Notes under the pieces: model-generated
What the model saw: the letters and a program-made list of their open reading frames with translations, nothing else
Database searches by the model: none
What the model was told of the DNA's origin: nothing
Source: Anaspis maculata
Taxonomy: Eukaryota > Arthropoda > Insecta > Coleoptera > Scraptiidae
Length of the DNA stretch: 64,000 bases
Reading direction: 5' to 3'
Assembly: GCA_949128115.1 (NCBI GenBank)
Contig: OX421968.1
Span: forward strand, 24,970,377 to 25,034,376
Made by a program: the position numbers and the translations under genes
Shown: positions 1-64,000 of the stretch, one piece after another
Numbering within the stretch: the first letter of the stretch is position 1
How the letters are laid out: each line of letters opens with the position of its first letter

Positions 1-3000
1 CCTGTCCGTCAAGAGGCTTTGACTTGATCGATGAATTTTAAGTAAACATCAAATTATTTTGCCTTAGTCACTATCACGGCGACCGTATTGGTCAGCAGAA
101 ACCTCGGCAGAAACAACTGAAGAATGCCATGTTGCCAAAGTTTGATTTTCAGATAATTTTTCTTCGTTCCGTCTCGCTAAGAGCCCATCATAACGCGACA
201 CTTTGTCCCATGTCGCGCTGAGAACTAATTCTGTACACTCAAAGCGCGACACGGCTCAACGAAAGCAAAACTGTGAATTTGGAATAAAAACGTGATAAAG
301 ATAAATTTTTCATTTTGGATCTATCCAAAAACGATACCACATTAATGTTACCTTTTCTGCATCTACATCGGACATGAAAACTCCGAAATTCTGAATAAAA
401 ACAAATTTTTACTTATTTCTTGTTTGTGAAATGAAATCCAGAGAAACTACCTGTCCGTCAAGAGGCTTTGACTTGATCGGTGAATTTTAAGTAAACATCG
501 AAATATTTTGCCTTAGTCACTATCACGGCGACCGTATTGGTCAGCAGAAACCTCGGCAGAAACAACTGAAGAATGCCATGTTGCCAAAGTTTGATTTTCA
601 GATAATTTTTCTTCATTCCGTCTCGCTAAGAGCCCATCATAACGCGACACTTTGTCCCATGTCGTGCTAAGAACTAATTCTGTACACTCAAAGCGCGACA
701 CGGCTCAACGAAAGCAAAACTGTAAATTTGGAATAAAAACGTGATAAAGATAAGTTTTTCATTTTGGATCTATCCAAAAACGATACCACATTAATGTTAC
801 CTTTTCTACATCTACATCGGACATGAAAACTCCGAAATTCTGAATAAAAACAAATTTTTACTTATTTCTAGTTTGTGAAATGAAATCCAGAGAAACTACC
901 TGTCCGTCAAGAGGCTTTGACTTGATCGATGAATTTTAAGTAAACATCAAATTATTTTGCCTCAGTCACTATCACGGCGACCGTATTGGTCAGCAGAAAC
1001 CTCGGCAGAAACAACTGAAGGAAGCCATGTTGCCAAAGTTTGATTTTCAGATAATTTTTCTTTATTCCGTCTCGCTAAAAGCCCATCATAACGCGACACT
1101 TTGTCCCATGTCGCGCTAAGAACTAATTCTGTACACTCAAAGCGCGACACGGCTCAACGAAAGCAAAACTGTGAATTTGGAATAAGAACGTGATAAAGAT
1201 AAATTTTTCATTTTGGATCTATCCAAAAACGAAACCACAACAATGCTACCTTTTCTGCATCTACATTGGACATGAAAACTCCGAAATTCTGAATAAAAAC
1301 AAATTTTTACTTATTTCTAGTTTGTGAAATGAAATCCAGAGAAACTACCTGTCCGTCAAGAGGCTTTGACTTGATCGATGAATTTTAAGTAAACATCAAA
1401 TTATTTTGCCTCAGTCACTATCACGGCGACCGTATTGGTCAGCAGAAACCTCGGCAGAAACAACTGAAGAAAGCCATGTTGCCAAAGTTTGATTTTCAGG
1501 TAATTATTCTTTATTCCGTCTCGCTAAAAGCCCATCATAACGCGACACTTTGTCCCATGTCGCGCTAAGAACTAATTCTGTACACTCAAAGCGCGACACG
1601 GCTCAACAAAAGCAAAACTGTGAATTTGGAATAAGAACGTGATAAAGATAAATTTTTCATTTTGGATCTATCCAAAAACGATACCACATTAATGTTACCC
1701 TTTTTGCATCTACATTGGACATGAAAACTCCGAAATTCTGAATAAAAACAAATTTTTACTTATTTCTAGTTTGTAAAATGAAATCCTGAGACACTTCCTG
1801 TCCGTCAAGAGGCTTTGACTTGATCGATGAATTTTTAGTAAACATCAAATTATTTTGCTCAAGTCACTATCACGGCGACCGTATTGGTCAGCAGAAACCT
1901 CGGCAGAAACAACTGAAGAATGCCATGTTGCCAAAGTTTGATTTTCAGATAATTTTTCTTCATTCCGTCTCGCTAAGAGCCCATCATAACGCGACACTTT
2001 GTCCCATGTCGTGCTAAGAACTAATTCTGTACACTCAAAGCGCGACACGGCTCAACGAAGGCAAAACTGTGAATTTGGAATAAAAACGTGATAAAGATAA
2101 ATTTTTCATTTTGGATCTATCCAAAAACGATACCACATTAATGTTACCTTTTCTGCATCTACATCGGACATGAAAACTCCGAAATTCTGAATAAAAACAA
2201 ATTTTTACTTATTTCTAGTTTGTGAAATGAAATCCAGAGAAACTACCTGTCCGTCAAGAGGCTTTGACTTGATCGATGAATTTTAAGTAAACATCAAATT
2301 ATTTTGCCTCAGTCACTATCACGGCGACCGTATTGGTCAGCAGAAATTTCGGCAGAAACAACTGAAGAATGCCATGTTGCCAAAGTTTGATTTTCAGATA
2401 ATTTTTCTTTATTCCGTCTCGCTAAGAGCCCATCATAACGCGACACTTTGTCCCATGTCGCGCTAAGAACTAATTCTGTACACTCAAAGCGCGACACGGC
2501 TCAACGAAAGCAAAACTGTAAATTTGGAATAAAAACGTGATAAAGATAAGTTTTTCATTTTGGATCTATCCAAAAACGATACCACATTAATGTTACCTTT
2601 TCTACATCTACATCGGACATGAAAACTCCGAAATTCTGAATAAAAACAAATTTTTACTTATTTCTAGTTTGTGAAATGAAATCCAGAGAAACTACCTGTC
2701 CGTCAAGAGGCTTTGACTTGATCGATGAATTTTAAGTAAACATCAAATTATTTTGCCTTAGTCACTATCACGGCGACCGTATTGGTCAGCAGAAACCTCG
2801 GCAGAAACAACTGAAGAATGCCATGTTGCCAAAGTTTGATTTTCAGATAATTTTTCTTCGTTCCGTCTCGCTAAGAGCCCATCATAACGCGACACTTTGT
2901 CCCATGTCGCGCTGAGAACTAATTCTGTACACTCAAAGCGCGACACGGCTCAACGAAAGCAAAACTGTGAATTTGGAATAAAAACGTGATAAAGATAAAT

Positions 3001-4096
3001 TTTTCATTTTGGATCTATCCAAAAACGATACCACATTAATGTTACCTTTTCTGCATCTACATCGGACATGAAAACTCCGAAATTCTGAATAAAAACAAAT
3101 TTTTACTTATTTCTTGTTTGTGAAATGAAATCCAGAGAAACTACCTGTCCGTCAAGAGGCTTTGACTTGATCGGTGAATTTTAAGTAAACATCGAAATAT
3201 TTTGCCTTAGTCACTATCACGGCGACCGTATTGGTCAGCAGAAACCTCGGCAGAAACAACTGAAGAATGCCATGTTGCCAAAGTTTGATTTTCAGATAAT
3301 TTTTCTTCATTCCGTCTCGCTAAGAGCCCATCATAACGCGACACTTTGTCCCATGTCGTGCTAAGAACTAATTCTGTACACTCAAAGCGCGACACGGCTC
3401 AACGAAAGCAAAACTGTGAATTTGGAATAAGAACGAATTAAAGATAAATTTTTTATTTTGTATCTATCCAAAAACGATACCACATCAATGTTACCCTTTC
3501 TGCATCTTTATTGGACATGAAAACTCCGAAATTCTGAATAAAAACAAATTTTTACTTATTTCTAGTTTGTGAAATGAAATCCAGAAACACTACCTGTCCG
3601 TCAAGAGGCTTTGACTTGATCGATGAATTTTAAGTAAACATCAAATTATTTTGCCTTAGTCACTATCACGGCGACCGTATTGGTCAGCAGAAACCTCGGC
3701 AGAAACAACTGAAGAATGCCATGTTGCCGAAGTTTGATTTCCAGATAATTTTTCTTCATTCCGTCTCGCTAAGAGCCCATCATAACGCGACACTTTGTCC
3801 CATGTCGCGCTAAGAACTAATTCTGTACACTCAAAGCGTGACACGGCTCAACAAGATCAAAACTGTGATTTTGGAATTAAAAAGGTAATAAAGATAATTA
3901 TTTTATTCTGGCTATATCCAAAAACGAAACCACAACAATGCTACCATTCCTGCATCTACATTGGACATGAAAACTCCGAAAATCTGATCAAAACAAATTT
4001 TCACTTATTTCAAATTTGTGAAATGGAATCCATAGACACCACCTGTCCGTCAAGAGGCTTTGACTTGATCGATTAATTTAAAGTTAACATCAAAAT
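1..4096. repeat. 449-bp satellite DNA array, nine full monomers plus part of a tenth
   Basis: A unit starting with CCTGTCCGTCAAGAGG recurs every 449 bp (1, 450, 899 and so on). Copies differ by scattered substitutions, and the array stops where a foldback element is inserted. Each monomer has a CG-rich core with inverted TGTCGCGC / GCGCGACA motifs in otherwise AT-rich sequence. Most monomers hold a 62-codon minus-strand open frame; with no start context or independent support, it is probably a by-product of homogenised sequence. Positions 1 to about 720 match 2695 to about 3414 essentially base for base, a 6-monomer offset. Confidence 0.95.
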
Positions 4097-4097
4097 A

Positions 4098-5085
4098 CAG
4101 GGTGATTTTTTGAAAAGTTTCCACCCCTTGTTTCTCGCCGCCAAAATGTTTTACAGGAAAACGCCGAAACAGGTCAATTTTTGTTTCGAGGGGGTCATCT
4201 AGAGCACATATCACCAAATTTTTCTCTTGAACCCCTTCGCCCCCGCCCCACCCTGCTTTAAAATTTCAAATAGCATGACCTACTTTGTGATACATCAAAT
4301 TGAAGGCAGTAAAATTCTCTTTCCGTTAAACATATTTCAAATTTTTTTAAACCACCCCTCAACCCTTCTGAAAATCCTCTTTTCGTTAATGGAAGGACAA
4401 TGTTCCCCCTATAAACTCTTGATTCCTGAGAAATAGACTTCCCAGCAAAAACAGGTCGATTCTTATTTCAATGGGGTCATCTTAGACACGAGTGGCCAAA
4501 TTTTTATCTTCAACCCCTTCGCCCTCACCCTACCTTACTTTGAAATTTCGAATAGCATTATCTATCTTGTGATACATGAAATTGAAGGCAATAAAACTCT
4601 TTCCGTCAAACATATTTCTATTTTTTTTAAACCACCCCTTTAAAGTAGGGTAGGGTGGGGGCGAAGGGGTTGAAGATAAAAATTTGGCCACTCGTGTCTA
4701 AGATGACCCCATTGAAATAAGAATCGACCTGTTTTTGCTGGGAAGTCTATTTCTCAGGAATCAAGAGTTTATAGGGGGAACATTGTCCTTCCATTAACGA
4801 AAAGAGGATTTTCAGAAGGGTTGAGGGGTGGTTTAAAAAAATTTGAAATATGTTTAACGGAAAGAGAATTTTATTGCCTTCAATTTGATGTATCACAAAG
4901 TAGGTCATGCTATTTGAAATTTTAAAGCAGGGTGGGGCGGGGGCGAAGGGGTTCAAGATAAAAATTTGGTGATATGTGCTCTAGATGACCCCCTCGAAAC
5001 AAAAATTGACCTGTTTCGGCGTTTTCCTGTAAAACATTTTGGCGGCGAGAAACAAGGGGTGGAAACTTTTCAAAAAATCACCCTG
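4098..5085. mobile_element. Foldback DNA element (TA target, CAGGGTGA ends) inserted in the satellite
   Basis: Two 444-bp arms, 4098-4541 and 4642-5085, are near-perfect reverse complements around a 100-bp loop. Outer ends read CAGGGTGATTTTTTG and its complement. A TA lies on each side (4096-4097 and 5086-5087), as for Tc1/mariner-type insertion. The satellite continues on both sides, so the insertion postdates the array. The open frames in the arms are mirror images and are not considered genes. Confidence 0.9.
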
Positions 5086-5290
5086 TATATGGCCTTAAGT
5101 CACTATCACGGCGACCGTATTGGTCAGCAGAAACTACTGAAGAATGCCAAAGTTTGATTTTTATATAATTTTCGTTTATTCCGTCTCGCTAAGAGCCCAT
5201 CATAACGCGACACTACTGTCTCATGCCGCACTAAGAACCATTTCTGTACACTCAAAGCGCGACACTGCTCGATAAGGACAAAACTGATGT
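5086..5290. repeat. Truncated satellite monomer downstream of the foldback
   Basis: The CACTATCACGGCGACCGTAT block and the GCGCGACAC core of the 449-bp satellite resume here with more divergence and a short internal deletion. This is the second half of the interrupted tenth monomer and the edge of the array. From 5290 to 5660 there is unique AT-rich sequence with no gene; 5330-5410 resembles the small MITE at 36584-36762. Confidence 0.8.
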
Positions 5291-5666
5291 TTTCCCGCAC
5301 TTATAACCGTAATTTTAATTCAAGTAGTGATAGGCGTAGAAGCGCTTATTGGCTCTCATGCGCACGAGAGCCAAGAATCGACGTTGTGCTTACGACTTAA
5401 AACCACGGCTGATTAAGGGTGAACTTACTTTTTCACTATTTCTAGAGAATTAGGAAGGTGTGATTGTGTACAAAATAAAAGGTCGGGTTATCTTTCGAAC
5501 TAAATTCTGATTTTGAAATTCATTCATCAAGAATCTGAGAAAGTACACTCGTCTGAATCATTGGTGATACATTTAAATGATCCTCAGAGTGTCAACAACG
5601 GAATAATGTGAAAAATTGTTAAATTGAACAAAGAAAATCATACAAAGTAAATCAGTTAGAAATCTA

Positions 5667-6091
5667 TTAGGAATGGCAATGCTTATTTGTTGCGTTTTTT
5701 CTGTTCTTGACATACGCATACAAAGCTGCACCCGACCGATTTCCAATCCTGCTGGAATGTTTTTGAGCAATTTTCTCGCAGTAACTCATAGTCGGCACCA
5801 ACGGGCCTTTATCATTGAGGTACAAACCGAAGTGTTCTTCCATGAATTGATGTTCCTCCTGGGACCAAGTCCTCCTTCTTTTGACTTTGACCCCAGTAAG
5901 GCTTATTTTGTCTTTCAATTCTTCAATCGTCTTACGCTTAGGGGCTTTAATTGCTGGTTTCCGGAAGGGTGACGGTGTTGCAACCAATGGTCTGTTTGGC
6001 ATGGTAGAAGCCTGAAGTTTTGGAGACATTATCATTCTCGACTTCTTCCTGCGACGTATGAGTTTTGGTGACGGCGTTAAAACTGCGTGCC
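5667..6091 (-). CDS. YR gene, last exon with Myb/SANT-like domain
   Basis: Acceptor ATATTTTTTCAG. The exon encodes a basic linker (LIRRRKKSR, KAPKRKTIEELK) and then RRRTWSQEEHQFMEEHFGLY ... YAYVKNRKN, with the Trp-Glu-Glu start and helical spacing of a Myb/SANT-like DNA-binding unit. Stop codon TAA at 5669-5667. Such a tail is common at the end of animal YR proteins of this type. Confidence 0.75.
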
Positions 6092-9000
6092 CTGAAAAAA
6101 TATTCAAACAGTTAGAACAGCAAAGCAGGGGTTGGTCACAATCAATTTACCTTTTGCAGAAAGTAGAATACTCTTCTCTGGTGTACAAGTCACAAATGAG
6201 TTGTATTTCTTGGGAAACCTTCTCAGTCTTTTCTTCAACTTGGGTGCCCGTGGTTCAGTTAGTGCATCTATTAACAGAATGAAGACATTGATGAAATACT
6301 CAATAAAAAGTTTCTTTTCTTCTGAATACATCAAATTTTGGGACATTTTCAACTCAAGCCGTGGGTTCCACAAAAAAGATAATACGAGATTAGCTGATTC
6401 GCGATTTTGTTTGGCAATTTCTAGCTGAGTGATCAATGAAAATGCTGGTTTATCCCTCAATAATGAAAAGATGATGGGTCTAGTACAGATTTCAGGCATT
6501 TTTTGGGGTTAATCGCCTAGCATTCAGCAGAAAAATGTTCAGTTAATCTGCAATCAGCCTTGATCGCTGATCATCTTTTTTGTGGAACTGACGGTAATTC
6601 ATTCATTAAAACTTAACACAGTGTTTTGGCCTCCTTGCCTTGCTTTTAGGCTAAAAGCTTATTTGGATGTGCGCTTTTAGGGGCTATCCATGTATATATA
6701 TTTAAGTGTTAAAAATTATGTACATGATACAATTACATACAACCGCTCAATTGTAATATGTATTTTTCAAAAATCAAACATGAGCCCCTAAACGCGCACG
6801 TCTAAATGAGCTTGTAGCTCAAAGTGAGATATGAATACGGCTCATAGAGTTAAAATCATGTATCTTATGACGTAAGTTTTGAGGCACGAGCTCCCTGTCC
6901 ATAGTTACTGAGTGTGGGAGCGTGACAGATCATTTTTCCTAACTTACTGTAATACTGTATCAACAAGTCAGGTTTTCTTGTTAAAAGTGACAGATTATGT
7001 TGTGACCGGAGACGATTGCGGAACGAGCGTCTAGCGAGTGGAGCAGCCCCAAGAAGAAAGTATAAGCCATTTCAAACGTGAATATAAATAATATATTTTT
7101 GATATTTCAAATTTTTCCCACATTAACACTTCTAGGGTGAACAACAAGATGCCTGAATTGAAAAATTATCAAGTTTTGCGTTATAGCTTGCAGATCTAAA
7201 ATCTATTCTTCATTAATATATCTCGTTCAAGATGTAAATTTAGTAGGTAATATCCCTTTTTGAGCTGATCGTGAGCGCTTACGTGAAGGCATGAGATGGC
7301 TGTAACATATTTCTCTGAACATTCACTAGACGATGTATTGGGGGAAACCTGAAGCAATCGAATACTTCATCTTTCAAGGTCTCACAATCAACTGAAAATG
7401 TGACACTACGAAAATCACATTAAGAATGGGATACACATACAATTTTGCCGGTAGCTTCTCTACAGTTTGAAACACAAATGTGATCATAGATTGGAGCTTC
7501 ACTGATAAATTCATGAGCACATGCGTTCCAAACTGTGAAAGTTTGAGAAACATTCTTGAATCGGGTAAATATAAAAGTCTACGGAACTTGCCTTCATGGG
7601 GGATGTCTTGTGACAAGGACGGCTCTAACAAGGACGGTTCTGAAACAAAATGCATATGGATGGATGTTATGTTTTACAAAAAAAAAGTCAATTACTTACC
7701 AAGATTTTCCGATAGTAGAGCTCCAAACGCATTCGAAGGAGACTGAAAGACAAGGATATCCACTGGCTGCAAGTCTGTGGATAAATTGTGTGACAGTCGA
7801 TCATGGTTCCGCGTGGAAGGAGATTTGTTACCCGCACCGTTGTCGCTACCCTTTTCGTCCTTATCCGCAACATTGCCGTGATCTCCAACGTCATTGTGAG
7901 CATCGCTGCCGTTATCTGCATCATCGCTGCCGTTACCTTCAACGTTGCCGTTACTTTCAACGTTCCCGTTACCTCCATCGTTGTCCTTATCCACATCGTT
8001 GTCATTCCCTCCATCATCGTCTTCGTCGTCATTTTCACTGTTCACTTCCGGTGTGTCCACTACTGGAATATCAGGGTCTCTCAGCTCAGGCAACATCACT
8101 TCAAGTTCGTTCATTGTCTTTCCTTTAAACTGTGCCATGTCTTTTCCTTGCGAAATCAGCAAGAACTTGGCCAACTTAGTCGCCTGCAAATTAAAATCAG
8201 GCTGCCGATAATGCTTCTGATGAACTTCGATATCATGGCCCATATAATCAGACAACTGGAGCATGTCGTTGTGGTCCAAGCTTAGAATTTGTGCCAAAGT
8301 GGCGATCTGCTTCCGTATGTTTGTTGAACGCAACAGATGTGAATTTGATACTCCACTCTTCTTAGAGAACGATCTTAGAACTTGGGTGCAATCAATGTAT
8401 CCATTTTTTGTTTTAGAACAAAATAAATAAGGATTCTTTTCTGGAATCTTTGCGTCCTTTCTCATTGACATGAAAAGATCCATGAACCTGGAAGAGAACT
8501 GATATGTAACATATATGTATAGATTCTTACGTTAGGAATTTTTCATAAGGGCCTAAAGGTCTTGGCTGTTTGTCACAGTAACAAGTTATTCGGTCTGAAA
8601 TTATTTTTGCCAAACCTGAAATTTCAAATCAAGGGGAGCCTGTGCTGAGGAATTTTGCACTTGCAAGAAAAACGTACCAAGCTTGTTGCACATTCATTTG
8701 AAAATACATGGTAGTTGTAAAATCGTAAAAACTCGGAACATCTTTTGTGTTGAAATTTTGATCTAGGAGAATCAAGAGTCAATTGAGAGATTATATGTGG
8801 GAGGATTCAAAAGGCTATGTTACAGTGACAAATGATTTTGGAACAATTTATTCACATTGCTGTGGTTACAAGAATATAACTTGCTTCAATCTCAATCACA
8901 TCATGAATGATGTGCTATTCACTTTAGGCACCTTCAGGAAATGAATAGGGTTGAAGTTGGATTTAAATAGTAAAGTACGTTGAACCATCATAGTGTGATT

Positions 9001-12000
9001 CTACTTGGCTGGGAGTTTTGCCACGCCCTTGGAAAGGGGAGAGAGAATGAGCTATGAATCCATCCACAATAGGGTTGGATGGATACTATAGCTATTTTCG
9101 ATTTCTAATAACATGCGGCCACTTAGCGGAAATAAAATGAACTAACCACTCCAAGACCTACTCAGACAGTCGATTCCAAAATCGCGGGCGCAAGGTATGA
9201 CCGTTGGGTGAAAAATTATAAGAGCCATCATCGGTAACCTTTCCGATACTAATGATGGTTTTGACAAGCAATTCGATTCCTACTCGGATTCCTGCGATCC
9301 ACATGGTGAGAAGAGAACTTCGGTTTCATCCTGACGATTTTTTTCAGTAATAGGGGGCAAACTCACACCACAACAAAGTCCATCCTGTACTTCACTATTT
9401 ACCTATATTAGAAAGTGATCAGTTGCAAAGTCGGTTTCGAAAGTTACATGTACTATAACGTCTTCTACCGGCCTGTTCCAAAAGGTTATCATGGTGCCTC
9501 TTCGTATATTTTCACTCAATGGTATGACCTAAGTAGCTACATGTGGCGCAATCTCCCACTAACCAAATTTGCAAATAGTCTATTAACAAAGTAAGAAAGC
9601 TATTTGAGTGAAATCAACTTACTTGACTTGCCTTGCGTTGAGAAGAATGGGCAATTTACGATGTTTCTTCCCGAGGATTTCAAATCGGGAAAAATGATCT
9701 GCGTAGCCTCTTTCCAGCGGCGTCATTGTTTCTTTCTGGTCTGGTGTTATTTTCCCTTTTCTCAAATAATCTTTTACATGAATCCTGCTCATTTCTCCCG
9801 ATCTTCTTCTGTTGAAGAGCAGCCATTCCACCATAACGGCCTTTCCCAACAGTGACCAGCTCCTCCAATTGAAACCGTCTTTCATAAGTTTCTCATATTC
9901 TTCTCTGGCGACACTCTCCGCATAGGAAACAAATTTTGCCACGTCAGCTGTGGTGGGAAGTTTTTTGTTCTTATTTAAAATTTGCCGGCTTGTGTTTGCT
10001 CTTGCAGTTTTCCCTATTTGAGAATTGAACTGCTTCTGGTGAATGTACAGAAACGTATTCAGCTTTTGAACTTCCGCGCTGTGTGGAGCTTCCCCATTTT
10101 TGAGACGCTGGACCTCTGCAGAGGTGGCAGCGTGCGCCAGAAGATAATTGAAATGAGGAATGGTGGATGCATGTTTTAGTTGAAAAGCATCACAATCCTC
10201 TTCTCTTCCACAAACCTCGATCACACATCTAATAACTAAATCGTATTTCTCTGGATCAAGGAGATCACTGAATGCTTGGATATTTGGGTCCATTTCCCGA
10301 GCAGTTGTCAACAAATTAGCACCTCTGCGAAGTTGCATTCGGGTGTATGCGAAGTGACGGGTCTCACTTTTATGCTCGAAAGCCTTCGTTCTTGCGTAGT
10401 TCACCAATGTAGAATCACTTCTTGCAATTCTGCCAATTTCGTCATCGCCCAAGCCACTAAGCAGTTCTTGGAGAAGTTGATCATGCATGCTGCCTTTCGA
10501 TGTACTTTTTGCGGCCATCAGTGCTGCGGCTCTTTTGAGGATGTGTTGATGATTTGGTGGTCTTAGTGTGCAATGTCTATCGTGTCGTGCAAAATTTTTG
10601 CACCCGAAAAGGCCACGGCAATTTGGACATTCCACATACTTGTCGACATCACCAGCGTTTCTTGGTTTACGCGCGACCAATCTTTTGAAGGGATCGCAAT
10701 CCCTATTGTAAGCAGAGTCAGAGATCCGTCGTAACTCAACTAAGGCAAGGCGTCGTTGCTTGCTGTTTTTCGCCAACGATAACACTGTCTTCACTTGATC
10801 TTCATCGGGATGCATGACGACAAAATGCCTTGCAATCTGAGTTTTCATGTTCTTGCAAAACATGCAGAAATGCCTCTTGGAACGAGATGTGGTGGTGAAA
10901 CTCGTTTGTTCGAAGGTGTTATGTTGCTCTGCCTCAGTCAATTGCGACGTCACAGGACAAAGGTGCATTCCAACGACTTCAGAGAAAAATTCCTGGCCAT
11001 TTAGTGTTTTGTTGGCGTCAATGCAGTATTTGACATCACACTGCACTTGCAGATGTTCGTCTTGTTTTCTCGTCAGTAGAACATACACACTGACGTTTGA
11101 GGGTGGCGATACTGGAGGGAAGTCAAAAAAGAATTAAAACACGTGAACGTGAAAAACTAGAAAGTGTGTGTTCAACTTACTACATAAATGAGGTCTGCTG
11201 TGTTGCAACTGCGAGACAAATCCAGACAGAACATCGTCGACGGCGAACAATTCAATGATGTAGTTCCCAAAATGAAATGGCTGTGATGTACGAAGCTGTA
11301 CAAAGTCGCGTCTATAAGTGACTGTAGCAACGATTTCAGGTTTAGACCTTAACGTAGAAGAGGTAGATGTCGTTATGGAAGGCGTATCACTGAAGTTCTC
11401 AACGTCGCCGTGACGGGCTAAATTGCTTGCTCTGGTGATTGTTGCCTTACAGTCACTTGAAGAAGGCAAGAAACAACTTCCTTCAGAGGACTGTCTTTGG
11501 ATGGAACCTGCACAATTTTCAATGAATAACTATTAATTGTTGTGAGCAAAAATTTTAACTTAACATTCTTTTAAATTCCAAAAAATACGGTCTCGTTTAA
11601 TAATTGTAATTATAACATGAATAAATTATTAACCAGAGTGATGGCTTATTTTTATGGAATAAAGAAGAATGAAGTTGGTAGAGTTAGTCATGTTAAATAG
11701 CCTTTTCGATTTATTTGGATTGCCCTGATCCAGAGCAATTTGGCGTAACGGCTGAATTTAAATCGACCGAAATAGTATTTTTCGATACAAGAGCGCGTTT
11801 TCAGGCCTGAAGCCGTGTTTGCCATCATGAAGCGTAGCCGAATGCTGCAAAAGAAGCTGGGGGTCTAAAAAAGCACAGCGCTCGTGTATCGAACAACGTT
11901 TTCCGTAATCGTTGCTTAAGGGGTTTCTGATAATATGCGACTAAAAAAGTTGTTGACGGGAATCGGTTTTTTTTTATTTTTTTCGTCAAGTCAAAATTCC

Positions 12001-14407
12001 TCCAAAAAGAAAATGTACGGGCAATGCTATCAAATTTTGAAAATTTTGAAAATTTTTGATTTAAATTTTTCAAAATTCAAAAACATCGACAATGCATCTT
12101 TCCGCAAAAAAGTCGCATGCCAAATTTGAACTTCTATTTTGAAAAATAAACCAAAAATGATTTCTCGTAGACATGAAAAAGTGAATTAGTAGAAATCATT
12201 TTTGGTACCTTTTTTTGAAAATAGAAAGTTCAAATTTGGCATGCGACTTTTTTGAGGAAAGATGCATTGTCGATGCTATCTAGTTTTTAAATTTTTGGAA
12301 ATCAAAATCAAAATTTTCACAAATTTTTGGAAATTTCCAAAATTTGATAGCAATGCTCGTACATTTTTTTCAAGGAGTTTCTACTTGACGAAAAAAATAA
12401 AATTGAACCGATTCTTGTCGACAACTTTTTTAGTCGCATCAGAAACCCCTTAAATTAAATGAAGAGAAAACTCCATTTTTTTGTAAATTTTGACACTACT
12501 CAAGACAAGGCGTCAAGCTATTATGCATTCAGCTTTTATTTGCAACAAAGCAAGCCTTGGAATTCTGTTTTTACGTTTTTTTGAATTAAAAATACCCAGA
12601 CACTTCAGCTATTACAGCTGCCAGTCAGTGTCAGTGTTAATACTCTGTCAGCTATACCCTCGGCTATACCAGCTGATATGAAGCAATGTTGTCTTTCCCC
12701 TTGCCGCTTAATTTTTGTGCTCACATCAGGGTAGGTGCTCACTGTGTTTGATAAAAAAAGCCTGATGTTTCTGACAGTTTCTGATGTCAAAGCAGTTACA
12801 GTTGGTGTGAGATGGATTTTGATCTTTGGATGTGGTTGAAGGAAGATTGGAATAACGTGAGAAAATCTTTTTGAAGATCACCAGATGTGAAAGCTGTTAT
12901 TCTACCTACACACATTTTGTGAAACTCCTTTCTTCAGTACTTTTTGGCTAGCTACCTACAGTGCTCAGTAAAGCTAGCAGTGGAAGGGAAAAATCAATGG
13001 AGATGAAAACGGAGCGAGGACCTAGCTGATGAAAGTCCGTTTCAGACAGGATTGCTGAAAAGAAACTAAGAAGCTTGTTCGATCATGTCGCGAGCTCAAG
13101 TGATGGACAGTCCCTGCCTATCTCCACAAACTTCCGGAGTCCGAAATGTTCCGAGTTCAAGTACCTTGTTTCTAAAAGTACCTACCCTAATAAAAATTAA
13201 TAGGCCAGAGCCATCATTCGTTTCAATTCAAAGGTCTTCACTTTTATTGTTATTGGTAGATGCCAGTACCAGATCGATCTCTATCGACCAAAAGAAACAC
13301 GGCTTTCATGACACAGCTTCCTCCTTGTTAAATACAGCCAAATTTTAAATTTCTCTTCTCACTTTGTATAGCACCGCCTGTGCAACTTCGTTTGTTCCAT
13401 ATGTAGAATGAGGAAGAACTCCTCCACCAGGTTTTCCATTCCACTACGCTTGAAGAATGACAAGCGGTTGATAGTCTATGTCATTCGAACATTTAATCAA
13501 TCAGAAATGAACTTGCAACGCTGTTCTGGATTTTGAAGTAAAGCGATAACCCCAGAAAATAATGCATAACCTAAACTGTGGCATTCCACTGACAGCGCTT
13601 TTACAGAGTGGATTCTGTCAAACTAGGCTCGCCTGCTTTGTTGCAAATAAAAGCTGAATGCATAATAGGTACCTACATAAACTACAAAACTTATATGTTT
13701 ATTGGTTATTTCATTTGTTACTTTTGCGCGTTATGTATCTATGGAACAATGACAAAATAGTATATTACATACCGAGGTAAAACCGAGGACATGCCAGCAT
13801 GTCTGCACCTAAAACGAATATTTTGTGGGGCTCACCGCATTCGAAGTTTGCACTGCATTTTTTTCAAATTCACGGAATGTCAAATTCCATTTTGAAAAAA
13901 TTACCGTCGAAGGACCGTAACCCTGTTGGTTTTGAAAATGGGGCCACACAACACGCAATCTAATCTACTTTCGATATCAGTTGGAATTTTTCAAAACAAA
14001 GAACATCAAAAGCGAGTCGTCCTGCCGGTCTAAACACGGGTGAAAGGCCCTCTCGGGTGACAACGGCTACGAGAAATTTTGAAAATTCGTAACGCTCGAC
14101 TGGAAAATGGTGAAAAATTGCAACTGCAGACTTAATTTGACTTTTTTGACTCAGAATAGAGTTAAATCTTAGAATAAACTTGCCTTCTTCAACATAAGTA
14201 GTCGGGGCTGATGACGGTGTTTCAATTGGACAATAATCCTTGTCGAAGTTCAATCTTTTTGTCACTTCGAGAACTTTCTTTTTCCTGTAAGTTTCATAAC
14301 AGTTGAGAGTTGATTCGCAAGATGAACTCGAAGATGAAGAGGAGGGCAGCTTGCTTTTTGATGCTTCTCTCTCCGCTTCTGCTGTTGGCGATTCGGCTGG
14401 CGTAGTT
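5667..14407 (-). CDS. Zinc-finger tyrosine recombinase-like protein, multi-exon (Crypton-like or domesticated YR family)
   Basis: Joining 14407-14184, 11507-11181, 11111-9623, 8487-7700, 7639-7441, 6479-6151 and 6091-5667 gives one open frame of about 1,259 residues; the starting ATG lies further upstream and was not found. Seen: two zinc-binding motifs (C266, C269, H279, H284; C345, C348, H360, C364), a helical core, box I FNRRRSGE (about 618-620), an IRK arginine at 738, GHD histidine 764 and the HYR tyrosine 773. This is the R, R, H, Y order of tyrosine recombinases; the first His of box II is replaced. An Asp/Asn/Gly-rich tract follows (about 821-880), and the C-terminus is Myb/SANT-like. 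Known: related zinc-finger YR proteins occur across metazoans, many uncharacterised. Inferred: a DNA-binding nuclear protein, either a domesticated Crypton-type recombinase or a still mobile copy. No terminal repeats bounding the gene were found. Confidence 0.75.
6151..6479 (-). CDS. YR gene, penultimate exon (inferred start)
   Basis: The open frame PIIFSLLRDKPAFSLITQL runs to a GTAAAT donor, and joining to the last exon gives the codon GGG. The acceptor CTGTACTAG before ACCC is the only one before an in-frame stop that keeps phase 2. It lacks a strong pyrimidine tract. An in-frame ATG at 6499 means an alternative transcript or separate short gene cannot be excluded. Confidence 0.55.
6651..6818. 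mobile_element. Small MITE in a YR-gene intron
   Basis: Inverted arms of about 35 bp (AAGCTTATTTGGATGTGCGC ... and its complement, with AGGGGCT) enclose about 100 bp of AT-rich sequence. Intron sequence 6480-7440 otherwise shows no second gene. Confidence 0.6.
7441..7639 (-). CDS. YR gene, linker exon (inferred)
   Basis: TTTTGTTTCAG precedes AACCGTCCTTG, and the phase matches the preceding exon (G|AA gives Glu). The frame reads PSLLEPSLSQDIPHEGKF and onward. The best donor is GTATGT at 7440-7435, leaving phase 2, which fits the next exon. The 3' boundary is less certain than the 5' one. Confidence 0.55.
7700..8487 (-). CDS. YR gene, catalytic exon with boxes II and III and acidic tract
   Basis: Acceptor TCTCTTCCAG, donor GTAAGT. 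It encodes LLRSTNIRKQIATLAQIL, then LSDYMGHDIEVHQKHYRQP: the second arginine, the GH histidine and the tyrosine nucleophile of a YR. After the catalytic part comes KGKTMNELE, then about 60 residues rich in Asp, Asn, Gly and Glu, encoded by short degenerate tandem triplets. It ends in phase 1. Confidence 0.85.
8488..9622. other. Intron of the YR gene, no other feature
   Basis: About 1.1 kb of ordinary AT-rich sequence between the box I exon and the catalytic exon. No long ORF, inverted repeat or tandem repeat was recognised. Confidence 0.5.
9623..11111 (-). CDS. YR gene, main exon: zinc fingers, core-binding region and box I
   Basis: Bounded by CTTCCCTCCAG and a GTAAGT donor. It holds two zinc-knuckle-like motifs (HFCMFCKN with HFVVMH; VECPNCRG with ARHDRHC), a long helical region, then WRSWSLLGKAVMVEWLLFN leading to RRRSGE. 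In tyrosine recombinases the box I arginine sits in this place. The downstream strand HFSRFEILGKKHRKLPILL matches the usual beta-sheet after box I. The final codon is split AA|G, and the frame continues into the next exon. Confidence 0.85.
11181..11507 (-). CDS. YR gene, second exon seen
   Basis: Acceptor TTGTGCAG before GTTCCATCC and donor GTAAGT at 11180-11175. The frame is open throughout and joins the large exon in phase 1 with the codon ATA. It encodes a Ser/Thr-rich stretch and then a beta-rich segment around HFGNYIIELFAVDD. No domain was recognised. Confidence 0.7.
11920..12449. mobile_element. Foldback MITE flanked by TTAA
   Basis: Arms start GGGGTTTCTGAT and end with the complement AGAAACCCC. 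Both sides carry TTAA (11916-11919 and 12450-12453). Inverted arms extend about 240 bp each around a short loop. TTAA is the piggyBac target, but the flank also fits a TA target with longer ends. It lies in the large intron of the YR gene. Confidence 0.75.
12519..13667. mobile_element. DNA element with ~45-bp terminal inverted repeats
   Basis: TATTATGCATTCAGCTTTTA at the left is matched by its complement at 13625-13667, including the Gln/Thr-poor AT-rich block around TTTGCAACAAAGCA. The 1.1-kb interior has no long ORF. It sits in the large YR-gene intron. Confidence 0.65.
13795..14125 (+). repeat. Retroelement fragment shared with the 61-kb gag-like region
   Basis: This stretch is similar in reverse-complement orientation to 60830-61210, including the block around GCATGTCTGCACCTAAAA and GATATCGAAAGTAGATT. 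In the sense direction both encode a segment starting MSAPK. It lies directly beside the putative GC donor of the YR gene, inside the intron. Confidence 0.65.
14184..14407 (-). CDS. YR gene, most 5' exon seen (Ser/Glu-rich N-terminal part)
   Basis: The acceptor reads TTCCTTTCTTAG before AACTACGCC. The exon encodes a Ser-rich segment including eight serines in a row, then ETYRKKK and LNFDKDYCP. It ends in AAG followed by GCAAGT, the consensus of a GC-AG intron. Phase 1 matches the next exon and gives codon GGT. The exon opens in phase 2, so an upstream exon with the start codon is required. Nothing in the family clearly supports it, so confidence is moderate. Confidence 0.55.
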
Positions 14408-14502
14408 CTAAGAAAGGAATTTTTTCCACAGTCAAAGTCAGTCAAATTCAGTAAAAGAAAAATAAACATCAAACTGCCTACACGAATGTATCAATTGCGT
14501 AA

Positions 14503-14822
14503 AGGCGGCCACTCGCAGTTTTCCGCCAGAACTACATTTTTTGGCTGTAATTTGAATGTTATTGAAACATGAATAAGACTGAATACAAGCAAGGCATAGG
14601 TAATTCTTGTTTTGTCATAGTTCTAATTCAGCCCTTCAGCAATAGGATTCATTTCGTCTGTATCTTTTATCACAAAAAATAAGAAATCTCAATGCTGAAG
14701 GGCTAAATTAGAACTATGACAAACGCCCTTGTCTCGCTTGTATCCGTTTTGTTGATGTTTCGGTAACATTCAAATTACAGCCAAAAAATGTAATTCTGGC
14801 GAAAAACTACGAGTGGCGGCCT
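14503..14822. mobile_element. Foldback MITE
   Basis: Arms of about 130 bp (AAAGGCGGCCACTCGCAG ... CTAATTCAGCCCTTCAGC and complement) enclose a loop of about 50 bp. It lies just upstream of the first YR exon seen. Confidence 0.75.
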
Positions 14823-14986
14823 TAAAATCAGGGGACATAATTTACCAGCAATAGCAAGCAATGAGCGACAGTGGAAAATTCAAATTTTAATTCAATACAT
14901 GCGTACAACCGCCCTCAACTCACTTGAAATGGATTAAATTGTGATTAATTTCAAGGTGATTTTCTTCTTAAGTTTGCTGTATTATA

Positions 14987-16042
14987 CAGGTGTCCCGAAG
15001 TTAATACAACAAAATTCACAGGGAGATAGAAAATTCACACAGGGAGCGATTTCTCAGTAAAAATACTCTCTTAAACGTAGTAACGGAGATACAGGCCTTC
15101 AAAGTTGTTTTTTTCAAATCAGTTTTTTTTGCATCACTTTTGAACCGTTCAACCGATTTTATTCAATTAGAACCAAAGGTAACACGATAACTGAAACACG
15201 TCTCTATTGAACAGTAATAACTCATTTCAGCAAACATTTTTAGGGGCGAAGATAATAGGGGGTACCCTCTCCCTTTTTCCTCTTGTTAATTTACCCCCCT
15301 GAATTTTTCCGAAAATAGTTTCAATTTTTGAATTCTACGTTCAATTTGGAGTAAAAAGTTTTTCTTGACAAATTTTGATTTGACCTTTCATTTTTGAGAT
15401 ATTTGTGTTTGAAACTTTGGAAAACATATCGAAATCGCCACTTGCCAGGGCCCAAATTTCTTTTTTCTGAAAAACTCTATGTTTCCTAGCAAAAATGGTG
15501 GCTTCTCAACCAAAAACACCAAAAGTCTTCAATTTCACTTGAGGAATCTTGAGTTTTCTTCAATTTCAATTTTTAAGGTCTTTGAAAGTGTTGGAAGTAT
15601 TTGAAACGTTTTCCGAAATTTCAAACCCAAATATCTCAAAAATAAGCCTTTGATCAAAATTCTGCAGGGGTAATTTTTCCTCTAAATTGAACGTAGAATT
15701 CAAAAATTGACACTATTTCCAAAAATATTCAGGGGGGTAAAAAATAAGGGGAAATTGGGGAGGGTACCCCCTATTCTCTTCGCCCCTAAAAATGTTTGAT
15801 CAAACGCGTTATGATTGTTCAATAGAGACTTATTGAACTATTAGTAAACTTTGGTTAAAATTTGAATGATATCGGTTCAACAGTTCTAAAGTTATGTAAA
15901 AGAAACTGTTTTGAAAAATCAACTTTGAAGGCCTGTATCTCCGTTATTACGTTTGCGAGGGTATTTTTTATTGAGGGAGTCCCCTCATTTTTCAATTTTC
16001 TGCCCCCCAGTGAATTTTGTTGCATTAATTTCGGGACACCTG
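14987..16042. mobile_element. Foldback element, CAGGTGTCCCG ends, TA target
   Basis: Ends CAGGTGTCCCGAAGTTAAT and complement, with TA at 14985-14986 and 16043-16044. Arms of about 480 bp are moderately diverged. Internal blocks (GAAATCGCCACTT, CAAATATCTCAAAAAT) recur in the elements at 30158, 31208 and 53107, so these form one family. No transposase was seen. Confidence 0.85.
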
Positions 16043-18780
16043 TATTCTGTATTGTGATTTAAAAAAGTCAGACCACCTTGAAAGTGTGCTACAGATATCG
16101 GTGATCATTTGAAAATTATCCACATTATTAGACATTTGTCTCGGCATTTGTGGTTGAATTCCATTCCAGGTCTATTATTTAGAATAATTTTGCGCCTACA
16201 GACTGATGTCAGCAGTCTTTTGTTTTGGTAAAAATGAAAAAAAAAGTTGTAAACTTGTTTCGAGCAACTTTTTTGGTAATTCACCAACAACGTCCGAAAG
16301 GTTATGAAAGTTCATAATTATTGTGGTCTGTGGTCTTGTTAAAGAATTCTGCGGGGTGAGTAGAAACCACAATCCCAGAGGGTGGGAACCTTGGAATATT
16401 TCACTCAATTTATGAACAGGCTAGAGCAATTTTTTCATAGTTTCTGGTCTAAGTGAATCGAACAATTTAAATCCGCTTCATCGAGTGCAGCAAAAAAAAA
16501 GCCGAAAAAAGCCTTTTAAAAGCCAGAGCAAACCCCTCTACCCTCCCTCCCCTCCCCACCTGGTAAAAATAGCTCTATCATCATAAAACTATATTTAACA
16601 ATATATAAATAAAATTGGTTTTGGCAAGAAATCCAGAAATTCATTTAGAATAGGGCTCCAAGCCGCCGGACTATATTCTCTTTATTGTAGTCAACGTAAT
16701 CCAGCATAGAATCTTGGGAGATACTTTTTATTCTTTTAGATGAAAAAAGTGCTACCCAAACTTACTTCTTCGCCTGAAATTCCAAAAGACATCACTTATT
16801 TCGTGATACATCAAATTGAATGAAACTAAATTATCTCTCTGAAAACAATGTTTTGAAAACTTTCAATCCCTCCCTTATCAAGTTGGACATTCGGAGAACT
16901 GTAAGAGAGAAAGAGAGGTTTCGACCATTTTTAAAAATATGATCCAGAAGGAGTTTAATTCCCTTCAGTTTGATATATCATAAAGTAGGCAGCGCAATTT
17001 CAAATTTTTAAGTTAGGCGGGATGGAGCAAAGAGGAGAATTTGGTTGGCACTTTTTTCACAGAAAATTTTCATATTCGGAGCTATACAGGATGAACTTGA
17101 CCCTCGCCTTGACCGCATTGGATAGAACAGAGTAGTCAAGAATAATACATTGGATACAGAGAATTTTATTTATAAGGGAGTGGGGTTGAAAATTTTGGAA
17201 AAATATTCTTTTCAGAAAGTGGAATTATTCATCTTTTTTCAATGGTAGGTAATTGTCTATAGGTACAGTTGTGGTAAAGTAGATAATGCGAAGATACTAA
17301 TCTTTGAAGTTCTAAAGTTGGAATGGGTTGGGGCGGAGGGGTTGAAGATAAAAATGTGTTTAGATGTCAATATAAAAATCGATCCGTTTTTGCTCGAAGA
17401 AAAATTCACTAGGAATCGGGAATTATTGCCGGTGAATAGTTTTCAAATGATCACCCGGTATGTGATAGAATGCTGGAAAAATGTTAAGAAAATTCTGTGT
17501 CTTTCAATTTTGAAGTTATAGAATAGAGGGAGAAAGATCGAAAGATTTTGGTGAACTGCTCATGGCAAAATACTATGAGTACAAAATATCAACAACTGAA
17601 TGTGTACTGAATTTATGTTTTCTATTCAGGGTGATTACAACCTCCTGATTGAGGTTCCTTGAGGTGAACATTCCTCAAAAACCAGAAGCAAAATAATTCT
17701 ATGAAAATTAAAATTAATTGTATTTTGTTTTGCACAGGGTGTCAGGCAGAAGAGTAGATGAACTTTTTCGGGGCAGATCAGAATCCGCACTCAAATTCTC
17801 CTGATGTCCCACGTTCTCAATATACAGGGTCAGGGTGGGTCAGGGTGATTCATATGTTCGACCGAAAATTTTGTTTGGTCATATTTCGTGAAAAAAATGA
17901 AGAGAGTCGATTGAAAGGTTGCTGTTTATCTCACCACCCCACCATCTTTATAGTGCTCTAGTTCGTTCACCAAAAAGTACAGGGACGTACTGAAAATTTT
18001 GTTATTCGAGTGTTTGATGAAGAAATCATGTTGTGTGAACTTTCTCCAAAATCTGGTGGCACATTCGGAAATTACATGAAAAATGCTACAAAAAAAACTT
18101 CCGAATTGTTCGGCACTCTTCAGCTGATTCAAATAAAAACTAATGAAGGGAAATTTTGCAGGAACATTCTGAAGAATTTCAAGTTAAATTAGTCAAATGC
18201 TATTTTAAATGATCACTTCGAAGTCGCCAATCGCCATGTCATTCTGGTGTTCTATCGAACCTTGGTTAAATTCAGCACCGGACGGATTCGAACAACTGGA
18301 AAAAACCCATCTACTCAAAATCATGATTTTTAGAAAAAAATCTGATTTTTTCTCGATTTGTTAGAACACCGAAATTGAAAGAATGACGTCGTATTGATCA
18401 TTTGGAATAGCGTTTGAGTCGTCTGGCTGATTTGAATTGAAATTTTTGAAAATATTCCTCAGAAATTTCCCTTTATTGATTTTTTCTCAGAATCGCTGGA
18501 GTGCCGCAGAATTTTAGAATCGCTTTTTGCAGCGTTTTCCATGTAGTATCCGAATTTAACATCAGATTTCAAAGAAAAGTGTGGACAAGATCACTTCTTG
18601 GATGAAATTCAAGGACCAAAAATTTGAGTACGGTCTTGTACTTACCTACTTTTTTCATGAATGAATAGGGTAACTACAAAAACGCTTGCTTATGGTTAGG
18701 TACCTACCAGAAACCCAGATAAATTTTCCAACTTCGAAAACCACGACTAGCATAAGAATAAACTAAATATAATCAACAAC
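16043..18780. other. Gene-free repeat relics
   Basis: Sequence around 16770-17000 and 17300-17350 is a decayed relative of the 4098 foldback (blocks such as TGATACATCAAATTGAA and AGGGGTTGAAGATAAAAAT). Isolated CAGGGTG ends occur near 17640 and 17826. An imperfect inverted repeat spans about 18110-18500. No credible coding region was found. Confidence 0.5.
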
Positions 18781-18825
18781 GTATTAGTTTGTTTACAAAG
18801 CATCTAGGGCAAAATTTTGAATCAC

Positions 18826-18965
18826 CAATGTCTCATGTCGCGCTAAGAACCATTTCTGTACACTATGCGCGACACGGCTCGACAAGAGCAAAATTTTGAA
18901 TTTGAACACAGCAAACTGAAAAGTTAATTTTTTCTTTTTGGAAATATCGAAAAACAATAGTTACT
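18826..18965. repeat. Isolated diverged satellite fragment
   Basis: TCATGTCGCGCTAAGAACCATTTCTGTACACT and GCGCGACACGGCTCG match the core of the 449-bp satellite. It is a single partial copy far from the array. Confidence 0.75.
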
Positions 18966-20567
18966 ACAGCTTTTTTAATACTTTTTTTTTCAAATTTTCA
19001 GGGGGGGTCGCGGAGGTAAAATGTAAGAAGCAATAAAAAATAGGAAAAAACGCTTCCTGAATCTGGCCGCCTTTGTGCCATGCACGAGTTGCACGCCCGT
19101 TTAAGACGGCCCTGGATTTTCGCATTCCTGAGTCAACATTGAACATTTCGTTTTGTTCACAAAACATATCTAGGACAAGGGTTGCTAATTATATTGGTAT
19201 GATAAAAACTTCATCCTACCTTTGTTGTCTAGAACAATTATCCTCCTTGGCGGCCATTGATAAGATTTCTAGAACACTCAACACTAGAACACACTTCACA
19301 ATTCCAGAGTACCAGATTGCAGGACCATCGGCCCGCAGCGGTCCTGTCCCTAACCGGAGGAATACCGGAACCGGTGATCGGGTAACCGCCAGCTGCGACC
19401 TGCGATGCTGCGACATAGCGGCTTCGGTCCCACGACCGCCCCCGAGCCCCACTTTTTAAGTAACGGTTCGCCGAAAAACTAACAGGTTTTGATTTTTTGT
19501 AACATCCTCGGTGATCGACGAAATTCGAATGGGTAGGTACCTACAGAGGGCCAGCGTATCATGGGGCCAGCTGCAGCTCTGCACTATTTTCACCAACCAA
19601 GTAAGGACGATAGACTTTGAGGACTGTTGACCAAGAAGGAGGGGCGGATGGAGGCGAGGAAAGGAAAGGAGATCATGAAGTACCACTTCTCGGAAACAAA
19701 AGGCGGTTGGAAGCTCCGTTATTTACGGGAAGCGATATAAAAACTCCATTCCATAAAAAGAGCATGAGGGCATATGGTGTGTATATTGCTATTGAAAAAA
19801 TATACTTAAGCTACCTGGAGAAATGTGGGAGATGCGAAATTCCACATTGGTACTAATTACAGACTATCCCAGCATCTTCATGTGTTCCAGATTCCCACCC
19901 CAACCCCCGCTTGAATGTTCCTCTTCCCACGCCGCACACAGGCGGAATTTCAAAAAATCGTGGACAAAAACCAAAAATAAAAATATTGAGTTGATCAGGA
20001 ACTATCCACTTTAAAATATTCTTGGATAATTTAGCTATAATTATCAGGTACCCTCAGCTTAACAGGTGCAAGGTTAAAAAAGATACAGCGATATGAAGTT
20101 CATGCTGAAAAAAAGCTGTCACCAGTTATCAGTTTTGGACTTTTTCTTACTCGTTTCGAATGGCCCTTGACACATTGCCATGTGAATTTATTCAATCCGA
20201 ATATATGGAGTTTATAGCAGGAGGTCTGTATTACATTTACATATAGATATTTCATTGGAAAATATCCACTGGTCATCCCCAAAAAATAATATTTGAAGTA
20301 GAGTTTTCAATCTTCGAAAAAAGTGAATTTTTGTTTACCTGTAGACAAAAAGTATCCTATCGAGCACGATCGAGCAGCGATTTTTATATTTTTATAAGCC
20401 AAAAGGTATACTGTACATGTTCCAGGCAACACCTTTTGCTATAACTTGCTATATTACGAGAAACTAATTTTTTTGTTGACTTTGGAGTACATAAAATCGC
20501 AAATAACGCACCACTCGAATTTTAACCAAATTTGAAAACTTGGTTCTATTGAACCGCTTCTCCTGTA
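18966..20567. other. No gene recognised; one GC-rich patch
   Basis: Mostly AT-rich unique sequence. A CpG-rich patch at about 19320-19450 contrasts sharply with its surroundings. It contains no convincing ORF, tRNA box or splice structure. Confidence 0.4.
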
Positions 20568-20924
20568 CAGAGTGTTCCACTTTTTTTTTAATATTTGAGA
20601 ATATGGTAGAGCATCGAAAAATAAGTAGTTTCGCAAATAAAAGAAAAATAATAAAAAATAAAAAGTTACAATTTTCGAGATGTGACAAAAACCAATATGA
20701 CCATCTTGTATGCATACATCAACTTATGATGTGTACCAAATTTTATCAAAAATTCATTGATTGAACTCGAAGTAATAAAAAAAAAATCATATGCAAAACT
20801 CAACTTTGAAAACCTCTATCTCCGTTATAATGCGTTTCCGATGTTTTTTTTTTCGAGAAAGTCCACATATTTTTTGATACTCTACTATCTCCTGAAATAT
20901 TGACAAAAAAAGTGTAACACCCTG
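20568..20924. mobile_element. Short mariner-type MITE
   Basis: CAGAGTGTTCCACTTTTTTT at the left and AAAAAAGTGTAACACCCTG at the right, flanked by TA on both sides. The 357-bp interior is AT-rich and non-coding. Confidence 0.65.
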
Positions 20925-21179
20925 TATGTGTACCTTAATTCTTTATTATCAAGACAAAAATTTAGTTTTTTTCAACCAATACTTTAATTTTAGATTCCCG
21001 ATCAGAGTTTATTACCGTAGGCGTAGCAAAAAAATAAGCTAGTTCGTATCTTACAATTTTGTCAAGCTCCTAACTTCATGGATAAGTGCAAGCCATTTGC
21101 TAAGCCAAATCAAACAAGTTACCGGATGTGACGACCAGGACTTGTCATCGAAAACCAAAAAAATGAATGATTCTCAAAA

Positions 21180-21462
21180 GTAGTGAAACTTGTCCAATAC
21201 AAGCTGTAAAGGAGGTATAGGAAAGATAGTGAGAAAATCTTTCAATAATTTTGACAGAGCTGTTTTGGAGGATGTAAAGTCAATAAATTTTGAAACCTCA
21301 CTAACTACCCTCATCAACCCAAGGAGACTTTTTTCCACTATTTTTCCTGTAATCTGGAGCTTGGTATTGGACCAGTTACGTAAATTACAAAATTTTCGCC
21401 GAATAACTGGAAATGAAATACACCTTCTCTCCGCCCTACTCGCTAAACTCGGAATCAATTAA
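21180..21462. other. Unassigned open frames on both strands
   Basis: About 280 bp is open on the plus strand (ending RRITGNEIHLLSALLAKLG) and on the minus strand. Neither frame has a recognisable domain or clear splice sites, and no direction is favoured. It may be an exon or transposon fragment. Confidence 0.2.
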
Positions 21463-22308
21463 ATGGAATTTAGCTATAGGATCATCTGATACTTTATTGA
21501 ATATCTACAATATACTGGATTTTCAACCAAATCTACGTGTCAAAAAAACATTTTATACGAAATAATTTTTCCATGAGGTCTACGCGACGTTCTAAAACAT
21601 TTATTTTGTTTCTGTTCACAAAAAAAGTTTTTTTTGGTGATTTTTGAAGAATTACATTCAATCTAGCTATTTTTAAGCGAATTCCTGCAAAAAAGTCAAA
21701 AAAAATTGAAATTTAATTTTGTCCACGATTTTTTGAAATTCCGCCTGTGTGCGCCGTGTCGTCCTCGAGGTCGCGCTTTGAGCGTTGGGACTCATTAAAA
21801 GGCTAGAAACTGAAAAATTCATTTTTTTTTTGGATAGGTGATAGAGGTGTATCAGTAAAAAATTACCTACGTAGGTACATCATTGATTATCTAATTCCTT
21901 GGTTAACATGGGAAATTCCAAATTCTAATCTAATAATAGAGAAGCCTAACACAGCGTGACACTGGGCGTCTCATGTCGCGCTTGGAACCATTTCTGTACA
22001 CTCAAAGCACGACATGGCTTGAAAAGAGCGAAATTTTGAATTTGAACGGAAACTGAAATTTCCATTTTATCTTTTTGAAAATATATCACGAAACAATACT
22101 ATATCGATTCTCTCATTTCTGAGTCTATTTTGAACCTAGAAATTCCTAAAATCCGATGGAAAACACATTTCTACTTATTCTTCATCTGCGAAATGAAATC
22201 CATAGATACTACCTAATCATCAAAAAACTTGGACGTTTAAGATGACATTCAAGTAAACATCAAATCACATTGCCAAAAGTCGTTACCATGGCGGCCGTAT
22301 TGTCAGTA

Positions 22309-22995
22309 GTCGGTGGGTGCTTTCCACCTAGCCCAAAGTTTGGTACACCTGTCATTTATGCATGTGCGGGTGCCAAACGGTGCTTTCCATCTACGTGTTC
22401 CTACTCGGTTCTGTGCCGTTCATTGGATGACATAAAATTTTGTTTGTTGTTTTATTTCTGTCCTTGTTTGGATTGATGTAAAAGGAAAATCTTGAGGTTT
22501 AGGACGAATCAGTGATCTCAAATTTCTTTTCTGGCAACGATTTACAATCATTTTTCTTGTTTTATACATTTTATATGCTTTTATATTACTTTTAACTTTT
22601 TTTGGTAAGTTCTGTTTATATATTATTGAATGTACCTACCTAATTTTTAATGTGTGCTTTCCATTTACCGACACAAGTCGACTTGTGTTGACACAAATCG
22701 ACACAAATGCGTTCCATTTGATCTGTTTTCCTTTGTCTCATCGACACAAGCTAACACAAGCTGACACAAACCGACACAAATGTTTTAAATGGAAAGCGCC
22801 CAATATAGGTACAGGCCCGACGAAGACGTAAATTACGTCGAAACGTTGCCAGAAAAGAAATTTGAGACCACTGATTCGTCCTAAACCTCAAGATTTTCCT
22901 TCTACATAAAATTTTGTGGCAAACTATGGAACATGTGACATGTGCCGTCTGATGGTATTTGTACCGTCTAGGTGGAATGGTGGAAATCACCCAGT
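22309..22995. mobile_element. Foldback insertion inside a satellite monomer
   Basis: The monomer breaks at GTATTGTCAGTAG and resumes at ATATAACTGAGTAATGCC, as judged from the intact copy near 24320. The insert has nested inverted repeats: outer ends GGTGGGTGCTTTCCACC, middle arms 22473-22540 / 22842-22905, and a core with many GACACAA motifs. Confidence 0.7.
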
Positions 22996-23500
22996 ACCTA
23001 GATATAACTGAGTAATGCCATGTTGCCAAATTGTGATAGTGAGAATATTTTTTTCCTTTCATGTGTCCCGCTGAAAGCCCATCATAGCGCGACACACCTG
23101 TCCCATGTCACGGTTAGAACCATTTCTGTACACTCAAAGCACGACATGGCTTGACAAGAGCGAAATTTTGAATTTGAACAAAGGAAACTGAAATTTTCAT
23201 TTTAGCTTTTTGAAAATATCACAAAACAATACTCTATCGATTCTCTCATTTTTGAGTCTATCTTGAACCTAGAAATTCCCAAAATCTGATCGCAAAAACA
23301 CATTTTCACTTATTCTTCACTGGCGAAATGAAATCCATAGATACTAACCTGATCGTCAAAAGACTTGGACGTCTAAGATGACATTTAAGTAATTCATCAA
23401 ATCATATTGCCAAAATTCGTTATCATGGCGACCGTTTTGTCAGTAGATATCACTGAGAAATGCCATGTTGCCATAGTGTGATATTGGGAAAGTTTATTTA

Positions 23501-23931
23501 TTCACAATGAGTTAGCAATCGCAAGTATAGCAATTCCCAACTTTTAAAAAGTGGGAAAGTGTACGATTTCTTACAGGTTGGAAAATAATGTCACTTTCGT
23601 ACCACGGGCCGAAAGTGGGCCGAAAGTGACGTATGAAGAGAGGTAATCTGATCTGAACAGCTGTAGCGGAGCGCGGAGTGTTGATGGATGCGCTGTTTGA
23701 AAAGGTTGCATTTGCCTACTTGATGAAAACGTTTGACGCGAAAAACTTAAAATAAAGCCAATTAATTGCATTCAATCTGGATTATTGTAAATAAAGTCCT
23801 AAAGATACCACGGAGTAAAGCGTCATTACAGCCTACGGGATTCTATCTCACCTCGGCGCGCCTCGGTAATATAATAAATTCCTTGGCTGTAATGAGAGAG
23901 ACTCTTTCCACCTCGGTATGTGATATACTAT
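23501..23931. mobile_element. ~430-bp insertion inside a satellite monomer
   Basis: Flanked on both sides by TTTATT, a likely target duplication, where the intact monomer has AGTTTATTTCTTTTC. The interior includes a block near CTGTAATGAGAGAGACTC that is also seen around 35350, inside the hAT-like element. No ORF. Confidence 0.6.
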
Positions 23932-24719
23932 TTATTCCTTTCATGTGTCTCGCTAAAAGCCCATCATAGCGCGACACACATGTCCCATGTCGCGGTAAGA
24001 ACCATTTCTGTACACTCAAAGCACGGCATGGCTTGACAAGAGTGAAATTTTGAATCTGAACGGAGGAAGCTGAAATTTTCATGTTATCTTTTTGAAAATA
24101 TCACAAAACAATACTCTATCGATTCTTTTATATCTGAGGCTATATTGAACCTAGAAATCTATAAAATTTGATGAAGAACACATGTTTACTTATTCTTCAT
24201 TCGCGAAATGAAATCCATAGATACTACCTGACCGTCAAAAGACTAGGACGTTCAAGATGACATTTAAGTAAACATCAAATCATATTGCCAAAAGTCGTTA
24301 CCATGGCGACCGTATTGTCAGTAGATATCACTGAGAAATGCCATGTTGCCAAAGTGTGATTATGAGAAAGTTTATTTCTTTTCATGTGTCCTACTAAAAG
24401 CCCATCATAACGCGACACTTCCGTGCCATGTCGCGGTAAGAACCATTTCTGTACACTTGAAGGGCGACCTGGCTCGACAAGAGTGAAACTGTGAATTTGA
24501 ACAAAGGAAACTTAATTTTCATTTTTTCTTTTTGAAAATATTAATTTCGGTCCCGATCATCAAAGCCCTTCTCACCTGCTCGTATCAGTTAAAAATACGA
24601 CGCCCCCAAAATGAGATTTTGAAATCGGTTTCCTTTCTTATGTTGCGTAAAAATTAGTTCTCAACGAGGGGTCGACCACGGCCAAAAATCTAGGACAAAA
24701 AACCTCCAAATGGAGTAAA

Positions 24720-24925
24720 ACCTCCAATACCTCCAAGGATCCCCACGAATCTCCACGGATCCCCACAGATCTCCATGGATCTCCACAAAACCTCCATGGA
24801 TCCCCACGGATCCCCACGGATCCCCACGGATCCCCACGGATCCCCACGGATCCCCACGGATCCCCACGGATCTCCACGGATCTCCACGGATCCCCACATC
24901 TCCACGGATCTCCACAAAACCTCCA
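24720..24925. repeat. 10-bp minisatellite GGATCCCCAC / GGATCTCCAC
   Basis: About 18 tandem or near-tandem copies of GGATCYCCAC, some separated by AAAACCTCCAT. It is adjacent to a block containing GGACAAAAAACCTCCA and GGGGTCGACCAC, also present beside the second array at 32870. Confidence 0.9.
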
Positions 24926-24992
24926 TTAGTGCCCACAGTCTGCGCATGCGCAGTATTTACATTCATGCGCACAAAGTACCTACATACATAAT

Positions 24993-25144
24993 AGGGAGTT
25001 AGCGAAATTCACGTACGTATGACGTAACGCAACGTAGAACGTGAATTTTCCCCTGTTACTAAGGAAAACTCGATAACAAACTCCTCCACTTTTACGTTGA
25101 AAGTTGCGTTGCGTCGTACGTACGTGAAGATCGCAAACTCCCTA
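24993..25144. mobile_element. MITE, first of a back-to-back pair
   Basis: Ends TAGGGAGTTAGCGAAATTC and the complement ATCGCAAACTCCCTA. The subterminal parts are CpG-rich palindromes of ACGTACG and AACGCAACG. It directly abuts a related element. Confidence 0.7.
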
Positions 25145-25276
25145 TTAGGAGTTTGCAACGCAACGTGAAACGTGAAATTTCCCTTGTAACCAAGGAGCTC
25201 ATTCTTGTTTACAGGCCAGATTTCACGTGACATTTAGCGTTACGTCGTACGTCCCGTGAGATTGCAAACTGCCTAT
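25145..25276. mobile_element. MITE, second of a back-to-back pair
   Basis: Ends TTAGGAGTTTGCAACGCAAC and TTGCAAACTGCCTA. It is a diverged relative of the preceding element. The sequence from 25277 to 25540 shows nothing. Confidence 0.65.
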
Positions 25277-25542
25277 TACCTACATATACATATAGGCGAG
25301 CATATAGGGTTCAAGGGGATCAAAATCAATATTTTAATAAATTTGTTATTTCTCAACCATACTATTCATACCTACCTACCTTCTTTATAGTCGCTTAAAA
25401 AGCGTGATTTATTGATGAAAACCCTCGTGAAAATCATTCAGTCGACACAAGATTCAGGTCCATCGAAGAAAGATTTTGATTTTGTTGTTAAAAGAAAAGT
25501 ATTATACCTCAGTAAGAGACCACCACAAAGCAAACTCAGAAC

Positions 25543-25548
25543 TTTATT
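25543..25548 (-). terminator. Poly(A) signal AATAAA of the transposase-like gene
   Basis: TTTATT on the plus strand is AATAAA on the minus strand, about 95 nt beyond the stop codon at 25640. The position and orientation fit the gene's 3' end. Confidence 0.5.
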
Positions 25549-25639
25549 TAATAAAAATATGTAGGTATGTATCATTAAAATTCATTTTAAGTTGGTAGGT
25601 ACCTAAACAAACAAAACAAAATTCATTTCTCGAGTCATT

Positions 25640-27664
25640 TCATTTTCTCGAGCACTTTCTTGACTGAGTTCTTGACGATCGCGATTCCTTGGATTTGCTT
25701 GGCAACACCGGGGTGGTAGCCGGGGGCATCGCTGACTCCTCGACTGACTCGTTTTCAGGTGTATCTGAAAATGTTTCAGAGTCTGTCGAATCACATACAC
25801 TGAAATCATCTTCTGAATCTGACTCTTCAGTCATGGTGCTGGTGTCATCGCTGCTTCGACATCGTTTGGTGATTTTTGGAGGCATATTCTTTGGTTTCTT
25901 CACGCCCTTCTTCCCTTTCTTGTCCTCAAGCTTACTCTTTTTCGAGCTCTTTTTCGATTTCTTGACCGCAGGCATCTTCTTCTCAGTCGTTGGTTTTGTT
26001 TCATTTGCCGGTATATTTTGTTGAACTCTGATGAGCCTGTCGCTACTCAATTTATGTTTTTTTCCAAAGAGCCAGCACAGCGCTGTTTTTTTCACAACCA
26101 TTTGTGTGTCATCTTCGAACTCTACTCTCACAAGATGACTGTTTTTGGCTATTGGAGTTTGGTTCTCTTTACGTCCATGAAATGATTTTGCATGTAATTT
26201 TGTCGAAGTTGAAGTCGGTGCCGAAGTGGAAGGTGATGCGTAATTTTTCAGAAGCAACTTTTCGGATAATTTTTGACTGATAACTTCTAGAGTCTCTTCG
26301 CTCTCTTCATCGGCTTTTTCTTCAGGATCAACTATGGAACTTCCGATGGTCAGATGGTCTTCAACTTCCAAATGAATTATTTGGTCATCCACATCATCGT
26401 GTACTTCATCCTGGAGATCGCTCGCTTCACGTGTCATATCGACATCTGTCTTAAGGGATGAGATGTTCGGGTTAAAACAATACCTTTCACAATTTGTGAA
26501 GCCCATCTGTTCGGCAATAGTTACAGCAGCACTCATCGCTTCCGAAACGATCTCTTGGATAGTGTCATCCGTTATAGGAAAGACGCTCGTTTCTTGTTGA
26601 GATTTGCCGAGTCTTGAAGATTGCTCCCTGGGGAAGCAGAAATCATCTTTTAAATCTGCTTTGACGTCTTGCAAATATTGGAGCTTGTTGAGTCGTTGCA
26701 TAATCTCCAGAAGACTGAAGTTGACGACTGTTGAAAATGTGCTGGTCATGGATCGGGCTGAACGGAATACCTGTTCGCAAGGCTGACTACTCATTAGCCA
26801 TGTCGTGAACATTTCGGGCCGCAGTTTTTCTGGATCTTCTGTAAATCGCTTGATGAGGATGATCAATGCATGTGCATTCAGCTCTATCGAGATATAGGCA
26901 TTGAGACTTATAAAGTTATTAGTCAACGTATAAGTATCCGAATCGGCAATCCAGTTTCTCCATATTCGCAGCAAGAATACGCTCTTCCACAGAATGTACA
27001 CCCTTCTCTTGACATCAAGTTCTTTGTTGAGATATGAATCCAACGTGTCTTTGATGATTTTCACGTACACGACGGTTCCCTTGCTCTCAGGCACTTCTTT
27101 TTCTAGGAGATCTATTACTCTTGCATTGCAAATTTTCTCAACCGCCTTGAAATTCATTTTATCGTCAGCATTCAGATCACTGGGTACCAACAGATGTTTA
27201 TCTTTGGGAAAATGATCAATCAAGTAGTCCAGATGAGAAGCCGAAATGGTGTAATCACCGAATGGCAGAACAATTGCTGGTTTAATCAGTCTTGTCCGTA
27301 ATTTGGTCCCAATGTGCACAGCGTCTTGAACACAAATTAGTGAACATTCTGGAGCACAGAAGAACCACTCCCAAAACATGGACGGATTAGGAGATAACTG
27401 ATTAGTTATTCTCATACTTTTGAGTAACCGTGTGTCTCCATCAGAGGACACACCAAGGATTTGTAACCCGTTTGCATCAGCCATTGTCCTCATTGTTCTC
27501 CAGCGGCGCATCACGTCTTCGGCGGAGAATCTATTATCGGTTCCATACACTCCCAGACAAAATGAGGGACTTTTGTCCTGCAAGCTTTGCGCCATTATTA
27601 CGTATGCGTAGCTCGCTACCTCTTCTTCTTCGAATTGTCGTCGAATCTCGTTGAATGATGTTGC
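25640..27664 (-). CDS. Transposase-like gene, exon 2
   Basis: Acceptor TTTCACTTTAAG before GCAACATCA; the frame continues as EATSFNEIRR without a break. It encodes residues 617-1290: most of the catalytic-like core and the basic C-terminal tail. Stop TGA/TAA region at 25642-25640. Confidence 0.8.
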   Translation of the reverse strand, partial: ATSFNEIRRQFEEEEVASYAYVIMAQSLQDKSPSFCLGVYGTDNRFSAEDVMRRWRTMRTMADANGLQILGVSSDGDTRLLKSMRITNQLSPNPSMFWEWFFCAPECSLICVQDAVHIGTKLRTRLIKPAIVLPFGDYTISASHLDYLIDHFPKDKHLLVPSDLNADDKMNFKAVEKICNARVIDLLEKEVPESKGTVVYVKIIKDTLDSYLNKELDVKRRVYILWKSVFLLRIWRNWIADSDTYTLTNNFISLNAYISIELNAHALIILIKRFTEDPEKLRPEMFTTWLMSSQPCEQVFRSARSMTSTFSTVVNFSLLEIMQRLNKLQYLQDVKADLKDDFCFPREQSSRLGKSQQETSVFPITDDTIQEIVSEAMSAAVTIAEQMGFTNCERYCFNPNISSLKTDVDMTREASDLQDEVHDDVDDQIIHLEVEDHLTIGSSIVDPEEKADEESEETLEVISQKLSEKLLLKNYASPSTSAPTSTSTKLHAKSFHGRKENQTPIAKNSHLVRVEFEDDTQMVVKKTALCWLFGKKHKLSSDRLIRVQQNIPANETKPTTEKKMPAVKKSKKSSKKSKLEDKKGKKGVKKPKNMPPKITKRCRSSDDTSTMTEESDSEDDFSVCDSTDSETFSDTPENESVEESAMPPATTPVLPSKSKESRSSRTQSRKCSRK

Positions 27665-29573
27665 CTTAAAGTGAAATTATTATTAGCATTCGTTTGTAGG
27701 TGCACAAATTAAAAAAAAAACTCACTTCAAAAGCTTCTTGGCTGTTGGGAAGACCATTCGAACCATATGGCAATACAAAGCCTACATTTTTATTGGACTT
27801 CGAACAATATTGGACTCTACCATTGATTTTGGTGGCATCCTCACTTATCCAAATCACAGATGGTAGTTTTCTTTTATCCAAAAAGTGTTTCAGTTCCGGG
27901 AATCTGAGCTCGCCTTCTTCAAATCTATTCAATTTCTCATATTGTCGATTCAGTGTGGTGATTGATGGTAGAGATCCATTCAAATTCGAATAAAGCGTCT
28001 CATACAAAAGTCTTCCTCCTATAAAGAAAAGGTATCCACAAAATTTCTTCAAAGAGTCGTCATATTTGTTGCTTGTGCTCTGTTTATTTTGATTCTGGGT
28101 GGCAGCTTTTTCCAACATTTGCAATAATCCAGATACTTGTTTTTGGTTGTCCTCATTGTTGTCTAAGCCAGCATCTCTGTCAATTAACTCCAGCTCAAAG
28201 CAGTTTTGAAGCACTTTTCTTGTCAATGGTTCGTTATCTGTCAGTATTTTGGCTACCTCTGTTGCAAGAGGAAAGAATTGCGTGATAAATGTTTGGTCCT
28301 GCGGAATTATTGAGAGCTTTCGCTTTCTTCTTTCAAGCTTTGAGACCGAGTTTGAGACCGATTTTGGTTTCGACTTTGGATTGTTCGGTGGTGCGCCAGT
28401 CTTCAGAAGAACGTTTTGCAATACAACAATCGGTTTTTTCTCGATTTTTTCTTGACCAACCAAACTCGGACTTGTACTAGGGCTCGGAAAACTCGGAGAA
28501 AGACTTGCTACAGAACAAGTTCTAGGAGACGTCTCTTGGGATAGAGTAGGCTCAAGACTTGGTTCGTGGTGGGAATGAAGTTCTTCCGGAGGTTCTTCAC
28601 TTTGAGCTCTTGACGTAGACGTCTCAGGAATGTTCGGTGAAACCTTGGGTGAAACGTTCTTTTGGAAATAGTTCAAAATTGAACGTTGAGTTGAACCATC
28701 CTTGGCAGTGCAACCAGAACTCTTGCTAGAACTGCTATCCGCCGTTTCTTTCAGATGTTTCGAGAAATGTTTGAAGAAGTTTCCGCGGCTCCATTTGGGT
28801 GTGTATCCTGCCTTTTGTTTTTCCTTGCTAATTTTGATTTTTGATTCACACATCAAACAAGTCACTCTGCAATGGAGCATCTCATCGCCTCCGATGTAAC
28901 ACTCGACTTCCAAATTTTTCAATCTTGCCAGTATCGAATCTTTGACATCTGACTCCAGCTTTGCAATTTGTTCATGAATTTTGGATTTAAGAAATGTTTT
29001 CATTGCTTTCGTTTCTTCATTGATGTTGATTTCGGCATGAAACTTTATCTCGGTTTTGGATCCAGGAATTGATTTGAGAGTCGATTTAACTGATGAGTTA
29101 CCTGAATCAGTTCCATCAGAAATTTCGGCAGAAATCGTGGATGGAATATCTGACATAGCAGTTGAAGTGGACCCCGAAGTAGACTTAGGGAGAACTTTAC
29201 TCCTTTTTGCATCGCTAAATACTTTCAGGTTCATCTGTCTCTTAGACTGAAGCTTTGATTGAGATTGAGATTTTTTCAAATCTTCACAAAAATTAAAGAG
29301 AGTTTTTCTGTGCCCGGGAATAATTTTGAATCTTCTGGGTTGATTTTTGTATATCCCAACGTATTTAGTCAATTCTTCTTCACTGATGAGTTCAGGAAGT
29401 TCTTCCCGGGCAAAATCTTCTATATGTTGAACATCTTGTTCGTTGAATTTGAGAAGGATTGAGTGATTTATGTAGCCACTTTTACTCAGCAAGTTGAATA
29501 ATTCTTCGGGAAGACGGAATTTCGCGAAGTTTTGAAAATGTTCTCCCTCTTCAAGTTCCGAGCTATCTTCCAT
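25640..29573 (-). CDS. Large transposase-like protein with BED-like zinc finger (two exons)
   Basis: Exons 29573-27726 and 27664-25640, joined over a 61-bp GT-AG intron, give about 1,290 residues. Order: helical N-terminus (1-100, ending IIPGHRKTLFNFCED), Ser/Lys-rich linker, BED-like finger (C239, C242, H269, H273), second linker, then a core with WISEDATKI (D579), GFVLPYGSNGLP, YAYVIMAQSL, GVSSDGDTRLLKS (D691), VQDAVHIGTKLR (D730), NNFISLNAYISIELNAHAL and SSQPCEQVFRSARS (E913). These acidic residues are candidates for a DDE triad. A conserved-looking segment KTALCWLFGKKHKLSSDRL and a Lys/Ser/Glu-rich tail follow. Known: similar proteins occur in insects and cnidarians, mostly unnamed. Inferred: derived from an RNase-H-fold DNA transposase, perhaps P/THAP-like, and possibly domesticated. 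The frame is intact and a TTTTCTTTAG acceptor-like site touches the ATG, so a 5' exon is possible. Confidence 0.8.
27726..29573 (-). CDS. Transposase-like gene, exon 1
   Basis: Encodes residues 1-616 from ATG to a donor GAA|GTGAGT. It carries the N-terminal helical domain, the BED-like zinc finger and the first acidic motif of the core (SEDATKI). Confidence 0.8.
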
Positions 29574-30013
29574 CTAAAGAAAATAGTTGAGAAGAAAGTT
29601 AATTGACAACTCAAAAATCGAGTTAAAAATAAATTTTCATGGTTTTAAGCAAACAACAGTTTCAATGGTTCTTGAGGAAAGCATCGAGCCGAGCATCGAT
29701 CAAATCCGAAATCAAAACCAAAATTGGGCAAAAATTTCAGAAAAAATCGAGGAGAAAAAGTAGGTATTCACATGTTAAACAAATAGGTATGAGACTGAGG
29801 CGTTATCAAGGTACTGCTGGGTCGCACAAAACATCAATTACATTTAATTCGCAATTAAATTTCAATTGAGGTTTGTCATTGGTCAATTTGCAAAATAATG
29901 AATGTAATTAATTTGGCAACGCGCGGGAAACATGAACTCAACGACTATCTTCCGGTCCCACCAAACTTTTATGAGGGAATTAACCTCAGAATTAACTTTA
30001 TCACTCTCACCGC
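29574..30013. other. 5' flank of the transposase-like gene
   Basis: AT-rich. It should contain the promoter or a 5' UTR intron, since CTATTTTCTTTAG abuts the ATG. No TATA box or initiator could be assigned. Near 29990-30013 a short piece resembles the MITE that follows. Confidence 0.35.
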
Positions 30014-30149
30014 GGGTTCCACCAAAAAGTTAACACGGTGTTAACTTTAACCTGAGTTAGTTGCTAAGCAACTGGCCATGCTATTGGCTGTGTCATAGCA
30101 ACTAATTCAGATTAAAGTTAACTCGCTCATAAAACTTTTGGTGGAACCC
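30014..30149. mobile_element. Small MITE
   Basis: Ends GGGTTCCACCAAAAAGTTAA and the complement, with AACTTTAA blocks. Total length is about 136 bp. The outer sequence extends the palindrome by GC. Confidence 0.75.
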
Positions 30150-30157
30150 GCAGTATA

Positions 30158-31203
30158 CAGGGTGTTTCGCAATTACGGTTACGAACTTCTAGGGGAGATT
30201 CTTTATCAAAAATGGACCAGGAAAAAATATAACTTCGATGTCCTAAAATGCTCCGTTAAAAAGATACACGGTGTTCAAGTTGACCTTTTAAAATCGATTT
30301 TTTGACATAACTTTTGAACCATTGAACTGATTTTGTTCAAATTTGGAACAAAGTTAACCAGAATAGGTTTCTATCGAATGATAGCAACGTGTTCAGAAAA
30401 CAGAATTCAGGGGCGTAGATAATGGGGGGTGTCTTCATATTTACCCCCCTATTTCTCACCCCCCTAGCTATTTTCCCACATTTTTCTTATTTTTGAATTC
30501 TACGTCCAATTTGGAGAAAAAAGTTACACTTGCAAAATTTCGATTAGAGGCTTTGTTTTTGAGGTATCTGGGTTTGAAACATTGGAAAACATCTCGAAAT
30601 TGCCACTTTTAAAGGCCTAAAAATTAGAATAAAAAAAAACTCATGATTTCTCAGCAGAAATAGGTTTTCTAGAATTTCTAAGTTGATGAGTCATCATTTC
30701 TTCTGAGAAACGGGAAGTTTTCAGGGAAAAAAAATGGGCTCATTGAAAGTGGCGATTTCGAGATGTTTTCCAAAGTTTCAAACTCAAATATCTCAAAGAT
30801 AAAGCCTCCAATCAAAATTTTGCAGGAGTAACTTTTTTTTTCTAAATTGGACGTAGAATCCAAAAATTAGAACAATTTGGGAAAATAGCTAGGGGGTAAA
30901 AAATAGGGGGGTAAATATGAAGACACCCCACATATTATCTACGCCCCTGAATTTTGTTTTCTGAACACGTTGCTATTATTCGATAGAGACCTATTCTGAT
31001 TAACTTTATTCCAAATTTGAACAAAATCAGTTCTACGGTCAGTTCAAAAGTTAAGTCAAAAAATCGATTTAAAAAAGTCAACTTGAACACCCTGTATCTT
31101 TTCAACGGAGCATTTTAAGACATCGAAGTTATATTTTTTCCTGGACCATTTTTGATGGAAAATCTCCCCCAGAAGTTTGTAACCGTAATTGCGAAACACC
31201 CTG
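30158..31203. mobile_element. Foldback element, CAGGGTGTTTCGC ends
   Basis: Arms of about 450 bp (CAGGGTGTTTCGCAATTACG ... GGGGCGTAGATAATGGGGG and complement). TA at 30156-30157 and 31204-31205. It belongs to the same family as 14987-16042 and 31208-32049. Confidence 0.9.
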
Positions 31204-31207
31204 TATA

Positions 31208-32049
31208 CAGGGTGTTTAGTACTGGTTATTACAAACTTTGAGGGAAGATTCCCCATCAAAAATAAAGTCGAAAGAACAAAAAAACTCATGGTCCTAAAAT
31301 GCTTCCTTGAAAAGATACAGGGTGTTTAAGTTGACTTTTTAAATCGTTTTTTCACCGTAACTTTTGAACCGTTCAACCGATTTCAACCAAATTTGAATCA
31401 AAGTTTAGTAGAATAAGTCTCTATCAAACAATAATACAACAATTCTTCAAAAATTTCCAGGGGCATAGATAATAGGAGACTGTCCCCTATTTCCTCCCTA
31501 TTTTTCACCCCCTAGTTATTTTTCCAAATTATTCTTATTTTTGGACTTATTTCAGTCGAGGAATCATGAGTTTTCTTGGATTTTAATTCTTAGGCCTTTG
31601 AAAGTGGCGATTTCGAGATGTTTTCCAAAGTTTCAAACCCAAATATCTCAGAAATGAAGCCTTCAATCAAAATTTTGCAAGAGTAACTTTTTTTTCTAAA
31701 TTGAACGTGAAATTCAAAAATAAGAATAATTTGGGAAAAATAACTAGGGCGGGGGGAAATAGGGGGGAAAATAGGAGCCGATCCCCTATTATGCCCCTGG
31801 AAATTTTTGAAGAATTGTTGTATCATTGTTCGATAGAGACTTATTCTACTAAATTTTGGTTTAAATTTGGTTAAAATCGTTCGAACGGTTCAAAAGTTAC
31901 GGTGAAAAAACGATTAAAAAAAGTCAACTTCAACACCCTGTATCTTTTTAAGGAAGCATTTTAGGACCATGAGTTTTTTGTTCTTTCGACTTTATTTTTG
32001 ATGGGGAATCTTCCCTCAAAGTTTGTAATAACCAGTACCAAACACCCTG
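31208..32049. mobile_element. Foldback element, CAGGGTGTTTAGTAC ends, abutting the previous one
   Basis: Ends CAGGGTGTTTAGTACTGG and complement. It is separated from the preceding element only by TATA (31204-31207), with TA after 32049. Arms are about 350 bp and well matched. Confidence 0.9.
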
Positions 32050-32869
32050 TATACTTGACTAATAAGGCCACCATCTTCCATTCAGATGTAAAAGTTAAAA
32101 CCGAGTGTAAAACACACGCCTCGCAATCGACAGCCTATTTTGCACAAGTTTTGTTTCGAGCGAGGTTTTGAGTCTTGTTAATGAGGTGAGTTTATCCGCC
32201 TGTTGTGTGCTTAATTGAAACCAATCGTAAAATTATAGTAGAATAGTAGAATAGTAGTAGAACCGTGTCGAGTGACCTGGGAGTCTCGTCATGCAATGCG
32301 AAAAATCGCGAGAAATTCGGGAAATCATAGGTTACTCCACACGGTACAAAAGTAATCCTACTATACCTACTTTGAAAAAGGACCAAGTCGAGAACCAAGT
32401 CTTACGAAAGCGGAATAACTCGGTATATAGGTACTGTACTATTCCTTGGATAATCTCCTAGGTTACTTTCGAGGTAACTTCCGTCGGAATGCATAAATTA
32501 TTCCACGATTTATCCCCGAATTAATTGCGTATCCGTCAAACTGACCCCTCGACTGGCCCCTAGCCGAGCACTTACCTTGATTCTCAATTATTCGTAACGA
32601 CTCGCCACAAACACGACGAACATTTCGACGAGCATGGTGTGCGTGCGACAACAAGAAAGTGACAACCAGGGTGACATCTATTACAGATCGTTTGAAATGG
32701 GATAATACAGAATCCTGTATCAACGGTATCAAAAAGCTCACACTTGGTCGCCGATCAATCAATATCGAAATTAGAGATCAATATGAAGTAGGTAGGTAGG
32801 TACTTTCTTACGTTTTTCAATTAGGTAGAGCTAGCCAACAAATCAAGCTCATCAAGTAATTGAGTAAAA
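32050..32869. other. No feature recognised
   Basis: About 800 bp of AT-rich unique sequence with no significant ORF or repeat. Confidence 0.4.
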
Positions 32870-33066
32870 ATCTCAACGGATCTCCACGAAACCTCCATGG
32901 ATCTCCACGAAACCTCCATGGATCTCCACAAAACCTCCACGGATCCCCACGGATCCCCAAAAATCTCCATGGACCCCCACGGATCTCCACGGATCTCCAC
33001 GGATCCCCACGGATCTCCACCAAACCCCCACGGATCTCCACCAAACCCCCACGGATCTCCAAGGCC
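32870..33066. repeat. Second GGATCYCCAC minisatellite
   Basis: The same 10-bp motif as at 24720, in a more diverged mix with AAACCTCCAT and AAACCCCCAC units. It is followed by GGGACAAAAAACCTCCA and then, at 33120-33170, a fragment of the satellite core. Confidence 0.9.
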
Positions 33067-33119
33067 AGGGACAAAAAACCTCCACAGTGGTCAACCCCTC
33101 GGTTCTCAATGATGTATAG

Positions 33120-33640
33120 CTATCCCGTGTAGCGCTAGGAACCATTTATGAACACTCAAAGCGCGACACGGCGTGTCTGTTCCGCTTCATTTTTCTGCTC
33201 CCCTGATACTTGCGTTCCCTTTTCGCTCTGATTTTCTTGACTTGTAAAACTTTCAAATGGTAAATTTGTTTTCAGATCTTAATTCGAACCCGAAACGCCC
33301 CTCCCCCCAAAATTGCAACACTCTTCTCCTCACACTTTGCCCGCCATATAGCAATTTGTTGTCTTCCTCTTCTGTAACATACGTATTTGGGCCAAGTTGA
33401 ACATCAACTGTTCTCTAGAGCGACATTACTTGGTCACGGGAAAATTGTGAACCCTTTCCGCGTTCGTCGTGACCAGTGAGCGACATCTACTGAGCAATTT
33501 TCTCCGAGGCAGTTTCCGTGTCGCAATGAAGGCTTTTAGCCTCACATGTCGCGATATGTGGATGCTTATACTGAGACGCGACACACGGCCGAATGGCGCG
33601 CTATGAGAGCCAAATGTCGCGAAAAAGTAGGGCTAAAGCA
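33120..33640. repeat. Decayed satellite-like sequence rich in GCGACA motifs
   Basis: AGGAACCATTTATGAACACTCAAAGCGCGACACGG at the left is the satellite core. Further CGCGACA / TGTCGCG motifs occur to 33640, without a clear period. No ORF. Confidence 0.5.
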
Positions 33641-33685
33641 GATTTTACGATAATATATCTGTGTGTTCATCTCTCACTGCCTCTT

Positions 33686-34944
33686 ATAGTATATTGGAAA
33701 TAGAATATCTGCTGGAATTAATTCAAACAAAAACGATTTTTTCACCATGGCTAGCTTTCAGTTCCCTCTTCAACATATCAAAAGTCCTCAACTCTGGACT
33801 CTGGGACTGCTACAAATTAGTATACAGGGTGAAAGTTTAATATTTTTCTTTATTTCCTTTCTTGCTCAAAAAACTGATGACTGAAAAAAACGGTTTTAGG
33901 CTAGTTTGATAGGCCATAGTCTCCCAATAAACATATAAAAAATATACCACTCAGCAACTGCTGTGTATCAAGTTACAGGGTGAAAACTATTTTTCATCTT
34001 CAATTTTTTTTCTTAGTGGAACTGATCCAGATTGGAGCCGGTTCCAGTTCTTTTGCAAGCTTATAATGTCATACTGAACATATAAAAAGGATACATTTCT
34101 GCAACCGCTGCGTTTCAATTTACAGGGTGAAAAGTCATTTTCACGTTTTAATTTTTTTCTGGGTGACATTGGCTCACACATCAATTTCGACTGATTCTTC
34201 TGTAAACTTGAAGTTTCTAGTCTAACATATCAAAATAATACATTTCTGCTACAGCTACGTTTTTTTTTTTTACAAATTTAAATGTTTGGGCATATTCGGT
34301 ATATATTGCATCAAAAATTCAAAAAATCTTGGAACGCAACCAAACATTAAAATTTGTAAATAAAAACGTAGCTGTAGCAGAAATGTATTATTTTGATATG
34401 TTTCACTGAAAACCTCAAATTTACAGAAAAACCAGTCGCAATTGTTGTGTGAGCCGATTTCATCAAGAAAAAAATTGAAACGTGAATATGACTTTTCACC
34501 CTGTAAATTGAAAATCAGCAGCTGCAGAGATGTGTCTTTTTCATATGTTCATGATGACATTATCAGCGTGCAAAAGAACTGAAACCGGCTTCAATCTAGA
34601 TCAGTTCCACCAAGAAAAAAAATTGAAGTTGAAAAATTATTTTCACCCTGTAACTTGATACGCAGCAGTTGCTGGGTGGTATATTTTTCATATGTTTATT
34701 GGAAGACTATGGCCTATCAAACTAGCCTGAAACCGTTTTTTTCGGTCATCAGTTTTTCAAGAAAACAAGAAAGTAAATGAAAATAATAAACTTCTACCCT
34801 GTATACTGATTTGTAGCAGTCCCAGAGTTGAGGACTTTTGATATGTTGAAGAAGGGACTGTAAGCTTGCCATGGTAAAAAAATCGTTTTTGTTTGAATTA
34901 ATTCCAGCAAAGCACCTATTTTTTTCTATTTCCAATATACTATT
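33686..34944. repeat. 1.26-kb palindrome with a ladder of CAGGGTGAAA motifs
   Basis: The sequence from TAGTATATTGGAAATAG is mirrored by CTATTTCCAATATACTA. Within the left arm CAGGGTGAAA occurs at about 33825, 33975 and 34122; the right arm mirrors these at about 34497, 34645 and 34795. Each arm is therefore a chain of ~145-bp units, not a simple MITE arm. Confidence 0.85.
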
Positions 34945-36039
34945 ATGTCGACATTTTGATGGGTGCTCCGGTGTACCGGAAAATATTGGTATGTACCCCC
35001 GAGCACTGGCGGCTCCACGGGGGGTACGACGGTACGGCCGTACCCCCTGTTGCAAATCAGGGGCGCCAGAAGTCAATTTTAAAAAAAAAATCCGCGAGTA
35101 GTACCTATGGATACTTTTTGTAAAAAATAATTAACGCGATAAAAGCTTGTCAATGAAATTGGTTTCTATGGAAATTCGCTTTGGTTGTCGCGCGATAGAA
35201 TCTTGGAACTATTCTTATAACATCTGTGGAGGTGGAAAGAACTTCTACTCACAACCACCATAATAATTGATCATTACTGGCTTTTAAAAAAGTTGATAAA
35301 TAAACCATTACGAACTATCGGCTCGCGGCGCGCTGTGCAGCTATCTTGGCTCTTGTCTGTAATGAATCTCTTTCCGTCTCGGTATGTACTATTACTCACA
35401 ACCACTATGGTAATTGATTTATTACATACTATGTACGAGGGCGGGAAGTAACTCATTACCTACTCCGCGGGAAAAAGAAGAAATGGTAGCTTCAGAAGAT
35501 CAATTCCAGAATAATGCATCCAATCGAACAATGAGTGGGTAAATCCGTCTTCCTGAGCCAAGTTTCAGAAAAATTGATTCGCCGATCTGGAAGTTATGGC
35601 AAAAAAACTTCCTAATTTCAATTTTTGAACACCATGATCCTATAAGCCATAACCAGGTACATGGTTATGAGATGAGTGAAATAGTAAATATATGTACTCC
35701 CAACAGTAAATAGGTAGATCATTACTGCTGAGGGCTAGAGGCTCCAGGCTCCGTCAAAACCAGAAGTTGGTCTACGATGACTGATGGAGAATGACTAAAT
35801 TATACCCTGTTAATTCAATTAATTATACCCTGTTAGTAATGACAGTAAAGGCAGATAGGTGTAAATCCATGAAAATCGAAGATTGCATCGTTAAGTTTAG
35901 TTTTGTAGAATAGATACGTAGAGAAGAGTTCAATTTATAGGTACTTTTAAAACCAATCTGTTGTCATGATCGTTTTTCTCTGAAAATTGCTTCTGAATCA
36001 ACTACATATAAAAAGTTCGAGTAAAGTCATAGAGAGAAG

Positions 36040-36545
36040 CAGGGGCGTACACACGGGGGAGGGATGGAGGGGATAATTCCCTCTCCAAGACTTCGACCTT
36101 CGAACAGGAAAAATCTGATACATTATTATTCCCCAAAGACTTCATGCGCAATACAAAAAAAAAAATGTATGATGTGTCCCCTGACGTCCACACCTATCCC
36201 CTGGCAAAATTTTTAAAGAGCTGACCAAGGCTCCAAGGAGGCTCTATATTATCATTTAATTGATTGCTTGATACCTACTGAATAGAATTTAGGTTATGTT
36301 TTTTGAATAGTTTAGCACTTTTGAGTTTTGACTGAACCTCGAAGGAAAGAAAACAAAATGAATTAGGGAGGCTCTCCTTTTTTCTGCTTATTATTGTCAA
36401 TATTATTATTATTATACCCAAAAATTTTCGCCTACGGCGCTAGTTTTTGCTGGTTGCGGTCGTCCAATACAGACTCGATCTTTAAAATATACACAAAACC
36501 TTCTCGATTCCCCCCCATTTGTCTATAAATCTGGGTACGCCACTG
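36040..36545. mobile_element. Second hAT-like element nested in the first
   Basis: Ends CAGGGGCGTACACAC and the complement GGGTACGCCACTG. The 8-bp duplication GAGAGAAG sits at 36032-36039 and 36546-36553. 506 bp, non-coding. Confidence 0.85.
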
Positions 36546-36583
36546 GAGAGAAGCATGGAGCTTGGGGTGCGTTCAGTCAGCTA

Positions 36584-36762
36584 AAGGTGCGTTCAGTCAG
36601 CTTATTTAGTAGCAAGTTTCAATTTTAGTCGCAAGCGCAGCGACGCTCATTGGTTCTTATGAACCTCTTATGAACCAGCCTCCTCAAAACAGCCAATAAG
36701 CGAGACCCCGCTTACGACTAAAATTAAAACTTGCGGTTGAAAAAGCTGACTGAACGCACCTT
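36584..36762. mobile_element. MITE with AAGGTGCGTTCAGTCAGCTT ends
   Basis: Perfect 19-20-bp ends flanked by TA. An extra partial copy of the end, GGTGCGTTCAGTCAGCTA, lies immediately before it. A related interior occurs at 5330-5410. Confidence 0.8.
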
Positions 36763-37223
36763 TATTTTGATCGTAGCCCTCACCTTAAGGGCGCCTGGTC
36801 GGTGAACCGTACCCCCTGTTCAAAAATGCTGGAGCCGCCAGTGCCCCCGAGTGTACCCCTTCAAGTTCAAAAAGGTTCAAATGGGGGGGGGGATTGTACT
36901 ACAATGCGCCCCAAGTTTTTTTGAGGAAAAAAATTGATCTTTTTTAGGGGGAGTATATGTTGAGCGGTCTGAAACGCAAGAATCGACCTTTAATTTGGCT
37001 TCAGCGGGTCAATTGAACACCTGAAAACGTATCTTGATCATCAAAAGACAAAAAAGCATAAATTCATTTTTGAAGAATAAAATCCGAGTAAAAGCGAAGA
37101 AAAATGTCTTATTAAGGTTAACTCAAAGTCAGGTGATCCTATTTCTCGTCTGGTCCTTCAACAGAGTATTTCTTTGATCTCACGGGAATAACAGACAGTT
37201 TTTTTTTGTATAATTTTTTTTTT

Positions 37224-37491
37224 GCCAACGTTTCGACCTCGTGGCGAGGTCTTTTTCAAGGCAGTAGGTGAGAAGTTGTAAAAAATATAAGACCCAGTGT
37301 ATAAAGAATTGATAAATATGTCAAAAATTTGAAGCAGAAAACCAAAAAGTCATTTAAATAATATAGTCATATTTTTTCCACTTGAAATTTTTGACATATT
37401 TATTAATTCTTTATATACTGGGTCTTATATTTTTTACAAATTCTTACCTTCTGCCTTGAAAAAGACCTCGCCACGAGGTCAAAACGTTGGC
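37224..37491. mobile_element. Foldback MITE with GCCAACGTTTYGACCTCGTGG arms
   Basis: Arms of about 115 bp (37224-37345 and 37380-37491) are reverse complements, with the hairpin-forming block CGACCTCGTGGCGAGGTC near each end. From 36852 to 37223, and from 37492 to 38300, no gene was seen. Confidence 0.8.
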
Positions 37492-38308
37492 ACAAGAAAA
37501 AATTATAGATATGGATGAGAAACCACGACGTCCAATTTATTGCCTAACTTTTTGATTATTTCTGGAGAATTACATGTTACTTCGTTGTTGAAATTAACTC
37601 CTAGGTATTTAATTTTTTTTTTATTTTATGCTCAATACTTATTTATTTTGACCTTAAAATTTGAGTTCAAACTTCCTCTAGAACTTGTCACTTTTCTACT
37701 CTTCTAGTATAACACCACCACACCCCAAGCTATTGTTATTGGAAGTCTCGCCGTAGCTTTTAATTATTGTTCTGTAGTCGTACACCTGTTTAAATTAAAC
37801 CTTTGATTATTGTATTAATTTCCTTTTTTTTTTCAACTTGTCACTTTCGGGTTTGTGTAAGTATTCAGTATTTCATTTCTTTTGAGAAGTAGAGTTATCG
37901 ACTTTGATCGTGAGCATCGTAAACAAATCCGTGGCGCCGTTTTCTATCCGAATTGAACCCAGCCCTCTCTTTGTTGCTGGCCAGGGCCGATGCTCACGAA
38001 GAAATAGCAAAATAAAACTTAACCGTTTGCGACGTTACAGATTTTTGCCGCCCATAACGTGGGGAATTCTCGACAGAGGGCACTATTAAAGAAATTTTGT
38101 CACTATCACATGGTTTTTCCATGAACCTAGCAAGTGTGAAATATATATTTATAATCAGGATGAAAAGCAGAATCGAGTCCCATATTGGAATATAAGTAAG
38201 TGTCCTATTTGAGAAAATGTTTCGATGTTTCCTGTAAGTGACATACCGACATACCACAGAAAAATTTAGTGGACAGATTCGAAACCTACGGAAAAAATAA
38301 TGTAAGAA

Positions 38309-39004
38309 TCATGTTTTCTTTTTGAAACAATGCTCGAGGGGAAGTCTCCAAAGGGGAGTATATTGCGTTTTTAATTGAAGCTTTATTTGCGTGTCTGGAG
38401 TTTGAGTAAAGCCTTGTTGGTTTGCATTGAAAGAGACAAAATTCTTGAGACGTTTATCTATGATCTTTTTAAAAAAATCCTTTCTTCCTTTGGTTGAAAT
38501 GATTATACTGTGCCAATTCGTATTCATACTGTTCCTTTCTCTTCTCTCGATCTTTCTTTGTAGCTCGCTCCGGGTTTGACGACTCCTTGTGCTTCCTATT
38601 TTGTGACACAAACATTTTTCTCTTCCTCCTAGCTCCATCATACCTTTTTGCTGGGTGTTTGGGGCCAGGCAGGATGTTGACAGCGAATGTCAGAAACTTT
38701 GAAAAATTTGACGACTCTACTTCAAAAACGTCAAGGTTTTGGTTTCCAATTCCTTCGAACTTCTTCTGCCATGCTTCGACTTCCGTGTAACACCGATTTG
38801 GGATCAGACTTCACCATAGATGGGGCTCCATCGCTATCATCTTCGTCCATAACTTTGTTTTCGGCTTGTGGATTTCGTTGTGTTTTGCCGTGAGATGACA
38901 CAACCCTTTTTGATACACCTCAGGATAGACTTTTTGTACGTGTATTATAACACCTCTCGCATTTTTACAAGTCTTATTGCAGATAGGGCGAATTGCCACG
39001 TTTT
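38309..39004 (-). pseudogene. R2/NeSL-type non-LTR retrotransposon fragment (5' part)
   Basis: On the minus strand a zinc-finger-like piece (CNKTCKNARGVIIHVQKVY) is followed, after frameshifts or stops, by EVEAWQKKFEGIG, NILPGPKHPAKRYDGARRK and KRKEQYEYELAQYNHFNQ. These match the order of zinc finger, linker and pre-RT region in R2-like elements. Only a decayed N-terminal portion is present; no RT catalytic motif was found here. Confidence 0.55.
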
Positions 39005-39443
39005 CGTTTTCTTGTGTTGACTGGATCTTGGTTCCAGGTTCCTGGATATTCTTCTGTTGAAATAGACGTTTCCGCTTCTTTGTGACTTTGACTGTTAGAT
39101 TTTGGGACCTTTTTCATTCTTAAACGAATGAAATCCTCGAATTTTTACAAATGATTTTTGGGTTTCCAGATGTACGAACTTTGACGTTTCCGGTTTGCTT
39201 TTGAAATGTGGCCTTTGAAGTTCCTGATAATCCCGCCGCTTTTTGATGTTCTAGTTTATCGTTTTTACGTAAAACCGATTGTCCGTGGGGTATTTAAGAG
39301 GTGAATAATATTCATTTGAGGACGACGACATGACATACTTGTGACAACAACAACAAACGTTAACGCCGAGTAAGATAAAATGGTGGAGGCAGGGGAAAAT
39401 ACCAGCACAAGGTGTTTGTCAACATCCGTGGTTGATGTGGCTG

Positions 39444-39682
39444 ATGCCCGTATTCATAGTCGTTGTCAAGTGCACCTTGTTCAAGTATCACTTTTAATCA
39501 AGCTATAACTCAAGTACGATTTCTGTTTCATGGACATAACTTCGGCTTTCCTCGAGGAATACTATTTCACGGTAATAGCCAAAAATATGTCCATGAAACA
39601 GAAATCGTACTTCGAGTTACAACTTGATTAAAAGTGACACTTGAACAAGGTGCACTTGACAACGACTATGAATACGGGCATG
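39444..39682. mobile_element. Short foldback with 97-bp arms
   Basis: ATGCCCGTATTCATAGTCG ... CATGGACATA is mirrored at 39586-39682 with few mismatches. The loop is 45 bp. No clear target duplication. Confidence 0.8.
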
Positions 39683-40004
39683 AGAGTAAGTCAGGCTCAT
39701 GGCTCCTGGAAAAGGATAGCCTGCGATTGGATTGACCGATTGTGTGGCTCGTAAGAAGGGTGCGGCCTGTGTCAGTGAAGGTGATATTGCGTGTTCTGTA
39801 GAAGAGTACCAGCAGTAGACGAATCTAAACCAGCCTATGTCATTGTCGTTTGACAACTAGTATTGACCTGCGTATTCCATATTGATGAAGAATTCACCAG
39901 AGCCGTACTTGTAATTGGAAGTGTCGTCTCCCACGTTGACTGATGGACAGTAACAGTATCTGCATAAAACAGAATACTTACCGTTCAGCATTTATAAAGA
40001 TGGC

Positions 40005-40118
40005 TCCCACACATCATTTAATCGCATTTCAATCGGTGAAGATATAATTGAAGAAAAAAAATTCGTAAGATACCTCGGCGTGTTAATAGATCAGAACATG
40101 AAGTGGACCCATCATATA
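40005..40118 (+). pseudogene. Non-LTR retrotransposon RT C-terminal fragment, upstream half
   Basis: The frame reads KKFVRYLGVLIDQNMKWTHHI, the typical motif (YLGVxxDxxxxWxxHI) at the end of a non-LTR reverse transcriptase domain. It is cut at a TA by the foldback at 40119, and the frame resumes beyond it. Confidence 0.75.
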
Positions 40119-41040
40119 CAGGGTGTTTCAAAAAGTATGTGCCATACGTGAATGGCAGTTGGAGGATGTCAAGGCGAGTTGAGATCAAGAAGAGAAAAAA
40201 ATTTTTGGCGATCGGTCTCGAAGATACAGGTGTTTTGTTCTTTGGTCACAATTTACAATAAGCGATATCTCTGGAGCGGTTTGATATAAACAAATGAAAT
40301 TCACCTGTCACATTCCTCTGCTGGTACTTGATCAAATGCCATAGCAGGTAGAAAAAAAATCAGGTCCGGAATTGAAAAAAAAGTTTTTGAGTTTGCCTGT
40401 CAAAAAGTACATTTTTTGAGCGGATTTTGGGAAAAACACTACCATATCTGGAAAGCTCAGGAAAAATGCTACAAGAGTGACTGTTCAATTTTCACGGCAC
40501 ACTTGAAATCATCCGACAAAGAAATTGAGAAACAACTCATACCAGTGTTACTATTCAGAGTAAAATCTTTATTAGGCGCAATAATGGATACAATTGGGTA
40601 CGATCACTGCAGATTCTTCAGTTCTATCATATCTTCTACTAAGACTCGACATGTCTCACAAGGAAAGACATTTCCAAAAGAAAATCTCGAGAAAACCAAA
40701 ATTCACGCCAGAGTTGGACTGTAACAATTTCGTGCTTTTGTTTCATTCAAATTTATTTGGATATGCAGAGTTCACAGATTTTTGTTGAAATTGTTATCAC
40801 ATTTGGCTGGAATAATCAGTTTTCTTATCAAGGACCTTATTTGACCATACAAAAAATTGAATAAGAGAGAGATCCATCATTTCTTATACCACAAAATACT
40901 CGCTCGTTTTTGTTATACCTACCTAGTTCACCTAGTAACTTTATTTTTTTGAAACCGACTTGGAAACCGAGTTTGAAACATTTATTGTTGTGTTGTCAGT
41001 TGTGTTACAAGTTGTTTGTTTGGTCCAAATAAATACTCGC

Positions 41041-41536
41041 AAACAAAATGGCCAACGGATTTACAAACGCTGAATTCGCCGATATTATTTTCGTGTGTGG
41101 GTTCTGCGATGGCAACGGGAGAGCCCCAAAAGGGATTACGAGCTAAGATATCCAGGTCGCAGAATACCATCTCGAAACACGTTTGGAAGAATTTTTCAAT
41201 ACAGTCGTGAACATGGGAGATTCCCCGGAACTGCTGTTGTAGCTGTACTTCCGAGAAACATCGAACGACCGAGAGAGGATGCCCAGGAAGAAATTCTGGA
41301 GATGGCAGAGGAAGATCCTTCCATAAACACGAGGAGGATAGGACATGCCCTTGGTATTCCTCATGCTCGTGCATGGAGAGGATCACAAAGCAAACGCTTG
41401 TATCCTTACCACCTGCAGAAGGTGCAGCGATTACAGCCAAATGATCCAGCCCCGCACGCCTCATCTTTCGCAGATGAATTGTGAACCATCCACGAACTGT
41501 ACCTCGGATTTTATTCACAGATGAGGCCCAGTTTGA
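41041..41536 (+). pseudogene. Truncated mariner-like transposase in the left arm
   Basis: Starts MANGFTNAEFADIIFVCGF, the helix-turn-helix-like N-terminus common in arthropod mariner-like proteins. After a frameshift it continues YPGRRIPSRNTFGRIFQYSR, then EDPSINTRRIGHALGIPHA and YPYHLQKVQRLQPNDP. A stop follows, then RILFTDEAQFE at the loop, the first catalytic Asp region. The rest of the catalytic domain is absent. Confidence 0.75.
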
Positions 41537-41935
41537 GGCGTGGGGCTGGATCATTTGGCTCTAGTCGCTGCACCTTCTGCAGGTGGTAAGGATACAAGCG
41601 TTCGCTTTTTGATCCTCTCCATGCGCGAGCATGGGGAATACCAAGGGCATGTCCTATCCTCCTCGTGTTTATGGAAGGATCTCCCTCTGCCATCTTCAGA
41701 ATTTCTTCCTGGGCATCCACTCTTGGTCGTTCGATGTTTCTCGGAGGTACAGCTACAACAGAAGTTCCGGGGAATCTCCCATGTTCACGACTGTATTAAA
41801 AAATTCTTCCAAACGTGCTTCGAGATGGTATTCTGCGACCTGGATATCTTAGCTCGTATTCCCTTTGGGCGGATCTCCCGTTGCCATCGCAGAACCCACA
41901 CACGAGAATAATATCGGCGAATTCAGCGTTTGTAA
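41511..41935 (-). pseudogene. Mirror copy of the mariner-like transposase fragment in the right arm
   Basis: On the minus strand DAQEEILKMAEGDPSINTRR and YPYHLQKVQRLEPNDP repeat the left-arm protein with differences (K for E, G for E). It ends near the loop at LICE. Both copies stop at the same point of the protein, so the palindrome is an inverted duplication of one half-element. Confidence 0.7.
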
Positions 41936-42858
41936 ATCGATTGGCTATTTTGTTTGCGAGGATTTATTTGGACCGAACAAACAACTTGTAACACAACTGA
42001 CAACACAACAATAAATGTTTCAAAAAAATAAAGTTGACTAGGTGAACTAGGTAGGTATAACAAAAACGAGCGAATATTTTGTGGTATAAGAAATGATGGA
42101 ACTCTCTCTTATTGAATTTTTTGTAAGGTCAAATAAGGTACCTACTAAGAAAACAGAATATTCCGGCCAAATGTGATAACAATTTCAACAAAAATCCGTG
42201 AACTATGCATACCCAAATAAATTTGAATGAAACAAAAGAACGAAATTGCAACAGTCCAACTCTGGCGAGAATTTTGGTTTTCTCGAGATTTTCTTTTGGA
42301 AATGTCTTTCCTTGTGAGACATGTCGAGTCTTAGTAGAAGATATGATAGAACTGAAGAATCTGCAGTGATCGTACCGAATTGTATCCATTATTGCGCCTA
42401 ATAAAAATTTCACTCGGAATAGTAACACTGGTATGAGTTGTTTCTCAATTTATTTGTCGGATGATTTCGAGTGTGCCGTGGAAATTGAACAGTCACTCTT
42501 GTGGCATTTTTCCTGAGTTTTCCAGATATGGTGGTACTTTTTCCGAAATCTGCTCAAAAAATGTACTTTTTGACAAGCAAACTCAAAACCTTTTTTTTTC
42601 AAGTCCGGACCTGATTTTTTTTCTACCTGCTATGGCATTTGATCATGTACCAGCAGAGGAATCTGACAGGTAAATTTTATTCGTTTATATCAAACCGCTC
42701 CAGAGATATCGCTTATTGTAAATTGTGACCAAAGAACGAAACACCCTGTATCTTCGAGATCGATCGGCAAAAAAAAATTTCACTTTTTGATCTCAACTTG
42801 CCTTGACATCCTCCATCTGCCATTCACGTATGGCACATACTTTTTGAAACACCCTGTA

Positions 42859-43130
42859 GATTTTGTATCGAAGAAACTAAGATTTGTTTCACACAAACTG
42901 AGAGTACTGCGTGGATTCCTGAATGTGCAACTGTTGAAGATGGTGTATACGCCCCTGTTTGAGTCACATCTGAGATATGGCATATTGGGATGGGGAGGGA
43001 TTTATTCCAGCAATTTGCAACCCATCTCAATTTTGCAAAGGAGAGCTCTAAAGTCGATATTGGGCAGAGAAAGAACGTACTCAACGGATGATCTGTACCA
43101 GGAAGCAGTTTCTTTTTTGGCATGTTCACC
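42859..43130 (+). pseudogene. Non-LTR retrotransposon RT C-terminal fragment, downstream half
   Basis: Reads DFVSKKLRFVSHKLRVLRGF, then LLKMVYTPLFESHLRYGIL, WGG and LQRRALKSILGRERTYSTD, the thumb-like region after the RT domain. Dropping the element and one TA joins it in frame to the upstream half at HHI|DFV. The frame decays after about 43110, and the element appears 5'-truncated and split. Confidence 0.75.
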
Positions 43131-43360
43131 TTTGAGCCTTTTTTGTGTTTTTAATCTGTTTTTAGCTCTTTTTTTCCATTGTTGAAATCTTTTAACTGTT
43201 ATTTCTGAAATTTTATGATTCACAACATGTAATTATATATTTTTTATTTTTTATATTTTGTATCCTCACAGACAGCACCTGTGCTTTGTGTTGTAACAGT
43301 TTTTTCACAATGTTTTCTCATAAGTCACATATAAATATCCGGTTACTTTTGTGAATAAAC

Positions 43361-43362
<2 letters not shown>

Positions 43363-43395
<33 letters not shown>

Positions 43396-43570
43396 ACAGA
43401 AGGATCAAACGTTTCTGTTTCAACTGGTCTTTGAATTAACGACTCATGTTGAGCAGTTGTACAGTTAGCACCTGTACAGTTGACCTGTACTGTACTGTCA
43501 ACCTGTAAGACCTGTACTGTCTTACAGTACAGTACCTGTACTGTAAGACTGTTGGTCTTACAGTTGTTCT
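43363..43570. repeat. (ATT)n microsatellite and CTGTACTGTAAGAC low-complexity block
   Basis: Ten ATT units at 43363-43392, then, at 43440-43570, a run of short overlapping direct and inverted TACAGT/ACTGTA motifs. 43131-43362 shows only AT-rich sequence. Confidence 0.8.
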
Positions 43571-43777
43571 CCCTCCAGTGTGTCATAATTAAAAATTGTG
43601 CAAATTAAGAGTGAAATAGCGCCGCAGACGAAATTTTTCCAAGATAATAGTAATACTGTTGATAATGATATTACCGAAAACATGACTTGCAATAGTGTTT
43701 TCGTGGTTTTATTTTTTTCTTAGGAAAAGATTTGTTCTTTGTTCATTTTTTTTTTGTCAAGTATTTTCAAGTACATA

Positions 43778-44832
43778 CCGTCCGTTTTTTATTTTAGGCT
43801 CCAGCCCGTAGGACCTTTATTATGGGTTTCACACCCAACATATTATATATTTTTGAAATCACAAAAACAAGATCTTTCGACTGATGATATGTCAAATTAT
43901 TTTTGACACATGTAATCTTTTGACAATTGACAGAATAGTACTTGTGATACATCATTTTGAAGCCCATAAAATTCTGAAGAGAACTGTGTTTTCATTTTTG
44001 AAATAGGGTGTCTTTTACAGCTTCTAGGGGTCTGTCAACAGGAAAAAATGTTGAATTTCAGAAATACATAATAAGTAAGTAGGTAAAGCAGGTACCTATT
44101 TTTAATGTTAACTAATGATAAATAATTATTCATCAATCACAATGAAACAAAAAATGTCTTGAAGAAGTTGTTCAAAATGACCGCCTCCTTGTTCCTTGAA
44201 TGAAAGATTCGACGATCAGTGAATTGGAGCTACCGGCCCCAACGCGATGACATCCGAGCTTGCCAGATATGACCCCCCTCGATTTTTTAATGAGCTCACC
44301 TGAAAGATAAGGTGTTTATAGAGTTTCCCAATAATTTGGACGATTTGAAAATCAAATCATTACCATTAGCTGATATAAAAAAATACCTTCTACTTATTAT
44401 TATTATTATTAATGTTATTATTATTATTATTATTGTTGTACTGCACCCAACAGGCAGAAGAGCCCAGTTAAAGGGTGAGGGATACCAGAGACAAATCCGA
44501 GTGTATAAGTATATAAGTGTATCAATAAGTAGCCACTTATTGAGTGGCTACTTCTGTAATTGGCATTTTTTCCTATTGAAAGACCCTTAGAAGCTGCGAA
44601 GACACCATATTTTGAGAATGAAAACACAGTTCTCAGAATTTTATAGGCTTTAAAATGATGTATTACAAGTACTATTCTGTCAATTGTCAAAAAATGACAT
44701 CTGTCAAAAATAATTTGACATATCATCATTCGAAAGATCTTGTTTTTGTGATTTCAAAAATATATAATATATTGGGCGTGAAACCCATAATAAAGGTGGT
44801 ACGGGCTGGGGCCTAAAGTAAAGAACGGACGG
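43778..44832. mobile_element. Foldback element with CCGTCCG ends
   Basis: Arms 43778-44035 and 44577-44832 are inverted. TA on both sides. The loop contains an (ATT)n run at 44395-44435 and no gene. It ends two bases before the TA of the next element (TATA at 44833-44836). Confidence 0.85.
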
Positions 44833-45954
44833 TATACAGGTGTCCCGTTTTTCAACGCTCGCTATTGGTATCTCGGAAACGGTAAGAGATACAAAGTCGG
44901 TTAAATCACAAAAAAGTTGCGCAATTTTATGACTTTTTCAAATATGTCAAGATATCTTCAGTCATTTCTGAAATATCCCAAAAAAAAAACCTGAAAAATG
45001 CCGAACTCCAAAATTTAAAATCATTTCTTTACTATGACAGCTATCAATTTGAAAATTGATATCCTGACATTTTTTAAGGTCCTTGGTCGACTGACGTTGA
45101 TATTTTTTTCCTGCGCTTACTAGTTTTTGAGATATGAGAGTTAACTCCATTTTTTCTCATGGACTCCATATTATTTATCCATCCCATAAAACTCACCTTT
45201 TCTTTCTCTTTACAAAGATATAAAACACTTGTAGCATTTTTGTCAAAATAACCTGTAAAAATTAAAGAAACTGTTTTTGAGGCGAAAAAATCGAGTTACC
45301 GCTTCGGTTGCCATGCTCTTGTGGCATATAAACAATGGCATTTGGTGGCTATGGTCTGTTGATTTTGGAAAAAGTTGAGCTACATTCCGTTTTGGTGTAT
45401 TTGATAATGATAATAAATAACAATTAAACAAATACAGAACCAAGTATAACACAAAAAACATAGCAATAGCGGTATACGGTAATTTTTGCTTTGTGAGTTT
45501 GTTGTTTATTTACACAGTTCAGCTTTGTGATAGGGATGATTGTTTGTTGTTGTACCGCTTTTTTTCCGTGAATAAACGCTATTATTATAGCAATAAACAA
45601 TTATAATTTACAATTGCTCGAATTGGAGTCCATTCTGCTCTATGCAGAGTTGTGTGCCTTTTAGCCATGTTTTAAACGGCTGCGCTGATATCGTGCAAGT
45701 TATTGATTGACTGAAACACCTCATCATTATCTCCTTGCTTCCAGCTCTTGGTTGCTTTGGGATGTTCCGTCATGAACCACAAATTCGATCTTTGAGCGCT
45801 CCTCGCAAAATGGATCCTATTTCGAGTAATTGTAAATTATAAATGTTCATTGCTATTGCGATGTTATTTTGTGCTATACTTGGTTTTGTATTTGTTTTAT
45901 TGTTATTTATTATCATTATCGAATACATGAAAACGGAATGTAACTCAACTTTTT

Positions 45955-47907
45955 AGCGCACTTCTCCAAACGGGAAGGCGCTTTTGTCCTCGCTTTGTCC
46001 GTCCGTCCGTCCGTCCGTCCGTCCGTCCGTCCGTCCGTCCGTCACAGCATCTAGTCCTAGACGAAAAGGTTTTCGCGAAAAATTTCTACTCCATTGGGTA
46101 GCTCATGACCTTGTATCCCGAACCAAGAAAAATCTTGACGAAATAATAATAAACAATGACAATAATAACAATTTAGTGTGACGCGGCATCGCCGTTGAAT
46201 GCTGCATTCCAGAAGCCGGCCTGATCTCGAAAGTTATCACATGCGAGGAAGTACCCGATCTTATCATTTTACCATAATACATATGCGGAGTTATATTTAG
46301 AGGATGATTTGAACTTTATTTTAATGAAAATTTCACATCGGTGCGAGGTGCCGATTAGTAGTTATTAATTTTTGAAAATGACTCCGAAACTACGGCTCGG
46401 CCGCAAATGATTTATTCGTTGCTTGCTGGTGCTTGATATCCTTTCCTCCGAACAAAACGAAATTCAATACAGAAAATATTTCAACTCGAATGGGTAGCTC
46501 ATGGCCTTGGTACGCGAACCAAGAAAAATTTTGCCGAAATAATCATGAACAATTACAAAAATAACATTTTGGTGTAGGGCGGCTTCGCCGATCAAGTGCT
46601 GGCATTCGCGGTAAGATGTGGAAAGCTGCGATATGCAGGCAACTACAATTTCTTAATAAAATACATCACTGCATGTACGGCATTATATTTAGAGAACAAT
46701 TTGAACTTTCTTTTGACAAAAACCCCACTTCGATCCGACCGTTGGGTCAATTGTTATCAATTTTTGAAAACGACCGCAAAGCCACGGCTCGGCGCATATT
46801 ACACGACCCTACAAATTTAAAATCAGACGTGCCGAAATAGTAATTGAACATTTTGAAATAGTCAATACTAGGTACCTGAAGGATAATGGCACTCAAATTA
46901 CGAAAGATGTTCGCTCAATAACAAACAAAAAGTAGGTAGGTATCACTAAAAATCATGTGACAAGGCTACCATTTTTTCGGTTTTTCGATAAAAAAGAAAT
47001 GTTCCAATTCAAAAGTGAACCCGATATTAGTGTTCAGGAGGTCGAAATCAGTTGGAGAACATTTTTTTATATAAGTAACAGAATGACGCTTATGTGGCCG
47101 GTTTGCCTGTCTGTCTGTCTGTCTGTCCGAGTCCGTGCAGAAATTAAGACGCTGTACTCCTTTTCGAGAATTGAAACAAGAGTCTTGGAACTTTTTTCCG
47201 ATTAATAGCTGATGTCCCCAAGGGTGGCCAATGGGCACTATTTTTGTTATCCATACATCGTTATCATTATTCTCAAAAAACAGAGATCTCCTGTGCACTT
47301 CGATGAAGTTGAACTTCTCCTCGGGAAATAAAGCTACAGCTCTTGAAGATTGAACTTTATCCGGTGGATAGCTTAGGTCCTCAAGGACCAAATAGGCAGG
47401 TTGGCTTTCATAATTCGGCCGCCATCTTGGCTGCCATATTGAAATTTCTTATTAGTGGAACGATTGTCATGAAACTTGAAACTTACCCTTGTCTAGTACG
47501 ATCATTCTTATTTTCAAGCCAAATTTCATGATTGCCCCACCATCTTGGCCGCCATATTGAAATCTCTTATAAGTGGAAGGATTTTCATGAAACTTGAGAG
47601 TTACGCTTGTCTCGTACGATCATTCCTATTTTCAAGCTGAGTTTCATAATTCTGCCGCCATCTTGGCTGCCATATTGAAATCTCTTGTTAGTGGAACGAT
47701 TTTCATGAAACTTGGAACTTACCCTTGTCTAGTACGATCATTTTTATTTTCAAGCCAAATTTCATGATTCTGTCGATATTTTGGCCGCCATATTGCAATT
47801 TTTTGCCCAAGACGGTAGAACCCTAATCACTTAACATCTTGCGTTCACTAATCCTCCAAAAAGGAAGTGCGCTACTGAGCCTCATGCCCATGAGGCATAT
47901 TCGCTTG
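45955..47907. mobile_element. Helentron-like non-autonomous element (HINE/DINE-1 type), copy 1
   Basis: Starts AGCGCACTTCTCC and has the inverted GGAAGTGCGCT near, but not at, its 3' end; then a hairpin CCTCATG-CCC-ATGAGG and CATATTCGCTTG. It is inserted in a T run with no target duplication. A (GTCC)n run lies near the 5' end (45997-46042), (GTCT)n at 47106-47127, and ~121-bp tandem units at 47390-47800. No ORF with homology. The structure fits asymmetric terminal repeats plus a 3' stem-loop of Helentrons. Confidence 0.75.
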
Positions 47908-48060
47908 TTTCAAAATCAATCGACCATGGAAACCAAATGCCATTGTTATTATGCCACAAGAGCATAGCAACCGAACCGGTAACTAGATTTATTCGCCCAG
48001 AAATGGTTTTTCCAATTTTTACAGGTTATTTTGACAAAAATGCTACAAGTGTTTCATACA

Positions 48061-49209
48061 GGGTGATTCATGAGTGACCTTACATAGACTAATGGGAGAT
48101 GGAGGACTTTGAGGCGAGTCAGGATCCACAAAAGAAATTTTGTTTTCTCCATTGGTTACGAAGATACAGGGTGTGTTTTGTATGAAAATTTGATAAGCGA
48201 TATTTCTGAAACGGCTAGAGATATTTTGTTGTAGTTCACCAGTAATATTTCTTTATTGAAACTTATCCAGAAGCCATACCGGGTGAGTCAAAATTCAGAG
48301 CCGGGCTAGAAAAAATGTGCCCCTTTTTTATTCGATCAAAAAGTATATTTTTTGACCGCTTTTCTAAAAAACTGCTATCAGATTCGAAAAGCTGAGAAAA
48401 AATGATCCAAGAATCGCTCTTCAATTTAGATGGCACATCTAAACCGTTTCGACAATAAAATTAAAAGTAAAATTTGTGGGTAAGTTTCCATTTTCGACCG
48501 GACATAATCGACTCATTATTTGACTGAATTCATTCAAATTCATTTTCTGGCTTGTCTCTTTTGGAGAGAAGGGCTTGGTTGGAAGGAAAATTCCAGAGCT
48601 GATCTTTTTTTTTAATGACATATTCGAGATGAAACACAACATTAGACTCGATTTGCTCGTAAAATAAAATCTTCGGTTATGGAAATTTTCTTCCTACCAA
48701 GCCCTTCTTTTCCACAGTGACAAGCTAAAAAATGAATTTGAATGAATTCGATCAAACAATGAGTCGATTATGTCCGGTCAAAAATGGACTTACCCACAAA
48801 TTTTACTTTTAATTTTATTGTCAAAACGGTTTGAATGTGCATCTAAATTTAAGGATGATTCTTGAGGAATTTTCTCTTAGCTTTTTGAATCCGGTAGCAG
48901 CTTTTCATAAAAGCGGTCAGAAAATGTACTTTTTGACCAAATAACAAAGAGACGCATTTTTTCTAGCCCGGTCCTGGATTTTGACTTACCAGGTGTGGCT
49001 TCTAGATAAGTTCCAACAGAGAATTATAAGTAATAAATTTCATCAAAATATCTCTAGCGATTTCAGAAATATCGCTTCTGTAACCAATGGAGAAAGCAAA
49101 ACTTCTTCTGTGGATCCTGACTTGCCTCGAAGTCCTCTATCTCCCATTAGAGTATTATTAGAGTATTATATTAGACCTCACTATGTAAGGTCAATCATAA
49201 ATCACCCTG
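48061..49209. mobile_element. Foldback element inside the 44837 element
   Basis: Ends CAGGGTGATTCATGAGTGACC and complement, TA at 48059-48060 and 49210-49211. Arms of about 560 bp. The flanking right arm rejoins exactly when this is removed. Confidence 0.9.
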
Positions 49210-49298
49210 TATCTTTGTGAAGAGAAATAAAAGATGAGTTTTATGGGATGAATAAATGATATGGTGCCCATAAGAAAAAATAAAGTTGACTGTCATAT

Positions 49299-49832
49299 TG
49301 TCACGAGTGGAAAAGGGTCTATCCCTTTGCTATTCGTGCACTGAGGGCTCACTCTTTACTTATTGTTTTGCACAGCTGAAACGGGAAGGTAAATCGAACT
49401 CGAGCATGCTAACATGATATAAGTTTATTAATTATTATAAAATCAGTTCCGCACATCACACTACTTACATGACAATAATTATAAACTAGGGACTTAGGCA
49501 CAACCTCAGTCCCTTGAATCAACTGCATGAATGCCGAATGAATGAATGAATCAATGAATGCCGGTTGATCAATCAATCCCCCGTGTGCCCGCGTATGTAA
49601 GTCTAATTAATCCGAATCGACCAATCAGGTCATTGACGCAAGTAGGTACCTGCACTATTTGTTTTTCGTGCAAATACCTTTGTTTGCATTTTATTGCATC
49701 GCGGAAATGACCTAGCGTCTGCCAATGATTGGGCGACTCGGCAACTTACATGTTTGGGTTCCACGTGCCGTTTCCGTTATTATATTCAAGGGATGAGCCT
49801 CTACCTAGGGCCTTTATGCCATTATCATGACA
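49299..49832. mobile_element. Probable solo LTR of a retrotransposon
   Basis: 534 bp, starting TGTCACGAG and ending TCATGACA, flanked by ATAT on both sides (49295-49298 and 49833-49836). It interrupts the right arm of the foldback. It contains ATATAAG and TATAAA strings that could be LTR promoter motifs. No internal domain or second LTR is present. Confidence 0.65.
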
Positions 49833-50136
49833 ATATCTCAAAAACTAGTGAATGCAGGAAAAAATTATTGACATCAGTCGATCAAGGACCATAAAAAATG
49901 TCAGGATTTTATTTTCAAATTGATAGCTGTCATAATAAAGTAGTTATTTGAATTTTTGGAATTCAGCATTTTTTAGTTTATTTGGGACATTTTAAAAATA
50001 ACCAAAGATATCTTTGATATTTTGACATTTTTGAAATGGCCATAAAATTGCGCAACTTTTTTGTAATTTAACCGACTTCGTATCTCTCACCGTTTCCGAG
50101 ATACCAATAGTGAGCGTTGAAAAACGGGACAGCCTG

Positions 50137-50889
50137 TATACCAACAATATTTTGTGACCAATGCATATTGGCACATAGGCATTTGCTTTCGGTTAGCCCT
50201 CAGCTCCTCTGTAACTTCTAACCGGTGTAACCGTCCAGCCGTGAAACAATCGATTGGACATTGCCGCATAATCGTTGACTTTGTTGCTGAAGTTGAAGTT
50301 TTGAGCCCGGTTCAAGAGCTCCTCCAGCTTCACTTTACATTGAAGCGATTCGGACAGAGGACCTAGTCGAACCTCCACAAACGGAGTATGCTCTGCCAAT
50401 GCGCCTCTCAAGAGTGTTAGGTTGGTATCTACCATTTCCGCAGGACGAATAATCTGCCTCACTCAGGCCCAACTGCACCGCTCACCCTTGAATCTCTACT
50501 TTAGTAAGCTCGGCTTAAGTTAAGGTTCACCTAAGGGACATGAGTTCACTGCACCGATTTAGCTTAGGCAGAACTCAGCTAAGCCATGGTTAAGTTTCAG
50601 CGAAGTTTCAAACCTTGGGGATATTCAATTGTTGGCCATTGAGGTTGGTTGTCTTTAAAATTTCCTTCGCTTTTTTTGTCATACAGATTGGTAACAGTGT
50701 CAATCACAGGGTGTGGACCGTCAATAGTTTGAGGTTATTGGGTTATTGGCATTTTGCACAGGGAAGTGTAATGGCGAATTCCCAGAGCTGCTCGACCGCT
50801 CTCGTGCAGGCAAAAGGGTGAAACTTCTTCCCCCTATTTTCAATATTCAAAGTGGTTTTGATGAACTGTTTGTGATAGACTTATCAGTA
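50137..50889. other. No secure gene; one unassigned open frame
   Basis: A minus-strand frame at 50193-50462 (around ALAEHTPFVEVRLGPLSES) is open but lacks splice support and any recognised domain. Around 50480-50590 is a MITE-like stretch rich in TTAAG/CTTAA motifs. Confidence 0.3.
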
Positions 50890-51160
50890 GAAATTATCAA
50901 CCAGTGGGTGTGCAGTGAATTTCTGTTCACGATACAGGGTGAGTCATGAATCGCAAAAATCCAGTTTTCTACATTATATCGGAAATATTCCATTGGTTTC
51001 CCAAATAATCTAGAATAAGATATGACTCTTTTTGTTGCATCATAGATAAATTTCTATTGACGTTTTGGGAGGAAAATGAATTCTTGACATTTATGAATCA
51101 CCCTGTATATCAAATAGAAGTTCAGTGCACATCCAGTGGTTGATAATTTTCTCTGATGTC
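50890..51160. mobile_element. Short CAGGGTGA MITE with inverted flanks
   Basis: CAGGGTGAGTCATGAATC (about 50936) and TGAATCACCCTG (about 51108) flank 170 bp, with TA outside. The sequence just outside (50890-50935 and 51112-51160) is itself an inverted repeat, so the palindrome extends beyond the element. Confidence 0.65.
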
Positions 51161-51169
51161 CGATTGAAA

Positions 51170-52140
51170 TGAAATTTTGCAGGTAATGTAAACAACATCA
51201 AGATCTATCCAATTTTCGACAATTGATGCCCCGCCGCCATCTTGTATTCTCACTATTGATCATGTTTTGAAGTGATAGAACTAGGAGAATTATGCCTCAA
51301 CGAAAAGAGATATCGATGTGGTGCAAACGTCAATCGAATGCGTACGTGACCACCATATAAAGTTGATAGTTTTTGTCACTTGGCCGCCATCTTTTTCATC
51401 CGCCATTTTGAATTTCTCTGAAAGTGGTCCGATTTGAGTGAAATTTGCAGAAGATGTGAACTTCATCAGGATACATCCAATTTTTGACAATTGATGCCCC
51501 GCCGCCATCTTGTATTCTCACCTATTGAACATGTTCCGAAGTGTTAGAACTAGAAGAATTATAAATTGAAAAAAAAATTTCATCCTTTCAATGGTGTTGA
51601 CGTTATAGGTACTTTTATTTTGCTTACAGTTACACCACAAATGTAACTGTGTGGTATAACTGCAAGAAAAATAATAGTACCTAAGAAAATTATTTCTCAA
51701 CGAAAAAAGATATCGATGTGGTGCAAACGCCAATCGAATGCATACGTGTCCACAATATAAAGTTGACCAATTATTTTTGTCACTTGGCCGCCATCTTTGA
51801 TCCGCCATTTTGATTTTCTCTGAAAGTAGTCCAATTTGAGTGAAATTTGCAGGCGATATGAACTTCATTAAGATACATTCAATTTTCGACAATTGATGCC
51901 CCGCCGCCATCTTGTATTCTCCATGTTAAACATGTTTTAAAATGATAGAACTAGGAGAATTATGCCTCAACGAAAAGAGATATCGATGTGGTGCAAATAC
52001 CAATCAAATGCGTACGTGTTCACCATATACATTTGACTAATGATTTTTGTCACTTGGCCGCCATTTTGAATTTCTCTGAAAGTGGTCCGAGATGTGAACT
52101 TCATCAAAATACATCCGATTTTGGACAAATGATGCTCTGC
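51170..52140. repeat. ~270-bp tandem repeats with CGCCGCCATCTTG motif
   Basis: The block ACAATTGATGCCCCGCCGCC recurs near 51220, 51490 and 51890, and AAAGAGATATCGATGTGGTG near 51302, 51705 and 51975. The middle unit is about 130 bp longer because of an inserted palindrome. The array runs into a Helentron-like 3' end. Confidence 0.75.
51606..51683. mobile_element. 78-bp palindromic insertion in a tandem unit
   Basis: AGGTACTTTTATTTTGC ... AGTTACACCAC is mirrored with few mismatches. It accounts for much of the extra length of the middle 270-bp unit. Confidence 0.6.
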
Positions 52141-52497
52141 CGCCATATCGAAATTTCTTATCACTCAACGATTTTCATGGAGCTTGGGACTTTGTTTCGT
52201 ATGATCATTCTTATTCTCCAGCCAAATTCCAACATTATGCCGTCATCTTGGCCGCCATATTGAAATCTCTAATTAGTGGAACGATTTTTATGGAACTTGT
52301 AACTTACCCTTGTCTATAGTAGGTACAATCCTTTTGATTTTCAAGCCAAATTTCATGATTCTGACGCTATTTTGGCCGCCATAGGAAATTTTCCCCCAAA
52401 AATAACGGTTGAACCCTAATTAACATCTTGCGTTCACTAATCCTTCAAAAAGGAAGTGCGCTACTGAGCCTCATGCCCATGAGGCATATTCGCTTGT
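52140..52497. mobile_element. Helentron-like 3' end, truncated third copy
   Basis: It contains the GGAAGTGCGCT inverted repeat, the CCTCATG/ATGAGG hairpin and the ending TTCGCTTG before a T run, as in the two full copies. The 5' part is missing or replaced by the 270-bp repeats. Confidence 0.75.
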
Positions 52498-52828
52498 TTT
52501 TTTATTGGCTTAATCGATAGTACATTATGTATGGTTAAAAATAATGCACCCGTTTTTTGTCTTTTTCCCTAATTCCCAAAATTGCGGCCGTAATGCGTGT
52601 TCGAAAAATATTTTTGTGACGTCGTTCCTGCTTCCCTTGAGAATCTGGAAAGGTGTGAGGTTGCAAACGTGTCTACACACGTGGCATCCCATACTAACGG
52701 TAAACTTTTTGACCACGGAATAATGGTAACTCCGTCCGACTTGGTGTGACCCACCATTCACAACGTCCAAATTAATGGGTCGAAATTTGCCGCCAGATTC
52801 CTCTGTATTTCCATTATAATCGTGTATA

Positions 52829-53102
52829 CAGGGTGGTCCAGGTTATAGTAGCAATAACTTACCATTCGATGGTCCATCAAAAACTAGGTCGACATGCATA
52901 ATTTAATTTTTCTCCAAAACGCGTCCTAAGGGGTTCAACGGTGTAAGAGTTATTTCAGAAAAACGGTTTTCTGAATCCAACTTTGAAGGGCTATATCTTC
53001 GTTATTTTTCATTCTTGAGAACATTTTTCTGAACAAAGTTCCATTGTTTTTCGATTCTCTATCGATTGCTGAAGTTTCCGGATTTAAACCTCGGACACCC
53101 TG
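52829..53102. mobile_element. Short CAGGGTGGTCC MITE
   Basis: Ends CAGGGTGGTCCAGG and GGACACCCTG, TA on both sides. 274 bp. It shares its left part with the following element. 52498-52828 shows nothing. Confidence 0.75.
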
Positions 53103-53106
53103 TATA

Positions 53107-54150
53107 CAGGGTGGTCCAGGTTATAGTAGCAATAACTCACCATTCGATGGTCCATCGAAAACTAGGTCGACATGCAAGATTTAATTTTTTTCCAAAACGC
53201 TTACTAAGGGAGATAGAGCGCTTCAAAGTTCAGTTTTTAAAATCATCTTTTTGCAATAACTCTAAAGTCATCAAAGCGATTTTTACCAAATTTGGTACAA
53301 ATAATTATAAAATAAATACCCATCACTTGACGTAGATAACTTTTGTCAAAATTGTCCAGTGGCGTAGATACTGGGGGATTGTTCAACTTCTCCCACCTCA
53401 TTTTCTACGCCACTGGATATTTTTGAAAAATTGTACTTTTTTTAAGTTCCTTGTTCAACTCAGAAAAAAAAGTTACTCTTGTGAAATTTTGATTAGAGGC
53501 TTCATTTCCGAGATATTTGGATTTGAAACTTTAGAAAACGCTTCGAAATCGCGACTTTCGCAGGCCTGAAAATTTAAATCTAAGAAAACTCATGATTCCT
53601 CAACTGCAATAAGTTTTCTAGGTCGTTTGAGTTGATTTACTGCCATTTTTTTGCTGAGAAACAAGCCGTTTCCAGAAAAAAAAACGATTTGGGCTCTGGA
53701 AAGTGGCGATTTCGAGATGTTTTCCAAAGTTTAAAACCCAAATATCTCAAAAATCAAGCCTCTAATCAAAATTTTACAAGAGTAACTTTTTTTTTAAATT
53801 GAATAAGGAATTCGAGAAAAATAAAGTTTTACAAAAATATTCAGTGGCGTAGAGAGTAGGGCGTGAAAAGTAAAACAACTCCCCCGTATCTACGCCACTA
53901 GACAATTTTGACAAAAGTCATCTACGTCAAGTGATGGGTATTTATGTCGTAAGTATTTGTACCAAATTTGGTCAAAATCGCTCTGATGACTTTAGAGTTA
54001 TTGCAAAAATAAGATTTTAAATACTGAACTTCGAAGGGCTGTATCTCTCTTAGGAAGCGTTTTAGAAAAAAAATAAATTATGCAGGTCAACCTAGTTTTC
54101 GATGGACTATCGAATGGTGAATTATTGCTACTATAACCTGGACCACCCTG
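53107..54150. mobile_element. Foldback element, CAGGGTGGTCCAGG ends
   Basis: Long inverted arms (53107 to about 53400 and 53880-54150), TA-flanked, starting right after TATA that follows the previous MITE. The interior carries the GTGGCGTAGATAC and CAAATATCTCAAAAATC blocks of the common family. Confidence 0.9.
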
Positions 54151-56055
54151 TATATGCCAAACCTTCACGGTTAATTTGACTCACTAATTGTGATGTTAAT
54201 TTGGAGGTTGTGAATGTAGCTTTAGAATTGTATTTATTTTGATGTTCCATCTTCACCTGCATACGGATTTCAGCGACCATGCTGTGACCGCTCCCTGTCG
54301 GTTCTGATCACACTCAGCCGCTCATGGTGATTTTCGGAGAGCATACGGGCGTGGTTTCAGGGCGCCAAGTGATTTCTCATCTTTAGTAGCTCAGAGTAGT
54401 TACAAAATCACCAAATAACTACTTTTGTTATGAATCAAGGAAGGAACGAGGCAGAGAAAGAGTTCAGTAATGGCCATTAATATTTAATAAATGAAAATAA
54501 TTGTATTTGACAAGTTTAAAGTATGAAAGAGATGATGATGAAAGATTAATACACTGGGAAACTAGATGTGAACGAATTGCGCACTCTAGGTATGTATAAT
54601 CAAAATAAAGAAGTGGGGAAACGAACCAGTACCTCTGTGTACTTTACGTGAGTGCACTCCCGAAAATAAGGGTAGCTAGAGCTTTCTCTAACGTTCTTTT
54701 TACAATGGATTTGAAGAATTTACTACTAGATATTTGATGGGTCTTGAATAACGATAAATTTATAAAATAGCAGCGCGATAATAAACATGAATAGTTGAAT
54801 AATCAGATATTAATTAATAGATATTGAGTTCTGGCCTTATTGATGAACTAAAGTTGAGCCCACGAGAGGATTGTCTTGCTTGACTGCAAGCCTGGAGGAC
54901 CTTCACGCTCAAGTACTCCAATACTGATCAGCAGATGTTCACTAAAAGATGCTGGTGATGCAATTGGACAATACTCAGTTCTCGTCGGCCAGGTAGCACA
55001 ACCATTCCGGTGGAACAAGGCACTATCTTCAACATTTATTCTTCTATCACTGGCTTGGTGGTTGGGCTTGAAGTGGGCGAATTGATTCGATCATTAGCAG
55101 CTTAGTGCTAATCACTTGGAGGCTGTTTTCAAGTCCAATGGCAGCGTACAGGAAACACCATTTCAGGAACGTGCGACAACAATGTGCGAATAAAAAAAAA
55201 ACTGTTGGAAAGTTTTGGCTCAATAATCGAAATTAAAAGAAACTATAGTTTGCCTTTACCTTCCAATGCTCAAAGGGTTCGCTCCTGATACAATCTACTT
55301 GCGGTTTCAGCACTTTTAGCTGAACACGATCAGTTCTTTAGCAGCTCAAAATTCATTCTGCTTATCTTTAGGTTACACTCTGTTCTTGCCACCCATGAGT
55401 TGATGTGATAGGAAGTTCTTATATCAACTTTCTGAATTCTTGAAAGCTTGAAATTGAAATATTCCAGAAGCGGTTGAATATATTCTAGAACGGTTTGCGG
55501 CATCTTGATAAGCATGCAATTCTGCATCTATCTGGTGATTCTCATGATTATATCGATTTTGATTTAAGAGATATAACTGGGTCACCATCTGGAATTGATG
55601 ACGTCACACCACACAGGTCAAACGGCACAATTTCCGGCAAACCGTCTGATCAGGCAAGGCTTCAAGCCACATGCGGAAGGCACTGATGATAGTCGTGAAA
55701 AAATTCCACTCAAAATCATGGAAAATAACACATATTTCAGATTTGAAAAATTTGAACATTCAAACGCCTATATATGAAGAACTGTCAAGGCGATACTTAA
55801 TTCATACGCACCAAAATATTCAGTTTCATATGTTCTAGCTTTTGCTTCGAAAATGAAATCGATGTTTCCAACGGTTACAGAGATATAGGCAAAAAACCTA
55901 GAATTTGCAGACATCTTGAGACATTTTCCAATATGGCGGCCGTAGCACAAGGTTGATTTCCGGGGACTTTTAGTATGTTGATCAAAAGGCTTTGTACTAT
56001 CACTGTAGCAATTCCCCTTCAATTGCGAAATTTTTTTTTGCTTCTCCTGATTTTT
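54151..56055. other. Unique sequence, no gene recognised
   Basis: About 1.9 kb of AT-rich sequence. Small frames exist but none has a domain or paired splice sites. No repeat structure stands out. Confidence 0.4.
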
Positions 56056-57990
56056 AGCGCACTTCTCCAAACGGGAAGGCGCTTTTGTCCTCGCTTTGTC
56101 CGTCCGTCCGTCCGTCCGTCCGTCCGTCCGTCACAGCATCTAGTCCTAGACGAAAAGGTTTTTGCGAAAAAAATTTACTCCCTTTGGTAGCTCATGACCT
56201 TGTATCCCGAACCAAGAAAAATCTCGACGAAATAATAATAAACAATGACAATAATAACAATTTAGTGTGACGCGGCATCGCCGTTGAATGCTGCATTTCA
56301 GAAGCCGGCCTGATCTCGAAAGTTATCACATGCGAGGAAGTACCCGATCTTATCATTTTACCATAATACATATGCGGAGTTATATTTAGAGGATGATTTG
56401 AACTTTATTTTAATGAAAATTTCACATCGGTGCGAGGTGCAGGCCAATAGTTATTAATTTTTGAAAATGACTCCGAAACTACGTCTCGGCCGCAAATGAT
56501 TTATTCGTTGCTTGCTGGTGCTTGATATCCTTTCCTCCGAACAAAACGAAATTCAATCCAGAAAATATTTCAACTCGAATGGGTAGCTCATGGCCTTGAT
56601 ACGCGAATCAAGAAAAATTTTTCCGAAATAATCATGAACAATTACAAAAATAACATTTTGGTGTAGGGCGGCTTCGCCGATCAAGTGCTGGCATTCGCGG
56701 TAAGATGTAGAAAGTTGCGATATGCAGGCAAGTACAATTTCTTAATGAAATACATCACTGCATGTACGGCATTATATTTAGAGAACAATTTGAACTTTCA
56801 GTTGACAAAAACCCCACTTCGATCCGACCGTCGGGTCAATTGTTATCAATTTTTGAAAACGACCGCAAAGCCACGGCTCGGCGCATATTACACGACCCTA
56901 CAAATTTAAAATCAGACGTGCCGAAATAGTAATTGACCATTTTGAAATAGCCAATACTAGGTACCTAAAGGATAATGGCACTCAAATTACGAAATATGTT
57001 CGCTCAATAACAAAAAAAAGTAGGTAGGTATCACTAAAAATCATGTGACAGGCTACCATTTTTTCGGTTTTTCGATAAAAAAGAAATGTTCCAATTCAAA
57101 ACTGAACCCGATATTCGTGTTCAGGAGGTCGAAATCAGTTGGAGAACATTTTTTTATATAAGTAACAGAATGACGCTTATGTGGCCGGTTTGTCTGTCTG
57201 TCTGTCTGTCCGAGTCCGTGCAGAAATTAAGACGCTGTACTCCTTCTTGAGAATTGAAACAAGAGTCTTGGAACTTTTTTCCGATGAATAGCTGATGTCC
57301 CCAAGGGTGGCCAATGGGCACTATTTTTGTTATCCATACATCGTTATCATTATTCTCAAAAAACAGAGATCTCCTGTGCACTTCGATGAAGTTGAACTTC
57401 TTCTCGGGAACTAAAGCTACAGCCCTTGAAGATTGAACTTTATCCGGTGGATAGCTTAGGTTCTCAAGGACCAAATAGGCAGAATGGCTTTCATAATTCG
57501 GCCGCCATCTTGGCTGCCATTATGAAATTTCTTATTAGTGAAACGATTGTCATGAAACTTGAAACTTTCCCTTGTCTAGTACGATCATTCTTATTTTCAA
57601 GCCAAATTTCATGATTGCCCCACCATCTTGGCCGCCATATTGAAATCTCTTATAAGTGGGAGGATTTTCATGAAACTTGAGAGTTACGCTTGTCTCGTAC
57701 GATCATTCCTATTTTCAAGCTGAGTTTCATAATTCTGTCGCCATCTTGGCCGCCATATTGAAATCTCTTATTAGTGGAACGATTTTCATGAAACTTGGAA
57801 CTTACCCTTGTCTAGTACAATCATTCTGATTTTCAAGCCGAATTTCATGATTCTGTCGATATTTTGGCCGCCATATTGGAATTTTTTGCCCAAGACGGTA
57901 AAACCCTAATTACTTAACATCTTGCGTTCACTAATCCTCCAAAAAGGAAGTGCGCTACTGAGCCTCATGCCCATGAGGCGTATTCGCTTG
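56056..57990. mobile_element. Helentron-like non-autonomous element, copy 2
   Basis: Nearly identical to 45955-47907 throughout, with a shorter (GTCC)n run and small indels. Both ends are intact (AGCGCACTTCTCC; CCTCATG hairpin; CGCTTG before TTT). The high similarity indicates recent activity. Confidence 0.8.
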
Positions 57991-58101
57991 TTTGATCTAA
58001 AATGACTGCACTATAATGAGGTCCGAACTTTCGAAGGATCTTTTAATCCGGCCTCTGAAGTATACGTCCTCATCAAAGAGCATGTGTCAAGTTTTCTTTC
58101 T

Positions 58102-58610
58102 TCATCCGCTCAGTTCTCCAGGCAGAGCAAATAGGAACTCGTTATCACTGGGGATGTTGGCCTCAAATCTATGTGAACAGAGGTAGTCCAGAAACGTTTT
58201 TGTCCGACTAGGAATTGACAAACATACATTTCGATCCAATTTTCCTCGGATTGTCAATTTGTAGTACGATTCCCCCGTCGCTTTCTTTTCTTCTGTCAGC
58301 TCCAGGAATAATTCCGGCAGTGCCGTATTGTTTAGAGGTGACAAATTTTGATAATCTCCCAAAAACACATTTTTGGCTTCTCTTGCTTTTTTTCTATTAA
58401 AGGAGACCAAGTATAACAACGAAATCTCTAAAAGTCTTTTCCAGGCGGAGAATGTGAACTTCTTTTTCAAAGTTTCAAATGTTATGGAACCTTCCTGCAA
58501 TAGATAATTTTGGAATATGTCCTCCGAATGGGGCAGAATATTCGTTTCTTTAATCAATTTTTCCCGTCTGACCCCACATAGGTCATTGTGGGCGTCCAGG
58601 TGCGTCAGTT
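58102..58610 (-). pseudogene. Decayed tyrosine-recombinase gene fragment
   Basis: The frame includes LPHSEDIFQNYLLQE, SAWKRLLEISLLYLVSFNR with KKARE in place of the box I RRSGE block, then YYKLTIRGKLDRNVCLSIP and FLDYLCSHRFEAN. It parallels the box I region and following beta-strands of the gene at 5667-14407. An acceptor-like TATTTTTTACAG lies at about 58628, but a stop or frameshift separates it from the ORF. No downstream catalytic exon follows; the Helentron-like element lies about 110 bp beyond. Likely a truncated paralog or a relic of another YR element. Confidence 0.6.
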
Positions 58611-58799
58611 TTTAGCAGGTGCAAAAATTCTTGGACCTGTAAAAAATATTATTATAATGACTGCCGACGGCCACCAAAAAAGATAACAAGAGAACAGCTA
58701 AATCGGAATTTGTTTGATCAATTATTATAGTAGGATAAAAGACAGATGGAAATCTCGGTCTCTAGATTGAATTATTGCCCTACTACAGATTTCAGTAAT

Positions 58800-60690
58800 T
58801 TTTCGTAGTTATTCAACTAGCATTGACCAGATCATGAACGAATCATTTTCTATGCCGTTTTAGCCATTGATCCACCGTGGTGCCGCCTCTGATTGCATAT
58901 TGAGAAAAAATAGATTTTGAACAAAAAATTCTACTATTTCTGAACCAACAAGAAGCGCTGAGCCTACCGACAGACTGGAGAACAATTTCTTTGTGCTGGG
59001 AGATGTTTTCATCCCAATTCATTCCGCAAAATGATTGAAATTATGTCTACAAGCCTCCTCGTGCTCCTCCACTTCCAGAAGATGTTTAGATGTGTATTAT
59101 GAGCCCGAAAGATCGTTTACACTTTTACCGGTGAGGCCGAATGAATTGCTGCGTGTGTACAATAAAAAAAATTACAGAAAAATCATTTTCTATGTCGTTT
59201 TAGCCATGTTTCAATCGCGATACCACCGCTGATTGATTGTTGAAGGAAAAATAGATTCTGAACAAAAAAGTTTTACCATTTCCCTTGAACAAAATGCAGT
59301 AAGCCCACCGACAGGTTGAAGGGCGGAATATTCAAACTGAGGGATGTTTCTCCTTCAATTAATTCCGCAAGAGTGATTGAGATTATGCCTAGAAGTATCC
59401 TCGTGCTCTTCTACTTCCAGCGTTTCTGAGAAATTTCCACAAATACGGCAACTTGTTTTGAAAATGAGGCCGATGGATTGTTTGGGTGTGTAATATGAGC
59501 CCGAAAGATCGTTTACATTCTTAACGGTGAGGCCGAGTGAATCATTGCATGTGTACAACAGGGTTGGCCGTTTTTCATGAAAAAAATCATTTTCTATGCC
59601 GTTTTAGCCATAGGTCAACCGTGGTGCCGCCTCTGATTGCATGTTGAGTAAAAAAAACGATTTTTAACGAAAAATGTTGCTATTTCTGACCAAAAAAATG
59701 CAGTGAGCCTACCAACAGGCTAAAAGACGATATATCCGTGCTTGGAGATGTTTTTTTTCCAATTTATTCCGCTAAAGTGATTGAAATTATGTCTTCAAGC
59801 CTCCTCGTGCTCTTACACTTCAAGCAACTCGAAAATTTCCATCAAATTTCCACAAATACAATAACTTGTCCCGAAAATGAGGCCGATAGATTGTTTCGAT
59901 GTGTATTATGAGCCCGAAAGATCGTTTACACTCTTATCCGTGGGTAAGACATGACATTTTTTTTCTCAATTCCATTGCGTAAGATGGTGTAAGATTATGT
60001 CGAGAAGCCTCCTCGCGTTGTACCACATGCAACGTGGCACAAATACGGCAACTTGTTTTAAAAATGAGGCTGATGGATTGTTTGAATGAGTATTATGAGC
60101 CCGAAAGATCGTTTACATTCTTAACGGTGAGGCCGAGTGGATCACTGCATGTGTACAACAAAGTTGGCCGTTTTTAAATAGAAAATCATTTTCTATGCCG
60201 TTTAGCTATAGGTTAACCGTGGTGCCGCCTCTGATTGCATGTTGAGAAAAAAAACGATTGGATCTATATTGGGGTTTTTTTATTCCATTTCGCAAGAGTG
60301 ATTCAAGTTATGTCCAGAAGCCTCCCCGCGCTCTTCCACTTTCAGCAATCAAAAAATTTCCGGAAAATTACCAGAGATTTGACAAAATGTATTGAAAATG
60401 AGGCCAATGGATTGTTTGAATGCGTATTATGAGCTCAAAGGATCGTTTACACTCTTACCGTTGAGGCCGAATGGATCGTTACATGTGTCCAACCAATTGG
60501 GCCGTTTCTCATAAAAAAAAATCAATTTTCAAGTCTTCTCCCTATTGCTACTGTGGTACTGATTGAATGTTGAAAAAAATTGCTTCTGAGCCTAGAATGC
60601 TGCAACAGTTGACCATAAAAATGCAGTGAACCTACCGACAGGCTAAATGGCGATATAATCCGCATAGCGGAATGTTGTTTTTTTATTTCA
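58800..60690. repeat. Degenerate tandem repeat, unit about 340-410 bp
   Basis: GAGCCCGAAAGATCGTTTACA recurs near 59100, 59498, 59909, 60099 and (variant) 60430, and CATTTTCTATGCCGTTTTAG near 58846, 59185, 59588 and 60187. Units are diverged and contain deletions. No coding potential. Confidence 0.75.
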
Positions 60691-60771
60691 TTTTGTGAGA
60701 TTGATCAAGACTATATCTAGACTATATCTAATACTATTTTTTCGATAAATTCTGAAAAAAATAACAGTATA

Positions 60772-60830
60772 CAGGGTGTTTCAGATTTAAATCGCGTCAT
60801 TTCAGGAAGTGATGGAAAACGACAAAAAAA
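60772..60830. mobile_element. Orphan CAGGGTGTTTCAG transposon end
   Basis: TATACAGGGTGTTTCAGATT is a typical left end of the local TA-inserting family. A weak partner CTCCCTG|TA occurs at 62213-62221, sharing only CAGGGNGT. The pairing is uncertain. Confidence 0.4.
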
Positions 60831-62118
60831 CGCAACCGCAGTTGCAGTTTTCCACCATTTTCCAGTTGGGCGTAATGAATTTTCAAAATTTCTCCTGGCC
60901 GATGGCGCTCAAGAGGGGCGCTCTCGCCGGTGTTTCGACCAGAACGACTCGCTTTTGTAGCAGGACTCCACTCAAAAATTCATTCCTGCTCGGGGATCGA
61001 CTTTTTTTGGAAAATTTCAACTGATATCGAAAGTAGATTGGATTGAGCGTCGTGCAGGTCTATTTTCAAAGTTGACACGGTTCCGGTTTTCCGACTGTAA
61101 TTTTTTCAAAATGAAATTTGCACATTCCGTGAATTTGAGAAAAACGCAATGCAAACTTCTACATGCGGTAGGCCCCGCGAAATATCAATTTTAGGTGCAG
61201 ACATGCTGTGGATAAAAGTTGGAGAAAAGATTGAGCTAATTTTTGAAGGAAAAATTTTCGAAATCGGATCAACAGTTGCCGAGTTTTCCTCTCTGGAAAA
61301 ACTGCAAATTTTCCAACTGTTTATTCCGTGGACCGATTTCAACCATTTTCCCCTAAACAATAGGTAAATGGTTCTTGAACATTTTCCAACAACTTTTTCA
61401 AATCTCCCGGGAATTTTCCGGCAGAAAATTTTTCTCTCCAAATGATTTTCAATCTTTTTCTGTAATTCCAACTTCCCACCCTCGTTCCCACCCGAAGGGA
61501 CGTTTCGAACCAAAATTTCCATAGGTTCCTGGATACTAGTCGGGGAAGTTTTGGGGTGACACAACCGATTTTTTTCAATACAATGCGACGGAACAAACGC
61601 GATAAGACCATTTTTGGGAAAAATCTTGTGTTCAACTATTTTATTTGCATCGATTGCACTACCTACCACTAATTTAACTCTGTTTCTTTCAACCGAAGTA
61701 ATTTCGGTAATGCTTTTATCAAACTCGGGAAGATTTCCCAAAATTCGTCCTAAACGCATAGGATGAAAATTTCCAACATTCAATGTTTTGTATGTAATTC
61801 CAGCTTCCCACCCTCGTTACCACCCGAAGGGACGTTTCGAACCAAAATTTCCATAGGTTCCTAGAAAATATAAATAGAAATATAGTACGGACCCAGGTCA
61901 CATGAGTTGTTTCGATTGTTTACTACCTTATCGTAGTTGTTTTTGTTACCGCCATCGCCTCCTGTTTCTTGTTGTCGGATTTCTTGTTCCCTTGCTAAAC
62001 TTCTCTGTGCATTTTCTTCGATTCTTGCCGCATTTTCCACTTCGTCCATGTCACTGTCCGTCCGATTTTCATCAGGGGGTTTCCCCCCGCTGCTGTCCCT
62101 ACTCATCGCACGCACCAA
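60830..62118 (-). pseudogene. Gag-like ORF1 of a non-LTR retrotransposon, disrupted
   Basis: Read on the minus strand: MSRDSSGGKPPDENRTDSD with an acidic helix, then DLGPYYISIYIF and a stop. A second frame follows with AGITYKTLNVGNFHPMRLG, then RILGNLPEFDKSITEI, RNRVKLVVGSAIDANKI and GLIAFVPSHCIE, the order of gag-like ORF1 proteins. A ~68-bp segment at 61464-61533 is duplicated at 61794-61862 and breaks the frame. Downstream (from about 61210) the sequence matches the repeat at 13795-14125. No RT domain follows. Confidence 0.6.
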
Positions 62119-62225
62119 ATCTCCTAGATTTACTTTCTAAACGCCACTCAAATACTCGGAATGTAGAGACTCGCCAAAAACAAATCTGCACACCTCGGAC
62201 TACTGATAACGACTCCCTGTATACA

Positions 62226-63125
62226 GGGTTATTCAAAAGTCCGGGATAAAATTCATAATTTCTTCCCATATTTATTTCGGAAAAAACGCTCGAACAGGTC
62301 AATTTCTAAAAACGGTGAGCCGTTTTTTCATGACACGTGTCATGTTCTACCGTCAACCCCCTAACCCCAAGCCACCCTTAGTATTTTTTTTCAAATAGCA
62401 CCCTATGGCTTGTGGGGGCTCGTTGGAAAGCTTGTCAAAAACTCTATTCAGATCTACCATTGAAAATCGGATCGGACGCTTCACCATGAAGTTTTGAGGA
62501 ACCCCAGTTTTACTTAACAGTCCGGAATAAAATTCATAGTTTTTTTCCATATTTATTACGGAAAAAACGCTCGAACAGGTCGATTTCTAAAAACGGTAAG
62601 CCATTTTTCCATGACACGTGTCATATTCTACCGTCAACCCCCTAACCCCAAGCCACCCTTAGTATTTTCCTTCAAATGGCACCCGGCAAATGGGTGGCTT
62701 GGGGTTAGAGAGTTGACGGTGGAACATGACGCGTGTCATTAAAAAACGGCTTACCGTTTTTAGAAATCGACCTGTTCGAGCGTTTTTTCCGTAATGAATA
62801 TGGAAAAAAATTATGAATTTTATTCCGGACTGTTAAGTAAAACTGGGGTTCCTCAAAACTTCATGGTGAAGCGTCCGATCTAATTTTCAATGGCAGATCT
62901 GAATAGAGTTTTTGACAAGCTTTCCAACGAGCCCCCACAAGCCATAGGATGCCATTTGAAAAAAAATACTAAGGGTGGCTTGGGGTTAGGGGGTTGACGG
63001 TAGAACATGACACGTGTCAGGAAAAAACGGCTTACCGTTTTTAGAAATCGACCTGTTCGAGCGTTTTTTCCGAAATAAATATGGAAAAAAATTATGAATT
63101 TTATTCCGGACTTTTGAATAACCTG
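62226..63125. mobile_element. Foldback element, CAGGGTTATTCAAAAG ends
   Basis: Arms of about 450 bp meet near 62690. Each arm is itself two partial repeats of one ~290-bp unit (AAAAACGCTCGAACAGGTC and CCCTAACCCCAAGCCACCC recur four times). TA flanks both ends, and TATA precedes it. Confidence 0.85.
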
Positions 63126-63155
63126 TATGTACAATGTGAGACAAATAAATAATAA

Positions 63156-63816
63156 TCACTTCTTGGCATTCATTGTCATGTTGAATAAAACTTCGAAGAG
63201 TTTGTTCTGCCCTGCCATGTAGCTCAGGTACTTTCCAATTACAAATCGAAATTCGTCCATCGAAGGGTAAGTTCTTGATTCATTATAGGCAGCGTGCACG
63301 TTTGACAGCTCACTGACATTGGAGGTAAAACAATGGTTATGTTTACATTGGAATGGAGGAATTTTAGCAGAAATCAGATCATTAGTCATTACACAGCAAG
63401 TTTGTGAGAAAAACTATTGAAAAATTGAAAGGTAAGTGGATAATTAATGTTTTCAACGTAATCCAGCTCACAATTTGCATTTCAGCATTGACTAGATGAG
63501 AGGATTCTTCATAATCATGTCAAGCTGTTGGCATCAAGTCGTAGGACGCAACAAAGATGTAGCCAAACATGCAGATATTAGGTTTTTTCGGTAAAAATCT
63601 TATAAAATGTAAGGCTTGTTGTACTAAGGGGTCATTTTTATCCAACAAGGCCCCCTCTGTCAAACTAACGGGGAAGAAATTTAAATAACCGCTGGCGATT
63701 GAGCGGCGACAAAAGTGGATGATTGCTTTCAAGAAACAGAGGACATCATGCACAGAGAAGAAACTAGTATACGGGCCTGTGTGCTCCCCTGCACTTTCAT
63801 TCTGGCATAGAGTCAT
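63156..63816 (-). other. Unassigned minus-strand open frames
   Basis: Two frames, 63389-63156 (IPPFQCKHNHCFTSNVSELS...) and 63816-63520 (SLTEGALLDKNDPLVQQALHF...), could be exons of a gene entering from the right. No splice pair joining them in frame was found, and no domain was recognised. 63817-64000 shows nothing. Confidence 0.25.
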
Positions 63817-64000
63817 TCATGTTGGAGTGAGAGTAAAGTTGAAATCGATGAATAAATTCATCGACTTGAGTATACCCGAAGATAAAGCCGCTTAGATAAA
63901 TATTCTAGTGAACAATCTGTAGGTTGTTTATAATGTTGTTATAATTCTAGAATTTACATAATTGACTTCCAAAGTTGAGAAATTATAATAGGTACTAGTG

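Follow-up and report, generated by a model that had tools for sequence, protein, structure and literature searches.

An intact-looking zinc-finger tyrosine recombinase gene in Anaspis maculata and its probable place in a large family of animal transposases

A split recombinase gene on the minus strand

The window, a 64,000-nucleotide stretch of DNA from the beetle Anaspis maculata, carries a zinc-finger tyrosine recombinase (YR) gene whose reading frame is recovered by joining seven minus-strand pieces in phase (Table 1). The joined pieces give 1,259 stop-free codons. All six introns end in AG and five of them start with GT; the exception to the consensus splice sites reported in a preliminary description of the locus is the intron after exon 1, which starts with GC. 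No start codon was found ahead of exon 1.

Table 1. Features of the window, with positions counted from its first letter
Feature	Position	Strand	Content or support
Exon 1 (proposed)	14184..14407	-	GC donor; open in phase; codon use resembles coding sequence (weak test); no homology support
Exon 2	11181..11507	-	C5 paralogue, 35% identity over 118 columns, E 8.5e-17
Exon 3	9623..11111	-	Two zinc motifs, core-binding region, box I FNRRRSGE (R620), K665
Exon 4	7700..8487	-	Box II LRSTNIRKQ (T735, R738), MGHD...HYR (H764, Y773), acidic tract after these
Exon 5 (proposed, doubtful)	7441..7639	-	Open in phase only; no significant homology or codon-use signal
Exon 6	6151..6479	-	Weak support for about the last 100 nt from the C5 paralogue
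Exon 7	5667..6091	-	Basic region and tail WSQEEHQF...AALYAYVKNRK, stop
Second, diverged family member	58102..58611	-	One open piece around box I; family profile without the window protein E 6.6e-21; BLASTP E 5e-11
Dispersed repeat	44396..44501	.	Uninterrupted (ATT)n tail; same repeat as in one flank of the 19.75-kb C1 segment (94.7% over 76 nt, AAT tail included)
Tandem array just downstream of the gene	1..4100		Nine 449-base units, 95-100% alike over a 300-nt reference stretch; diverged pieces at 5094-5293
Fold-back element at the satellite-array edge	4095..5088		450-nt arms, 99% complementary, 94 nt apart
Adjacent ORFs	25640..29573	-	678 and 635 aa, no confident Pfam match; may be an unclassified transposon

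Two comparisons support the core of this model. A family profile built from 121 database relatives, with the window protein excluded, was scanned against the 2,226 ORF pieces of the window and matched exon 3 (E 7e-78), exon 4 (E 1.6e-39) and exon 7 (E 2.5e-5). The second comparison, with a paralogue at C5:61.31 Mb, backs exons 2, 3, 4 and 7 and gives weak backing to the last part of exon 6. Identity to this paralogue is 58% in exon 3, 84% over 146 amino acids in exon 4 and 45% in exon 7 (E 8e-35). Only the last ~32 residues of exon 6 are matched (40% over about 35 columns, with an E of 0.42 that is weak alone), and in the paralogue this match lies directly upstream of exon 7. Exons 1 and 5 had no significant match there. 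Codon use exceeded that of random open stretches in exons 1 and 4 and did not in exons 2, 5, 6 and 7, in a weak test with three ORFs, exon 3 among them, as its training set.

Exon 5 in its present form was dropped as a candidate, having neither significant homology nor a codon-use signal. Exons 5 and 6 together measure 528 nt, so that an in-phase splice from exon 4 to exon 7 is also possible; the length of 1,260 residues is therefore only a candidate. The exon count and length originally proposed are thus right in part. Exons 2, 3, 4 and 7 have support in homology, exons 1 and 5 find none, and exon 6 is weakly matched at its end and not over the rest.

Comparison with the C5 paralogue also shows how the gene has been kept. 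For exons 3, 4 and 7 in turn, the proportion of synonymous differences (pS) is saturated at 0.79, 1.0 and 0.83, and that of nonsynonymous differences (pN) is 0.25, 0.08 and 0.34. These values show strong purifying selection. The catalytic half is the best-kept part of the gene. The paralogue itself has a single stop in its exon-3 reading, which looks to be located in a short extra intron.

Zinc motifs, active site and tail

The protein has the two zinc motifs attributed to it from the sequence, and 118-121 of the 121 database relatives retain the Cys/His columns of these motifs. The catalytic residues R620, K665, R738, H764 and Y773 are present in order, with the boxes assigned by eye. Four of them (R620, R738, H764 and Y773) had already been named and are indeed conserved residues; K665 and the lack of a box-II histidine had escaped mention. 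At the position of this histidine the window protein has Thr735. The box-II His of the H-x-x-R motif is usual in YRs, not universal, and a constant Thr at this position is unusual. The database relatives have T in 120 of 121 cases and A in the other, and the 25 rows from the same genome that cover the position have T (19), G (3), A (2) or S (1).

The other active-site columns are similarly well kept within the genome. In an alignment of 29 rows from 31 inputs, some of them overlapping or duplicate loci, R620 is present in 28/29, K665 in 23/25, R738 in 24/24, H764 in 22/22 and Y773 in 21/21. The exceptions are two loci without the lysine (L036 and L038) and one with Cys at R620 (L012). Furthermore, the two-domain YR fold was found in a database relative of the window protein. 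This fold, the conserved residues and the purifying selection support the initial assignment of the protein as a YR whose active site looks intact. Direct sequence comparison did not reveal kinship to YRs: the query P0001 had no match in the PDB at E 10, the family profile returned nine rows, all non-YR and mostly zinc-binding, and XerD did not match the profile.

A conserved tail follows the YR region in exon 7, in the C5 paralogue and in the family profile. The tail is common to the family, yet neither the spliced model nor 10 relatives contain a Pfam domain of the Myb/SANT kind once ascribed to it. The label 'SANT/Myb-like' is best read as a judgement from its pattern.

A large family in the databases and in the genome

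A database search with P0001 retrieved 295 proteins of this zinc-finger YR family, 120 of which were listed. The spliced core used as a query found two database proteins, and an alignment of those two found one. A SET domain stands beside the zinc-finger YR in 18 of the 120 matches listed (E 1.1e-21 in P0024), six of the 18 being isoforms of one Brienomyrus gene. We found no named family with this architecture in the open-licence literature of PubMed Central. The earlier remark that such proteins are little described fits these literature searches, but a large family is already in the databases as unnamed proteins.

In the genome of A. maculata the family of the window gene has at least 93 exon-level matches at E 0.001 or better, drawn from 131 candidates of which 86 were scored; the limit on candidates makes 93 a lower bound on matches, and counting exon by exon means that the genes are fewer. 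At least 20 matches, the window gene included, form a cluster on C9 within 1.4 Mb (23.58-24.98 Mb), all on the minus strand, and further clusters lie on C1, C4, C5 and C7. The second family member of the window is about 47 kb from the gene. When members from this genome and from the databases are put in one tree, several deep own-genome lineages emerge, with several deep nodes poorly supported, and one such lineage (L031 and L035) groups with proteins of fish and molluscs. The 93 matches include no near-identical copy of the window gene. The best other long match has 56% identity over about 426 residues, and short pieces reach up to 86%.

Near-identical copies and their borders

Other members of the family occur in near-identical pairs, three of which were followed. 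Pair 2 consists of C1:8303848-8323657 and C1:19814496-19835400, which are on opposite strands and 99.76-99.85% identical. They differ in length by 1,095 bases, probably one tandem unit, and the segment body measures 19,754 bases (19.75 kb) in one copy. YR exons at 13.8-17.1 kb read toward the right end, with a RING/CCCH ORF upstream. This ORF (L048, 3838-4353, minus strand) has RING and CCCH zinc-finger domains; a further ORF of L048 (1717-2094) has a weak CCCH-like match (E 5e-4) under the cut-off. The left part of the copy at C1:8303848-8323657 contains ~1.1 kb tandem repeats, and this copy also has subterminal repeats in inverted orientation (2081-2309 versus 18815-19085, 75%).

The flanks of the two copies have no match to each other at E 0.001, and all four borders lie in (AAT)n tracts of 4 to 18 units. 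A sample made up of the window and 17 loci, with pair 2 excluded, has such tracts in 99 of its 176,005 bases, so four chance borders are unlikely, yet rearrangement can also be promoted by microsatellites. On one side the segment is flanked by the tail of a dispersed repeat also found in the window (Table 1). The uninterrupted (ATT)n in the window copy suggests that the tract in the pair 2 flank probably predates the insertion. On C9 there is a third right end, 85% identical, which abuts a decayed AAT-like tract.

Pair 3 (C7/C1) is a segment of 4.1-4.4 kb in two copies with 99% identity; its flanks have no match at E 0.001, and by eye it has no target duplication, inverted ends or microsatellite. 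The two copies of pair 1 (C6/C9) have well over 10 kb in common, about 99% identical, with rearranged edges and satellite-like repeats. A search for (AAT)n of at least four units in the window, pairs 1 and 2, and 30 search loci (3.2-4.5 kb each, which seldom reach a border) found microsatellite borders in pair 2 only. Other short repeats did not form borders in the C5 paralogue, window positions 1-30000 or pair 3. Neither element ends nor a young sister copy were found for the window gene. Some relatives in the genome look recently duplicated or moved, the signs of mobility being in them and not in the window copy.

Origin and possible activity of the window gene

The YR fold of a relative, the conserved R, K, R, H and Y, purifying selection, the 93 matches and near-identical dispersed copies elsewhere lead us to conclude, with reasonable confidence, that the window gene looks intact and belongs to a large family of zinc-finger YRs in animals, most likely transposases. 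Within that family the window copy is probably old and still intact, and the selection that keeps it could reflect either a lineage still moving or use by the host.

A serious though less probable reading is that the gene is an ancient recombinase copy that was domesticated for a cellular job, such as DNA binding or programmed recombination, and no longer moves. Strong purifying selection with saturated synonymous sites, the multi-exon structure and the lack of a near-identical copy among the 93 matches would all suit a host gene. Against domestication stand the size, diversity and clustering of the family and the young dispersed copies in other lineages. The catalytic set is also kept here, whereas the six vertebrate DUF3504 genes are reported (PMC3212892) to have lost theirs. 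It is rather unlikely that the long duplicated segments are segmental or assembly duplicates, uninformative about YR-driven movement. Pair 1, with its rearranged edges and satellite-like repeats, would fit such an origin, as would the clustering of much of the family and the restriction of microsatellite borders to one pair. Against it are the clean borders and matchless flanks of pairs 2 and 3, the placement of all four pair 2 borders in a motif so scarce in the sampled bases, and the AAT-like tract adjoining the diverged third right end. Descent of the window gene from a large endogenous DNA virus, in the manner of the nimaviral YRs, is very improbable. It would account for the same combination of zinc-binding domain, YR and repeat-specific insertion (PMC10871703) and for the RING/CCCH ORF in the 19.75-kb segment. 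A search of IMG/VR viral contigs with P0001 returned one pattern match and confirmed no relative, a weak point against viral descent, from a search sensitive to close relatives only.

If the window gene does belong to a family of transposases, the two zinc fingers and the tail would bind specific DNA and choose the site. By analogy with the YR family, Tyr773 would attack the DNA to form a 3'-phosphotyrosine, with one strand cut at a time, and the element would be excised as a circle. Reinsertion would then occur at a short matching target, which for one lineage may be an (AAT)n microsatellite. More tentatively, and with considerable doubt, animals may carry a Starship-like YR superfamily of zinc-finger captains with a constant non-His box-II residue, moving 4 to 20 kb or more, with at least one (AAT)n-specific lineage carrying a RING/CCCH gene and with the window gene as a captain. 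YRs are common in bacteria and rarely documented in eukaryotes, according to PMC10871703. With a large, catalytically conserved zinc-finger YR family and a young segment set in (AAT)n, site-specific recombination into simple repeats would become testable in an animal, and the 19.75-kb segment could be a vehicle for several genes moving at once.

Comparison with known systems

Cryptons (CryptonA, CryptonI) and DUF3504 genes resemble the window family in being eukaryotic DNA elements with a YR, or genes descended from such elements. In PMC3212892, animal Cryptons are described without a C-terminal domain and without reported terminal repeats. The window family differs in having zinc motifs and a C-terminal tail and no DUF3504 match. 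Kinship with DUF3504-type Cryptons was rejected on the latter ground: PF12012 matched none of 15 family proteins (the spliced model, 10 database relatives and four own-genome ORFs), and the seven DUF3504 places in the genome all lie away from the window gene. Such kinship, suggested in the preliminary description, is not supported. Two of the DUF3504 loci (L003 and L005, at C2:21.9 and 26.1 Mb) are 96.7% identical over 1,327 nt and are possibly young Cryptons in the same genome.

Some CryptonV families insert specifically into microsatellites, as stated in PMC8869645, which resembles the (AAT)n borders of the 19.75-kb segment in a comparison by description only; the title of the CryptonV report assigns them to cnidarians. 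Nimaviral YRs have a C2H2 domain, are multi-exon in two viruses, insert specifically into repeats in crustaceans and are described as separate from Cryptons (PMC10871703). Compared by description only, these endogenous nimaviral YRs, specific for telomeres or rDNA, resemble the window family in joining a C2H2/zinc-binding domain to a YR, in being partly multi-exon and in their repeat-specific insertion. They differ in being carried by large crustacean viruses and in their targets, (TAACC)n or 28S rDNA. A link between the two families may plausibly exist.

Starships are likewise large elements with a YR gene and other genes. The domain of the Starship captain is DUF3435. Starships are fungal, and the family here has no DUF3435 Pfam match and a segment of 19.75 kb. 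The unnamed zinc-finger YRs of teleosts, scallop, sea cucumber and frog (e.g., P0051 of Danio rerio, P0047 of Pseudophryne corroboree and P0039 of Argopecten irradians) have 20-26% identity to exon 3 of the window gene and, among the matches listed, no stated function. They nonetheless share with it the two zinc motifs, the core-binding and catalytic regions, box I FNRRRxGE, the box-II Thr and GHD...H..YR, and several have a similar tail.
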